NCBI GenBank assembly: GCA_030832185.1
Contig: JAURJQ010000031.1
Location: forward strand, 1-51,256
Length of the DNA: 51,256 nt
Source: Chitinophagales bacterium
GTDB lineage: Bacteria; Bacteroidota; Bacteroidia; Chitinophagales; JADJOU01
Reading direction: 5' to 3'
The position numbers and the translations under genes were made by a program. A model generated the notes under the pieces. It saw only the letters and a list, made by a program, of their open reading frames with translations, made no database searches and was not told where the DNA came from. Of this stretch, positions 1-51,256 are shown piece by piece. The first letter of the stretch is position 1. Every line of letters begins with the position of its first letter.

Positions 1-115
1 GCGAGTTTCTTTTCAGAAAATATGCTATTGTGTCGCACTAAACATGGGGAATTTGCCCTATATTAAAAAACTGTCCAGCGTTTTGCGGGATACTAACTAT
101 TAAATCCATGCTCTC

Positions 116-1063
116 ATGACCAATACAATCTCCGCGGAACTATATAGGCTTTCTGAAAAATTATATCAATATTTTCTCTCCAAAACATCTAGAGAACGAA
201 GTGAGCGTGCGATATTATGGATAGCTTTAGTCAGTTTTATTATTCACCTAGTATTGATAGGGTTGGTGAATTTTAATTTTATAACCCTCAGTGAGCCAAA
301 TAATTTATTAAAAAATCCGATAGCGGCTATTTATACGCCCTTTTCTTTCATTCTTGTGTATGAGGTTTATCTCTTGGTTTACTATCTGCCTAAGTCTACG
401 TCTATCTATATCTCCAAGCAATATGAAATTATCACCCTCATCATCATTCGGCGCTTGTTTAAGGACCTCTCGGTTTTGTCCCTTTCGACGGATTGGTTCA
501 AAATAAAAAACGATTTACAATTTACCTATGACCTCGTGACATCCATTCTTCTATTCTGTCTCATCTACCTTTTTCATATTCAGCGAACCAAAATCTATAG
601 GGCTGTTGAATCAGAAGCAAATCCTTCTGCTAGTATATCTAAATTTATTAACGCTAAAAAATGGATAGCGACCGCCTTGGTGCCTATTTTATTTATCTGT
701 GCAGTCTATGCATTTCTGCACTGGAGTATCGGCATCTTTCAGCCCATTGATGTACAGCCGCTTTCTTTTAAGAATATTAATAATATTTTCTTTGAGCAGT
801 TTTTTAATATTTTGATCATTGCGGATGTTATCTTGCTCCTAGTGTCTTTTTTTCATACAGACGAGTTTCATAAAGTCATCCGCAATTCAGGATTTATTAT
901 TTCTACCATCTTACTAAGAATTTCCTTTTCCGTAGAGGGCATAATTAATAATTTATTGATTGTTACGGCTATTGTATTTGGCCTCTTGGTTCTCATGATT
1001 TATAATAAATTTGAAAAGCACCTGGCTGCGCAGGAAAGTAAGGAGGGCCACCTATCTGAATGA
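116..1063 (+). CDS. Polytopic membrane protein of unknown function
   Basis: A 315-residue protein that I do not recognise. About six or seven hydrophobic segments are visible, near residues 31-52, 68-90, 138-155, 184-208, 228-247 and 257-295, so it should sit in the inner membrane. A charged N-terminal stretch (about 1-30) precedes the first segment and a hydrophilic tail (RNKFEKHLAAQESKEGHLSE-like, last 18 residues) follows the last. No catalytic motif stands out. The ATG at 116 was chosen because the nearby ATG at 108 hits a stop after three codons. It is convergent with the SET-domain gene, with about 190 bp between them. The function cannot be inferred from context. Confidence 0.7.
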   Translation: MTNTISAELYRLSEKLYQYFLSKTSRERSERAILWIALVSFIIHLVLIGLVNFNFITLSEPNNLLKNPIAAIYTPFSFILVYEVYLLVYYLPKSTSIYISKQYEIITLIIIRRLFKDLSVLSLSTDWFKIKNDLQFTYDLVTSILLFCLIYLFHIQRTKIYRAVESEANPSASISKFINAKKWIATALVPILFICAVYAFLHWSIGIFQPIDVQPLSFKNINNIFFEQFFNILIIADVILLLVSFFHTDEFHKVIRNSGFIISTILLRISFSVEGIINNLLIVTAIVFGLLVLMIYNKFEKHLAAQESKEGHLSE

Positions 1064-1255
1064 TAGATCTATTTGTCTGAAATGACGAGTACTAAATGAC
1101 GGATATATAAATCTTAGGGTTAAATCTAATGATTAAGCCTAAGTAGATTCCTGTATATTACAATGAATTTTACTATGAATTTATTGAGAGCTCATAAGCC
1201 ACATGAGCTAACCGGCTCGCTCAGAAAAATCGGCACTTTCAAACCAGCTTTAGGC

Positions 1256-1681
1256 TTATTTTTGATTATTTACTATGCTTTGGGCGAGCCAATAAGCCTT
1301 TCCGTAACTTGTTAATATTTCTGTGTATTGAGCGATGTTTTTAGTAGCGATTAGACAGACTTGGTTCTTATCGTTCAATGCTATTTTCGCATTGTTTTTA
1401 AATAAAGAGAGGTGGGCGTCATTGGCATATTTAGCAAACCCCGGCGTATACTTAGAGTCTAATGTTTTCCCGCTTAATAAAGTAATAAAGTATTGATTTT
1501 CATATCTTTCTGCTCTTTTTATGGATTCTTTGTTGCTTAATAATTCTCCTGTATAGACCGATATAATTTCATCTTTGTATATTTTTATAGCAGTAAATAA
1601 TCCCTGGCCGGCATCATTAATACTAGATAGTGCCGTATAGAGATAATCTATTTCGGGAGCAAGAATGGTGTTTGGGGGCAT
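1256..1681 (-). CDS. Small SET-domain protein (putative lysine methyltransferase)
   Basis: A 141-residue stand-alone SET-like domain. The N-terminal SET signature GQGLFTAIKIYKDEIISVYTGE matches the usual G-x-G-L-F/A ... I-x-x-Y-x-G-E pattern. FAKYANDAH followed by NAKIAL occupies the place of the R-F-I-N-H-x-x-x-P-N-A motif, and TEILTSYGKAYW matches the C-terminal G-E-E-L-x-x-D-Y-G-x-x-Y-W motif. Known SET enzymes transfer methyl groups from S-adenosylmethionine to protein lysines. There is no Cys-rich post-SET region, as in other short bacterial versions. The Asp of the last motif is Ser here, so activity is uncertain. It lies 88 bp downstream of mnmG on the same strand. The substrate is unknown. 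Confidence 0.65.
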   Translation of the reverse strand: MPPNTILAPEIDYLYTALSSINDAGQGLFTAIKIYKDEIISVYTGELLSNKESIKRAERYENQYFITLLSGKTLDSKYTPGFAKYANDAHLSLFKNNAKIALNDKNQVCLIATKNIAQYTEILTSYGKAYWLAQSIVNNQK

Positions 1682-1769
1682 TTCTTCTATTCGTATTGAG
1701 CTTTTTCCTTACCTATGCTTCGATAGACCGTGACAGTAGATAGGTTTTTTTCACCTATAAAGCTTACCA

Positions 1770-3629
1770 CTATCTCCCTATGTGCACCATTAAAATAGCA
1801 ATATCGCTTGGATTTATACCGCTGATTCTCTTGGCGGCGCCAAGCGTCTTAGGTCTTATTTTGGTAAATTTCTGTCGAGATTCTGTAGACAAGGAATTCA
1901 CTTTTTCATAATTGAATGTCTCGGGAATAATGAGTTCTTCTAGGCTGAGGGATTTATTGACCACATCTTGTTCCTTCTCGATATAGCCTTGATATTTGTG
2001 TTCTATCTCTGCGGAAGATAAAGCAGAAAATGAAAAGGTGTCAAAGTTAGATCTAACTTTTTCTATACGCATAAGATGTTCTAGACTTACTTGTGGTCTC
2101 GTCAGAATATTAGCCATAGGCATTTGCTGCTTCAAATCTGCCGTACCCAGCTCAGCAAATAAGCCGTTAACTTCTTCGGGGGTTATCTTAACTTCTTGAA
2201 ATAAACTTAATATCTTCGCTATCTCCGTTTTGCGTTCTTGATATTTAGATACTCGCTCTTCGTTGGCGAGGCCTATTTCCTTCCCTATAGGGGTTAATCT
2301 CTGATCCGCATTATCTCCTCGCAATAAAATTCTATACTCTGCCCTACTGGTAAACATACGATAGGGTTCATCGGTACCTTTATGCACAAGGTCATCTATT
2401 AAAACACCGATATAGCTTTCGTGTCTTCCTAATACCAGTGGTGGTAAATCATCTATGCTTCTTGTAGCATTAATGCCAGCTAAGAGGCCTTGCCCTCCTG
2501 CTTCTTCATATCCTGTGGTGCCATTTATCTGTCCTGCGAAATAAAGTCCTTTGATCAGCTTGGTCTGCAAGGAGTGGTCCAACTGCATAGGTGGAAAATA
2601 ATCATATTCAATGGCATAACCTGGGCGATACATTTTAGCATTTTCAAAACCGGGGATCAACTGTAATGCTTTGTATTGCACATCAAATGGAAGCGAGGTG
2701 GAAAATCCGTTGACATAGATCTCATTCGTATTCCATCCTTCTGGTTCTACAAAAATTTGGTGTCTTTCTTTATCTGCAAATCGATTTATTTTATCTTCAA
2801 TACTGGGACAGTATCTTGGACCTACGCCTTCTATACTTCCGTTAAACATAGGGCTGCGATCAAATCCTTCTTTGAGCGCTTCATGAACATTTTCGTTCGT
2901 ATATGTAATCCAGCAACATCGCTGTTCTTTTGGTTTTTCTGTATCCATGAAAGAAAATCCTTCTATAATTTCATCTCCAGGTTGTTCTTCCATTTTAGAA
3001 TAATCCAAGCTTCGTCCATCAATTCTTGGGGGCGTACCTGTTTTCATTCTACCCGACTCAAAACCTAAAGAAAGCAACTGTTCAGTAATACCTGTTGCTC
3101 TGCTCTCTGCTGCTCTTCCCCCTCCAAAGTTTTTATCGCCTATATGAATTAAACCATTGAGAAAAGTTCCGTTGGTTAGTACCACTGCCTTCGATTGGAT
3201 TTCTATTCCCAGCTGAGTTTTTACTCCTACCACTTTATCACCTTTTATTAAAAGACCTGATACCATTTCTTGATAAATATCAAGGTTAGATACATTCTCT
3301 AGGGTATGTCTCCAAATAGAAGAAAAAAGGTTTCGGTCATTTTGGCTTCTTGGACTCCACATAGCGGGTCCCTTACTCCTATTCAGCATACGAAACTGTA
3401 TCATAGATCTATCAGAAATAATGCCAGACATTCCGCCCAATGCGTCTATTTCTCTTATAATTTGTCCTTTAGCCACACCACCCATAGCTGGATTACAAGA
3501 CATCTGTCCCATCACCTGCATATTCATGGTTATAAGGAGTGTTTTCTTTCCTATACTAGCTGCTGCATAGGCCGCTTCACAACCAGCGTGACCAGCACCG
3601 ACTACAATAATATCATATGGATCGAACAT
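1770..3629 (-). CDS. mnmG: tRNA uridine-5-carboxymethylaminomethyl modification enzyme MnmG (GidA)
   Basis: MnmG works with MnmE to install the cmnm5 group on wobble U34 of several tRNAs, using FAD and a folate cofactor. The 619 residues are close to the usual 620-630. The FAD-binding loop VVGAGHAGCEAA is at residues 9-20, the GidA signature GPRYCPSIEDK lies near residue 270, and the second signature (AGQINGTTGYEEAGGQG, near 365-381) is intact. A helical C-terminal region for MnmE contact ends the protein. The ATG at 3629 is followed directly by the FAD-binding strand, so the start is secure. A parS-like palindrome lies 37 bp upstream. mnmG next to segregation or origin elements is an old bacterial arrangement. 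Confidence 0.97.
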   Translation of the reverse strand: MFDPYDIIVVGAGHAGCEAAYAAASIGKKTLLITMNMQVMGQMSCNPAMGGVAKGQIIREIDALGGMSGIISDRSMIQFRMLNRSKGPAMWSPRSQNDRNLFSSIWRHTLENVSNLDIYQEMVSGLLIKGDKVVGVKTQLGIEIQSKAVVLTNGTFLNGLIHIGDKNFGGGRAAESRATGITEQLLSLGFESGRMKTGTPPRIDGRSLDYSKMEEQPGDEIIEGFSFMDTEKPKEQRCCWITYTNENVHEALKEGFDRSPMFNGSIEGVGPRYCPSIEDKINRFADKERHQIFVEPEGWNTNEIYVNGFSTSLPFDVQYKALQLIPGFENAKMYRPGYAIEYDYFPPMQLDHSLQTKLIKGLYFAGQINGTTGYEEAGGQGLLAGINATRSIDDLPPLVLGRHESYIGVLIDDLVHKGTDEPYRMFTSRAEYRILLRGDNADQRLTPIGKEIGLANEERVSKYQERKTEIAKILSLFQEVKITPEEVNGLFAELGTADLKQQMPMANILTRPQVSLEHLMRIEKVRSNFDTFSFSALSSAEIEHKYQGYIEKEQDVVNKSLSLEELIIPETFNYEKVNSLSTESRQKFTKIRPKTLGAAKRISGINPSDIAILMVHIGR

Positions 3630-3665
3630 AGATGACGTTAGGTTATATTATATTTTTTTCTTTTT

Positions 3666-3681
3666 TGTTCCACGTGGAACG
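3666..3681. other. parS: parS-like ParB-binding palindrome, copy 1
   Basis: TGTTCCACGTGGAACG lies in the short gap between ybeY and mnmG. It matches the widespread chromosomal parS consensus (TGTTNCACGTGAAACA and its symmetric forms) and differs from the second copy only at the last base. ParB binds such sites to start chromosome segregation. The central CACGTG with GTTC/GAAC arms is a perfect 14-bp palindrome. Confidence 0.75.
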
Positions 3682-3683
3682 TT

Positions 3684-4163
3684 CTAATAATGATAAACAC
3701 TCTTGTTCCACGTGGAACAATTCTTCTGTATAAATTTAATATATTTATTTTCCTCTTTTCTCATAATTTTTTTCTCACTATTTGTTTCATCGTTATAGCC
3801 AATAATATGAAGAAAACCATGAATCAACACTCTGTTAATTTCTTCACTTATCTCTACATTATATATTCTCGCATTTTTTTTTACCTCTCCTAGTGAAATA
3901 TAAACATCTCCTGTTAATTCACATTCTGTATTAACTAAACCAAATGTCAATATATCTGTATTATAATTGTGGTCTTTAAACGTAGTATTCATCTTTATTT
4001 GTTCTTGAGAACAGATGAAATTATAACTCATATATACTCTTTTTTTTCCACACAACTTTTTTATATATCTTAATAAACACTCTTTATTAATAGTGGTTTT
4101 TATTAGATTCTTAAATTTAGGTTTTGAGTAATTAAATTCAATAAAAACTTGCTTCTTTACCAT
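3684..4163 (-). CDS. ybeY: Endoribonuclease YbeY (rRNA maturation factor)
   Basis: YbeY is a zinc-dependent RNase needed for 16S rRNA 3'-end maturation and ribosome quality control. The metal site reads HGFLHIIGYND: two His of the HxxxH motif are present and the usual third His is replaced by Asp. The substitution resembles HxxxHxxGxxD metal sites, and I recall it as common in Bacteroidota. The long open frame begins at 4193, but that start would overlap the upstream gene by 29 bp. The internal ATG at 4163 gives a 159-residue protein one base after the upstream stop (TAATATG), so I prefer it. The gene is markedly richer in A+T than mnmG. Its 3' end carries a parS site. Confidence 0.9.
   Translation of the reverse strand: MVKKQVFIEFNYSKPKFKNLIKTTINKECLLRYIKKLCGKKRVYMSYNFICSQEQIKMNTTFKDHNYNTDILTFGLVNTECELTGDVYISLGEVKKNARIYNVEISEEINRVLIHGFLHIIGYNDETNSEKKIMRKEENKYIKFIQKNCSTWNKSVYHY
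3704..3719. other. parS: parS-like ParB-binding palindrome, copy 2
   Basis: TGTTCCACGTGGAACA is a perfect 16-bp palindrome whose centre lies 38 bp from that of copy 1. It is inside the last codons of ybeY, where it encodes the residues CSTWN on the minus strand, so the coding sequence has accommodated the site. Two sites in tandem at such short distance make chance unlikely. I found no further CACGTG core with matching arms in the window. Confidence 0.8.
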
Positions 4164-4164
4164 A

Positions 4165-4917
4165 TTAAAAGAATTTATACTTTCCACTTTCATCCACAGT
4201 TATAGATGGTAATAATCTTTTCTTATCAAAATATTCATATCCTTCTTTAAGATTAGTCCAAAAATCTAATATCTCTTGTTTTCCACTAAAATAATCCTTC
4301 TTCATTTTATTAAAATTGTTTAGCGTTAACTTTGTAGGATATATATGAATAGGTATTTGTTCTTGACCTACCGCTTTAGCGTATATATTAATTAAATATA
4401 TTGTTTCCATCACTGAATCAGTCATAGGCAGACAACCTATAGTTTCACAGCCTCCATGAATATATATATCCCCACCCAATTTTTCTTTATTTCCTAGTAT
4501 TCTATCACTTTCATTAGGATAGGATATTTTCAAAGATAAGTGATACTTACTACATGGATTAAAATTTTCTATATAATAAAAACCCTCTGGTATCTGGAAA
4601 TCTCCTTCCTGTCGTTTAGGTCCTAAATCACCTATAGTTTCACAGATAGAAAACGACTTTATTAAAACATATTTAGAACTATCATCTGAAAAAGCCCATA
4701 ACTCCAGTACTTTATTCCATTTCATAGCCCGCCAAAAGATTCTATTCGAAGGAAATTTTATGCTCTTAGTATTAAATAGAGACACTACATTATTATACCT
4801 TGATAAATTAGCTACTGAAACACGAGGCTGCTGTAATTGATTCGCTAGCCAATCTTGAGAGAATGAAGAAGTATTCATTATTAAAAGAAAACAAAAAGAA
4901 AATAAAAATTTATTCAT
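4165..4917 (-). CDS. Secreted L,D-transpeptidase (YkuD/YafK type)
   Basis: A 250-residue exported protein. Residues 1-20 (MNKFLFSFCFLLIMNTSSFS) form a signal peptide ending near the SFSQ site. The catalytic YkuD motif is IYIHGGCETIGCLPMTD, near residues 151-167, with the nucleophilic Cys in TIGC and the paired His in IHGG. This spacing is that of the YafK/ErfK subgroup, which act on peptidoglycan stem peptides in the periplasm as cross-linkers or hydrolases. It is the first gene of a pair with ybeY, which starts one base after its stop. Upstream lies a 371-bp gap with no gene. The strong AT bias matches ybeY and the gap. Confidence 0.85.
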   Translation of the reverse strand: MNKFLFSFCFLLIMNTSSFSQDWLANQLQQPRVSVANLSRYNNVVSLFNTKSIKFPSNRIFWRAMKWNKVLELWAFSDDSSKYVLIKSFSICETIGDLGPKRQEGDFQIPEGFYYIENFNPCSKYHLSLKISYPNESDRILGNKEKLGGDIYIHGGCETIGCLPMTDSVMETIYLINIYAKAVGQEQIPIHIYPTKLTLNNFNKMKKDYFSGKQEILDFWTNLKEGYEYFDKKRLLPSITVDESGKYKFF

Positions 4918-5288
4918 AAAACGAAATTAACAACAGTAATAATATTATATAAATCTTTTTTTAAATAGAGAAATTTAAGCCCTATTATTAGTTGTGTGAA
5001 TTGGGTGATAAATATTGGTTATAAGTATTGACAATGATAAATTAAACAATTTAAGGGAGGTAACGAACAAAATTAATATTTTTAAAAACTTTATAATTAG
5101 TAATTTACATATTATTATATACATGTGTGGATTAAATGAAAAGGAAAAGTTTTTTTATGTGAGTTGTGAATAGAATATGAGAATAATAACAAATAGATCA
5201 AGGAAAATGAGGATAAATGGCTAAATAAAAATATGGGAATAGAGTCTTGTGTATAAAAAGGGATTTATCATTTATTTTCTAACAGTTT
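4918..5288. other. oriC: Candidate replication origin: AT-rich gap with DnaA-box-like row
   Basis: No open frame worth calling lies here. Against the DnaA-box consensus TGTGNATAA (complement TTATNCACA), four sites share one orientation: TGTGGATTA at 5126-5134 (one mismatch), TGTGAATAG at 5165-5173 (one mismatch), TGAGGATAA at 5208-5216 (one mismatch) and TGTGTATAA at 5248-5256 (full match). They start 39, 43 and 40 bp apart. An inverted one-mismatch site, TTATCCAAA, is at 5289-5297 and overlaps the ybaB stop. A weaker site is at 4995-5003. Just before the row, 5069-5124 is almost pure A/T and could be an unwinding element. The paired parS sites are 1.2-1.6 kb away. Against this, genes on both flanks run on the minus strand, with no divergence here. 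Confidence 0.45.
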
Positions 5289-5591
5289 TTATCCAAATAT
5301 GTTCATACCAGGAATATTCGGGACGAGAGATTTTAATTCACTCATTATATATCCTTCAGATTCATTCAATGCTCTTTTTATAGTATCTTGTAAAAGAACT
5401 TCCTGCTCGATAAGACTTAATGTAGAGAAACCTTCACTAAATTTAATAGAAGTAATATCTTTTTTCCCGTTGGTAGTAATGGTAATTATATTCTGAGGAT
5501 CAGAAGTTGTAAAATAAGTAGACTCAACCTTTGTTTTAAGGTGATTGGCTTTTTCTTTTATCTCACCAAGTTTGGATAAAATGTCGAACAT
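5289..5591 (-). CDS. YbaB/EbfC-family nucleoid-associated protein
   Basis: A 100-residue protein with the YbaB layout. A helical N-terminus (FDILSKLGEIKEKANHLKTK) is followed by a central beta region containing DPQNIITITTNGKKDITSIKF, and a C-terminal helix with LLQDTIKRALNESEGYI. Family members form dimers that bind DNA without strong sequence preference. In many bacteria the gene follows dnaX, but here it stands alone beside a candidate origin. It appears to have its own promoter (5616-5623), 25 bp upstream of the ATG. The stop codon overlaps a DnaA-box-like site. The length is typical for the family. Confidence 0.88.
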   Translation of the reverse strand: MFDILSKLGEIKEKANHLKTKVESTYFTTSDPQNIITITTNGKKDITSIKFSEGFSTLSLIEQEVLLQDTIKRALNESEGYIMSELKSLVPNIPGMNIFG

Positions 5592-5615
5592 AAGATGTAA
5601 TTATCGTTTAAAAGG

Positions 5616-5623
5616 CAAAACTA
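5616..5623 (-). promoter_or_regulatory. Putative Bacteroidota -7 element for the YbaB-family gene
   Basis: On the minus strand the bases read TAGTTTTG, matching TAnnTTTG, about 25 bp before the ATG at 5591. A TTG that could serve as the -33 element lies 22 bp further upstream, inside the 3' end of anmK. Confidence 0.45.
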
Positions 5624-5634
5624 AAGAAGAAAAT

Positions 5635-6699
5635 CTATATAGATTCAATAGGTTTATATAAATCCCCGCAAATAGTATTAAACTGGGCACCAGTGACGGA
5701 AGCTAGGACATTAAATTTATTTTCTAAAAACCGCACTCCCAGTAAGGACATAATTAACGATTCTTTATTGTCTATTAGAACTGTATCCGCAGGAGAAAAG
5801 TTTAAATTCTTAGCTTTTATTAAATCCATTAAAAATACATTGTGCGCTCCACCACCTGTAATTAAAAGCGTTTTATTATCAAAAATATGGTTAGAAATTT
5901 GAAACACGATATGCTCATAAAATGTTCGCAATTTATCTTCAATACTCAAATTGGTATTATCAAGAATATTGATGAGCTCTCGAGAAAAACCATTATCCAG
6001 ACTTTTAGGAGATGGAAGACTGAAAAAAGGTAGAGCATTTAGTCGTTTGAAACTAGCTAAATCTAATTTTCCTCTCCTAGCTAGTTCACCATCTTTATCA
6101 TATGCCAATCCTTTTATCTGTGCATAATGATTAATAACTTGATTACAAACACCGAGATCAAAAGAAACAATATTGTCTTTTTCTTTAATAGAAATATTCA
6201 TAATACCGCCTAGATTTAAGCAGTATTTGACATCTGGAAAAAAAAGCAAATCGCCAATTGGAACAATAGGGGCGCCTTGGCCACCAGCAATCATATCTTT
6301 TTCTCTTAAATTGTTGATTACAGGAATCCCTGTCAAATCAGAGATAGTCTGTCCGCAGCCAATCTGTAAGGTCTGTTTTTTCTCTGGGTAATGATATACC
6401 GTGTGACCGTGCGAAGCGATAAAATCAAGAGAATAAATTTTTTGTTGCTGCAAGTAAGTTCTACAAGATGTACCCACCCATTGACTGAAATCAAAATTCA
6501 ATTGTTTCAATTCTTCGGAAGAAAAAGATCTACAATTCATTAGAGAGTCTAGAATGCTTTCTGGAAAAGCGATTGTCTCGCTAGAAAGAATTTTATAGGA
6601 ATAAACATCTTTGTCTACAGTGATACAAGAATAACAAACATCTAATCCATCTAGGGAAGACCCAGACATAAGACCTAAAGAATAGTAATTGTGTAGCAT
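5635..6699 (-). CDS. anmK: Anhydro-N-acetylmuramic acid kinase
   Basis: AnmK phosphorylates and opens 1,6-anhydro-MurNAc to MurNAc-6-phosphate during recycling of cell-wall fragments in the cytoplasm. The N-terminal nucleotide loop GLMSGSSLDGLDV (residues 9-21) is diagnostic. HGHTVYHYPEKKQTLQIG, GGQGAPIVPIGD and LNLGGIMNIS follow in family order, and LLITGGGAHN lies in the C-terminal half. At 354 residues it is slightly shorter than the E. coli enzyme (about 369), as is common for Bacteroidota. The start lies 2 bp after the aldehyde dehydrogenase stop, so it is the last gene of the PhoX-alkB-ald-anmK operon. A functional link to that operon is not obvious. Confidence 0.95.
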   Translation of the reverse strand: MLHNYYSLGLMSGSSLDGLDVCYSCITVDKDVYSYKILSSETIAFPESILDSLMNCRSFSSEELKQLNFDFSQWVGTSCRTYLQQQKIYSLDFIASHGHTVYHYPEKKQTLQIGCGQTISDLTGIPVINNLREKDMIAGGQGAPIVPIGDLLFFPDVKYCLNLGGIMNISIKEKDNIVSFDLGVCNQVINHYAQIKGLAYDKDGELARRGKLDLASFKRLNALPFFSLPSPKSLDNGFSRELINILDNTNLSIEDKLRTFYEHIVFQISNHIFDNKTLLITGGGAHNVFLMDLIKAKNLNFSPADTVLIDNKESLIMSLLGVRFLENKFNVLASVTGAQFNTICGDLYKPIESI

Positions 6700-6701
6700 T
6701 T

Positions 6702-8069
6702 CTACAATCTAAGCAAATGTTTTATAAGACCAAAATGACGAAAAGGAGGATAGCGAAAAAACAAATCAATCCATGTGAAAGAGCGCATAATACTGCGCTG
6801 ATGGCTAAAGCAAAGAAAGCTATTGAAACCATGATAATGTCCGAGTCCACTAGCGCCCACACCGCCGAAAGGCATCTTACTATTGGAGAAATGAATCATA
6901 GTGTCATTAATGCAGGCTCCGCCGGATGGAAATCGAGCAAGAATAGCCTGTGCCCAAGAATTTGAACCAAAAACATACAATGCTAAGGGTTTTTCTTTCG
7001 AGAGAAAAGCAGGCAAATCCTCTACTTGTTCAAAGGTCATTACTGGTAAAATAGGACCAAATATTTCTTCCTGCATACACTTATCTGTGATATCTACATT
7101 GTCAAGAATTGTAGGGGAAATAAATAAACTAGATTTATCGTATTTCCCCCCAAACGTTAATTTTCTTTGATCTATTAAATTAACCAATCGCTCCCAAGCA
7201 TTTGCATGAATAATCCTACCATAATGAGCAGAATGAGAAGATTCAGCTCCATAAAGGTTTTCTATTTCTATGACCATAGCCTCTACCAATTCTTTATGCA
7301 CCGATTTGTGCACGAGCACAAAATCAGGAGCTATACAAGTCTGACCGGCATTCATAAATTTACCCCAGACAATGCGTAAAGCAGTCAGTTTGATATCGGC
7401 AGATTTATCAACTATGCAAGGACTTTTCCCGCCGAGCTCTAGGACCACAGGAGTTAGGTTCTCAGCAGCAGCAGCTAAAACTTTTTTTCCTACAGAGGTA
7501 CTACCAGTAAAAAATATTTTATCAAAAGGCAACTTAACCAATTCTTGACTTTGTTTTGCATCGCCAGAAATGAAAGAAATAAAGTCGGTATCAAAAGAGG
7601 CAAAAATTTTCTGCAAAATTTCATTTGTATTTAAGGTATGCTCAGAGCCTTTAACTATGGCGCAGTTGCCGCCTGCAATAGCACCAATCAATGGAAGAAG
7701 AGCTAACTGAAATGGATAATTGAAAGGCGCAATAATTAAACATAATCCCAGAGGGTCATATTGAATATAGCTTTGCGATGGCAATAAATAAAAAGGCGAA
7801 GAGACGCGTTTAGGTTTAGACCAAGAATCTAATTTAGAAATAAATAGGTCAATCTCGTTTAACACAATGCCCATTTCAGAGAAAAAACTTTCCTCTTTTG
7901 ATTTTTTCAAATCAGCAAAAAGAGCAGCGTATACCTCATCTTCTAATTTTAAAATTGATTTCTTAAGAAGCCGCAGTTGTTTAATCCGAAAATCAACAGG
8001 CTTGGTTTTTTGACTCGAAAAAAAGGTTTTTTGATTTGAAAAGAGTAAATTTATGTTGACTTCCTTCAT
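6702..8069 (-). CDS. Aldehyde dehydrogenase, class 3 (fatty-aldehyde type)
   Basis: This NAD(P)-dependent dehydrogenase should oxidise aldehydes to carboxylic acids. The general base Glu211 is in LELGGKSPCIV and the nucleophile Cys245 is in NAGQTCIAPD. The cofactor loop FTGSTSVGKKV precedes them. The 455-residue length and the C-terminal basic/aromatic tail (RYPPFRHFGLIKHLLRL) resemble membrane-associated fatty-aldehyde dehydrogenases. It starts 15 bp after the stop of alkB. Alkanols from AlkB are oxidised to aldehydes and then to fatty acids, so this gene supplies the last step. No alkanol dehydrogenase or rubredoxin gene is in the cluster. Confidence 0.93.
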   Translation of the reverse strand: MKEVNINLLFSNQKTFFSSQKTKPVDFRIKQLRLLKKSILKLEDEVYAALFADLKKSKEESFFSEMGIVLNEIDLFISKLDSWSKPKRVSSPFYLLPSQSYIQYDPLGLCLIIAPFNYPFQLALLPLIGAIAGGNCAIVKGSEHTLNTNEILQKIFASFDTDFISFISGDAKQSQELVKLPFDKIFFTGSTSVGKKVLAAAAENLTPVVLELGGKSPCIVDKSADIKLTALRIVWGKFMNAGQTCIAPDFVLVHKSVHKELVEAMVIEIENLYGAESSHSAHYGRIIHANAWERLVNLIDQRKLTFGGKYDKSSLFISPTILDNVDITDKCMQEEIFGPILPVMTFEQVEDLPAFLSKEKPLALYVFGSNSWAQAILARFPSGGACINDTMIHFSNSKMPFGGVGASGLGHYHGFNSFLCFSHQRSIMRSFTWIDLFFRYPPFRHFGLIKHLLRL

Positions 8070-8084
8070 AGCTGTAAAATAGAA

Positions 8085-9146
8085 TTAACCTAACTGAGAG
8101 CCAAAAGACCTCGTTTTATAAACATCAATTTTTTTATGAATGAACTTAAACCACAGCGGAGGCACTAAGCTCAATAGCATCATACCTGGATAGCCAGTAG
8201 GCATTTGAGGGCTTTCATCAAAATGCCTCAAAATTTGGTATTTACGACTAGAAATATAGTGGTGATCTGAGTGACGAGACAATTCAAACAATAGAATGCG
8301 GCCAATGGGATGATTTGAATTCCAAGAATGCACAGGCATAGTGCGCTCATAGTCTCCGTTAATTTTAAGTTTTCGGCGAAGCCCATAGTGCTCTATATAG
8401 TTTACTGTCTCTAGAAGGAGTACCCCCAATGTCGCAGCTAATGCAAATCCAATTAAAGCAAGCCAGCCAAACCAAAAATAAATCACAGCAAGAAAGCTCA
8501 TTTGAACGACGGAGAAAACAATCATTTGGTTGTGAAAAGAAATTATTTTTCTCCCTTTTCGCTCCAAGAGATTGGCCTCTATCTGCCATGCAGAGATCCA
8601 TCCCGTAAAAATGGATCGAACATAAAATGCATAAATAGATTCACCTTTTCTAGCGGAAGCGGCATCTTCGTCTGTATTGACATTCTGGTGGTGCCCGTAA
8701 TTGTGCTCGATAAAAAAGTGCATATAAAGCGAAGTCATTAAAAGAGCCTTGCTGAAGAGTTTTTCATACCACGTAGATCTATGTCCGAGCTCATGGGCTA
8801 CATTGATTCCAAAGATCCCACAAGCCAGGCCCATAGCTATAATATGCCCAACAACGATGTAGTCAACCTCGGTGACGGCAGCGAGTGTGGATAAAAAATA
8901 AAAAAGCAGCCCAAATTGAATAGGAACAAAAAGATAAACCAATCCATCATAAAAAAAACTTGATTTAGCGCTGGTTTCCTCTTCGATAGTCATATTATAT
9001 GTAGAAGCTTTGGTAAAAAGTTCCAAAACAGGAATAACGGCAAACAAGAAGAACAAAGCACTGTAGGCCAAAAAATTATTACTCCAAAGAGAAAAAAAAA
9101 TAAGCAGCGGAACTAAAAAAGAAAACAAATATTTCGTTTTATTCAT
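8085..9146 (-). CDS. alkB: Alkane 1-monooxygenase (AlkB-type membrane di-iron hydroxylase)
   Basis: AlkB hydroxylates the terminal carbon of medium-chain alkanes in the inner membrane, using a di-iron centre fed by rubredoxin. All histidine boxes are present: HELGH (118-122), EHNYGHH (147-153), NYIEHYG (249-255) and RHSDHH (291-296). The AlkB-specific HSWNSNH (273-279) and the LPTGYPG-like MPTGYPG segment are also there, which separates it from desaturases. Hydrophobic segments occupy about 7-40, 68-115 and 205-247. The 353 residues are somewhat shorter than the Pseudomonas enzyme (about 400), because the C-terminal tail is short. The start is 4 bp after the PhoX-like stop. The true substrate could be another alkyl or fatty compound. 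Confidence 0.93.
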   Translation of the reverse strand: MNKTKYLFSFLVPLLIFFSLWSNNFLAYSALFFLFAVIPVLELFTKASTYNMTIEEETSAKSSFFYDGLVYLFVPIQFGLLFYFLSTLAAVTEVDYIVVGHIIAMGLACGIFGINVAHELGHRSTWYEKLFSKALLMTSLYMHFFIEHNYGHHQNVNTDEDAASARKGESIYAFYVRSIFTGWISAWQIEANLLERKGRKIISFHNQMIVFSVVQMSFLAVIYFWFGWLALIGFALAATLGVLLLETVNYIEHYGLRRKLKINGDYERTMPVHSWNSNHPIGRILLFELSRHSDHHYISSRKYQILRHFDESPQMPTGYPGMMLLSLVPPLWFKFIHKKIDVYKTRSFGSQLG

Positions 9147-9150
9147 GGCA

Positions 9151-10722
9151 TTATTTCAGCGAAATTTGAATCACGCAAGGAATCGGCTTACTGTTACCTC
9201 CATTGGGCCAGTGACTAATAAAATTATCTTTATCTTTAGATGTTTCCCCCGGATGCTGCACACTGAGAAATAATGTTTTGTAGTCTTGGCTAAAGTAGGG
9301 CCCCGTGAATTCAGCGGTGTTGGGTGCAGATGCTATTTGTATTACTTTTCCAGCATTTTTTCCTTTAACGGGCACCATGAAAAGCCCATTGTTTTTAAAA
9401 GGAGTATATTGTTTTTTATTTTGAGATCCACCAGCGATATCAGAGGTAAACCATAGGTTGTATTGATCATCAAATGCTAAATTGTCGGGACAAGAAAACC
9501 CACTTTCTTCGCCGCCAGTTAGGAAATATTCATGCTTGAATGTCAAAGATCCGGCATCGGCATTTTCTTCCATCAGTTTGAGAATGGCGCCGTGATAGTT
9601 GCCCTTAGGTTTATTATTAGTTAAAGATATGAAGACATCCTTAGATATAGGGTGAATCTCTATGTCCTCGGGTCTATCTAGTGGTGTGCCTTTGACCATC
9701 TTGGCTGCTGCGCGAGTTTGAATAAGCAGTTCGAGCTGAGTGGAGAAATGCTTCCCTAGCTCCATATGAATCTCTCTATCAAGTGGAGTCCAAATTCCTG
9801 CCTCTAAATTTGCCACATAAAGCATTCCTTTATTTAGATTGTCATGACTATCTGATATAAATTTATATAAATGCTCATTAGGCGAATCATCTCCGGTATA
9901 TACTACTACTCGACCATCTTTAGCTCGTGTAGTAGTGGCACATTCATGCGCCATTCTGCCCATGCTGGTATGTTTTTTAGCTTCACCGCTGATAGGATCT
10001 ATTTCTACTACCCAGCCATAGTGCTCAGGAGGATTGTCATAATAGTTTTCCCAACCCAATTCGCTTTTAAGGTGTGAGGCCATACCGTCATTGAGGATCG
10101 TTTCCCCATAGAATAAATCATAATTTTCTTCACAGGTGAGGATGGTATTCCAAGGTGTTTTACCTCCTGCGCAGTTACCCAATGTGCCCATAGCGATTGT
10201 TTTACCCATAATTTCCTCATTATTGGCGAAAGGGATCAGGCTCAATCCGCTGAATCGTCTATTGTAAGGACTGTTTTTTATATAGGTCCATTTTCCTGTT
10301 TTATCATCTTTTTTTATATGTACAAGTGATCCTCCTACAGAATACATCTCTTTTTCTATTTCTTCCTTGGTAGGTTTATTAGAAACGTGATCGAGTATCA
10401 TAAATCTATCTGGAGACTCATGGTTGACCCATAATATGCCCTCTGTGCCCGTTTTGGTCAAGGGCACGAAATTGATATAATCATTATTGAAGCCAAAGCT
10501 TTCTTTTTCTGTCAGAGCATCTTGCCATTTCAGAAGCAAATCATATTGAAGTTCTTTGGTCAGAACAACATTGTCTTCGCTGGAAAAAGCGATACCCTCA
10601 TAGTCCACTTCAGATAGGCTAGGTTTGTATTTTAGTTTAGGCAATTCGGCAGCAAAACCAGTATCCAAAGCAGATACTGCGGTTGTAGCAGAAATAAATT
10701 TTAGAAATGATCGACGTTCCAT
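9151..10722 (-). CDS. PhoX-family (DUF839) secreted phosphatase
   Basis: PhoX enzymes are periplasmic phosphomonoesterases that use iron and calcium and leave the cell by the Tat route. The ATG at 10722 was chosen over a start 15 codons upstream because it gives MERRSFLKF, a twin-arginine motif, followed by a hydrophobic stretch ending near GFAAE. The family core is clear: WVNHESP, NCAGGKTPWNTILTCEENY, HYGWVVEIDP, GRMAHECATT and VYTGDDSPNEHLYKFIS. Near the C-terminus RPEDIEIHP and the FSCPDNLAFD segment complete the propeller. The product is 523 residues. It is the first gene of the alkB operon, which is an unusual setting for a phosphatase. The substrate is inferred only from the family. Confidence 0.88.
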   Translation of the reverse strand: MERRSFLKFISATTAVSALDTGFAAELPKLKYKPSLSEVDYEGIAFSSEDNVVLTKELQYDLLLKWQDALTEKESFGFNNDYINFVPLTKTGTEGILWVNHESPDRFMILDHVSNKPTKEEIEKEMYSVGGSLVHIKKDDKTGKWTYIKNSPYNRRFSGLSLIPFANNEEIMGKTIAMGTLGNCAGGKTPWNTILTCEENYDLFYGETILNDGMASHLKSELGWENYYDNPPEHYGWVVEIDPISGEAKKHTSMGRMAHECATTTRAKDGRVVVYTGDDSPNEHLYKFISDSHDNLNKGMLYVANLEAGIWTPLDREIHMELGKHFSTQLELLIQTRAAAKMVKGTPLDRPEDIEIHPISKDVFISLTNNKPKGNYHGAILKLMEENADAGSLTFKHEYFLTGGEESGFSCPDNLAFDDQYNLWFTSDIAGGSQNKKQYTPFKNNGLFMVPVKGKNAGKVIQIASAPNTAEFTGPYFSQDYKTLFLSVQHPGETSKDKDNFISHWPNGGNSKPIPCVIQISLK

Positions 10723-10773
10723 ATGAACTAAATTTTTATATGGTGATGGTGTGTAAATATATAACAAATAATA

Positions 10774-10793
10774 GAAAAGACGGATTCGTCCGT
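10774..10793 (-). terminator. Rho-independent terminator after dcd
   Basis: Read on the minus strand, ACGGA-CGAA-TCCGT forms a five-pair stem with a four-base loop (10780-10793) and is followed by CTTTTCT. It lies 58 bp after the dcd stop and before the PhoX-like start, so it separates the two units. The stem is short. Confidence 0.5.
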
Positions 10794-10850
10794 ATTAAAA
10801 AATTGTAATGAAAACTTTTAAGTTAGATTTAACTTAGACAATACGCTTGA

Positions 10851-11372
10851 CTATTTCTCGAAATCTCGGAATAATAAACTAGGCTGAATATCGCTGTTAT
10901 TTTGATATTTACCGCTTTTATATTGATCATACGTTCCGTCAATATTGTGGTAATAGATTTGGCAAATTTCTACGCCAGGGTAGATGCGCAGGGGCTGGAT
11001 GACAAAGATTTCAAGCGTCCAAAAGCCAGAAAAGCCTACATCGCCGAAACCAGCAGTGACGTGAATAAACATACCTAGTCTGCCGATGCTACTTCTGCCT
11101 TCTAGCATAGGAACATGAGACTTAGTTTCTGTAAATTCAAGCGTGCGACCTAGATAGAGTTTATGTGGCTCTAGCAGAAGACCGTCTTCGGGAATAATAA
11201 GCTTGCTCGCTGTGTTTTCTTTTTTCATATCGAGTTCGTGCTGGTCATAAACCATCAATTCGTTATGAAGTCGAAGATTATAGCTATTGGGATTTAGCTG
11301 AGCGGGGCTATAAGGCTCTATGATGATATCCTTGCCTATTCTTTTTTCTATTTCTTTTCCGCTGAGTATCAT
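10851..11372 (-). CDS. dcd: dCTP deaminase
   Basis: Dcd deaminates dCTP to dUTP, the main source of dUMP for thymidylate synthesis. The 173-residue protein begins MILSGKEIEKRI, as family members do, and carries the core EGRSSIGRLGMFIHVTAGFGD followed by GFSGFWTLEI, where the Glu is the catalytic residue. The trimer-fold elements LNPNSYNLRLH and PGVEICQIYYH are also present. HVTAGFGD with an Asp after Gly recalls bifunctional deaminase/dUTPase members, but eye reading cannot decide between one and two activities. It is a single-gene unit with a -7 element at 11393-11400 and a likely terminator at 10774-10793. Confidence 0.93.
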   Translation of the reverse strand: MILSGKEIEKRIGKDIIIEPYSPAQLNPNSYNLRLHNELMVYDQHELDMKKENTASKLIIPEDGLLLEPHKLYLGRTLEFTETKSHVPMLEGRSSIGRLGMFIHVTAGFGDVGFSGFWTLEIFVIQPLRIYPGVEICQIYYHNIDGTYDQYKSGKYQNNSDIQPSLLFRDFEK

Positions 11373-11392
11373 GGTTCACTTTTAAAGGAGTA

Positions 11393-11400
11393 CAAAGTTA
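11393..11400 (-). promoter_or_regulatory. Putative -7 element for dcd
   Basis: On the minus strand this reads TAACTTTG, a full match to TAnnTTTG, with about 20 bp between it and the ATG at 11372. No clear TTG -33 element is seen at the expected distance. Confidence 0.45.
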
Positions 11401-11745
11401 TCGAAACTTATTTAAAAATTACCGATAGTTCATAAAAATCTCAAAAATAGCTTTCCCTTGAAAAAAACAAGAAATGCGAATACTTTTTGACAAATTAAAA
11501 GCATAGGTGGATTAGACCAATGCCAAGCAAGCAGAAGTTTTCAATATGGGCTATTCCTGCACTCAACAGGCCATAAAACCGGCCAAATAGGCTCTCAAGT
11601 GAAGTTGCATATCTGCCACGACCCAATCATTGACTTTAGGGCCAGGTCCATATTGATTTTCAACTACCTAGGGTGATTAAAATATATTATGTAGATTCCA
11701 AGAAATTATCTAATCCTGCAAAAAGTAATACAAAAAATGATTATC
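11401..11745. other. Gene-free stretch between cytochrome c and dcd
   Basis: No convincing gene is present. On the minus strand 11563-11667 is open for about 34 codons and continues in another frame to 11495, giving protein-like composition across an apparent frameshift. I cannot assign it to any family, so it is noted only as a possible gene relic. Confidence 0.3.
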
Positions 11746-12066
11746 TCATTTTTTACTAAGACTCAAAGCGTATTCAGAAACAGCATATATCTCCTCGGGA
11801 GCCAAAATATTTCTATAAGGAGCCATCGCTCCTTTGCCGTTGGTGACTTGGTGGATAATTTCATCTAATGACTTTATGGTTTGCGTGATGTCTTTGGCTC
11901 CGCCGAAACCCATTTTACCATCCATTCCATGGCAGGAAGTACATCTATCCATATAAATAGCTTTTCCATCGGGCTTGGAAGGGGTGTTTTCTTTTTTTTC
12001 TAATTTACAGGCGATGATATTAAGTAGCAAGCAGAACGCAAAAGAAGTTTTAATTGTTGATTTCAT
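11746..12066 (-). CDS. Lipid-anchored mono-haem cytochrome c
   Basis: The haem-binding motif CTSCH (Cys42, Cys45, His46) and a distal Met ligand in GAMAPY (Met81) mark a class I cytochrome c of about 85 residues. Residues 1-20 (MKSTIKTSFAFCLLLNIIAC) are a lipoprotein signal with IIAC as lipobox. The mature protein should therefore be anchored in a membrane and face the periplasm. The open frame extends 56 codons further upstream, but that part overlaps the TerC-family gene and lacks a signal, so the ATG at 12066 is preferred. It probably carries electrons in respiration; the partner is unknown. It sits downstream of the TerC-family gene on the same strand. Confidence 0.85.
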   Translation of the reverse strand: MKSTIKTSFAFCLLLNIIACKLEKKENTPSKPDGKAIYMDRCTSCHGMDGKMGFGGAKDITQTIKSLDEIIHQVTNGKGAMAPYRNILAPEEIYAVSEYALSLSKK

Positions 12067-12199
12067 ATTGGGCGAGTTGGATTTTATATAAAACATGGAT
12101 ATAGTATTTATTAATGGCGCGGCGTTAAAGTTCAAGATTGCTTGTATCGCCGACCCTTCAAAGAGATTTTTCTGTCCGAAAAAAGATTGAAAAATGAGT

Positions 12200-13039
12200 T
12201 TAATAGAGCTCTTTATCTTTGATTTCACTATCATGGAGTTTCACTTTTTTATTTGAGGTTTTTCTCATTCGCATGTTGAGCATTTCTATAAAAAGAGAAA
12301 AGATAATACCAAAGTAGAGATATCCTTTAGGAATACTATGTACTGCCACAGAATCTAGAATACGCAAATGTGCCATGTGCGCTCCTTCGGCCACTAGCAT
12401 CACGCCGATGAGGATGAGAAAGGACAGTCCAAGAACTTGTATCGTGGGATGATTATTGACAAAATCGGATACGGGACCGGCAAATTTGAGCATAATCAAA
12501 ATAGAGATGACAACCGAAATAATCATAATTTCCATGCCTGTAGCATAGCCAAAACCAACGGGCGGAGGCGCAAGACTCACCAAGCCTATCGCTGTCAATA
12601 TAGAATCAAAGGAGAAGACTAAATTCAGAAGCGCGATTTGAACAATGGCTTTAGAGACAGAAGACGCCGTTTTACCCGAACTATGCTCTGCGCCTTCCAT
12701 TTTATCGTGTATCTCAGATACCGCTTTGTAAAGAAGGAAAAGTCCTCCGAAAAGAACGATTATACTCTGGCCTGAAATTCCGACATCGAGAAACTGGGTG
12801 TCCAGTGACAGAAAGGGTTGATTGAGCTTGAGAATCCACGTCAGACCAAAAAGCATCAGAATTCTAAATAGAAGGGCTAGAAATAGACCAATTCTCCTCG
12901 CCTTAGGCCGATCAGCTTCCTTGAGCTTACCCGTGACGATAGAGATAAAAACGATATTATCTATTCCCAGAATAATTTCTAGAAAAGTCAGCGTAAGAAT
13001 AGCCATCAATGAGGCAGTCGAGAAAAGAGAAGTCTCCAT
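12200..13039 (-). CDS. TerC-family integral membrane protein
   Basis: A 279-residue protein with about seven membrane segments. The N-terminal TerC signature ends in FLEIILGIDNIVFISIVTG (about residues 19-37), and a second acidic membrane motif, NLVFSFDSILTAIG, lies near 139-152. The conserved Asp residues inside these helices are thought to handle metal ions. Family members such as Alx and MeeF export manganese, including for metalation of secreted proteins; the tellurite link in the family name is historical. The linker between segments (HDKMEGAEHSSGKTASSVSK) is cytoplasmic. The ATG at 13039 fits the family N-terminus. I infer manganese export only from homologues. Confidence 0.88.
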   Translation of the reverse strand: METSLFSTASLMAILTLTFLEIILGIDNIVFISIVTGKLKEADRPKARRIGLFLALLFRILMLFGLTWILKLNQPFLSLDTQFLDVGISGQSIIVLFGGLFLLYKAVSEIHDKMEGAEHSSGKTASSVSKAIVQIALLNLVFSFDSILTAIGLVSLAPPPVGFGYATGMEIMIISVVISILIMLKFAGPVSDFVNNHPTIQVLGLSFLILIGVMLVAEGAHMAHLRILDSVAVHSIPKGYLYFGIIFSLFIEMLNMRMRKTSNKKVKLHDSEIKDKELY

Positions 13040-13410
13040 TTAATTAAAGCGCTTTTTGAATGATAAAATTTTAGTACTTCGCCAGCGAAAGTAATATAGA
13101 AAAATTAAATGCTACAAGGATAGTAATCTTGGAGAATACTAAAGAATGATCTGTTTTTATGGATATTCAATGAATGAAAATGAAATCAGAGATTTCAATA
13201 GAGAGTGACAGACTCTACTGAATGCCCAATCACAGCGTATTGGTCACCCACTAACGTGGAGATGCACTACAAAAATTTAACGCAGAAATTAGTGCTATGA
13301 TTTTTCTGCCAGTATACATATGTGAAATCAAAGACGCCACTTCGTTTATGTCTGCGCCAGTCAGAGGCCAGTCTGAATAGGATATCTAGAAGGCCAAATT
13401 TTTCAAAAAC
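13040..13410. other. Gene-free stretch between terC-like gene and recQ
   Basis: Neither strand shows a reading frame with family-like features. A small imperfect hairpin (ACTTCGC/GCGAAAGT) is at about 13075-13091, upstream of the TerC-family gene. The bases near 13180-13390 are less AT-rich than typical spacers here and may be decayed coding DNA, but I recognise nothing. Confidence 0.3.
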
Positions 13411-15621
13411 TTACATCAAATTTTCTCCTATAAACTGCAATTTTACCAAGCGAATATCATCTTCTGGTAAATCGTCGTCTATGAAGGTTTCATAACACTC
13501 TTTAATATCACCTGTTTCATTTTTTTGGAAAAACTCCATCATTTCATCTATTACTTCATCGTCGAGTATTTCTTTCAAATAATATCTGATATTGAGTTTT
13601 GTGCCATTGAGGACTATAGATTCCAATTCATCTACTAAATCAGAAAATTTCAACCCTAATTCTTTAGCAATAGTTTCTAAAGATATTTTTTTATCAATAG
13701 CCCCTATGATTTTGACTTTATCGTTACTTTTATTCACGATCGTTTTAACCATGACATCATCGGGCCGAATAATGTCATTTTCTTCTACATAATCTTTGAT
13801 AACAGGGCAGAAAGCCGATGCATACTTAGCAGCCATGGCTTTGGTGACACCCGTTATATGGCTAAATTCTTCTTCTGAGATAGGATATTTTAAGCACATC
13901 TCTTCTAGGGAAGGTGCTTGGATAAGCACATATGGCGGTTTATTGGCTTTTTTTGCTTCTATTTTTCTTATATCTAGAAGAATATTATAGAGCTCTTTGT
14001 CCATGCTAGAGTTATTGTTGCCCGCTAAGACTATTTCACCCTCGCTTTCATAGTCATGATTCAGAGATATTTCTATTTTAAAAGGCTCTTTTAAATAGGC
14101 TCGACCTTTATCTGTCAACTTTAATGTGCCATATTCTTCTACTTCTCTATAGACTAATCCATGAATCACGGTAGTGCGAAGCACGGATGTCCAATAGTGT
14201 TCGTTTTTATCTTTACCCTGTCCAAAGAATGGCATAAGGTCGTGTTTATAGGACGCCACTCCATCGGATTTTATTCCCAGAGCGATATTCATAATGTGAG
14301 GCAGATAGTGCGCTTCAATACAGGAGTTGATAATATTGAGCGATAAAGATATATCCTCTGTTACATTGACCTTTTCCTTAGGTTTAGCACAGTTGTCGCA
14401 CATTTTTCCTTCGGTGCAAGTTTTACTATCATATTCTTCGCCAAAATAATTGAGCAAAAACTTTCTTCTACATTCTCCTGATTCTATATAAGCTACGGTT
14501 TCATCTATAAGCAGCATGCCGCGCTCGCGTTCGGTTACCGTTTTATCACTCAGCATTTTTTCTACCTTGGTGATATCTTTATAGTTGAAGTAGGCAATAC
14601 AGTTGCCCTCTAGACCATCGCGTCCCGCCCTGCCAGTTTCCTGATAATAGTTTTCTAGAGACTTGGCTATATTATAGTGAATGACAAACCGTATATCGGG
14701 CTTGTCTATTCCCATTCCAAAGGCCACTGTAGCTACAATGACATGGATATCTTCGTTTAGAAATTGATCTTGGGTGTTCGCTCTTAGCTTAGCTTCTAGC
14801 CCCGCATGATAAGGCGCTGCCTTTATGCCATTGAGGCAGAGAGTCTCCGCTATCTTTTCCGCAGACTTTCTATTTAGAACGTATATGATGCCCGTCTTAC
14901 CTTCTTGGGTTTTGATAAATTGAATGATGTTTTTTACCGCCCAGTCATCATTAATTTTATATCGTATTTCATAATATAGGTTGGCCCTATTAAATGATGA
15001 GACGAAAAGATTATGATTTTTAAGGCTGAGATTTTTTACAATATCTAGTTGAACCTTAGGCGTGGCAGTGGCGGTGAGAGCCATAATCGGTACATGATAG
15101 GGAATCTTTTTTATCGCATCTTTTATCTTTCTGTATTCAGGTCGGAAATCATGGCCCCATTCAGAGATACAATGGGCTTCATCGATGGCCACAAAGGAAA
15201 TTTTAAACGACTTTAAGAATTCTATATTATCAGGTTTAGCTAAGGTTTCAGGGGCGATATAGAGCAGCTTAGTCTTACCATCTTTTACATCTTGTTCTAC
15301 TGCTTTTTTCTGGCCCACATTCAGTGTACTATTATAGAAATGCGCTACATTTTCATTTTCGTTATAATTTCGAACCAAATCCACCTGATTTTTCATAAGA
15401 GCTATCAATGGAGACACAATAACTGCAGTCCCTTCGGAAATAATTCCAGGCAACTGGTAGCAAAGCGACTTGCCCCCGCCAGTCGGCATAAGCACAAACG
15501 TGTCCCTGCCAGAGAGTATAGACTCTATGATTTTTTCTTGCTCTCCTTTGAACATGTTAAATCCAAAATTCTTTTGAAGCAGCTCGGAGAGATTTATTTG
15601 AGATATTGTATTTCCTGCCAT
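13411..15621 (-). CDS. recQ: ATP-dependent DNA helicase RecQ
   Basis: RecQ unwinds DNA 3' to 5' in recombinational repair and at stalled forks. Walker A is MPTGGGKS (residues 45-52 from the ATG used here), and IDEAHCISEWGHDFRPEYR is the DEAH box plus aromatic-rich loop. Motif VI reads YYQETGRAGRDG. A zinc-binding domain with CRRKFLLNYF and CDNC follows, then the winged-helix RQC region. An HRDC domain (about 545-625) and a further C-terminal extension complete 736 residues, longer than E. coli RecQ (about 610) but usual for Bacteroidota. The ATG at 15621 is preferred over the TTG two codons upstream. Confidence 0.96.
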   Translation of the reverse strand: MAGNTISQINLSELLQKNFGFNMFKGEQEKIIESILSGRDTFVLMPTGGGKSLCYQLPGIISEGTAVIVSPLIALMKNQVDLVRNYNENENVAHFYNSTLNVGQKKAVEQDVKDGKTKLLYIAPETLAKPDNIEFLKSFKISFVAIDEAHCISEWGHDFRPEYRKIKDAIKKIPYHVPIMALTATATPKVQLDIVKNLSLKNHNLFVSSFNRANLYYEIRYKINDDWAVKNIIQFIKTQEGKTGIIYVLNRKSAEKIAETLCLNGIKAAPYHAGLEAKLRANTQDQFLNEDIHVIVATVAFGMGIDKPDIRFVIHYNIAKSLENYYQETGRAGRDGLEGNCIAYFNYKDITKVEKMLSDKTVTERERGMLLIDETVAYIESGECRRKFLLNYFGEEYDSKTCTEGKMCDNCAKPKEKVNVTEDISLSLNIINSCIEAHYLPHIMNIALGIKSDGVASYKHDLMPFFGQGKDKNEHYWTSVLRTTVIHGLVYREVEEYGTLKLTDKGRAYLKEPFKIEISLNHDYESEGEIVLAGNNNSSMDKELYNILLDIRKIEAKKANKPPYVLIQAPSLEEMCLKYPISEEEFSHITGVTKAMAAKYASAFCPVIKDYVEENDIIRPDDVMVKTIVNKSNDKVKIIGAIDKKISLETIAKELGLKFSDLVDELESIVLNGTKLNIRYYLKEILDDEVIDEMMEFFQKNETGDIKECYETFIDDDLPEDDIRLVKLQFIGENLM

Positions 15622-15640
15622 TAGCAATCTAATTCGACTT

Positions 15641-15669
15641 TAAAGATAATATTTATTTAATAAATGCAA
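15641..15669 (-). promoter_or_regulatory. Putative recQ promoter
   Basis: On the minus strand a TTG (15667-15669) is followed after 18 bp by TATCTTTA (15641-15648), one base off TAnnTTTG. It lies 19 bp before the ATG of recQ, in the divergent gap to tsaB. Confidence 0.4.
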
Positions 15670-15710
15670 GATAATTATACACCATTAAGAAATATGCCCT
15701 TACATCTCTT

Positions 15711-16382
15711 GTGTCAGATAATTTTGCAGAAATAATAAAAAGAACACCCGTGATTATTCTGATTTTAGATACGTCTACTAAAAAAATGTCTTTGGCTTTG
15801 TTAGATATAGAAAGTCAAGCAATACTGGCAACCTATCAAGAAGAAACGGAAGAAAATAGTCATGCTAAGAAAATAAATTTAGCGATTATTCAATTATTAG
15901 ATCAGACCGGCCATAAATTTAAAGATCTTTCTGCTGTAGGCATCAATGAAGGGCCAGGCTCATTTACGGGATTGCGCGTGGGATCTTCGACGGCCAAAGG
16001 GATATGTTTTGCTCTCAATATACCGCTGATAGCTATCTCGGGGCTAGTGGCTTACGCAAATTATCTATACTCAGAAAAAGGAGATGATGTGACGGATGTA
16101 TTTGTTCTCTTGGATGCCCGGCGATCAAATTATTTTTACACTCATATATCTGAATGTAGTCAAGAAGCTATACCAGCATTTAACTCTATAGAGAATATTG
16201 AAAATGAGGCAAAAAAATGTCAGCATCCGCGGATTTATTATATAGACAAAGTGGATATATTACAACTTAGCGCTGAAAAACTAAAGATGGCGGTATTGGA
16301 AAAATGGAAATCCCAGGATTTTGTTCACTTAACAAGTTTTGAACCCATGTATTTAATCAATAATTATTTAGTGAAGAAATGA
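15711..16382 (+). CDS. tsaB: tRNA threonylcarbamoyladenosine biosynthesis protein TsaB
   Basis: TsaB is the scaffold partner of TsaD and TsaE in making t6A37 on ANN-decoding tRNAs. The actin-like N-terminus ILILDTSTKKMSLALLD and the core INEGPGSFTGLRVGSSTAKG are diagnostic. The 223 residues match the family. No ATG is available: the frame opens at GTG 15711, and a second GTG at 15750 would give a start immediately before the first beta strand, as is typical of TsaB. Either may be used. The stop overlaps the ATG of the next regulator gene (ATGA), so the two are probably translationally coupled. It is divergent from recQ with an 89-bp gap. Confidence 0.93.
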   Translation: MSDNFAEIIKRTPVIILILDTSTKKMSLALLDIESQAILATYQEETEENSHAKKINLAIIQLLDQTGHKFKDLSAVGINEGPGSFTGLRVGSSTAKGICFALNIPLIAISGLVAYANYLYSEKGDDVTDVFVLLDARRSNYFYTHISECSQEAIPAFNSIENIENEAKKCQHPRIYYIDKVDILQLSAEKLKMAVLEKWKSQDFVHLTSFEPMYLINNYLVKK

Positions 16383-16969
16383 TTTTTGATCCCATTCTAC
16401 TGCAAAAATACAGATTGATGTATCTTAAACTTAGAGCAATCACTGGCCCTAGTCGATATTATATGTTAAATATTATAAAGAATAATCCTGAGATCAATGT
16501 AACGAGTTTAGTAGAAATAACCAATATGGAGCAGTCCATAGTCAGCCAGCATTTAGCTGTTTTGAAAAAGGCAAGCCTGGTATATTCCGTAGCGCATATG
16601 AAAGAAAGAAAATACGCTATCCACGTAGAAGAGCTAGATAGCTTAATCCAATTTTGTTATCAAATAAGGCATGGAAAAGGGAAAACAGATCTAGCACTCA
16701 ATAGCGCCTATTCAACCTTGTTAGAGGGGTATAAGTATCTGAAATTTCTTCTACAGCCAGGCAGATTGGTTTTGATGGAAATATTAGATAGGACTCAAGG
16801 ATCTAGTGTAAACGAATTATCTGAACTGACCAAACAAACTCAATCAATAGCATCGCAAAATTTAAAAATTTTAACCGAATTGCATCTGGTAAAGAAAAAA
16901 ACACAGGGAAGAAAAAGCTTATTTTATATCAATAAAGAACGAATAGAATTTTTAAATAGAATTTTTTAG
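16379..16969 (+). CDS. Tandem winged-helix (ArsR-like) transcriptional regulator
   Basis: A 196-residue protein that appears to contain two ArsR-type winged helices. The first spans about 18-85, with TSLVEITNMEQSIVSQHLAVLKKASLV as helix-turn-helix and a wing ending in RKYAIH. The second spans about 120-190, with NELSELTKQTQSIASQNLKILTELHLV and a wing ending in RKSLFYI. The repeats align closely in the recognition helix (QSIVSQHLAVL versus QSIASQNLKIL), which points to internal duplication. The Cys metal site of arsenic sensors (ELCVCDL) is absent, so metal sensing is unlikely. The start overlaps the tsaB stop by 4 bp. Targets are unknown. Confidence 0.8.
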   Translation: MIFDPILLQKYRLMYLKLRAITGPSRYYMLNIIKNNPEINVTSLVEITNMEQSIVSQHLAVLKKASLVYSVAHMKERKYAIHVEELDSLIQFCYQIRHGKGKTDLALNSAYSTLLEGYKYLKFLLQPGRLVLMEILDRTQGSSVNELSELTKQTQSIASQNLKILTELHLVKKKTQGRKSLFYINKERIEFLNRIF

Positions 16970-17048
16970 TATCGTATGATGCTTTATAAAATAGACAAGA
17001 AATATTTCTATGTGATTAGCTAAAATCAAATAAAACTAAACGGAAAGC

Positions 17049-17056
17049 TACTTTTG
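17049..17056 (+). promoter_or_regulatory. Putative -7 element for the NlpC/P60 gene
   Basis: TACTTTTG matches TAnnTTTG and ends only 7 bp before the ATG at 17064, so transcription would begin at or next to the start codon. No convincing -33 element is visible. Confidence 0.4.
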
Positions 17057-17063
17057 TATTTGT

Positions 17064-17606
17064 ATGAACAGGTTGGTTTGTTTTTCTTTTTTTATAGTGC
17101 TTCTAGGATTATCTTCCTGTAGCATATTTAAAAAAAAATCTAATCTAAGCACAACAGTTAAAACTAAAAACAAGGCGGGAAAGCGAGCCCTATTAGAAAA
17201 ATATTCTAAACTAATTGGAGAGGATGTGAGCGATGAAAAACTTTATGGTTTTATAGATGAATGGACAGGGACCCCTTATAAATTCGGAGGTAAAACTAAA
17301 GCAGGAGTGGATTGTTCTAACTTCAGTTGTCAATTGCTCAGAGAAGTATACGAATTTCCACCTAATTTTTATTTTCCTACTTCGAAATTGACTGATCAAG
17401 GAAAAAAAATTGACAAAGCTGCAGCCCGTGAAGGAGATTTAGTCTTGTTTTCAATAAATCAATCTTCAAAAGTCTCGCACGTGGGAGTATATCTTGCAAA
17501 TGAAAAATTTGTGCATGCCAGCACAAGTAAAGGCGTGATGATAAATTCTTTGAATGAGGATTATTACAAAAAGCGATTTGCTTTTATTCTGCGCCTTAAA
17601 AAATAG
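17064..17606 (+). CDS. NlpC/P60-family lipoprotein (cell-wall endopeptidase)
   Basis: A 180-residue lipoprotein likely to cut peptidoglycan stem peptides in the periplasm. The signal ends in the lipobox LSSC (Cys19). The NlpC/P60 catalytic Cys84 lies in GVDCSNFSC, His139 in VSHVGVYL, and the third polar residue is probably His151 in FVHAST. GTPYKFGG before the Cys and AREGDLVLF between Cys and His fit the family well. A short basic stretch (IFKKKSNL, KTKNKAGKRA) follows the lipid anchor. A -7-like element sits right before the ATG. Its stop is convergent with the outer-membrane barrel gene, 6 bp apart. Confidence 0.93.
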   Translation: MNRLVCFSFFIVLLGLSSCSIFKKKSNLSTTVKTKNKAGKRALLEKYSKLIGEDVSDEKLYGFIDEWTGTPYKFGGKTKAGVDCSNFSCQLLREVYEFPPNFYFPTSKLTDQGKKIDKAAAREGDLVLFSINQSSKVSHVGVYLANEKFVHASTSKGVMINSLNEDYYKKRFAFILRLKK

Positions 17607-17612
17607 TAAAAA

Positions 17613-18533
17613 TTAAAATCTCCAGTACCTTTGCTGGAATGCATCTAGGAATATGGTAAACTTAACTTGACCCGAAAGATAGGCGTCGCTCTGGGATGGG
17701 TTGCCACGGATATCTAGGGGACTTCCTATAACTCCAGGATATTCAGATTCGGGGTTTCTATTGGCAAGGGCAGTCACTAATGCTGCTTTGGCGGGGTCAT
17801 AGTTTGATTTAAATACAGCAGGATCTACATAGTATTTTCCGCTGACATCGTCTAGATAATCAGTAAAGGTATAAGTATAGGTAAAATCAACACCAATGGA
17901 ATACACTCTATTCGGTTCTATAAAACGAATGCCTACGGACAAAGGTAAAATGAGCCCCATTAAACTATATTTTTGACCATAGGGCTTTATGCCTTGGCCT
18001 TCTGTGCCCAACGGCTGTAGCTCTATCTCTTCTCCTTTATACCACGTTTTCGGATTGAAACTAAAAATACCGAGGCCAGCGGCTGCGTATGGAGATAATA
18101 TCCAATCATTAATATAACCACTATTATTGTTTCCCCAAGCATCTTCTGTGCGAAAATACTCATAGCGCACATCAAAGGTCAAGGAATTAATCGCCGTATG
18201 AAAATTTAAATTTCTAACGAGCCTAGACCATTCTTCGTCATATTTTTCCTTTGATTTATTATCAGAGTCGTATCCACTTAAATATAGGTGGTTGAAATTG
18301 GCCCCAAAACTAAATCTATTTACCATATTATATCTGTAGCTCAATGAATAGGCCATTTTATAATTCTTAGGATCGAAAGACTCCGTTATAAAAGTAAAGG
18401 GGTGACGATGGTGATTAACAATGTTTAAATCGCCAAAGTAATAAGCAAAGCCCATGCCTCCGCCTAACTCATGAGTCTGAGCCTGCGAATGATGCGCCAA
18501 TGCAAGTAAAAAAAACAAGAGTCCCTTTTTCAT
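17613..18533 (-). CDS. Outer-membrane beta-barrel protein (DUF6089-like)
   Basis: A 306-residue exported protein with signal peptide MKKGLLFFLLALAHHSQAQ. The mature N-terminus THELGGGMGFAYYFGDLN is typical of a Bacteroidota barrel family annotated as DUF6089. Alternating hydrophobic and polar strands with aromatic ends run through the sequence (for example MVNRFSFGANFNHLYL and LPLSVGIRFIEPNRVYSIGVDFTY), and it ends in RYWRF, an aromatic C-terminus suited to outer-membrane insertion. No enzymatic motif is present; such proteins are probably structural or porin-like. A -7 element is at 18549-18556. It is convergent with the NlpC/P60 gene. Confidence 0.8.
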   Translation of the reverse strand: MKKGLLFFLLALAHHSQAQTHELGGGMGFAYYFGDLNIVNHHRHPFTFITESFDPKNYKMAYSLSYRYNMVNRFSFGANFNHLYLSGYDSDNKSKEKYDEEWSRLVRNLNFHTAINSLTFDVRYEYFRTEDAWGNNNSGYINDWILSPYAAAGLGIFSFNPKTWYKGEEIELQPLGTEGQGIKPYGQKYSLMGLILPLSVGIRFIEPNRVYSIGVDFTYTYTFTDYLDDVSGKYYVDPAVFKSNYDPAKAALVTALANRNPESEYPGVIGSPLDIRGNPSQSDAYLSGQVKFTIFLDAFQQRYWRF

Positions 18534-18548
18534 CTATGGAATAATTCA

Positions 18549-18556
18549 CAAATATA
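18549..18556 (-). promoter_or_regulatory. Putative -7 element for the barrel gene
   Basis: On the minus strand the bases read TATATTTG, a full match to TAnnTTTG, 15 bp before the ATG at 18533. Confidence 0.45.
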
Positions 18557-18896
18557 AGTTATGTTGTGGAAAACTAAGTTAAGAAATCAAGAAATTACCC
18601 AAAATTAGATATAATGTTCGATTTATAAAGTCTTAGGTTTTAAACCTAGTCTTACCGAATATTTTTCAATAAAATTGGAAAAGAAATATTGAAAGAATCA
18701 CATCTACCCATGTCCTTATTGTTGATTTTTATACTTATGCCGCCCACAGAGGCCTCCATTATGAAGTTTTATCCTATTGCAGGATAAATAAAGGCGAGAA
18801 AACATTCCTTCCCATCTTTTTCATCTTGTCATCAGGGACTTCATTCTAAGAGCTTATCAATCATCACTATAAAATTTTTATGTATATTTGTAACTG
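18557..18896. other. Divergent intergenic region with two inverted repeats
   Basis: This gap separates a minus-strand barrel gene from a plus-strand amidohydrolase and holds no gene. TAGGTTT-T-AAACCTA is a perfect inverted repeat at 18634-18648, bracketed by direct copies of AGTCTTA (18629-18635 and 18648-18654). TTATCCT-ATTGC-AGGATAA at 18769-18787 is a perfect seven-pair hairpin without a T tract on either side. The second could be an RNA structure or an operator. The -7 element for the plus-strand gene is at 18883-18890. Confidence 0.5.
18883..18890 (+). promoter_or_regulatory. Putative -7 element for the M20 amidohydrolase gene
   Basis: TATATTTG matches TAnnTTTG and ends 6 bp before the ATG at 18897, which implies a leaderless or almost leaderless transcript. 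Confidence 0.45.
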
Positions 18897-20072
18897 ATGA
18901 ATTTAACATCCTTACCTACCTTTACCTTTAAAGATCTACTTCTTGAGTGGAGGCGACACCTTCATAGTCACCCTGAGTTATCATGGCAGGAGTTTGAGAC
19001 CACAGAGTTTATCTTAAATGAACTGAAAAAGATAGGGATTGAAGACATATCTAGACCTTTGAAAACAGGTTTAGTAGCTAAGATAGAAAATGGTAAAGGA
19101 AAATGTGTAGCCCTAAGAGCAGACATTGATGCTCTGCCAATCACGGAGCAAAATACATGTAGCTATAAAAGCCAAAACGATGGCGTCATGCATGCCTGTG
19201 GCCATGATGTGCACTCTACTTGCTTGCTAGGTGCCGCTAAATATCTTATAGAAAATAGAGATAAATGGCAGGGAACCATCGTTTTGATTTTCCAGCCAAG
19301 CGAAGAAAAGCAACCTTCGGGAGCAGAAGCTTTAATTAAAGCCGGAGTTATAGAAGATTCAAAGATTGAAGCTATTTTAGGGCTTCATGTTACGCCTGAA
19401 CTAGAAGTAGGTAAGCTAGGTTTTCACGAGGGACCATTTATGGCTTCTGCAGATGAAATATATATGACCATCATAGGCAAAGGAGGACATGGAGCTTCTC
19501 CCCATCTCTGTATAGATCCCATCGTGTTGAGTGCCCATATCATTCTAGCTCTGCAGAATTTAATCAGTAGGTATGCAGACCCTAAGACTCCTACAGTATT
19601 GACATTTGGTGATATTCACGGTTCGGGGGCTACGAATATCATACCGGAAAAAGTTGAACTCAAAGGTACGCTGCGTACGTTTGATGAAAAGTGGCGAAAA
19701 GAAGTTCAGCAGAAAACTAAAGAAATAGCCCAAGGTATAGCCAGGAGCTTTGGAGGAGATTGTGTCGTTGACATACCTGAAGGAGTTCCATTTGTGAATA
19801 ATGAACCAGTCTTGACAAATAAGATATCACTGTTAGCAGAGCATTTATTAGGAAAAGAAAATGTAGTAGCAATGCCCATGCGCATGGGTGCTGAAGACTT
19901 TTCTTTTTATGGGCATCACTGTGCGGCCTCTTTTTTCCGTCTAGGTACAGGAAATGATAAAAAAGGCACAACAATTACAGTCCATAATTCTAAATTCGAA
20001 ATCGACGAAGATGCCTTAATTGTTGGCAGCAGTGCCATGGCAAAGATGGCAATTGGTTTGTTAAATGATTAA
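18897..20072 (+). CDS. M20-family amidohydrolase (N-acyl amino acid / hippurate type)
   Basis: A 391-residue zinc- or manganese-dependent amidohydrolase of the M20D group, which removes acyl groups from amino acids or related amides. Motifs appear in family order: RRHLHSHPELSWQE near residue 15-28, ALRADIDALPITEQN (about 71-85), MHACGHDVH with metal-binding Cys and His (about 98-106), FQPSEEKQPSGAEALI, and LGLHVTPELEVG. The lid domain runs from about 180 to 290, and the C-terminal ligand His is in MGAEDFSFYGHH or the later TVHN. No signal peptide is seen, so it is cytoplasmic. The physiological substrate cannot be read from the sequence. Confidence 0.93.
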   Translation: MNLTSLPTFTFKDLLLEWRRHLHSHPELSWQEFETTEFILNELKKIGIEDISRPLKTGLVAKIENGKGKCVALRADIDALPITEQNTCSYKSQNDGVMHACGHDVHSTCLLGAAKYLIENRDKWQGTIVLIFQPSEEKQPSGAEALIKAGVIEDSKIEAILGLHVTPELEVGKLGFHEGPFMASADEIYMTIIGKGGHGASPHLCIDPIVLSAHIILALQNLISRYADPKTPTVLTFGDIHGSGATNIIPEKVELKGTLRTFDEKWRKEVQQKTKEIAQGIARSFGGDCVVDIPEGVPFVNNEPVLTNKISLLAEHLLGKENVVAMPMRMGAEDFSFYGHHCAASFFRLGTGNDKKGTTITVHNSKFEIDEDALIVGSSAMAKMAIGLLND

Positions 20073-20136
20073 TAGGTCGGCGATAATTATGGGTATAATT
20101 CGTTTGAGTTATTAATTTATATATCTACACCCTTTA

Positions 20137-20958
20137 TTACCCTAGCCCTACATCCAGAAGCATCATCACTATAAAGCCAGCTATAAAGCCAAGGGTAGCG
20201 ACATCTGTGTATTTATCTAGCTGGGTTTCAGGGATGACTTCTTCTACCACTACGTATATCATGGCTCCAGCTGCAAAGGCTAGCGCATAAGGCAAAACAG
20301 GTTGAATCTGCAAGACAAGCAAAGCTCCTACAACTCCTGCAATGGGCTCTACTATGGCAGATAACTGACCATAATTGAAAGATTTGAATCGACTTAACCC
20401 CTGCCTTCGCAGTGGCATACTGACCGCAAGCCCCTCAGGAAAATTCTGAATACCTATGCCAATGGCCAACGCTAAAGCGCCGCCGTAGGTAGCACCTTCA
20501 ATCCCTGCAGCCGCCCCACCAAATAATACACCCACAGCCAGTCCTTCGGGAATATTGTGCAAGGTGATGGCTAATACAAGCAGCGTCGTTTTATGCCAAC
20601 TAGTTTTAACACCTTCTGCCTGATCATGGTGAAAATTGATATGCAGGTGAGGCAATAATTTATCTAAGCCGAATAAGAAAATAGCCCCAAAAAAGAAACC
20701 AAAAGCAGCAGGAAAAGCTTTTGCGAATCCTTCGCCAGGGCTCATTTCAATAGCGGGTGCCAACAGGGACCAAAAACTTGCGGCGACCATAACACCTCCT
20801 GTAAATCCCAGCATGCCGTCTAGCATTTTCCGGGACATATCTTTAAAAAGAAATACCAAGGCCGCACCGCTAGCCGTTAGCAACCACGTAAATGTAGTTG
20901 CTATTAAGGTCGCCCATATGGGCCCTATAGCTATTATGTTTTTTATGATTTCCTCCAT
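20137..20958 (-). CDS. ZIP-family metal transporter
   Basis: A 273-residue inner-membrane protein with eight predicted helices. The ZIP metal-path motifs are in helices IV and V: LHNIPEGLAVGVLFGG (about residues 134-149) and IGIQNFPEGLAVSMPLRRQG (about 168-187). A His-containing loop, LLPHLHINFHHDQAEGVK, lies between helices III and IV as usual. GufA-type bacterial ZIPs, which this resembles through the FKDMSRKMLDGMLGFTGGVMVAASFWSLL start, import zinc and other divalent ions. The ATG at 20958 is followed by a short hydrophilic stretch. It is divergent from the AAA+ gene, with 270 bp between them. Confidence 0.92.
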   Translation of the reverse strand: MEEIIKNIIAIGPIWATLIATTFTWLLTASGAALVFLFKDMSRKMLDGMLGFTGGVMVAASFWSLLAPAIEMSPGEGFAKAFPAAFGFFFGAIFLFGLDKLLPHLHINFHHDQAEGVKTSWHKTTLLVLAITLHNIPEGLAVGVLFGGAAAGIEGATYGGALALAIGIGIQNFPEGLAVSMPLRRQGLSRFKSFNYGQLSAIVEPIAGVVGALLVLQIQPVLPYALAFAAGAMIYVVVEEVIPETQLDKYTDVATLGFIAGFIVMMLLDVGLG

Positions 20959-21141
20959 CGTGACTTATTTCACAAGCAAATCTAATAGTTTCAGTAAGAA
21001 CTATTGTATTTTCTATAATATACGCTCAAACAACTGTTAAAATCGAGAGTCAAAAGCAAAAAAATACAAGCGCATTCGAAAAAGGTATATATTCGCATAG
21101 TTTTTAATTTAATAGAAATAATACCGTATATGAATTAGTAA

Positions 21142-21226
21142 TCGGTCAAAAAAAAGACCGAAACTACAGCAAGGACGGTGTTATACCCATAAATAATTGG
21201 TATAGTTTTAAAACTTAAATGGTATA
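21142..21226. promoter_or_regulatory. Cluster of inverted repeats upstream of the AAA+ gene
   Basis: TCGGTC and GACCGA (21142-21147 and 21156-21161) flank a run of eight A. TATACC (21182-21187) and GGTATA (21199-21204) form a second inverted repeat, followed by the palindrome AGTTTTAAAACT (21204-21215) and a further GGTATA (21221-21226) just before the ATG at 21229. The first structure has no T tract for a plus-strand terminator. These may be operator sites, as they lie immediately before the gene. Confidence 0.4.
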
Positions 21227-21228
21227 AG

Positions 21229-23832
21229 ATGTCTGATAATTATAAATACAAAAGCCTAAAAATATATGCCTCTAATGAGTGGCTCTATGAGTCTAAGAAG
21301 TACAGACAAGTCTTCGACTCAAACGAAGTAAGACATATCTATGCTGAACTCGCCTTTTTTAATAAACGCTTTGATGAAGCTGAATGGACAGCAAGGATTA
21401 ATCTAAAAGCATTTTCTACAAAGACTGCACGAATAGAACTTTGCAATATTCATGCTACAAGGGTGGTAAAAGCAGAGGACAATATTGTCTTCGTCAGAGA
21501 AGGCTGGGGCCAGGAAATGCCCGGAAGCTTCTGGAAAGAAGGAGAGTACTGCTGGGAAGCCTATATTGATGATGAACTCGTAGCTACTAGCTATTTTTAT
21601 GTCTATGATGTAGGCTTGGTAAATAGCTTTGAAAATAAATATTTTTTTATTTCAGCTGCTGCTCTATACGAAGGTCCAGACAGCAATCTAAACATCAATG
21701 ATCGAAAATATTTATTAGAATTTGACTATAAAGAAACTCGATTTGTATGGGTCGAATGTGAAATAGAGAATCTTCTTGAAAAAGATTGGATGTGTGAACT
21801 AACGTTTAATTTTTACAATGATGCTAGGCAGCTAAAAGGCAGTTCTGTGAGAATGGCAAGAATACCAAGTGGAGAGAGTTTCCTTTTCGAAACGGGCTGG
21901 GGGAGTGATGTTAAAGGCTCTTGGTTTGAGGATAATTATACAGTAGAAGTGGTATTTATGGATACGCTCATTGCTGTCATTCCTTTTAAAATGGGCGATC
22001 GATACACCGAAGGGGAGTCTAATCTGATAACCATAGGCAGTGAAATGTTCAATAACATGGGGCTGCTTCCTGCAAATATTGAAGAAGAAATCGATACGAA
22101 ATCATTAGATGATTTAATTCAAGAACTGGATAGTCTGACAGGTCTCGAGAATATTAAACAGGAAGTGAAGGATTATGTGCAATATCTAAACTTTTTAGTG
22201 ATAAGGAAAGAAAAGGGCTATGATGATAGCTCTGGCATTTCCATTCACTCTGCATTTCTAGGAAATCCTGGTACAGGTAAGACAACCGTGGCTAGATTAC
22301 TAGGTAAGATATTTCATAAATTAGGCTTTTTATCTAAAGGGCATATTCATGAAGTAGACAGAGCGGACTTAGTAGCAGAATATATTGGTCAGACGGCGCC
22401 GAAAGTTAAGGAAGCTATTGATGCTGCTAGAGGAGGTATTCTATTTATAGATGAGGCTTATTCTTTATATAGATCAGGAGAAGACACAAAAGATTTTGGT
22501 CGTGAAGTGATTGAAATTTTACTGAAAGAAATGAGCGATGGTAAAGGTGATATAGCGGTCTTCGTAGCAGGCTATCCCAAAGAAATGGAAGTCTTTTTAG
22601 ACTCTAACCCTGGTTTAAAATCTAGATTTAGTCATTATTATTATTTCCAAGATTATACGCCACAGGAGCTAGAGGAAATCGCTCTATTAGAATACAATAA
22701 GCACAAGCTAAATCTCTTGCCTGATGCTAAAGCCTTATTGTCAAAGAAATTGGTAGATGCTTATCGTTCAAGAACCAATTCCTTTGGAAACGCGCGTATG
22801 GTCATTTCTCTTGTCAACGAGTCCAAGATGAACATGGGAATTCGATTGATGAAAAACGAAAATGTCAAAGAATTGCCTGCAGAAGTTTTTGCAGAAATCA
22901 CAATGGATGATGTGCGAGAAGTCTTCGAAGATACGAAGAAGAAGAAGCCGCATATACCAGTAGACGAAGAGCTGCTTAAAGATAGCTTAGCCGAACTCAA
23001 TGCACTGGTAGGTCTTACGAATGTGAAAAAAGAGGTCAATGAATTAATAACTCTGGTAAGATTCTATCAAGAAGAAGGAAAGGATGTTTTGAATAAATTT
23101 CCACTCCATTCAGTATTTTTAGGAAATCCAGGTACAGGAAAAACCACTGTAGCTAGAATCTTGGCTAGAATCTTTAAAGCGATTGGAATCATAGAGCGTG
23201 GTGATTTAATAGAATGTGATCGAGAAAAACTGGTAGGTGCTTTTGTGGGTCAGACGGCCATCAAGACGACAGAAATGATAGATAAGGCTATAGGAAGCGT
23301 TTTATTTATAGACGAAGCATACTCTCTAACCTCAGGGCATGGAGGCGATTTTGGAAATGAAGCCATAGATACCTTACTTAAGCGCATGGAAGATCAGCGG
23401 GGCGAGTTTATCGTCATCGTAGCGGGCTATACTGATAGAATGATGAATTTTTTAGAGAGTAATCCAGGTCTTCGTTCTAGATTTGATAGAAAGTTTGATT
23501 TTGAAGATTATAGTGCAGACGAATTACAAAGTATCTTCTTTAGTATGCTAGTCACGGAAGGACTCAAATTAGATAAGAAGGCTAGTGAATTTATGATGGA
23601 CTATTTAAAAACACTCGTCCGTCAGAAGTCAAAATATTTTGGAAATGGACGCGCTATTCGTAAGCTGGTAGAAAAAGTAATCAAAACTCAAAATCTACGA
23701 TTGGCGGAAATGCCATCTGAAAAACGAACAGATAAAATTCGCTCGACAATAACGATGGATGATGTAAAAGATTTAGATCCGACGAAAGATGATTTCTTAG
23801 AGAGCGGCAAGGGAGTAAGAATAGGGTTTTAG
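21229..23832 (+). CDS. Double AAA+ ATPase (CbxX/CfxQ-SpoVK type) with duplicated N-terminal domain
   Basis: An 867-residue cytoplasmic protein. Two AAA+ modules have Walker A GNPGTGKTT at 345-353 and 632-640, Walker B LFIDEAYSL near 405-413 and 692-700, and arginine-finger regions GLKSRF and GLRSRF after NP. They resemble CbxX/CfxQ and SpoVK ATPases, which remodel protein complexes such as Rubisco; no Rubisco is present here. Residues 1-258 hold two copies of an unrecognised, probably beta-rich domain. Shared features are REGWGQEMPGSFW (90-102) against ETGWGSDVKGSWF (221-233), and the following strand with DDELVATSYF against MDTLIAVIPF. Each ATPase is preceded by LxxLxxLVGL/LTGL-xNxKxEV. No operon partner is evident, and the target is unknown. 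Confidence 0.9.
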   Translation: MSDNYKYKSLKIYASNEWLYESKKYRQVFDSNEVRHIYAELAFFNKRFDEAEWTARINLKAFSTKTARIELCNIHATRVVKAEDNIVFVREGWGQEMPGSFWKEGEYCWEAYIDDELVATSYFYVYDVGLVNSFENKYFFISAAALYEGPDSNLNINDRKYLLEFDYKETRFVWVECEIENLLEKDWMCELTFNFYNDARQLKGSSVRMARIPSGESFLFETGWGSDVKGSWFEDNYTVEVVFMDTLIAVIPFKMGDRYTEGESNLITIGSEMFNNMGLLPANIEEEIDTKSLDDLIQELDSLTGLENIKQEVKDYVQYLNFLVIRKEKGYDDSSGISIHSAFLGNPGTGKTTVARLLGKIFHKLGFLSKGHIHEVDRADLVAEYIGQTAPKVKEAIDAARGGILFIDEAYSLYRSGEDTKDFGREVIEILLKEMSDGKGDIAVFVAGYPKEMEVFLDSNPGLKSRFSHYYYFQDYTPQELEEIALLEYNKHKLNLLPDAKALLSKKLVDAYRSRTNSFGNARMVISLVNESKMNMGIRLMKNENVKELPAEVFAEITMDDVREVFEDTKKKKPHIPVDEELLKDSLAELNALVGLTNVKKEVNELITLVRFYQEEGKDVLNKFPLHSVFLGNPGTGKTTVARILARIFKAIGIIERGDLIECDREKLVGAFVGQTAIKTTEMIDKAIGSVLFIDEAYSLTSGHGGDFGNEAIDTLLKRMEDQRGEFIVIVAGYTDRMMNFLESNPGLRSRFDRKFDFEDYSADELQSIFFSMLVTEGLKLDKKASEFMMDYLKTLVRQKSKYFGNGRAIRKLVEKVIKTQNLRLAEMPSEKRTDKIRSTITMDDVKDLDPTKDDFLESGKGVRIGF

Positions 23833-23836
23833 TGCT

Positions 23837-23844
23837 TAATTTTG
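23837..23844 (+). promoter_or_regulatory. Putative -7 element for rsmE
   Basis: TAATTTTG matches TAnnTTTG and lies 25 bp before the ATG at 23870, just after the AAA+ stop codon. Confidence 0.4.
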
Positions 23845-23869
23845 AGTTGTAAATTATAAGTTTTTACTA

Positions 23870-24550
23870 ATGCAGCTCTTCTATTCACCCTTATGGTCAA
23901 TGACTAAGCCGATTTTTCTCAGTGAGGAAGAAAGCAGGCATTGTGTTTCTGTGCTTCGGCATAATACGGGTGATCTCATTTATGTTATAGATGGACTAGG
24001 TTCTAAAGTTTTATGCGAGATTGTTCTGGCGAATACGAAGAAAACACAGTTGCGATTTATTGAAAAAATAGAAACAAATCAAAACCCATCCACTCTTCAT
24101 ATTGCTATTTCTCCTACTAAATCAAATGATAGAATAGAATGGTTTATAGAAAAGGCCTGCGAAATAGGTGTAGGTAAAATTACGCCGCTTATCTGCCAAC
24201 GAACGGAGCGAAGCAAAGTGAATCTGGATCGCTGGAATAAAATTATCCAGTCAGCGTGTAAACAAGCTCAAGTCCTTTATTTCCCAATATTGGAGGAAGC
24301 GGTGAAATTTGATAAATTCATCTTATCGTGTTCGAAAACCAGTTATATTGCTTCGATTGGGGTGTCAGCAAAACTGACTGAAATGAAGAAGTCTGACAAA
24401 GACCTAATTATCATTGGCCCTGAAGGAGATTTCTCAGAAGGGGAATTTAATTTGATTAGAAAGCTGGGGGTGAAAGAAGTCACGTTATCGGAAAACATTC
24501 TGAGGGTGGAGACCGCAGGAATAGTAGCAATAAGTCAATGGAATAGCTGA
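23870..24550 (+). CDS. rsmE: 16S rRNA m3U1498 methyltransferase RsmE
   Basis: RsmE methylates N3 of U1498 in the small-subunit decoding region, using S-adenosylmethionine. The 226-residue protein has an N-terminal PUA-like RNA-binding part (SEEESRHCVSVLRHNTGDLIYVIDG, about 19-43). A SPOUT methyltransferase domain follows, with SPTKSNDRIEWFIEKACEIGV and QRTERSK. The deep trefoil knot is IIGPEGDFSEGEF followed by VTLSENILRVETAGIVA, which forms the cofactor site. The length is slightly below the usual 240. Its stop TGA is directly followed by the GTG of lpxB, so the two genes are almost certainly co-transcribed. Confidence 0.95.
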   Translation: MQLFYSPLWSMTKPIFLSEEESRHCVSVLRHNTGDLIYVIDGLGSKVLCEIVLANTKKTQLRFIEKIETNQNPSTLHIAISPTKSNDRIEWFIEKACEIGVGKITPLICQRTERSKVNLDRWNKIIQSACKQAQVLYFPILEEAVKFDKFILSCSKTSYIASIGVSAKLTEMKKSDKDLIIIGPEGDFSEGEFNLIRKLGVKEVTLSENILRVETAGIVAISQWNS

Positions 24551-25642
24551 GTGAAACAAGAAATAAAAAAATTATTCATAGTATCAGGTGAAGCCTCGGG
24601 CGATCTTCATGGCTCTAATTTAGTCAAGGAGTTGCTTACAAATTCACCTGATTTAGAAATATTCGCTTGGGGAGGGGATAAAATGGCTGCAGCAGGTGCT
24701 AAGATTTTAAAGCATTATCGAGACTTAGCATTTATGGGTTTTTATGAAGTCATACGAAATTTTCCTACGATAATCCGAAATTTCGGAGTGATAAAAAAAC
24801 AAATATTAGATGTGAATCCTAAGGTCGTGGTGTTAATGGATTATCCTGGTTTCAACCTTCGATTACTGTCATGGTTGAAGCAAAACGACTTTATTGTGAT
24901 ATACTATATCGCACCACAGGCCTGGGCTTGGAAAGAAAATAGAGTGAAAAAAATGGCAAAGTATATTGATGAACTCCTAGTTATTTTACCATTTGAAGAA
25001 GAGTTTTTTCGAACAAGAGGTATTAAGACAGAATTCGTGGGTCATCCGCTGTTACAGTCAAAACTTGAAAGTCAAAACTTGAAAGAAAGTAGACAGATTG
25101 CTTTATTACCAGGGAGTAGAAAGCAAGAAGTGGAGCATATTTTGCCATTGATGTTGAGCGTTCAATCCGAAATTTCGGATTATAAATTTGTCATAGCAGC
25201 GATGAGTCACATAGGGGAATCATTTTATAAAAGAATTATTGGGGACAAAAAGGCAGTATTGATATTTGATAATAGCGATGAGGTTATAGGCAATTCGGAA
25301 TTTGCATTGGTTTCTTCTGGCACAGCGACTCTACAAACAGCATTGGCAGAAGTCCCTCAAATCGTCTGCTACAAGAGTGGTTGGCTCAATTATGAATTAG
25401 GAAAAAGACTGATTAAAGTGCCATTTATCTCTCTAGTTAATCTCATTTTTGGAAAAGAAATAGTTAGAGAATTAATTCAAGATAATTTGAATACAGCAAG
25501 TTTGATAGCCGAAATAAAAAAGCTACAAGACCTAAATAATAGAAAAGTGCTCAAAGAAAATTATCAGAGTCTGCGAAAATTAATAGGCGAAAAGAATGCC
25601 TCTAAGCGTGCAGCAGAAATTATTTTGGCGCATTATCCATAG
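24551..25642 (+). CDS. lpxB: Lipid-A-disaccharide synthase
   Basis: LpxB joins UDP-2,3-diacylglucosamine and lipid X to form the lipid A disaccharide at the inner face of the inner membrane. Family signatures are VSGEASGDLHGSNL (residues 10-23), WGGDKMAAAGA, MGFYEVIRNFPTI, DYPGFNLRL, YYIAPQAWAWKENRVKKM and VGHPLL, with LLPGSRKQEVEHILP at the nucleotide-binding half and SSGTATLQTAL near the C-terminus. The 363 residues match. Translation starts at GTG, which abuts the rsmE stop; no upstream alternative exists. Two copies of a palindromic repeat (24774-24787 and 25164-25181) lie in the coding sequence. Confidence 0.96.
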   Translation: MKQEIKKLFIVSGEASGDLHGSNLVKELLTNSPDLEIFAWGGDKMAAAGAKILKHYRDLAFMGFYEVIRNFPTIIRNFGVIKKQILDVNPKVVVLMDYPGFNLRLLSWLKQNDFIVIYYIAPQAWAWKENRVKKMAKYIDELLVILPFEEEFFRTRGIKTEFVGHPLLQSKLESQNLKESRQIALLPGSRKQEVEHILPLMLSVQSEISDYKFVIAAMSHIGESFYKRIIGDKKAVLIFDNSDEVIGNSEFALVSSGTATLQTALAEVPQIVCYKSGWLNYELGKRLIKVPFISLVNLIFGKEIVRELIQDNLNTASLIAEIKKLQDLNNRKVLKENYQSLRKLIGEKNASKRAAEIILAHYP

Positions 25643-26435
25643 AGGATCTACGGCAAATAGTTACCAAAAATTCAAACAACTAATTTTATATTCGTTCCAA
25701 CTAGTCTCTATTTATCTAAATATTTATAATGAAAAATGATTCTACTAGGAGGAGTGAACTAAAAAAGATTTATAAAGGGTATAAAATATACCTATTAATT
25801 TAGCCAAAAAGTAAATAAATGCAGGCAGCATATTTAGTCAAGAAAGGAAGATCTGATAAGTCATTTGAGTGGAGAGAAATAGAAATTCCTGATGTAAAAG
25901 TAAATGAAGTATTAATCAAAGTGTCCGCCTTCGGCCTCAACTATGCCGATGTCATGGCCCGCTTAGGGCTATATCCTGAAATGCCACCTTTGCCTTGTCT
26001 ATTAGGATATGATGTATGCGGTGAAGTGGCTGCTGTGGGTGAGAATGTAACTAAGTTTAAGCAAGGCGACCATGTCTTGGCTCTGACTCGTTTTGGGGGA
26101 TATGCCGAATATGCTATTACAGATGAAAGAGCTTGTATTGCGATAGATAAAGACATAGCAGCTTATAAGAAATTGGCGATGGCTACCCAACTTTCTACCT
26201 CTTATTGTGCCACTATAGAGAGTATAAATCTTCGAGAAGGAGATACGATTTTAGTGCATGCGGCTGCCGGAGGAGTAGGTTTAGGTATAGTTCAAATAGC
26301 GCTATGGAAGAAGTGTAAAATTATAGCTATAGCAGGGAGTGATGAGAAACTGACCTTTTTAAAATCTCTGGGAGTAGAATATACCATTAATTATAAAAAA
26401 GATGATATTTATGAAAAAATCCGAGATTTCGGATT
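24774..26435. repeat. Three copies of an 18-bp palindrome AATCCGAAATTTCGGATT
   Basis: The perfect palindrome is at 25164-25181. A 14-bp core, TCCGAAATTTCGGA, occurs at 24774-24787, and a one-mismatch 18-bp copy (AATCCGAGATTTCGGATT) is at 26418-26435. Two copies lie in lpxB and one in the oxidoreductase gene. They are read in two different frames, so the repeat is not a conserved peptide. I noticed no further copies in the window. Confidence 0.6.
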
Positions 26436-26853
26436 GCATAGAAAAATTGACTTTATATTCGATAGTGTAGCGGGTGGCAAAAATATAAAATATGGATTTA
26501 AGGCGTTGATTAGTGGAGGTAAATATGTTATTTTCGGGGTATCGAAATTGAGTGGTCCTAAAACAATTTTTGGACTTCTTCCTGAATTATTGAGTTTTGC
26601 CACTACACTCTTCTCCCCAGCCAAATTTCTCATGCCTAGCAAATCGATGATAGGAATCAACATGCTAGCCATAGCAGATAATAAACCAGAAACTATCCTC
26701 CGATGCATGAATGGCGTCTATGAGTTATATAGGCAAGGTGTTTTCGCTCACATTCAAGGCCAAAACTATACTAAAAATCAGCTTGTAGAGGCCCATAAAC
26801 TGCTAGAAGAGGGGAAAACCATAGGTAAATTGGCTATTGTCATGGAAAATTAA
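25819..26853 (+). CDS. Zinc-independent MDR quinone oxidoreductase (VAT1-like)
   Basis: A 344-residue medium-chain dehydrogenase/reductase. The GroES-like half has FGLNYADVMARLGLYP and LLGYDVCGEVAAVGENVTKFKQGDHV, and the Rossmann half has the NAD(P)H loop VHAAAGGVGLGIVQIA near residues 150-165. Zinc-binding Cys/His residues of alcohol dehydrogenases are missing from the usual sites, which fits quinone oxidoreductases. The hydrophobic FGLLPELLSFATTLFSPAKFLMPSKSMIGINML insertion resembles the synaptic vesicle VAT-1 subgroup. Such enzymes reduce quinones or enones with NADPH, but the substrate here is unknown. A copy of the palindromic repeat is at 26418-26435. No gene overlaps it on either side. 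Confidence 0.88.
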   Translation: MQAAYLVKKGRSDKSFEWREIEIPDVKVNEVLIKVSAFGLNYADVMARLGLYPEMPPLPCLLGYDVCGEVAAVGENVTKFKQGDHVLALTRFGGYAEYAITDERACIAIDKDIAAYKKLAMATQLSTSYCATIESINLREGDTILVHAAAGGVGLGIVQIALWKKCKIIAIAGSDEKLTFLKSLGVEYTINYKKDDIYEKIRDFGLHRKIDFIFDSVAGGKNIKYGFKALISGGKYVIFGVSKLSGPKTIFGLLPELLSFATTLFSPAKFLMPSKSMIGINMLAIADNKPETILRCMNGVYELYRQGVFAHIQGQNYTKNQLVEAHKLLEEGKTIGKLAIVMEN

Positions 26854-26886
26854 GAATTAATAATTAAGAGATTTAAATTAGCGTTT

Positions 26887-26894
26887 TAATTTTG
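26887..26894 (+). promoter_or_regulatory. Putative -7 element for the ClpP-like gene
   Basis: TAATTTTG matches TAnnTTTG and lies 23 bp before the ATG at 26918. It probably drives the run of closely spaced genes from 26918 to 31557. Confidence 0.4.
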
Positions 26895-26917
26895 CCTAAA
26901 ATATAATTATTTATAAA

Positions 26918-27505
26918 ATGAAGTTTTTCAGCGAAGAAGAAAAGGAAGAAAAGGAAGAAAATGGTTTATCTAAAAAAATGGAAGAAACTTTTCTCAAAAA
27001 GAGAAGAGTCTTCCTATGGGGTGTAGTCGATGATAAGTCTATGGAAAAAGCGATTAACCAAGTGCTCTTACTAGATGCATTGGAGCCTGGAAAGGAAATT
27101 GATTTATATGTCAATAGCCCGGGAGGTTCTGTGACCGCAGGGTTGTCCTTGCTTGATGTTATGCGAATGATAGAATCGCCCGTTCATACTACTTGTATGG
27201 GTTTAGCGGCCTCTATGGGCTCCATGTTATTAAGTCACGGTGTCAAAGGAAAGCGAAAAATCTTCCCTAATGGTAGGGTGATGATTCATCAGCCTTCAAT
27301 CGGTGGAGTTCAAGGTCAGGCTATTGAGTTAGAAATAACGGCTAAGCAGATAGTTAAAACAAGAAGAATTTTAGCTGAGATTTTAGCCGAAAATTGTGGC
27401 CAGCCAGTAGAGAAAATCCTCAAGGATTTTGATAGAGACTACTGGATGGATGCTAAAGAAGCACTCGAATATGGAATAGTAGATGAAATTGCTTTGAAAA
27501 TATAA
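26918..27505 (+). CDS. clpP: ClpP-family serine protease
   Basis: A 195-residue ClpP-type peptidase. The catalytic triad is Ser99 in GLAASMGSMLL, His124 in RVMIHQPSIGG and an Asp in the FDRDYWMDAKEA motif (171-182). Ser-to-His spacing is 25 residues, as in E. coli ClpP. LYVNSPGGSVTAGLSLLDVM is the conserved substrate-strand segment. The N-terminus is unusually acidic (FSEEEKEEKEENGLSKK) and differs from the axial-loop peptide of standard ClpP. No clpX or tig gene is adjacent, so this may be a second ClpP paralogue. The stop overlaps the next start (TAATG). Confidence 0.92.
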   Translation: MKFFSEEEKEEKEENGLSKKMEETFLKKRRVFLWGVVDDKSMEKAINQVLLLDALEPGKEIDLYVNSPGGSVTAGLSLLDVMRMIESPVHTTCMGLAASMGSMLLSHGVKGKRKIFPNGRVMIHQPSIGGVQGQAIELEITAKQIVKTRRILAEILAENCGQPVEKILKDFDRDYWMDAKEALEYGIVDEIALKI

Positions 27506-27903
27506 TGGTAGACAATAACCATAATTTAAGAGAAGTAGAGGCTAAGATAAGTGATATTTTAGGTCTTGGAAAAGATCATTTGGTGTTTTCTTACAAGGCG
27601 GTGAATGATGTCACCCAGCTTGATATCATTACCTTTAATCCGCGACATCACCAATCTTTTCTCTTTCACTCTGTCAAAGGACTGGATAAGCTAGAGGCAG
27701 CTTCTAAACTGCTTGAATACGTTCAGCTTCATTATCAGAAAGAGGATTCATATACCCTACAGTGGATAAAAATAGGAGAGCAAAATCTGCACACGTCCTA
27801 CTTTAGAGCAAAGAACATATACCAAGTGTTAGATAAGTTTTATTTTGAAAGAGATGTCAATTCATACAGAATTTATAGCATAAGTTTAAATCCGATGAGT
27901 TAA
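27505..27903 (+). CDS. Conserved-looking protein of unknown function
   Basis: A 132-residue soluble protein that I do not recognise. It has no signal peptide, membrane segment or catalytic motif. The middle section DVTQLDIITFNPRHHQSFLFHSVKGLDKLEAASKLLEYVQLHY predicts two strands followed by a helix, and the C-terminal half is aromatic-rich (SYFRAKNIYQVLDKFYFERD). The ATG overlaps the clpP stop by one base, and hpt follows 5 bp after its own stop, so it is embedded in the operon and very likely expressed. A role together with ClpP or the salvage enzyme cannot be inferred. Confidence 0.75.
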   Translation: MVDNNHNLREVEAKISDILGLGKDHLVFSYKAVNDVTQLDIITFNPRHHQSFLFHSVKGLDKLEAASKLLEYVQLHYQKEDSYTLQWIKIGEQNLHTSYFRAKNIYQVLDKFYFERDVNSYRIYSISLNPMS

Positions 27904-27908
27904 GAATT

Positions 27909-28445
27909 ATGAGCAGTGAAATCCAAATTTTAGATTTAAAATTCAAACCTTATTTGTCTGCAGAAATGATAGATAAGAAGGTAGGAGAATTGGCCTCTAA
28001 AATTGATTTGGACTATGCAGGACGGCATCCTTTGTTTATTTGTATTTTGAATGGATCCTTTATTTTCGCAAGTGACTTATTAAAAAAAGTTTCTCTACCT
28101 TGTAATATAGAGTTTGTGAGGTTGAAGTCCTATGAAGGCACCCAATCAACGGAAAAAGTCCGGGAGGTATTGGGTTTGCAAGTCGATATCAAAGATCGCG
28201 ATCTCATAGTGGTAGAAGATATAGTAGATACGGGTCATACGCTAGCTCATTTCTTTGAATATCTCAAGGATTATGAGCCGCGGTCGGTGAAATTAGCTTC
28301 TCTTATATTTAAAAAAGAAGCTTTCCAAAAAGAATTTCAAATAGATTATCTAGGCTTTGAAATTGAAAACAAATTTATTGTAGGCTATGGATTAGATTAT
28401 AATGAATACGGAAGAAACCTAGATGCCATTTATCAATTAGTATAA
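27909..28445 (+). CDS. hpt: Hypoxanthine phosphoribosyltransferase
   Basis: This enzyme converts hypoxanthine or guanine and PRPP to IMP or GMP in purine salvage. The PRPP-binding loop is VVEDIVDTGHTL (residues 104-115), and the flexible loop with LKSYEGTQSTEKV precedes it. LFICILNGSFIFASDL is the conserved first strand, and VGYGLDYNEYGRNL matches the C-terminal purine-binding section. The 178 residues match bacterial HPRT. It is part of the operon between the ClpP-like protease and lysA, 5 bp after the preceding stop. Confidence 0.95.
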   Translation: MSSEIQILDLKFKPYLSAEMIDKKVGELASKIDLDYAGRHPLFICILNGSFIFASDLLKKVSLPCNIEFVRLKSYEGTQSTEKVREVLGLQVDIKDRDLIVVEDIVDTGHTLAHFFEYLKDYEPRSVKLASLIFKKEAFQKEFQIDYLGFEIENKFIVGYGLDYNEYGRNLDAIYQLV

Positions 28446-28449
28446 AAAA

Positions 28450-28968
28450 ATGTATAGACAAATGAAACAGTTCTTTTATTTAATAATATTTTTAACTTGG
28501 GCTTCTACATCTTGTAATAATAATCAAAAGACCGATATAGAGAATCTGGTAGAAAAAAAAGAAGATGGCAGTCAAGAGGTCAAAGTAGACGCCTTGTCAG
28601 TAGAGGATGTAGAAAAACTAATGAATGATGCCGTCAGTCAAGGTCAAACCTATACCGCTATTCTTAACAACGATACCGAAAAAACCTATCCGCTAGCAGC
28701 TGATACGAATCAAAAAATTACCTGGGTGCTGGAGTCAAATCTTCCAAATGCAAAGTTATTGGTCTACAAGGAGTCGATAACCTCTGTCAAAAAAGATTCG
28801 GGAGATTGTATAAAAATCAAAGATTTCAAACTGGTATGTGATAAAGATTCTTGCACTCAGTTAGATAAGAAAAAAACGAATTATAAAGCAGTAGTTAGGC
28901 TAAACCCAAAGTTTTCCGCGCTAGACTCTACCTGCGAATTTACCTTACGAATCCTTAAAAATCAATAA
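28450..28968 (+). CDS. Putative lipoprotein of unknown function
   Basis: A 172-residue protein with a lipoprotein signal ending at Cys22 (ASTSC), followed by an Asn/Lys-rich spacer (NNNQKTD). The mature part has no family that I recognise. It contains several Cys (in GDCIKIKDFKLVCDKDSCTQL and SCEF-like TCEFTLRIL) that could form disulfides in the periplasm, and the segment NAKLLVYKESITSVKKDSG looks beta-rich. An alternative ATG at 28462 would shorten the signal to a more usual length. The gene lies 4 bp after hpt, and its stop overlaps the lysA start (TAATG). Confidence 0.75.
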   Translation: MYRQMKQFFYLIIFLTWASTSCNNNQKTDIENLVEKKEDGSQEVKVDALSVEDVEKLMNDAVSQGQTYTAILNNDTEKTYPLAADTNQKITWVLESNLPNAKLLVYKESITSVKKDSGDCIKIKDFKLVCDKDSCTQLDKKKTNYKAVVRLNPKFSALDSTCEFTLRILKNQ

Positions 28969-30185
28969 TGTCTGTTCTGAGTGAAAAATTATGGCTAGAT
29001 TTAGCCAAGGAGTATGGTACGCCCCTATATATATATGATAGAGCCAAGATAGAAGAGAAGTATCGCAAACTGACCACTGCTTTTAAGGGAAAGGATGTTC
29101 GGTTTTTTTATGCATGTAAGGCTTTGGGAAATCTGAATATTTTAAAGGTTATAAACAAAACAGGGTGCGGCTTAGACACGGTTTCTATCAATGAGGTAAA
29201 GCTGGGTCTTAAAGCAGGCTTTGATCCAAAAAATATTATATTTACTCCGAACTGTGTAGCTTTTGATGAAATTAAAGAAGCTGCAGAAATAGGCGTGCAT
29301 ATTAATATAGATAATATAAGTATCTTAGAGCAATTCGGAAACTATTATCAAGACAACTATCCAGTAATCGTTCGCTTTAACCCACACATCATGGCGGGTG
29401 GAAACTATAATATTTCTACTGGACATATAGACAGCAAGTTCGGAATATCGATCCATCAACTGCGTCATGTCTTAAGAGTGGTTAAAACACTTAATATAAA
29501 CGTAGAGGGCATTCACATGCATACTGGCAGCGAGATAAAGGATATGCAAGTATTTCTTCAGGGTTTGGAGGTGATGCTAGATATTGCTAGAGAGTTTCCA
29601 AATATTAAAATCCTCGATTTAGGTAGTGGATTTAAAGTGCCATACAAAGATGATGAGAAGGAAACAGATGTCGAGAAACTAAAGGAGATTATATCGGGAC
29701 CCATAGAGGAGTTTCAAAAAGAACGAGGCAGTCAGATTGAAGTCTGGTTTGAGCCAGGTAAATACTTGGTCAGTGAGGCGGGAACCTTTCTAGTCAAGGC
29801 GAATGTGATTAAGCCTACGCCTGCCACAGTTTTTGTTGGCGTGGATTCTGGATTTAATCATTTGATCCGACCAATGCTTTATGGCTCCTATCATAAAATA
29901 GAAAATATATCAAATCCTAAGGGAACCGAGAGAATTTATACTATTGTGGGAAATCTCTGCGAGACGGATACGTTTGCGTGGGATAGAATGCTTACAGAGG
30001 TGAATGAAGGCGATATCTTAGCATTCTATAATGCAGGTGCATATTGCTATGAGATGAGTATGAATTATAATGCGCGCTGTAAGCCAGCCGAGGTCCTGGT
30101 GCAGGGGGAAGAGCATGCTGTTATAAGAAGGCGAGAAGCGTTAGAAGATTTATTAAGAAATACTATAGAAATAGAGCTTGATTAA
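28968..30185 (+). CDS. lysA: Diaminopimelate decarboxylase
   Basis: LysA removes CO2 from meso-diaminopimelate to give lysine, using PLP. The PLP lysine is Lys51 in FYACKALGN. GCGLDTVSINEVKLGLKAGFD and HMHTGSEI line the barrel, and LDLGSGFKVPY is the Gly-rich phosphate-binding segment. The substrate-binding motifs EPGKYLVSEAG and CETDTFAWDRML are in the C-terminal domain, with FYNAGAYCYEMSMNYN near the end. The length of 405 residues is normal. It overlaps the preceding lipoprotein gene by one base and the following exonuclease gene by eight bases. Confidence 0.96.
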   Translation: MSVLSEKLWLDLAKEYGTPLYIYDRAKIEEKYRKLTTAFKGKDVRFFYACKALGNLNILKVINKTGCGLDTVSINEVKLGLKAGFDPKNIIFTPNCVAFDEIKEAAEIGVHINIDNISILEQFGNYYQDNYPVIVRFNPHIMAGGNYNISTGHIDSKFGISIHQLRHVLRVVKTLNINVEGIHMHTGSEIKDMQVFLQGLEVMLDIAREFPNIKILDLGSGFKVPYKDDEKETDVEKLKEIISGPIEEFQKERGSQIEVWFEPGKYLVSEAGTFLVKANVIKPTPATVFVGVDSGFNHLIRPMLYGSYHKIENISNPKGTERIYTIVGNLCETDTFAWDRMLTEVNEGDILAFYNAGAYCYEMSMNYNARCKPAEVLVQGEEHAVIRRREALEDLLRNTIEIELD

Positions 30186-31557
30186 AACGGCCTCCAAACT
30201 TTTTGCAGTAGTAGATGTAGAGACTACAGGTGGACGGCCTGTAGATACTAAGATTACAGAAATAGGCATTGTCATATCTGATGGTAAACATATTCTACAT
30301 GAGTATAAAGCACTCATCAATCCTACAAGAAAAATTGACTGGTATGTGACTAAATTAACTGGAATTACCGATGAAATGGTCGCTAGCGAACCTACTTTTG
30401 GAGAATTAGCAGATGAAATCAATAGTCTAATTAAAGATAAAATCTTTGTAGCGCACAATGTTGATTTTGATTACGGCCTTATTAAGCGTGAATTTCTAGA
30501 GATAGGAAGGCCACTGGATAGTAAAAGACTCTGCACCGTAAAGTCAGCTAAGAAAGCCTTTCATGGCCTTAGTTCCTATAGTTTGACTAATATCACAGAA
30601 TATCTAGATATTCCATTGGTTAATGCACATAGAGCGCTGGATGATGCCAGAGCCACGGCGCACTTGTTACATAAAATCTTAGAGAAAGCGGAATTCGACT
30701 TTCTTTATGATGAGATAAAGGAGCAAAATCATATCGTAGAACTCCCTTCGCATTGGCGCATTCATGGAGATAAGAAGGTGGAACATAAAGCGGGACTTAT
30801 ATACTTTCATAATCAGGAAAATGAAATCATACATATAGACATATCAAAAAATTATCAGAAAAAAGTCTATGATATCTTAGCGGGAGCCAATCAAAAGGAC
30901 TTTTTTTATAAGCGCATTTTGGATAATACTTTTTTTCTGACCTTAGATGAAATGGATGATTTATTTAAGGCTGAGATGAAAATGCTAAATGATATTCAAC
31001 AATTGAGGCCTCGATTTAATAAGCCTTTTAAGGCCCAAAACGCCACTTTTTCTATCTATGTAAAACAGGATGAAAAAGGATTAAATTTTTTATCCATTAG
31101 CAGGACCAAAAGCATAGAAAGTGATACCAAGTCGCCTATTATATTTAGTTCTTCATTTCGAAGTGCGGAGAAATTAAAGGATAAATTCAATCATAGTCCT
31201 GAGATAGCTAATTTACAGGTGCTGAAAAAGCAGATTTATGTAGATGATGAATTACTTCAAGACATACATATAAAGCAATACAACGAAACTTTCCTAAACA
31301 AGTTATATAAGGATTTTTGCTGCCCAATTAAAAATGGATACTATGTTTTTACCATCTATGGTGATCATGAAGTGGAGGCTATAGAAGTCGAAAACTATTA
31401 CTTGAAAGCATGGGGAAAAGGTAAGATTGAGAATAATCAAGTGGTGAATTTTATGAACGAATTTGAATTTGATACTAATCAAAAAATCACACGAAAATTT
31501 TTATCAATATTAGGAAAAACCTCTTATAAACTGATATCCGCCGAGTCAGAAAACTAA
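30178..31557 (+). CDS. DnaQ-type 3'-5' exonuclease with degenerate GIY-YIG domain
   Basis: A 459-residue protein. Residues 1-170 form a DEDDh exonuclease: Asp13 and Glu15 in VVDVETTGG, Asp96 in AHNVDFDYG, and His151 with Asp156 in HRALDDARATAHL. All metal ligands are present, as in DNA polymerase III epsilon. Residues 200-285 align with a UvrC/Cho GIY-YIG nuclease, but the active site is lost: AGLIYF has Ile208 for the first Tyr, IIHIDISKN has His-Ile-Asp in place of Tyr-Ile-Gly, and QKKV has Lys for the catalytic Arg. Glu266 in LFKAEMKML and RPRFN remain. Residues 290-459 are unrecognised. The start is TTG, overlapping lysA by 8 bp; no ATG lies before the first motif. Confidence 0.85.
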   Translation: MIKTASKLFAVVDVETTGGRPVDTKITEIGIVISDGKHILHEYKALINPTRKIDWYVTKLTGITDEMVASEPTFGELADEINSLIKDKIFVAHNVDFDYGLIKREFLEIGRPLDSKRLCTVKSAKKAFHGLSSYSLTNITEYLDIPLVNAHRALDDARATAHLLHKILEKAEFDFLYDEIKEQNHIVELPSHWRIHGDKKVEHKAGLIYFHNQENEIIHIDISKNYQKKVYDILAGANQKDFFYKRILDNTFFLTLDEMDDLFKAEMKMLNDIQQLRPRFNKPFKAQNATFSIYVKQDEKGLNFLSISRTKSIESDTKSPIIFSSSFRSAEKLKDKFNHSPEIANLQVLKKQIYVDDELLQDIHIKQYNETFLNKLYKDFCCPIKNGYYVFTIYGDHEVEAIEVENYYLKAWGKGKIENNQVVNFMNEFEFDTNQKITRKFLSILGKTSYKLISAESEN

Positions 31558-31631
31558 AATTATAGTCTGTCCTTTTTTAGAGTTTTAGCCTTCAATGGGA
31601 AGATAAAACAATCGGTAAAAAAAATAGATGC

Positions 31632-32267
31632 ATGAATAAATACCTTGATGCTACCATACTAAAACCAGAAGCGAGAAAAGAAGAGTATTTAGCGCTTTGC
31701 TCTGATGCTCGACAATATAATTTTCCAGCGGTTTGTGTACCTCCTTTTATGATAGAGGACTGTAAAAAATGGCTTTTAAGCTCAGAGGTGAAGATCGCTA
31801 CAGTCGTGGGTTTTCCGGCTGGATATCAGACTATATCAAGCAAACTTTATGAACTAAATGATGTCATAGCGCGTGGAGCGAATGAAATAGATTATGTCGT
31901 CCACCGGGGTTATCTTGCGAATGATGATTTTGAAAATATCGAAGAGGAAACTTTGGCATGGACAAGTATTTGTAAGCAAAAGAGCGTGACGTCAAAGTGG
32001 ATTATCGAATCTTCCGAATTGACCCATGAACAGATTTTACGATTACTCGTCTTGGCTAATAAATTCAAGCCTGATTATGTAAAGACCTCTACGGGAGTTT
32101 ATGGGAAAGCTAAATTGGAGGACGTGCAGTTATTTAGAAAAAAACTCCATCCCGAAATAAAAATCAAAGCAGCAGGAGGCATCTCTACCAAAGAGGTTGC
32201 TCAGAGTTTTATAGATGCTGGAGCATATAGATTAGGGGTATCACAATATCTAAATTTAATCGTGTGA
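31632..32267 (+). CDS. deoC: Deoxyribose-phosphate aldolase
   Basis: DeoC cleaves 2-deoxyribose-5-phosphate to glyceraldehyde-3-phosphate and acetaldehyde in deoxynucleoside breakdown. The Schiff-base Lys151 is in YVKTSTGV, the proton-relay Lys179 is in IKIKAAGGIS, and Asp87 is in NEIDYVV. IATVVGFPAGYQT is another family mark. The 211-residue barrel matches short bacterial DeoC proteins. The stop overlaps the GTG of cutC (GTGA), so these two are coupled. The gap to the preceding exonuclease gene is 74 bp. Confidence 0.95.
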   Translation: MNKYLDATILKPEARKEEYLALCSDARQYNFPAVCVPPFMIEDCKKWLLSSEVKIATVVGFPAGYQTISSKLYELNDVIARGANEIDYVVHRGYLANDDFENIEEETLAWTSICKQKSVTSKWIIESSELTHEQILRLLVLANKFKPDYVKTSTGVYGKAKLEDVQLFRKKLHPEIKIKAAGGISTKEVAQSFIDAGAYRLGVSQYLNLIV

Positions 32268-32947
32268 AAAAATTGGAAATAGCCTGTTGTAATCTAGAGT
32301 CGGCTATAAATGCTAACAAAGGTGGCGCTGATCGTATTGAGCTTTTTGAAAATTTAACCGATGGAGGTTGCACACCTTCTTATGGTATGCTGAAGAAAGT
32401 GAAAGAATATTCGAACATACCAGTATATGCTATGATAAGGCCTCGTGGCGGAGACTTCTGTTATACCAAAGAAGAGTTAGATATTATGTGCGAGGACATA
32501 AAGGTCTGCTCGGAGTTAGATATTGATGGAATTGTCTTTGGTGTTTTAACAAAAGAAAATGATGTAGATCATGAAGCCTGCAGCTTATTATTAGAAGTAT
32601 GGAAGAATAAATCAGCTACGTTTCATAGAGCCATAGATACTACCAGCAATATAGATATGGCTGTCAATACCATTATTCAATTAGGATTTGAGCGCATACT
32701 AACCAGTGGCGGACAACCTATAGCGGAGCAAGGAATAGAAGTGATATTAGAACTACATAAAAAATATGGAAAACAAATTTCTATCATGGTCGGGAGTGGC
32801 ATAACTGCTACTAATGTTCATTTATTTTCAGCATTGAACGAGGTGCATGCTACCTGTAAAATAGAAACGAAATACGATAATTTGTTCGGCAATTATTCCT
32901 ACAGCGATATAGATGCTATAGCTCAGTTGAAGAAAAGTTTTATTTAG
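32264..32947 (+). CDS. cutC: CutC-family protein (copper homeostasis / PF03932)
   Basis: A 227-residue TIM-barrel protein. Family signatures are IACCNLESAINANKGGADRIELFENLTDGGCTPSYGM at the N-terminus, VYAMIRPRGGDFCYT, IDGIVFGVLTKENDVD and FHRAIDTTSN, with ILTSGGQPIAEQGI and IMVGSGITATNV near the end. E. coli CutC was linked to copper tolerance, but later work disputed that role, so the biochemical activity is unsettled. The start is GTG and overlaps the deoC stop. The 3' end overlaps the convergent GH5 gene by 8 bp. Confidence 0.93.
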   Translation: MKKLEIACCNLESAINANKGGADRIELFENLTDGGCTPSYGMLKKVKEYSNIPVYAMIRPRGGDFCYTKEELDIMCEDIKVCSELDIDGIVFGVLTKENDVDHEACSLLLEVWKNKSATFHRAIDTTSNIDMAVNTIIQLGFERILTSGGQPIAEQGIEVILELHKKYGKQISIMVGSGITATNVHLFSALNEVHATCKIETKYDNLFGNYSYSDIDAIAQLKKSFI

Positions 32948-34199
32948 TCATCATATTGCGAATTATCTTCCATGTGCTAGAGTCTGTCATATAGACTCCG
33001 TATAGTCCTTGTTCTTCTTGTGGTGGATCCGCAGTATAGGGCAGTCCTTTTTTCCAATAATCCGTTTTTAGTCTGGAGTCTCTATAGGCTATTGCCCCCC
33101 AGAAATTATATCCTGCGATTTTTTCCTTCTTACCTAGATCAAAGATATACTTGTAGTAGTAATCCCTATTCGCAGTGGCACTTCTAGCAGAAAAATTATT
33201 TTGATCTCTATGGAGTCCAAACTCTTCGATGACTAAGGGCTTATTTATTTCTTGGCATAATCTGGTATGCAATAGAATGTATGATTTAGTTCTTTCTAAA
33301 GTAGTATCCGTAATTGAATGGTCTGACTCACCATTATACCATTGCCAGGTTTTCGGCCAGATATGTATGGTGGCATAGTCTATAGCAGTGAATTGGTGAA
33401 TCTCCTTAAATAAATTTGCGTCCATTGCAGTGCCGATCACTCCTTCGACACCTATGGTTACGAGGTGGTTCTTATCTATAGTTTTAATAAAATCCGCATT
33501 TAGTTTTATCCAGTTTTTATATGCATTTATTGCTTTTGGTTTCATTGGTCTGGGCTCATTTGCTAGTTCCCAAGCCATAATGGTTGGCTCATTTTTATAT
33601 TGGATATGAGTGATTGTATTTTTTCTATTTAGTAGCTGAGAAATCAGCTCTTGATACCAATATTGGCAACTATCACAGGTATAGAATTGAGCTATGTAAT
33701 CACAATAATGGCCCCAATCCCATTGAAGGGTTTTAGGCAATATGGGGTTAGGATAGCCCGCCCAGGTTAGATATTGACCGAAGCCACCGCTCCACTCCCA
33801 GTTATTATTGAGAATAAAAACTACACTCATATTCCGCTTAGATGCCTCCGCTACAAATATATCATAACTGCGAAGAACAGACTCATTGTATACAAGCGGT
33901 TTTTCTTGAAGAGAGGGAGATATGCGATAGGGATAGCAGTCGTTTCCTTCACTCGCTATCAATACACGTAGATTGATTATTCCATGTTGTTTTAAAAAAT
34001 TCAATTCCTTCTGAAGTCTCCCTAGTCCATCGTTAGCGGTGTCCATTGCGAGGAGCCCACCATACCAATAGTTGGCGCCTATGAATGTATAAGGCTGATT
34101 TTTCAGAAAAAATTCTTGGTTTCTAGCAGAAATAAAATCGCTTTGCGAGAATAAGCAATTTGAAATGAAAAAACAGAGACTTAAATGAAAAACCTTCAT
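32940..34199 (-). CDS. Secreted glycoside hydrolase family 5 (mannanase-like)
   Basis: A 419-residue exported enzyme. The signal peptide is MKVFHLSLCFFISNCLFSQ. The acid/base Glu215 lies in WELANEPRPM and the nucleophile Glu326 in VIEEFG. His279 in YATIHIWP and FIGANYWYGG at the N-terminus fit GH5 subfamily 7-type endo-beta-1,4-mannanases. It should cleave mannan or related beta-linked glycans in the periplasm or outside the cell. I use the ATG at 34199 rather than the TTG one codon upstream; the ATG overlaps the stop of the candidate peptidase gene (TGATG). It is the last gene of the operon with a flippase. The exact substrate is uncertain. Confidence 0.9.
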   Translation of the reverse strand: MKVFHLSLCFFISNCLFSQSDFISARNQEFFLKNQPYTFIGANYWYGGLLAMDTANDGLGRLQKELNFLKQHGIINLRVLIASEGNDCYPYRISPSLQEKPLVYNESVLRSYDIFVAEASKRNMSVVFILNNNWEWSGGFGQYLTWAGYPNPILPKTLQWDWGHYCDYIAQFYTCDSCQYWYQELISQLLNRKNTITHIQYKNEPTIMAWELANEPRPMKPKAINAYKNWIKLNADFIKTIDKNHLVTIGVEGVIGTAMDANLFKEIHQFTAIDYATIHIWPKTWQWYNGESDHSITDTTLERTKSYILLHTRLCQEINKPLVIEEFGLHRDQNNFSARSATANRDYYYKYIFDLGKKEKIAGYNFWGAIAYRDSRLKTDYWKKGLPYTADPPQEEQGLYGVYMTDSSTWKIIRNMMTK

Positions 34200-36301
34200 C
34201 AATCTTGGGTCACTAGCCTCGTATAGGCTTGTAGAAATATAGCTCCGAGATTTTTATCCGGGGCTACATAATCTCTAAATTTCTCCATAGCATCTACATT
34301 TTTAGCTATGGTCTTTCTTGTTTTTGCCCATACGTCAGCCCATACGAGGTCTTTTCCCTCTCTCACTGTCTCTGCTATATGGAATAGAAGTGGATTATTC
34401 ACTCCCATAGTTCCTATTTGCTTAGAAGATATGATGTGCACATTCTCTGATCGGCTCAGCACCTCGTGTATATTGTGATAACTGCCGCAGGAGCCAAGAA
34501 AAACTATTTTAGTGCGAGGAGGTATGTGGTCTATGGTATTCATAGCATAGTAGCTATGACCTCTGTGTACGAAAAGTTGAATATCCTTTCGAAATGAATC
34601 CATAACTCCTATCAAATCTGCCTGCCCTTCGAGTTCAGATTTAGGATGATTGGCATAAATGATAACTTTTTTTCCTTTTATGGACTCTATGGCTACGCAA
34701 TTTTTTCTCTTAATTATTCTATAGTGAGGGGTAGTAAATGTGGTGATAAAGGATGCGTATGATGCATCTCCGTCTTCGTCGTCATAGAAAAAATGTATCT
34801 GTCTGTGCACTCTATCCATGCCGAAGAGAGCCGAACTATCTATTTTATTTATTGGCTGTAGTTTATATTTCATAGCCATAGATTGAAACCACAGGGCATC
34901 TTTTTTCTCTGGTACAATAAATAAGCTTTTTAATAACCCATAGATAGCTACTCCATTTCTATTCCCTTCTTTTTCTGTGCGGGCATATTCTTGAGCTATA
35001 TTTTCTCTCATATAGGTCAGTAATAAGGAATCATTGATACTGCTAAAGGCATTTGCCACATTGATGGCAGAGCTTAAATCGCCTTCGTTTTTATCGAGGT
35101 TATTCGTAAACTTTGTGATAAGCATTCGAGATTGATCCTTGGGCATAGTTTTGAGGAAATCTCCTAGTTTATTAAAGTTGGCAGCTATTTTTATGAAGGT
35201 TCTAAATTTATTATATTTGACCTTATCGAGCATTTTATCGCCGCTGATTTTTTCTTGATTGATTCTAAAAATTAGTCGTTCAAATACGCCATTGAAGGTA
35301 GAGGTAAAAATTTCCTCTTCACTATATACTAGGAGAGTATAGAGTTCTTTCCAGTTAAAGTCATCTACGCAGGCAAATCTTTTCTTAAGGTCTTTTTCAT
35401 CATGTAGTTCGTTTATGATTCTCACATATTCTAGACTGGTGGCCTTTAGCTGCTGGTCTAGGGAGTGCTCTGCCATGATATAATCACTATTTCTGATTTC
35501 TATCATTTTTCGTAAAAATTTCCGTTTGTCTAGAGATATAGTATGCGCGTCTTCTACGGTTATGAGATTGCCATCTACGATGTCATCTACTAGCACCATC
35601 CCTTTGGATAGAATATTATACTTATTAAAAAATCCTCGCATACCCATGATATTCATACTGCCGCTATTCATGAGTATTTGTTTGATACCAGTCTCTCCTA
35701 TTAGATAATTTTTGGCAATATTAGGCGCCAAAATAGCGCAAACTTCTACCACTGTATCTTTGTAGGGTCTTTCACTGTATTTAGAAAATGCTTTGAGTAC
35801 TTCTTCGGGATAAGTATGACAGGAAGATATCAAAAACTCTTTGGCATAAAAATCGTATTTATAAAAATAAATATTTTTGACAGAATATAGTGGGTCTGTG
35901 ATAAGGTATGAAATAACATCTTTATTCTCTGATGCCTTCACCAAACCTAAAGCATGAGAAAACAATTTCTGATAATAAAGAGGAATATTATTAAATGTTT
36001 TGCCACTGATTTCTGTCAATGTCATATACATACCATAGAGTAGATTTCTGCGCTGATATTCTGCCAGCTGTGGGCTTTGATTCACCCTATTCTGAAAAGA
36101 GTCTACCAGTCCGAAATAAATCTGCTTATAGAGCTTGTTTTGCTCATCATTTTTTTTTAGTTCTATTTTACCATCTACCATTCCGTCTAGGCTATCTAGC
36201 CTGCGCTGCTCTCGGTCTATATAGCCATTGGTTTCATCTATGTTTTGAGCAATGAACTGAAGATGAGAGATGCAGAAAATAAAGAGAAATAGTTTTTTCA
36301 T
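34199..36301 (-). CDS. Secreted protein with candidate clan-CD cysteine peptidase domain
   Basis: A 700-residue protein with signal peptide MKKLFLFIFCISHLQFIAQ. I do not recognise a named family. The first 500 residues are mostly helical. The last 160 suggest an alpha/beta caspase-like fold: strand KKVIIYANHP, strand IQLFVHRGHSYY (His579, His582), and strand TKIVFLGSCGSYHN with Cys605. VHIISSKQIGTMGVNNPLLFHI follows, like the segment after the catalytic Cys in gingipain-type enzymes. Hydrophobic strands ending in His-containing GH and in xxC are the hallmark of clan CD. His-Cys spacing (23 from His582) is shorter than in known members, so the call is tentative. Its stop overlaps the mannanase start, and it directly follows the SRPBCC gene. 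Confidence 0.6.
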   Translation of the reverse strand: MKKLFLFIFCISHLQFIAQNIDETNGYIDREQRRLDSLDGMVDGKIELKKNDEQNKLYKQIYFGLVDSFQNRVNQSPQLAEYQRRNLLYGMYMTLTEISGKTFNNIPLYYQKLFSHALGLVKASENKDVISYLITDPLYSVKNIYFYKYDFYAKEFLISSCHTYPEEVLKAFSKYSERPYKDTVVEVCAILAPNIAKNYLIGETGIKQILMNSGSMNIMGMRGFFNKYNILSKGMVLVDDIVDGNLITVEDAHTISLDKRKFLRKMIEIRNSDYIMAEHSLDQQLKATSLEYVRIINELHDEKDLKKRFACVDDFNWKELYTLLVYSEEEIFTSTFNGVFERLIFRINQEKISGDKMLDKVKYNKFRTFIKIAANFNKLGDFLKTMPKDQSRMLITKFTNNLDKNEGDLSSAINVANAFSSINDSLLLTYMRENIAQEYARTEKEGNRNGVAIYGLLKSLFIVPEKKDALWFQSMAMKYKLQPINKIDSSALFGMDRVHRQIHFFYDDEDGDASYASFITTFTTPHYRIIKRKNCVAIESIKGKKVIIYANHPKSELEGQADLIGVMDSFRKDIQLFVHRGHSYYAMNTIDHIPPRTKIVFLGSCGSYHNIHEVLSRSENVHIISSKQIGTMGVNNPLLFHIAETVREGKDLVWADVWAKTRKTIAKNVDAMEKFRDYVAPDKNLGAIFLQAYTRLVTQD

Positions 36302-36850
36302 TTAGTATGATTGATTTTGACTATCTATATATTTTAGCGTGTTCTTTATTTTCACATATTCATAATCTATGACTGTAGTCGGTCTGAAAAGTTGAAAATA
36401 GATAGAGCCCCAGACGTTAAAATATCTTGACTTTTCATAAATGCTCAGCTTGGTTTGCTTGTCATTGACAGCTTCTAGTTTGAATGAAAAAGCATTGATT
36501 TGCTGATGTTTTTGATTCACAATTCCATAAGTCAGTTTCTTCTGAGGTATTATGGCAGTAGTTTTATTTTCTATCGAATCCTGAGGGGTATAGTATTCTG
36601 TCCAGCGGGGAAGTATGCTGTCATATATTCTATATTTTATGATTTCTTTTTTAGCTTTGAGGTAGTGGCTCGGCTCGTATACCGCCTGCCACACCCGAGC
36701 TATGGGATAGTCTAGGGTATATTCTACCTCTCTAATTTTATCTTCTGGTACGAAAAAAGTAAGACCGAGCAGCACGGCTACAGAGAGAAAAATAGCTCCG
36801 AATACAAAAGAAGATAGACGAGCTAGAAAATTATTTTTGGAGGAATTCAT
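36302..36850 (-). CDS. Membrane-anchored SRPBCC-like protein
   Basis: A 182-residue protein with one N-terminal membrane segment (about 10-32, LSSFVFGAIFLSVAVLLGLTFFV). The rest resembles the SRPBCC (START/polyketide cyclase) ligand-binding fold: VEYTLDYPIARVWQAVYEPSHYLKAKKEI is the first strand plus helix, KLTYGIVNQKHQQINAFSFKLEAVNDKQTKLSIYEKSRY forms strands, and a C-terminal helix (VIDYEYVKIKNTLKYI) follows. The ligand is unknown. The start at 36850 is 33 bp after the flippase stop, and the next gene starts without any gap after its own stop codon. It therefore belongs to the flippase-peptidase-mannanase operon. Confidence 0.72.
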   Translation of the reverse strand: MNSSKNNFLARLSSFVFGAIFLSVAVLLGLTFFVPEDKIREVEYTLDYPIARVWQAVYEPSHYLKAKKEIIKYRIYDSILPRWTEYYTPQDSIENKTTAIIPQKKLTYGIVNQKHQQINAFSFKLEAVNDKQTKLSIYEKSRYFNVWGSIYFQLFRPTTVIDYEYVKIKNTLKYIDSQNQSY

Positions 36851-36883
36851 AGAATTTATTAATAATTACAAAAATAGCAGATT

Positions 36884-38329
36884 CTAATCAATGGAATACT
36901 TTATGTCAGTGTATCTTCTTCTCGCAAAATAGAATGATATCAAAAGAAACAAGCATGTAAATCCAAGAATGATCCATGTTCGATTTTCAAAAAAGGCATA
37001 TACTAGAGTTGAATAAATAACGCTACATGCTATCCAGCTAAAGTTGTATACATAATGATAAGGTATAGGATAATACTGCCTTCCCCATATCATGCTAATG
37101 ACTAGCATGCTAAAATAACAAACAAGCGTGGTCAAGGCGGATCCATAATAGCCCATATACGGGATTAAAATCCAGTTAAGAACAAGAGTAATTATAGCTC
37201 CAATGATGGCAATGATAGCACCTTTGATGTTATTATTGGTAGCCTTGTACCAGATAGACGTGTTATAGTACATACCTAGAAAGAGATTGGCCAGCAATAA
37301 AAAAGGTAAAATGTCTATAGCTACTTTGTAATCAGATTGATTAATTGTGGCTATAAGTTCTCTATTGAGTGAAACTAGAACTAGAATCATACAGCATATT
37401 ATAACAAAATAGTCCATGACGAGTGCATAGGTTTTTTTAGCGTCTTTAGCGTCGGCTAGCCTGAAAAAATAAGGCTCTGCGCCCATCCGAAAGGCCTGTA
37501 TGGCTAGCGTTATTATAATAGATAATTTATAATTGGCACTATAAATACCTACTGCAGCAGCATTTTCTGCCTGACTGCCCGGCAGCAGATACATGAGCAT
37601 GGGTCTGTCTATCACCTCATTTACCATACCAGCAGTTCCTACTAGGATGAGGGGCAGCGAATAAGATATGATTTCCTTAGATTGTCGTAGCTCAGACCAA
37701 GATATATTAGTTACTATTTGGGGTGAGAAACACAGAAAAACAAGGGCCCATGGAATCATATTGGCCCAGAAGATGAGCTCTACAGGGTCTTGGCTTATCT
37801 GAAAAGGCAGCGGAATCTGATCGTTTAGCACAAAGGAGAGAAGGAAAATATTGAGTGCTATATTGATGAGAATATAGGCCGCTTTGTAGGATGCGAATTG
37901 TATGGCTTTATTCTCTTGTCTCAGTTTGGCAAAGGGAATATTACATAAATTTTCAAAAAATAAAGTCACCGTAAATAGATAAATATATATCTCCTTACCG
38001 GGATAGCCTAGCAAGGTTATCAATGGCTTGGACAGGAGAATAAGAAGCAGAGACCAGATAATGGAATTGAAGAATACGACGGATTCGGTCTTTCTGAAAA
38101 CGGAGGATTGGTTATCGGATTTTACAAATCGAAAATAACTCGTCTCCATGCCCATCATATAGATAATGTTGAGAAAGGCAATGATAGATAAAAAACTGGC
38201 ATTAATGCCTAACTCTTCTTGGCTGATGACACGAGTATAATATGGGCTCAAAAGCCAGCTAGCCATGCGCAGGACTATGGTGCTGATACCATAAATGGCT
38301 GTTTGCTTAGCGAGAGATTTTAGACTCAT
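36884..38329 (-). CDS. Polysaccharide flippase (Wzx/MATE-like, oligosaccharide exporter)
   Basis: A 481-residue polytopic protein with about 12-14 membrane helices, from the polysaccharide biosynthesis (RfbX/Wzx, MOP superfamily) group. The N-terminus SLAKQTAIYGISTIVLRMASWLLSPYYTRVI is typical, followed by GINASFLSIIAFLNIIYMMGMETSYFRF. Such proteins move lipid-linked sugar units across the inner membrane. No glycosyltransferase gene is next to it, so the cargo is unknown. Neighbours in the operon are DUF4112 upstream (4 bp) and an SRPBCC protein downstream (33 bp). A link to the downstream mannanase-like enzyme through a shared glycan is my inference. Confidence 0.9.
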   Translation of the reverse strand: MSLKSLAKQTAIYGISTIVLRMASWLLSPYYTRVISQEELGINASFLSIIAFLNIIYMMGMETSYFRFVKSDNQSSVFRKTESVVFFNSIIWSLLLILLSKPLITLLGYPGKEIYIYLFTVTLFFENLCNIPFAKLRQENKAIQFASYKAAYILINIALNIFLLSFVLNDQIPLPFQISQDPVELIFWANMIPWALVFLCFSPQIVTNISWSELRQSKEIISYSLPLILVGTAGMVNEVIDRPMLMYLLPGSQAENAAAVGIYSANYKLSIIITLAIQAFRMGAEPYFFRLADAKDAKKTYALVMDYFVIICCMILVLVSLNRELIATINQSDYKVAIDILPFLLLANLFLGMYYNTSIWYKATNNNIKGAIIAIIGAIITLVLNWILIPYMGYYGSALTTLVCYFSMLVISMIWGRQYYPIPYHYVYNFSWIACSVIYSTLVYAFFENRTWIILGFTCLFLLISFYFARRRYTDIKYSID

Positions 38330-38333
38330 ATAT

Positions 38334-38801
38334 CTATAGCAGAGAGTATATATATTTTAGTACACATATAAAAAAGGCAAGCGCCAGGAAGAATATAACC
38401 AAGCAGATGAAGAGAAATAACAGAATAAGCGACCAGCCACTTCCGCCATGTTTTTCGTCCAATATATGTTCTTCTAATAGTCTGAGGTTTTTTTCATTGG
38501 ATTTATAAAAAAAGTCTGTGAAATATCCCGCAACAGGCAATGAGCCTAGTAGAAAATCTATGATACTATTGCGAAACATGAGAACCTTAACCTTTCCCGA
38601 AACTCCTTGCATATGGGCGAGAACGATAAAAATCATACCTAAAATCAGACCAGAATAGGAGCCAATACCCGGTATAATGTTGAGTAATGGGTCTATCCCA
38701 AACTTAAATTGACTGCCAGGAAATGTGAATTGGGAGTCTAAAATTTTCACATAATTTCTAAGAAAATCTAGGCGCTCACTGGCTGTTCTTTGAGTACTCA
38801 T
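38334..38801 (-). CDS. DUF4112 membrane protein
   Basis: A 155-residue protein. The DUF4112 core runs from about residue 20 to 115: SQFTFPGSQFKFGIDPLLNIIPGIGSYSGLILGM, then FRNSIIDFLLGSLPVAGYFTDFFYKSNEKNLRLLEEH. Two or three helices insert into the membrane, and a further hydrophobic C-terminus (LILLFLFICLVIFFLALAFFICVL) follows. No activity is known for the family. It is the likely first gene of the operon running to the mannanase, with the flippase starting 4 bp after its stop. Confidence 0.88.
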   Translation of the reverse strand: MSTQRTASERLDFLRNYVKILDSQFTFPGSQFKFGIDPLLNIIPGIGSYSGLILGMIFIVLAHMQGVSGKVKVLMFRNSIIDFLLGSLPVAGYFTDFFYKSNEKNLRLLEEHILDEKHGGSGWSLILLFLFICLVIFFLALAFFICVLKYIYSLL

Positions 38802-38862
38802 AAAACATATAATTAGACAAAAAACGGATATATTGAATCAGGAGAATGAGATAGGCTGTTTA

Positions 38863-39240
38863 TCAACCTCCCATCACGCGTATGAGCTTCTGGATTTGAT
38901 TATCCCACCACATTTTTTGATCTTCTACCTCATTGGGCTCTGCAAAATCGTTTATGGTAAGAATCGTGTCTTCACTGATTTCGTTGACTTGAATAGCAAA
39001 TTCGAAGAACTCGTCATCGTCACTGTTTTCCCAATGATAAGCTACCAGTTGTTCTTCTATATCATCTATCAGAATGGCTTTTTCAGAATAGCCTTTCCAT
39101 ATAAAATTATATTGATCCAAATTGGACTCACATTTATCGCAAAACCACTGCGCCAGGTGTGTGGGCTGCTTCACAAAATCATAAAGGATTCTGGGAGATG
39201 CTTTTAATACGTAATCTATTTCAAATACTTCTTTTGCCAT
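38863..39240 (-). CDS. START-like (SRPBCC) cytosolic protein
   Basis: A 125-residue protein with the layout of a small SRPBCC domain found in Bacteroidota. VFEIDYVLKASPRILYDFVKQPTHLAQWFCDK forms the first strand and helices. NFIWKGYSEKAILIDDIEEQLVAYHWEN, EFFEFAIQVNEISEDTILTINDFAE and a long C-terminal helix (DQKMWWDNQIQKLIRVMGG) follow. Aha1/START relatives bind hydrophobic ligands or chaperones; nothing here decides between them. There is no signal peptide. It stands between two operons, with 61 bp to DUF4112 and 168 bp upstream to the SPOR-like gene. Confidence 0.82.
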   Translation of the reverse strand: MAKEVFEIDYVLKASPRILYDFVKQPTHLAQWFCDKCESNLDQYNFIWKGYSEKAILIDDIEEQLVAYHWENSDDDEFFEFAIQVNEISEDTILTINDFAEPNEVEDQKMWWDNQIQKLIRVMGG

Positions 39241-39409
39241 ATTATTTTCAATAATCTAATCGTTTAATTCTAAAACTTTTCTTCTATAGAGTTATTTATA
39301 CTGCACAATAATAAAAAAATAAACCAAGTATATCGGAATTATGTTTCCAATAATTGTCAAAAAAACAACAATATGCTGAAAACAAGGCCTTTAAGCTGAG
39401 GGCAGATTA

Positions 39410-39841
39410 TTATTTTTTCTCTTTGTCTGCTTCAGAGCCTATGCGTCTGATTTCATCTGGCACTAAAAATGAGGAGGGGTAATGTCGTGCTAATTTTCTA
39501 GCATCAGGTTTCGCACTTTCTTGATCATCGTAGTCTCCTATACGCAGTTTATAATATGGCTGCTGATATGAAAGGTAGCACCGCATAGCCGGAAATTTGC
39601 TATAAAAATCAGATTTCACTTTATTCGCTTCTTCTTTACTGTTACCACTAAATATTTGAATTCGATAACCTTGGTAGAAGGCCTTCTTTTTTTCTATCAT
39701 AGGATGGGCCACGATATAAGGTTGGACGCCAGAGTGATCTATAATTGCAGAGCGCAATGCATTAGCAGACGTATCTTCTGTCTGTGCTTCGATACTATCA
39801 AAGAGAAAAAGGATGGCAATGAGAGATATTATTTTCTTCAT
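39410..39841 (-). CDS. Secreted SPOR-like domain protein
   Basis: A 143-residue protein with signal peptide MKKIISLIAILFLFDSIEAQ. Residues 54-125 look like a SPOR domain: YRIQIFSGNSKEEANKVKSDF at the start and YYKLRIGDYDDQESAKPDARKLARHYPSSFLV at the end. This is the usual beta-alpha-beta pattern with IQIFSG and RIGDY. SPOR domains bind denuded glycan strands of peptidoglycan, often at the division site. It lies 3 bp after pdxH and closes the operon that starts with the M48 peptidase. A role in cell-wall binding is inferred from the domain. Confidence 0.85.
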   Translation of the reverse strand: MKKIISLIAILFLFDSIEAQTEDTSANALRSAIIDHSGVQPYIVAHPMIEKKKAFYQGYRIQIFSGNSKEEANKVKSDFYSKFPAMRCYLSYQQPYYKLRIGDYDDQESAKPDARKLARHYPSSFLVPDEIRRIGSEADKEKK

Positions 39842-39844
39842 AAT

Positions 39845-40471
39845 TTAGGGGGCTAATCTGAATTGCTCCCATGACTGGGAATGGCTCTTTTCGTATATGA
39901 TTCTATCATGCAGCCTTCCAGGCTGACCTTGCCAGAATTCAAAGTAGTGAGGCATTATGCCATAACCACCCCAAGTTTCAGGACAAGTAACGTCTCCTTT
40001 TTCTCTCAAAAGGGTTGCTTTTTCTATTAATTCCTCCTTGGTCGTTTTGCTACTTTGTGCTGATGCCATAGCAGATATTTGACTTTCTATAGGCCTAGTA
40101 GAAAAATAGTCTATCGCTTTCTCTCGAGATAATTTAGTGACAAGGCCCTTTATTCGTATTTGCCTTTGGCTAAAAGGAAAGAAAAATAGCATAGACGCTT
40201 TAGGGTGTGCAGATATATCCTGTCCTTTCTGACTGCTATAGTTGGTATAGAATACAAATTGACTATCTTCTATTTCCTTTAGTAGAACTACTCTAGACTC
40301 CGGCTCTATTTTAGCAGATACCGTACTTAAGATGAAAGCATTCGGTTCAGGATTTAAATCTTCGACGGCCTTGTCGAACCATTCCTTAAAAAAGGCATAG
40401 GGGTCGAGAGTTAAGTTTTCTTCGTGGAGGCTATATTTGTCGTATTCTTCTCGCCAGTTAGATAGATTCAT
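39845..40471 (-). CDS. pdxH: Pyridoxamine/pyridoxine 5'-phosphate oxidase
   Basis: PdxH oxidises PNP or PMP to pyridoxal 5'-phosphate with FMN and O2. The 208-residue protein has FMN-binding SRVVLLKEIEDSQFVFYTNYSSQKG (about 68-92), the phosphate-binding QRQIRIKGLVTKL, and the C-terminal signature EFWQGQPGRLHDRI. The typical SQISAMASAQSS segment is also present. The length is close to the E. coli enzyme (218). The gene is 4 bp after a lipoprotein gene and 3 bp before the SPOR-like gene. Nothing in the context suggests a special role. Confidence 0.96.
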   Translation of the reverse strand: MNLSNWREEYDKYSLHEENLTLDPYAFFKEWFDKAVEDLNPEPNAFILSTVSAKIEPESRVVLLKEIEDSQFVFYTNYSSQKGQDISAHPKASMLFFFPFSQRQIRIKGLVTKLSREKAIDYFSTRPIESQISAMASAQSSKTTKEELIEKATLLREKGDVTCPETWGGYGIMPHYFEFWQGQPGRLHDRIIYEKSHSQSWEQFRLAP

Positions 40472-40475
40472 AATT

Positions 40476-40901
40476 TTAGCTAACTATAAGGGGAATTCTT
40501 TTACTTACATCTCTAGATTTTGAGCGCATGTAGATAATTAGGTGAATTTTTTTTCCTACAGGCGGAAAGGCATAAGGAGTAAAAACATCCGTTAATGATT
40601 TTTCATTTCTTCTGTCATTCAATGGGTAAACCACCTTTTTTACTAAGGAATCTTCTAAGAGCGGATCATACCCTGTGCCCATAGAATCTAGTTGATAAAA
40701 TACCATCACCGAATCAATATATTCATCATTGGTAAATCGTACATCATATTTGATGGGAGCACCTTTGATTACATTCGCTGGATCAGTAGATGGCTGCAGA
40801 ATAGTAATGGGGGATTTAAAAACAGCAGATTCTTCTTCTTTTGCACACGAAGAGATGAAAATCAATCCTAAAGAGGCCATAATTAATGCAATTCGATTCA
40901 T
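40476..40901 (-). CDS. Putative lipoprotein
   Basis: A 141-residue lipoprotein with signal MNRIALIMASLGLIFISSC (Cys19 in ISSC). The remainder is a small beta-rich domain (SPITILQPS, APIKYDVRFTNDEYIDSVMVFYQLDS, GKKIHLIIYMRSKSRDVSKRIPLIVS) that resembles an immunoglobulin-like fold, with no catalytic motif. I do not recognise the family. It sits 21 bp after the PorP/SprF-like gene, and PorP-family operons often include small lipoproteins, so an association at the outer membrane is possible. Confidence 0.75.
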   Translation of the reverse strand: MNRIALIMASLGLIFISSCAKEEESAVFKSPITILQPSTDPANVIKGAPIKYDVRFTNDEYIDSVMVFYQLDSMGTGYDPLLEDSLVKKVVYPLNDRRNEKSLTDVFTPYAFPPVGKKIHLIIYMRSKSRDVSKRIPLIVS

Positions 40902-40922
40902 ATTTATAATAGGTTTAATTTT

Positions 40923-41951
40923 TTAAATTCCAGGACAGTATAATTTATCGCTGCCATAGCTTTCAGTACTTTTTCCAAGGATATAGGTTAGATTTAGTTC
41001 GAGCGCACCTATCGTATTATTAGCCTTAGATAGACCGGATGTGGTCACATCATAGCTAAGCGTAGTTTGAAACTGTCTGTATTTTACGCCGGCTACTGCT
41101 ATAAAGGCATCGCCAAGCCTAGATCGCAAACCAGCTATTATACTCACATCATCGGTAATATCTTTATTATAGCTCATCCCAATATTGGTGGAGGAAAAAT
41201 TACCTTGCTTCATAAAAATGATAGAAGGATAAATCTTAGAGGTTTCATCTAGATTGAATAAAATACCACCTGTAATATTCATTCGCGCATAAATATTTTC
41301 TTTGGAGTTGGTAAAGAAAAATTGTTGAGGATTGTTGACATTATATAGTGAAAATCCTAATTGAGTGACTGCATTATCGCCTATCTGCTGCTGATAGAGC
41401 GCCCCAATATTGAGCATAAAGGCATATTCAGAACCATCGTTTATAAAGGGTTCTAAATTGGGCAATCGAGGGTCAAATTCAAATTCACTCACCTGGGCAG
41501 CATAGAGTAAATCTTTAGAAAAAATTCTACGATTTGTGATTCCTACTTGCCCACCTATAGATAAAAAACTCTTACTATATCTATCCATGGCTAGTGAATA
41601 TGCAGTATGAAGCAACACTTGGTTAGTAGCTAACGTCCCGCTGCCTGCATAGTCTGAAAGAGCTGTAATCCCGATACTCCAGGTATTTTGGTCTGTGTAG
41701 TCTGGAAAAATTTTGTGGTCTATGGAAGCCCCAAACGTATTGTAGGTGCCTGAAAATGCCGTATTGGGTATAGTGAGGTTTTGATTTCTGACAGCTAATA
41801 TGGCTCTCGTTTGACCATCAAAAGCTCCAGAATAGGCAGGGTTGATGAGCATAGGGAAATTAATAGCCTGGGAGAAATGCGCATCTTGACCTATCGCATA
41901 ATCCGCATAGGCAATGGAAATAAATAGTAAAGTGGTTTTTAGTTTTTTCAA
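40923..41951 (-). CDS. PorP/SprF-family type IX secretion membrane protein
   Basis: A 342-residue outer-membrane barrel of the PorP/SprF group. The signal peptide (KKLKTTLLFISIAYADYAIGQ) is followed by the hallmark DAHFSQAINFPMLINPAYSGAFDG. Alternating strands continue to the end (GALELNLTYILG). Family members are part of the T9SS machinery or escort partner adhesins such as SprB to the surface. The start is TTG: an in-frame stop lies upstream and no ATG precedes the signal. It is 18 bp downstream of the M48 peptidase gene and 21 bp upstream of a lipoprotein gene. The PorP genes near large adhesins are often dedicated; here the adhesin start is 9 kb away. Confidence 0.92.
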   Translation of the reverse strand: MKKLKTTLLFISIAYADYAIGQDAHFSQAINFPMLINPAYSGAFDGQTRAILAVRNQNLTIPNTAFSGTYNTFGASIDHKIFPDYTDQNTWSIGITALSDYAGSGTLATNQVLLHTAYSLAMDRYSKSFLSIGGQVGITNRRIFSKDLLYAAQVSEFEFDPRLPNLEPFINDGSEYAFMLNIGALYQQQIGDNAVTQLGFSLYNVNNPQQFFFTNSKENIYARMNITGGILFNLDETSKIYPSIIFMKQGNFSSTNIGMSYNKDITDDVSIIAGLRSRLGDAFIAVAGVKYRQFQTTLSYDVTTSGLSKANNTIGALELNLTYILGKSTESYGSDKLYCPGI

Positions 41952-41969
41952 GGCAATAAATGTATCTGT

Positions 41970-42773
41970 TTATAAAGTACTTCTAAGCTGTAAATACTTT
42001 GCATCATTGGTGTAGTTCTCAGATTTAGAAACGCAACCGCCTGCCACTGCAGCTTGACTTTGTATGTTCGCCACTCTATCTCCTGGATCAGGGTGTGTGC
42101 TGAGGAACGTAGGTGTGCCAGAATTAGCTTGACCTTCGTCGATTAATTTTTTAAAAAAATAATGTGCACCGTCTGTCTGATACCGGGTAGGACAGAGATA
42201 TTTAACACTATATTCATCTGCTTCTTTTTCATGGTCTCGCCCATATTTGAGGGATCCCAAACCACCTAAAACGCTCACCATTTGCGCTATATCTTGACCA
42301 GAAGTTCCGGCTACTATCTGTAACAAAAATTGAAGTCCCATCTGACTGGTTAATTGTTTGCCGGAGTGGCGTCTGTCTGCGTGCGCTATCTCATGACCCA
42401 TAACGCCTGCTACGGCAGAGGAATTGTCTAAATATTTCATAAGACCTGTGTAGAAATAGATCTTACCGCCTGGTGTGCAGAACGCATTCAAGATATCATC
42501 TCTTTTTATGATGTAGACTTCCCACTGGAAATTATCTCTATTCTGAACCTGACCAGAATTTAAAATATCCGCAGCTAAGCCTTCTATAAAAGCATAGGCT
42601 TGAGGATAAACGGACTTAGGCAATAAGGGAAACTCCCCTGGGTTAGAGGCAATCTCTGCCTTTGCTCGCTCTCCCAGTTGTCTTTCGTCCGCTATAGTCA
42701 ATAAATTAATTTTACCGCATCCGATGATACTTAACGTAGCGAAGCAGAAAAATAAATTTATAAAAAGATTCAT
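41970..42773 (-). CDS. M48-family metallopeptidase lipoprotein
   Basis: A 267-residue lipoprotein with signal and lipobox SIIGC (Cys19). The zinc motif HEIAH (His127-His131) lies in VAGVMGHEIAHADRRHSGK, and the third ligand Glu is in DHEKEADEYSVKYL. STHPDPGDRVANIQ is the usual M48 C-terminal mark. It resembles BepA/LoiP-type periplasmic proteases of envelope quality control. The open frame could start at TTG 42776, but the ATG one codon later gives a normal signal peptide and is chosen. It is the first gene of an operon with the PorP-like protein, in keeping with envelope work. Confidence 0.93.
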   Translation of the reverse strand: MNLFINLFFCFATLSIIGCGKINLLTIADERQLGERAKAEIASNPGEFPLLPKSVYPQAYAFIEGLAADILNSGQVQNRDNFQWEVYIIKRDDILNAFCTPGGKIYFYTGLMKYLDNSSAVAGVMGHEIAHADRRHSGKQLTSQMGLQFLLQIVAGTSGQDIAQMVSVLGGLGSLKYGRDHEKEADEYSVKYLCPTRYQTDGAHYFFKKLIDEGQANSGTPTFLSTHPDPGDRVANIQSQAAVAGGCVSKSENYTNDAKYLQLRSTL

Positions 42774-42874
42774 CAAAAACTTTTATTTGTATAGGCAAAT
42801 ATAGCATTTTCATTATATATAACAGTTTGAAATAGAAAAAATTTTATACTATTGACATAAAATCACTTAAAACT

Positions 42875-43552
42875 ATGTCCATTAAGCTTTGGAAGGAGGA
42901 TGATCGACCTCGAGAAAAGTTCTATTTGAAAGGAAAATCCTCTGTGAGCGATTCTGAATTATTAGCGATTCTTATAGGCATGGGATCTAGGGAGAAGTCC
43001 GCTTTAGATCTAGCAAAAGATATTTTGTCAGATAATGATAACTCGCTCGAAAAATTGAGCAGACTAACTATCAAGGAACTGATGGAATACAAAGGAATAG
43101 GAGAAGCTAAAGCCATAACTATTTCTGCAGCATTAGAATTAGGAAATAGAAAACAATCTGAACCTAGAAATGACATCAAATCTATAAAAACAAGCCGTGA
43201 TAGTTTTCAACTTTTAAAGCCTTATTTTAATGATTTGCGACAAGAGGAGTTTTATATCATTCTGCTCAATAAGGCACTAAAGCCGATGAAGATAGAGCGT
43301 ATTTCAATCGGTAAGACCGATGCGACCTTGGTAGATATAAAAATAATTGCTAAATTGGCATTAAATTATTTAGCAAGTACAATTGTTGTCTCACACAATC
43401 ATCCTTCTGGCAACCTAACTCCAAGTGCAGCAGATAACCAATTAACCGAGAGGATCAAAGGGGCATTAAATCTTCTAGATATTCAACTTTTAGACCATAT
43501 AATCATAGCAAACGATAACTATTTTAGCTATGCAGATGAAGGTAAGTTGTAA
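42875..43552 (+). CDS. radC: RadC-family (JAB/MPN) DNA-repair-associated protein
   Basis: A 225-residue RadC protein. The N-terminal helix-hairpin-helix part includes LIGMGSREKSALDLAKDIL and LMEYKGIGEAKAITISAALELGNR. The JAMM metal motif is VSHNHPSGNLTPSAADNQLT, with His, His, Ser and Asp in the right order and EEFYIILLN before it. The family name comes from an E. coli locus later found not to be a true repair gene; the biochemical role remains unclear. The 225 residues are the usual length. The gene stands alone on the plus strand, divergent from the M48 gene. Confidence 0.95.
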   Translation: MSIKLWKEDDRPREKFYLKGKSSVSDSELLAILIGMGSREKSALDLAKDILSDNDNSLEKLSRLTIKELMEYKGIGEAKAITISAALELGNRKQSEPRNDIKSIKTSRDSFQLLKPYFNDLRQEEFYIILLNKALKPMKIERISIGKTDATLVDIKIIAKLALNYLASTIVVSHNHPSGNLTPSAADNQLTERIKGALNLLDIQLLDHIIIANDNYFSYADEGKL

Positions 43553-43581
43553 ATTTCGGCCTTGTCTATTCTAATACTAAA

Positions 43582-43589
43582 TATTTTTG
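43582..43589 (+). promoter_or_regulatory. Putative -7 element for hutU
   Basis: TATTTTTG matches TAnnTTTG and lies 18 bp before the ATG at 43608. The TTG at 43563-43565 lies 16 bp upstream and could serve as a -33 element. Confidence 0.45.
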
Positions 43590-43607
43590 TAAAATAAATT
43601 TCGATAA

Positions 43608-45251
43608 ATGTCTCACACAAATATAAAAGCACCACGAGGTGCTGACCTGAACTGCAAAGGATGGGTGCAAGAAGCGGCACTTCGTATGCTTATGAATAAT
43701 TTAGATCCGGAAGTGGCAGAGGAACCCGATAAGCTCATTGTCTATGGAGGTAGGGGCAAGGCTGCAAGAAACTGGGAGGCTTATGATAAAATAATTGAAT
43801 GTTTGAAGAAACTGGAAAATGATGAGACACTAATCATTCAATCTGGCAAACCTGTAGGAGTATTAAGAAGTCACAAAGATGCGCCAAGAGTTATTTTGGC
43901 TAATTCTAATCTCGTAGGGAATTGGGCTAATTGGACTCATTTTGATGAACTGGAGAAAAAAGGTCTTATTATGTATGGTCAAATGACAGCTGGGAGCTGG
44001 ATATACATAGGATCACAAGGCATTGTGCAAGGTACCTATGAAACTTATTTAAGTTTGGCTAGAAAGCATTATAACGGCTCTTTGAAAGGCACACTGAATG
44101 TCACAGCTGGTCTTGGAGGTATGGGTGGAGCTCAGCCTTTAGCCATTACCATGAATGAGGGCGTAGCGCTCTGTGCAGAAATAGAAGAATGGAGGATAGA
44201 TAAGCGCCTGGAGACGCGCTATTTGGATGAAAAATTTAATTCGATAGAAAAAGCCGTTTACAGGGCTTTAGAAGCTAGAAAAAACGAAGAAGCTATTTCA
44301 ATTGGTGTGGTATGCAATGCTGTGGATTTATTGCAATATCTTCTCGACCATGATATCGTTCCCGATACCCTAACTGATCAGACCTCCTCACATGACGCTT
44401 TGACGGGATATTTTCCTGAGAAGATGACAGTGGAAGATGCCTATAAAATGCGCAAAGACGATCCAGATAAATATGTAGAATATGCCTATGATACGATGGC
44501 GCATCATGTAAAGTTGATGCTAGAACTACAAAAAAAGGGCGCCATAACCTTTGATTATGGAAATAATCTAAGAGGCCAAGCCAAAGATAAAAGAGGTTTG
44601 AAAAACGCATTCGATTTTCCTGGATTTGTGCCTGCTTATATTCGCCCATTGTTTTGCGAAGGATCCGGACCCTTCAGATTTGTGGCGCTGAGCGGGGACG
44701 AAAACGATATAGCGCTTTGTGATGCTAAATTGAAAGAATTGTTTCCCGAGAACGAAGGACTACTTCGTTGGTTAGAAAAGGCGAAGGAGAAAATAGCCTT
44801 TCAAGGATTGCCAGCCAGAATCTGCTGGCTCAAGATGGGCGAAAGAGAAAAAGCAGCTTTAGCTTTTAATGATTTAGTCAAGGAAGGCAAGGTAAAGGCG
44901 CCGTTGGTGATTGGCCGAGATCATCTCGATACAGGATCTGTGGCCTCTCCTAATAGAGAGACGGAGGCTATGCTCGATGGCAGCGATGCTATCGCTGACT
45001 GGCCTATACTCAATGCTATGATCAATACCATCGGTGGAGCAAGTTGGGTAAGTTTACATCACGGTGGAGGCGTAGGTATGGGCTATTCCATGCACGCTGG
45101 CATGGTCATAGTAGCTGATGGTACTGACGATGCGAGAGCGAGACTGCGCCGAGTTCTCCACAATGACCCAGCCATGGGCGTTATACGACATGCTGATGCT
45201 GGATATGATATTGCTATAGCGACAGCGGAGGAACATAGCCTACGGATTTAA
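43608..45251 (+). CDS. hutU: Urocanate hydratase
   Basis: HutU adds water to urocanate to form imidazolonepropionate, using tightly bound NAD as electrophile, in the histidine degradation pathway. The 547-residue protein has [31 protein letters not shown] (NAD loop), [23 protein letters not shown] and [22 protein letters not shown], where the Cys matches the reactive one in this family, and [17 protein letters not shown] near the end. No hutH, hutI or hutG gene is in the window, so the pathway genes are scattered or partly absent. A -7 element is at 43582-43589. Confidence 0.97.
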
Positions 45252-45306
45252 TTATGAATTTTTTTAGATATTATTCTATCTTTACCAACTTATAATGTAA
45301 TGAGTT

Positions 45307-46089
45307 ATGAATAAGTTATTAATAATGGTCTTTTTTATTATGGTTGGGTTGCAAACCCATAGCCAGACTAGAAGAACGGCTGCAATGAATTCTGCACCGA
45401 AAACAGAGATCAAAAAAGAATCATCTAAAACAAATACCCCTGCAAAAAAGCCTTCCGAGACAGAAACTAAAAAAGGAACTTCCACAGATGAGACTTCCGG
45501 TAGCAAAGAGAAAAAGGAATCTTCAGGAAATTCTTTTTTTAATCCCAAGCTAGACGCGTCCAAGATGTCTACTACTATAGAATTTGGAGGCTATCCTAGC
45601 GATGCAGATATTACAATAATAAATGTTTATGGTCACTTGGGGCTTAATTTTGACATAGCCCGTCTATTTCATATTGGACCATATTTCAGACATAAAATAC
45701 TCTCTACACATCAATACCAAGAGATGATGTATCGCGACATAGATTACGATGTATCTAGCTTAAAAGAATGGGGTACGGGCATCAATTTTGGCTTTTATCT
45801 GCCAATTGGTGGTAAAATATTGGTAGACCCGGAGCTCAGAATAGGGTATAATGAATTCACAATTCAAACACCTAACTTCTCAGATGTAAACAATAATTTT
45901 ATTTATAGAAACTTTATCAATTTTACTCCACGCTTAAATTTCGGTATAAAGATGTCAGACTATACCGTTTTAAATTTTCATGGAGGCTATACGCTTCCAT
46001 ATTTGATAAATAATTCTGAGTCTGTTCCTCATTATAATCCAACTACGTTTCATTATGGTCTTGGATTAAGGTTTTATTTGACGAAGTAA
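45307..46089 (+). CDS. Exported beta-barrel-like protein with Lys/Ser/Thr-rich linker
   Basis: A 260-residue protein with signal peptide MNKLLIMVFFIMVGLQTHSQ. Residues 21-78 are a low-complexity linker rich in Lys, Glu, Ser and Thr. From about 85 on, short strands with aromatic belts appear (TTIEFGGYPSDADITIINVYGHLGLNFD, FGFYLPIGGKILVDPELRIGYN, TPRLNFGIKM), and it ends in YGLGLRFYLTK, consistent with an outer-membrane barrel. No enzyme motif is visible. The linker would lie in the periplasm. It precedes tadA by 16 bp, but a functional link is unlikely. Confidence 0.75.
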   Translation: MNKLLIMVFFIMVGLQTHSQTRRTAAMNSAPKTEIKKESSKTNTPAKKPSETETKKGTSTDETSGSKEKKESSGNSFFNPKLDASKMSTTIEFGGYPSDADITIINVYGHLGLNFDIARLFHIGPYFRHKILSTHQYQEMMYRDIDYDVSSLKEWGTGINFGFYLPIGGKILVDPELRIGYNEFTIQTPNFSDVNNNFIYRNFINFTPRLNFGIKMSDYTVLNFHGGYTLPYLINNSESVPHYNPTTFHYGLGLRFYLTK

Positions 46090-46105
46090 TACAGTTTTTT
46101 CTTGA

Positions 46106-46549
46106 ATGTTAGATTTGAATCATAGCCATTTTATGGCTCTGGCTATCAAGGAAGCTATGAAAGCTTACGAAGAAGATGAAGTACCTATAGGTTGTGTCAT
46201 AGTAGCAAATAACCAGGTGATAGCCAAAGGCTACAATCAAACTCAGCAACTAAACGATGCCACTGCGCACGCTGAAATCATCGCTTTGACAAGTGCATTT
46301 AATTTTCTTAACTCAAAAATTTTAAAAGAATGTACCCTGTATATCACTATAGAACCTTGCGCTATGTGCGCGGGAGCTATTCGCTGGGCTCAGCTTGGAA
46401 TGCTGGTCTATGGAGCCAGAGAAGATAAATGCGGGTATAGCCTATATAAACCTACGATTCTTCATCCTAAAACAGAAGTTTTAGCAGGTATAGAAGAAAA
46501 AGCCTGCGCCAATTTGATTCAAGAATTTTTCAAGGAGAAACGAAAATAA
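46106..46549 (+). CDS. tadA: tRNA-specific adenosine deaminase (TadA-like nucleoside deaminase)
   Basis: A 147-residue zinc deaminase. The catalytic motif is ATAHAEIIAL with zinc-binding His and proton-relay Glu, and PCAMCAGAIRWAQL provides the two zinc Cys. DEVPIGCVIV precedes them, and GAREDKCGYSL matches the substrate loop of TadA, which makes inosine at wobble A34 of tRNA-Arg. Guanine deaminases share the fold, so a free-base substrate is not excluded, but length and motif wording favour TadA. Confidence 0.92.
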   Translation: MLDLNHSHFMALAIKEAMKAYEEDEVPIGCVIVANNQVIAKGYNQTQQLNDATAHAEIIALTSAFNFLNSKILKECTLYITIEPCAMCAGAIRWAQLGMLVYGAREDKCGYSLYKPTILHPKTEVLAGIEEKACANLIQEFFKEKRK

Positions 46550-46642
46550 AAAATGAAGTTTTGCGGAAAATGTTAGATTATGCATCAAATAATCAAAAAA
46601 TAAATATTTAATTTAGTTCTTATTTTTTTCTCAAAAATCATC

Positions 46643-46650
46643 TACATTTG
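46643..46650 (+). promoter_or_regulatory. Putative -7 element for uvrA
   Basis: TACATTTG matches TAnnTTTG and ends 4 bp before the ATG at 46655. If used, transcription would begin at the start codon. I found no LexA-like palindrome in the adjacent bases. Confidence 0.4.
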
Positions 46651-46654
46651 TAAG

Positions 46655-49501
46655 ATGTCTTCTACTCACATTGTCGTATCTGGCGCAAGAGAAAATAATC
46701 TCAAAAACATTAATATCTCCATTCCTAAGAATGCTCTTGTGGTCATAACTGGATTGAGTGGTAGCGGTAAGAGTTCTCTTGCATTTCAGACACTCTATGC
46801 AGAGGGTCAGCGAAGATATTTAGAGTCGTTTTCTAATTATGCGCGACAATTTATAGGGGGTTTAGAACGCCCTGATGTAGACTATATAGAAGGATTGAGC
46901 CCAGTTATATCAATTGAGCAGAAGTCGGTTAATAAAAATCCACGCTCTACGGTCGGCACCATTACAGAGATATATGATTTCTTGAGACTGCTATATGCCA
47001 AGGTAGCAACCGCATATTCCTATGTGAGTTATAAGCCGATGCAAAAAATGACAGAAGATGAAATCATAGAGGAAGTCTGTAGAAACTATGAGGGTAAAAA
47101 AATTATACTTTTAGCTCCTATAGTTCGAGGGCGCAAAGGGCACTATAGGGAGCTCTTTGAGTCCTATGCCAAAAAAGGATTCACAGAGATGAATATCGAT
47201 GGGGTTCTGACTAAGTTAGCTCCAAAACTTCAGTTAGACCGCTATAAAATTCACGATATAGACGTGGTGATGGATAAACTGGCTGTAAACGACGAGAATA
47301 AAGATCGTTTAGAAAAATCAATTAGAGCCGCTTTACGAGAAGGCCAAGGCTCATTAGTTATGATAGATTTCGATACTAAAAAGCAGCAGTTTTATTCAAA
47401 GCATTTATTAGATTTAGAGCACGGAATTTCTTATGAAGAGCCATCGGCTAATTCGTTTTCATTTAATTCTACCTATGGCGCCTGCCCCACGTGCAAGGGA
47501 TTGGGGGAGGAGTTTTTAGTATCGCGAGAGTTGATGATTCCTGATAAGAGCATAAGCGTAATGAGTGGAGGGATAATACCATTGGGCGAATACAGACCTG
47601 TGCAGCTTTGGGAAACAGTCAAGCAATTTGCCAAGATGAATAAAATAGATATAAGCGCTCCAATATCAAAACTTACAGATCTCGAGATCAATCTATTGCT
47701 TTTCGGAAACGACAATGGAGACGACGAATATGAAAAAGAAATTCCGCTCGTTTATTCCAATTTTAATCATGGTGTTTCTTCTTTCGTGTATAATAATTTT
47801 TATCATAGTGAAAGTGATTGGATCAAGAACTGGGCAGAGACCTTTATGCAGCCAAGTCCTTGCCCCACATGTGAAGGAAACAGGTTAAAAAAAGAATCTT
47901 TATTTTTTAAAATAAAAGAAAAGAATATCTCAGAGCTTAGCCAGATGGGTTTGGATGAATTACTTGTTTGGTTTGATGACTTAGAAAACTATTTTTCTGA
48001 TAATCAAAATAAGATAGCAAAGGATATTTTAAAGGAAATACGTGATCGTTTAGGTTTTCTTATTAATGTGGGATTGCATTATTTAAACCTTAATCGTGGA
48101 GGCAAAAGCCTATCTGGTGGGGAGGCGCAGCGTATTCGATTAGCTACACAAATAGGCTCTGAGCTTATGGGGATTACGTATATATTAGATGAGCCCTCTA
48201 TCGGCCTGCACCCTCGAGACAACGATAAATTAATAAAATCTTTGAAAAAACTGCGAGATTTAGGAAATAATATCATAGTAGTAGAGCATGATAAGGAGAT
48301 CATGTTGGAGAGTGATTTTCTTATTGATATTGGCCCCAAGGCTGGAGAGTACGGAGGAGAAATTATAGCTGCAGGCTCTCCCAAAGCTTTTATGAAAATG
48401 AAGACGGCCACAGCAGATTATCTAGCAGGAAAGTTGGATTTTGATCTGCCTAGAAAAAGGATTAAACCTGAAAAATGGTTAATTATTAAGGGCGCAAATG
48501 GATACAATCTAAAGGAAGTGGATGTTAAGATACCACTGGGCGTTCTTTGCTGTATTACAGGCGTATCAGGCAGTGGTAAAAGTACATTGATAAGCGAAAC
48601 ATTGCAACCTATCTTGTCACAGCATTTTTACAAATCACATACAATTCCTTTGCCCTATCGGTCGGTCGAAGGACTGGAGCATATCAATAAGGTCATTAGC
48701 ATAGATCAAAGTCCTATAGGGCGAACCCCTAGATCCAATCCTGCTACCTATATGAAAGTATTTGATCTGATACGAACACTATACTCAGACACCATGGAGT
48801 CTAAAATTAGGGGGTATAAACCGGGGCGGTTTAGCTTTAATGTAAAAGGGGGACGCTGCGAAGGTTGTGAGGGCGCGGGCCTAAAGACGATTGAGATGAA
48901 TTTTCTCCCCGATATTCAAGTGCCCTGTGAGAAGTGTCAAGGCAAGCGCTATAATAGAGAGACCTTGGACATTCGGTATAAACATCTGTCTATTTATGAT
49001 GTTCTGAATCTTTCTATAGCAGATGCTGCAAAGGTATTTGAGCATTTACCTAGTATTTATCAGAAACTTAAGACGCTAGAAGATGTGGGTCTAGGCTATC
49101 TCAAACTCGGGCAACCATCCACTACTATATCGGGTGGTGAAGCACAGCGCGTGAAGCTCGCCTCAGAGCTCTGTAAAAGGGATACCGGCAATACCATGTA
49201 TATACTAGATGAGCCAACCACAGGACTGCATTTTCAGGATATTCAAATGCTTTATAACGTCCTAAAGCGACTAGTAGATAAGGGAAACAGCATTCTAGTC
49301 ATAGAGCACAACTTGGATATTATTAAGATGGCAGATTACATTATAGATATGGGTCCAGAAGGAGGGAAAGCAGGCGGAAACATAGTAGCAAAAGGTACTC
49401 CAGAAGAAATTGCTATAAATAAGACAAGTCTAACTGGACATTATTTGGCCAAGGAGCTCAAAACAATGCAGAGCTCAAAAAAGTGCTTAGATGATGCTTA
49501 G
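46655..49501 (+). CDS. uvrA: Excinuclease ABC subunit UvrA
   Basis: UvrA is the damage sensor of nucleotide excision repair and loads UvrB. The 948 residues contain two ABC ATPase halves with Walker A GLSGSGKSSL (about 34-43) and GVSGSGKSTL (about 642-651). ABC signatures are LSGGEAQRIRLA and ISGGEAQRVKLA, and Walker B segments are YILDEPSIGLH and YILDEPTTGLH. Zinc-binding CPTCKGLG, CPTCEGNR and CEGCEGAGLKTIEM/CEKCQGKR pairs are complete. The start at 46655 places the signature SGARENNLKNI at the N-terminus as expected. A -7-like element lies directly before the ATG. Confidence 0.98.
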   Translation: MSSTHIVVSGARENNLKNINISIPKNALVVITGLSGSGKSSLAFQTLYAEGQRRYLESFSNYARQFIGGLERPDVDYIEGLSPVISIEQKSVNKNPRSTVGTITEIYDFLRLLYAKVATAYSYVSYKPMQKMTEDEIIEEVCRNYEGKKIILLAPIVRGRKGHYRELFESYAKKGFTEMNIDGVLTKLAPKLQLDRYKIHDIDVVMDKLAVNDENKDRLEKSIRAALREGQGSLVMIDFDTKKQQFYSKHLLDLEHGISYEEPSANSFSFNSTYGACPTCKGLGEEFLVSRELMIPDKSISVMSGGIIPLGEYRPVQLWETVKQFAKMNKIDISAPISKLTDLEINLLLFGNDNGDDEYEKEIPLVYSNFNHGVSSFVYNNFYHSESDWIKNWAETFMQPSPCPTCEGNRLKKESLFFKIKEKNISELSQMGLDELLVWFDDLENYFSDNQNKIAKDILKEIRDRLGFLINVGLHYLNLNRGGKSLSGGEAQRIRLATQIGSELMGITYILDEPSIGLHPRDNDKLIKSLKKLRDLGNNIIVVEHDKEIMLESDFLIDIGPKAGEYGGEIIAAGSPKAFMKMKTATADYLAGKLDFDLPRKRIKPEKWLIIKGANGYNLKEVDVKIPLGVLCCITGVSGSGKSTLISETLQPILSQHFYKSHTIPLPYRSVEGLEHINKVISIDQSPIGRTPRSNPATYMKVFDLIRTLYSDTMESKIRGYKPGRFSFNVKGGRCEGCEGAGLKTIEMNFLPDIQVPCEKCQGKRYNRETLDIRYKHLSIYDVLNLSIADAAKVFEHLPSIYQKLKTLEDVGLGYLKLGQPSTTISGGEAQRVKLASELCKRDTGNTMYILDEPTTGLHFQDIQMLYNVLKRLVDKGNSILVIEHNLDIIKMADYIIDMGPEGGKAGGNIVAKGTPEEIAINKTSLTGHYLAKELKTMQSSKKCLDDA

Positions 49502-49843
49502 TTAACATCAAGCTGCCAGAGGGTATTTTAAGTGAATATGAGCTAGTATATACGAATAGGCTGCCATTAACAAAAAATATCAATTTGTGCCTATAAATCA
49601 ATTATCTAGCATTAATACTTAGCAATTTTAATGTTAACACCGCCGATTTTTTGATAGTAATTTCCTAAATTTTTTACCTCATTTTTGTATTCAAATAATC
49701 TACTTAGGATTTTTCCCTAAACTTAAATGTAAATTGTTATGAAAAATTTTAATCCAGAAAGTCAAAAAAATGTATTAAATTTACAATTCGAAATTTTTTT
49801 CAACATGTATAGAAATAGTATTATGGACAATGTGTGCAAAAGA
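49502..49843. other. Gene-free stretch between uvrA and the terminal adhesin-like gene
   Basis: AT-rich spacer with no gene of its own. The last 105 bases are in frame with the downstream gene and offer two further ATGs (49739 and 49805), but that part encodes no recognisable segment. It probably holds the promoter of the downstream gene. No strong hairpin terminator was found after uvrA. Confidence 0.4.
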
Positions 49844-51256
49844 ATGAAAGTAAGTTTTGCTTTTTTTCTTGCCATGTTTCTTTTTCAAGATTTATCAGCT
49901 ACCCACATCATGGGTGCAGATCTTACCTACAGGGAGATTGACACTAATACGGGCAGGTACAGATTCACCCTCTCCTTATACAGAGATTGCTCAGGAATTA
50001 CATATGGTGGTGAACAATTGACTATTGTTACGTCAACTGTCAATACTACGGTAAGTATGAATGCTCCTATAGTGCAAGAGGTCACTCCTATATGCCTCCC
50101 ACCAGATGTAGCTACTAAGCCTGTAACAAACTGTCCTAACGGAGCTATAGGACTATACAAAGGTGTTGAGCGCTGGATATATACCCGTGAATATGTTCTT
50201 GGAAAGAATAATGGTTGGGCTTTTGTAGGTTGGGGCTCTTGCTGTAGAAATAACATAATCAGTACAATCATTGCTCCAGGTAGTGCAGGTATGTGGGTAC
50301 AGGCTGTGATTAATACTAATTATAGAAATAATTCGCCAGTTTTCACAACCCCTCCTATTCCATACTGGTGTAGACTTCGTGTGAACACCTATAACCATGG
50401 TGCGGTAGATTCCTTCGACCCTAGATTTATCACTTTACCGAATGGAGTAACGACAATAAGAGATTCGTTTGAGTATAGATTGTATACGCCATTCACTGGA
50501 GTAGCAGCCAATGTCAATAATGCGGTAAATTATTTAAATCCTTCAGTTACGTTTATTAGTCCACTAAATTCTAATAATTTCTTGTTCACTACCAGTGGAG
50601 TAACGGTAGATCCTAGGACAGGAGCTATTACGTGTACTCCATCTATAGAGCAGGATGCTATCATGGCCATGTCTGTGCGTGAGCATAGGGCTGTACCGAA
50701 TGGTACGGGATATTCTAGGGTGCTCGTTGGCTATGTCTGTAGAGATATTCAATTCACAGTCAGAAATACTTGTCCCCCTATTATCCCAGAGGGTGTGACG
50801 GAAGACTCATTGCGAAGTGCTAATAAAATCAACTTCAACACAGTAGATGTTTGTGGTTCAAAATTGACACAAATCAACTTTAAAATGGTAGGAGCTCCAG
50901 CGGAGTTTCTTAAATATAAAGTTTGGCGTGTCCCTAATCTAGCGTCAGTCTATAACTTTACATATACTGTGACGATGGATAGAAAAAATAACACCGATAC
51001 CTTGCACTGCAGAATTAACTTTGATTCTACCAGAGGAATTGGTCAAGAAATTTTTGAGTTAGAGGCTTTTTACTGTACCAACATAGGTATGAAGGTTTCG
51101 CAGTATTACACTTTAGTTATCAATTTCCGACCATCGGTGACTACGCATAAACAGTTTTTATATTATTGTATTGGAGGTAAACCCGTTCGATCTTTTGCAC
51201 GGGGAGGTACCAAATACAGGTGGACTCCTAAAACTGGTATCGTAGGAGCTTCCAAC
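49844..51256 (+). CDS. 5' part of a large secreted adhesin-like protein (T9SS cargo candidate)
   Basis: The reading frame stays open to the window end, giving 471 codons of a longer gene. The ATG at 49844 starts a signal peptide (MKVSFAFFLAMFLFQDLSA) followed by THIMGADLTYREIDTNTG and FTLSLYRDCSG. This opening (ATHIMGG-type, then TLxLYRDC) is common to very large Bacteroidota surface proteins that often end with gliding-motility or T9SS C-terminal domains. Several Cys pairs (GSCCRN, CLPPD, CRDIQF) suggest disulfides. ATGs at 49805 and 49739 are in frame and possible. The C-terminus, which would confirm T9SS export, lies outside the window. Confidence 0.82.
   Translation, partial: MKVSFAFFLAMFLFQDLSATHIMGADLTYREIDTNTGRYRFTLSLYRDCSGITYGGEQLTIVTSTVNTTVSMNAPIVQEVTPICLPPDVATKPVTNCPNGAIGLYKGVERWIYTREYVLGKNNGWAFVGWGSCCRNNIISTIIAPGSAGMWVQAVINTNYRNNSPVFTTPPIPYWCRLRVNTYNHGAVDSFDPRFITLPNGVTTIRDSFEYRLYTPFTGVAANVNNAVNYLNPSVTFISPLNSNNFLFTTSGVTVDPRTGAITCTPSIEQDAIMAMSVREHRAVPNGTGYSRVLVGYVCRDIQFTVRNTCPPIIPEGVTEDSLRSANKINFNTVDVCGSKLTQINFKMVGAPAEFLKYKVWRVPNLASVYNFTYTVTMDRKNNTDTLHCRINFDSTRGIGQEIFELEAFYCTNIGMKVSQYYTLVINFRPSVTTHKQFLYYCIGGKPVRSFARGGTKYRWTPKTGIVGASN

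Follow-up and report, generated by a model that had tools for sequence, protein, structure and literature searches.

The intergenic gap at 4918-5288 is the predicted chromosomal replication origin (oriC) of a Saprospirales-like freshwater Bacteroidota bacterium, a reading to which we assign a probability of about 0.87. The window, i.e. the whole stretch of DNA analysed, is one complete contig (C25; 51,256 bp) of a 2.2-Mb genome in 31 contigs, whose MnmG is 96% identical to that of the closest named relative, a 'Saprospirales bacterium' MAG. A preliminary description had proposed a candidate oriC here, and this proposal is supported by a cluster of DnaA-box-like sites, the least stable DNA, a switch in strand composition, conservation of the gap and the proximity of parS sites. 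As in DnaA-dependent origins, the box cluster is combined with an AT-rich element, the composition switch, conservation and a DnaA protein with a box-binding domain. The prediction places the origin of an uncultured lineage of freshwater Bacteroidota within a gap of 371 bp, supports the use of the parS/mnmG/ybeY locus instead of dnaA for finding origins and orienting draft genomes in these orders, and provides a compact conserved candidate for studying how Bacteroidota origins open.

Genomic setting of the predicted origin

The genes around the gap are all located on the minus strand, in the order mnmG, ybeY, an L,D-transpeptidase-like gene (LDT), the gap, ybaB and anmK. The features of the locus are as follows:

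1770-3629, minus strand: mnmG (gidA); Pfam GIDA, 5e-162
3667-3680: parS 1, palindrome GTTCCACGTGGAAC, in the mnmG-ybeY gap
3684-4193, minus strand: ybeY; Pfam YbeY, 4e-24
3705-3718: parS 2, palindrome GTTCCACGTGGAAC, inside the 3' coding end of ybeY
4165-4917, minus strand: LDT, left neighbour of the gap; Pfam YkuD, 6e-4, below the cut-off; gene order conserved
4918-5288: predicted oriC, LDT-ybaB intergenic gap, 371 bp, GC content 22%, with box cluster, composition switch and conservation
5289-5591, minus strand: ybaB/ebfC, right neighbour of the gap; Pfam YbaB_DNA_bd, 2.6e-8; reading frame ending ..NIFG*

A small SET-domain protein (141 aa) is encoded next to mnmG at 1256-1681 of the window. 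The gap region gave no match in an Rfam search. As in mnmG-linked origins, the gap lies near mnmG, whose start is 1.3 kb away, and away from dnaA, which is located on a separate contig (C7) and encodes an intact DnaA of 474 aa with N-terminal, AAA+ and helix-turn-helix domains, domain IV being present. The parS pair, spaced by 38 bp, is located 1.2 kb from the gap, which confirms the earlier statement that parS and mnmG are found within 1.6 kb. Its two sites are the only ones in the 2.2-Mb genome, so that the genome-wide search found none near dnaA, and the pair is kept in relatives. With ParB encoded on contig C16, parS sites and their binding protein are both present, as in ParABS-linked origins.

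DnaA-box-like sites and AT-rich DNA

Sites were counted per 300 bp as matches to TTATNCACA with at most one mismatch. The four co-oriented sites and the inverted site at 5289 listed in the preliminary description were all found at their positions, together with further ones:

5115-5123, plus strand: box-like TTATATACA, convergent with the box at 5126; kept in the related genomes G002 and G003, TTATTTACA in G001
5126-5134, minus strand: site 1, TGTGGATTA as read at 5126, TAATCCACA on the minus strand
5165-5173, minus strand: site 2, TGTGAATAG as read at 5165, CTATTCACA
5178-5186, minus strand: box-like site TTATTCTCA, absent from the earlier list; kept in G002
5208-5216, minus strand: site 3, weak, TGAGGATAA as read at 5208, TTATCCTCA
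5248-5256, minus strand: site 4, TGTGTATAA as read at 5248, TTATACACA, an exact TTATNCACA
5289-5297, minus strand: TTATCCAAA, discounted as a box; last codons and stop of ybaB (..FG*)

With 7 sites per 300 bp, the gap region was the best of the contig, the runner-up stretch containing 3. The genome background reached a maximum of 4 sites per 300 bp in 420 kb of sampled sequence, and 54 equally AT-rich windows of the same genome did not exceed 2. Dinucleotide shuffles of the gap contained 0.9 ± 0.9 sites compared to 6 observed, and 0 of 400 shuffles reached 6. The boxes are degenerate: only a single one matches TTATNCACA exactly, and most carry one mismatch. In the homologous gaps of G001 and G003, three near-matches each were found, a marginal excess over shuffles (0.07 and 0.03). 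The same count revealed no box cluster near dnaA on C7.

The regular spacing of about 40 bp, previously regarded as the strongest argument, carries less weight. Near-equal spacing of four among five co-oriented sites occurs in 0.7-1.7% of random placements, the even series is interrupted by the fifth site at 5178, box 3 is gone in the nearest relative, and neither box 3 nor box 4 is conserved. As a box, the inverted site at 5289 had to be abandoned: since TTATCCAAA ends ybaB, its conservation is that of coding sequence and cannot be counted as box evidence.

Two AT-rich segments accompany the sites and are candidate unwinding elements:

4945-4982: AT-rich segment inside a convergent pair of box-like cores, candidate unwinding element A
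5069-5124: AT block, candidate unwinding element B

The block at 5069-5124, described before as a nearly pure A/T block adjoining the boxes, indeed contains only 4 G/C in 56 bases. By computed energy, which describes stability and not unwinding itself, 5071-5120 represents the least stable 50 bp of the contig, with none less stable in 400 kb of the genome; next in this ranking for the contig is the 50-bp segment beginning at 4928.

Strand-composition switch

Uncorrected GC skew across the window reaches its minimum near 15 kb and was rejected as an origin marker; it is misleading, as the genes at 5-15 kb are on the lagging strand. Because gene orientation dominates the raw skew, a change-point model with the gene strand as covariate was fitted to the G/C and T/A balance at four-fold sites. 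For four related genomes, the joint optimum was found at -250 bp from the gap centre with a total gain of 245 lnL, positions -250, 0 and +250 being within 2 lnL of one another; the fit resolves positions to no better than about ±500 bp and does not by itself separate the gap from neighbouring DNA within about 1 kb. In G005, a member of another genus, the fit put the switch on the homologous gap (gain 171 lnL; 2-lnL range -250 to +500), and likewise in G001 (gain 49 lnL; -500 to +1000). The window's own switch agrees and is weak (5 lnL), with only 4.9 kb available to the left. In G003, the optimum was 6.75 kb off and 4.8 lnL better than the gap. At the dnaA locus of the same genome, the fit gave no switch. 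The four-fold T/A skew on the G005 contig C139 (loci L021 and L041-L046) is unusually strong, with an A-rich instead of T-rich leading strand, its sign being opposite to that of G025.

The complete chromosome G025 belongs to the same order; its sampled GC skew is negative over the first 1.34 Mb and positive from there to 2.85 Mb. In G025, parS is located at 1.347 Mb, and the flip is within about 20 kb of parS/mnmG. Its local change-point fit was set aside: it is shallow, with the best position 10-19 kb from parS and a gain of 8-9 lnL, and therefore only the chromosome-scale flip was used. G049 and G024 likewise switch at mnmG/parS, and the complete genome G050 gave no usable signal in GC skew. 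The GC-skew check suggested for the candidate thus came out in its favour, with an orientation-corrected switch at the gap in relatives and the flip of G025 at mnmG/parS. The lack of gene divergence at this point had been held against an origin. Divergence is indeed missing, but this is not a valid counter-argument, since the genes in the roughly 10 kb on the right-hand side are simply on the lagging strand.

Conservation of the gap and a convergent pair of box-like cores

The gap is kept in position and in length (370-377 bp) in five species from two genera of one family, in the second genus even though the sequence barely aligns. Compared to G002, it is 96.2% identical, versus 82.5% at four-fold sites. 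Conservation of the boxes in close relatives, named earlier as a check, was found for sites 1 and 2 across the genus but not for sites 3 and 4, the site at 5289 being coding. Site 1 has the same position in 4/4 genus members (TGTGGATT or TGTGAATT) and forms the best four-way block, and the TGTGA core of site 2 follows at 39-40 bp from site 1 in 4/4. Site 3 becomes TTTTCCTCA in the nearest relative, and site 4 is kept in G002 and lost in G001 and G003. At the genus level, the core reads TGTGRATT (AATYCACA) and differs from the canonical box by one change.

The most conserved element, a pair at 4925/4995, had been missed by the preliminary description:

4925-4932, plus strand: conserved element AATTAACA, left half of the convergent box-like core pair with 4995
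4983-5002, plus strand: most conserved non-coding 20-bp block, TATTATTAGT-TGTGTGAATT; 13/20 columns invariant in five species

The block at 4983-5002 consists of a trio-like TATTATTAG and the box-like TGTGAATT at 4995-5002. In 5/5 species of the two genera, AATTAACA and TGTGAATT are convergent and 68-70 bp apart; when each region was shuffled, 1-2% of the shuffles contained a comparable pair. A 20-nt inverted repeat at 4925-4944/4983-5002 was dismissed, as its 16/20 matches equal the shuffle median and only the conserved spacing of the cores stands out.

mnmG loci in other Bacteroidota

A parS-like site was detected near mnmG in 64 of 89 Bacteroidota loci, mostly less than 200 bp upstream of mnmG, and in other Bacteroidota, intergenic clusters of canonical TTATCCACA boxes lie no more than 8 kb from mnmG. 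Genomes of the Cytophagales type have strong canonical-box clusters at a distance of about 4.3-4.8 kb beyond the start of mnmG, whereas in Chitinophaga (L054, L062, L070, L079, L102, L111) the cluster is 3.5-8 kb before mnmG, and in G024 it is about 9 kb from mnmG. As the clusters are found on either side and at varying distance, the landmark is constant and the box array shifts its position relative to it. The cluster is absent from some mnmG loci; with the consensus used here, none was found at mnmG in G025, G037 and G049, which weighs against the oriC reading.

Six of the mnmG loci (L083, L085, L112, L116, L117, L124) carry 10-11 near-canonical boxes per 300 bp about 4.3-4.5 kb after the mnmG start, and these dense clusters are probably the origins of their genera; the one of Dyadobacter (L116) is flanked by a Big_5-domain gene and a TPR gene. 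The Chitinophaga cluster checked in L070 lies between a SurA-like PPIase gene and nadA, and nadA is also beside the cluster of Sphingobacterium L106, there past mnmG.

Alternative explanations

An origin nearby but outside the gap, e.g. in the parS/mnmG-ybeY gap or the next few kb, with the cluster being a DnaA reservoir or a part of the origin, is unlikely. It would agree with the change-point of G003, which prefers a position 6.75 kb away in a fit resolving about ±500 bp at best, and with the clusters of other families 3-9 kb from mnmG on either side. However, the contig is without any other box cluster, the conserved gap is also where the DNA is least stable, and G005 and G001 put the switch on the gap. 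Considerably less probable is that the gap is an ordinary long promoter or 5' region of LDT with box-like words that are regulatory or due to chance in AT-rich DNA. The gap is directly upstream of this co-directional gene, AATTAACA is at most 15 bp from the LDT start codon, and conservation of the gap could be regulatory; yet stretches of the genome that are equally AT-rich contain no more than 2 sites per 300 bp, and the strand-composition switch and the parS pair would be left unexplained.

An origin at dnaA on contig C7 is the arrangement common in many phyla outside Bacteroidota, and this general pattern is what speaks for it. Around this dnaA, however, neither a box cluster nor a composition switch nor parS was found, and such an origin is highly improbable here. 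The suggestion of the preliminary description that an oriC without dnaA is plausible in Bacteroidota fits with dnaA on C7 and with published origins of this kind, Bacteroidetes origins being described as commonly far from dnaA in a Prevotella genome paper (PMC4755523).

Proposed mechanism

For the gap as oriC, DnaA from the distant dnaA gene would bind the conserved sites at 4995, 5126 and 5165, with 5178, 5208 and 5248 as presumably weaker sites. The TGTG ends of the sites face left to the AT-rich blocks, a polarity as for R1 and the unwinding element of E. coli. A DnaA-ATP filament may then grow into the AT-rich DNA (5069-5124 and/or 4945-4982) and open it, to the left of 5126 and/or to the left of 4995, and the opened DNA would allow helicase loading in both directions. 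ParB on the parS sites at 3667 and 3705, 1.2 kb off, is expected to segregate the new origins. It is conceivable, though doubtful, that the pair AATTAACA/TGTGAATT, whose CACA ends both face the AT-rich centre, forms a double, symmetric module for unwinding. If so, two inward-facing DnaA filaments would open one element and set up two helicases, and the co-oriented boxes further right would be the loading array.

Comparison with known systems

Since origins far from dnaA and marked by mnmG are already published, the one predicted here is of a known kind and not a new one: far-from-dnaA origins are reported for Bacteroidetes and mnmG as marker for Flavobacteriaceae, and the LDT/ybaB position and the convergent pair are local details. 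A limited literature search found no paper on an experimentally mapped origin for this group. In the Flavobacteriaceae Mariniflexile litorale (PMC11278836) and Algorimicrobium (PMC12843772), Ori-Finder 2022 predicted oriC near mnmG; like here, these are distant from dnaA, beside mnmG and supported by GC skew, whereas here the origin would be in the LDT-ybaB gap, 1.3 kb from mnmG, with degenerate boxes. The oriC of Prevotella intermedia chromosome I, as outlined in PMC4755523, resembles the present one in that its boxes cluster where the skew changes, at a distance from dnaA; unlike our account, that outline does not give the parS/mnmG context.

The basal unwinding system (BUS) consists of a DnaA box and at least three DnaA-trios (3'-GAT-5') within 16 bp of the box (PMC8287927), and the trio-like TATTATTAG beside the conserved TGTGAATT is similar to it. 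The trio pattern occurs many times on both strands of all five regions and matches almost anywhere in AT-rich DNA, and is therefore uninformative here. In E. coli, oriC is located between mnmG and mioC and has a TTATTAG word between R1 and the AT-rich element (L198). The predicted origin shares with it the neighbour mnmG, an AT-rich element facing the TGTG end of a box as for R1, and a TTATTAG word between box and AT-rich element, while it differs in the number and order of boxes, in the nearby parS pair and in mnmG not being directly adjacent.
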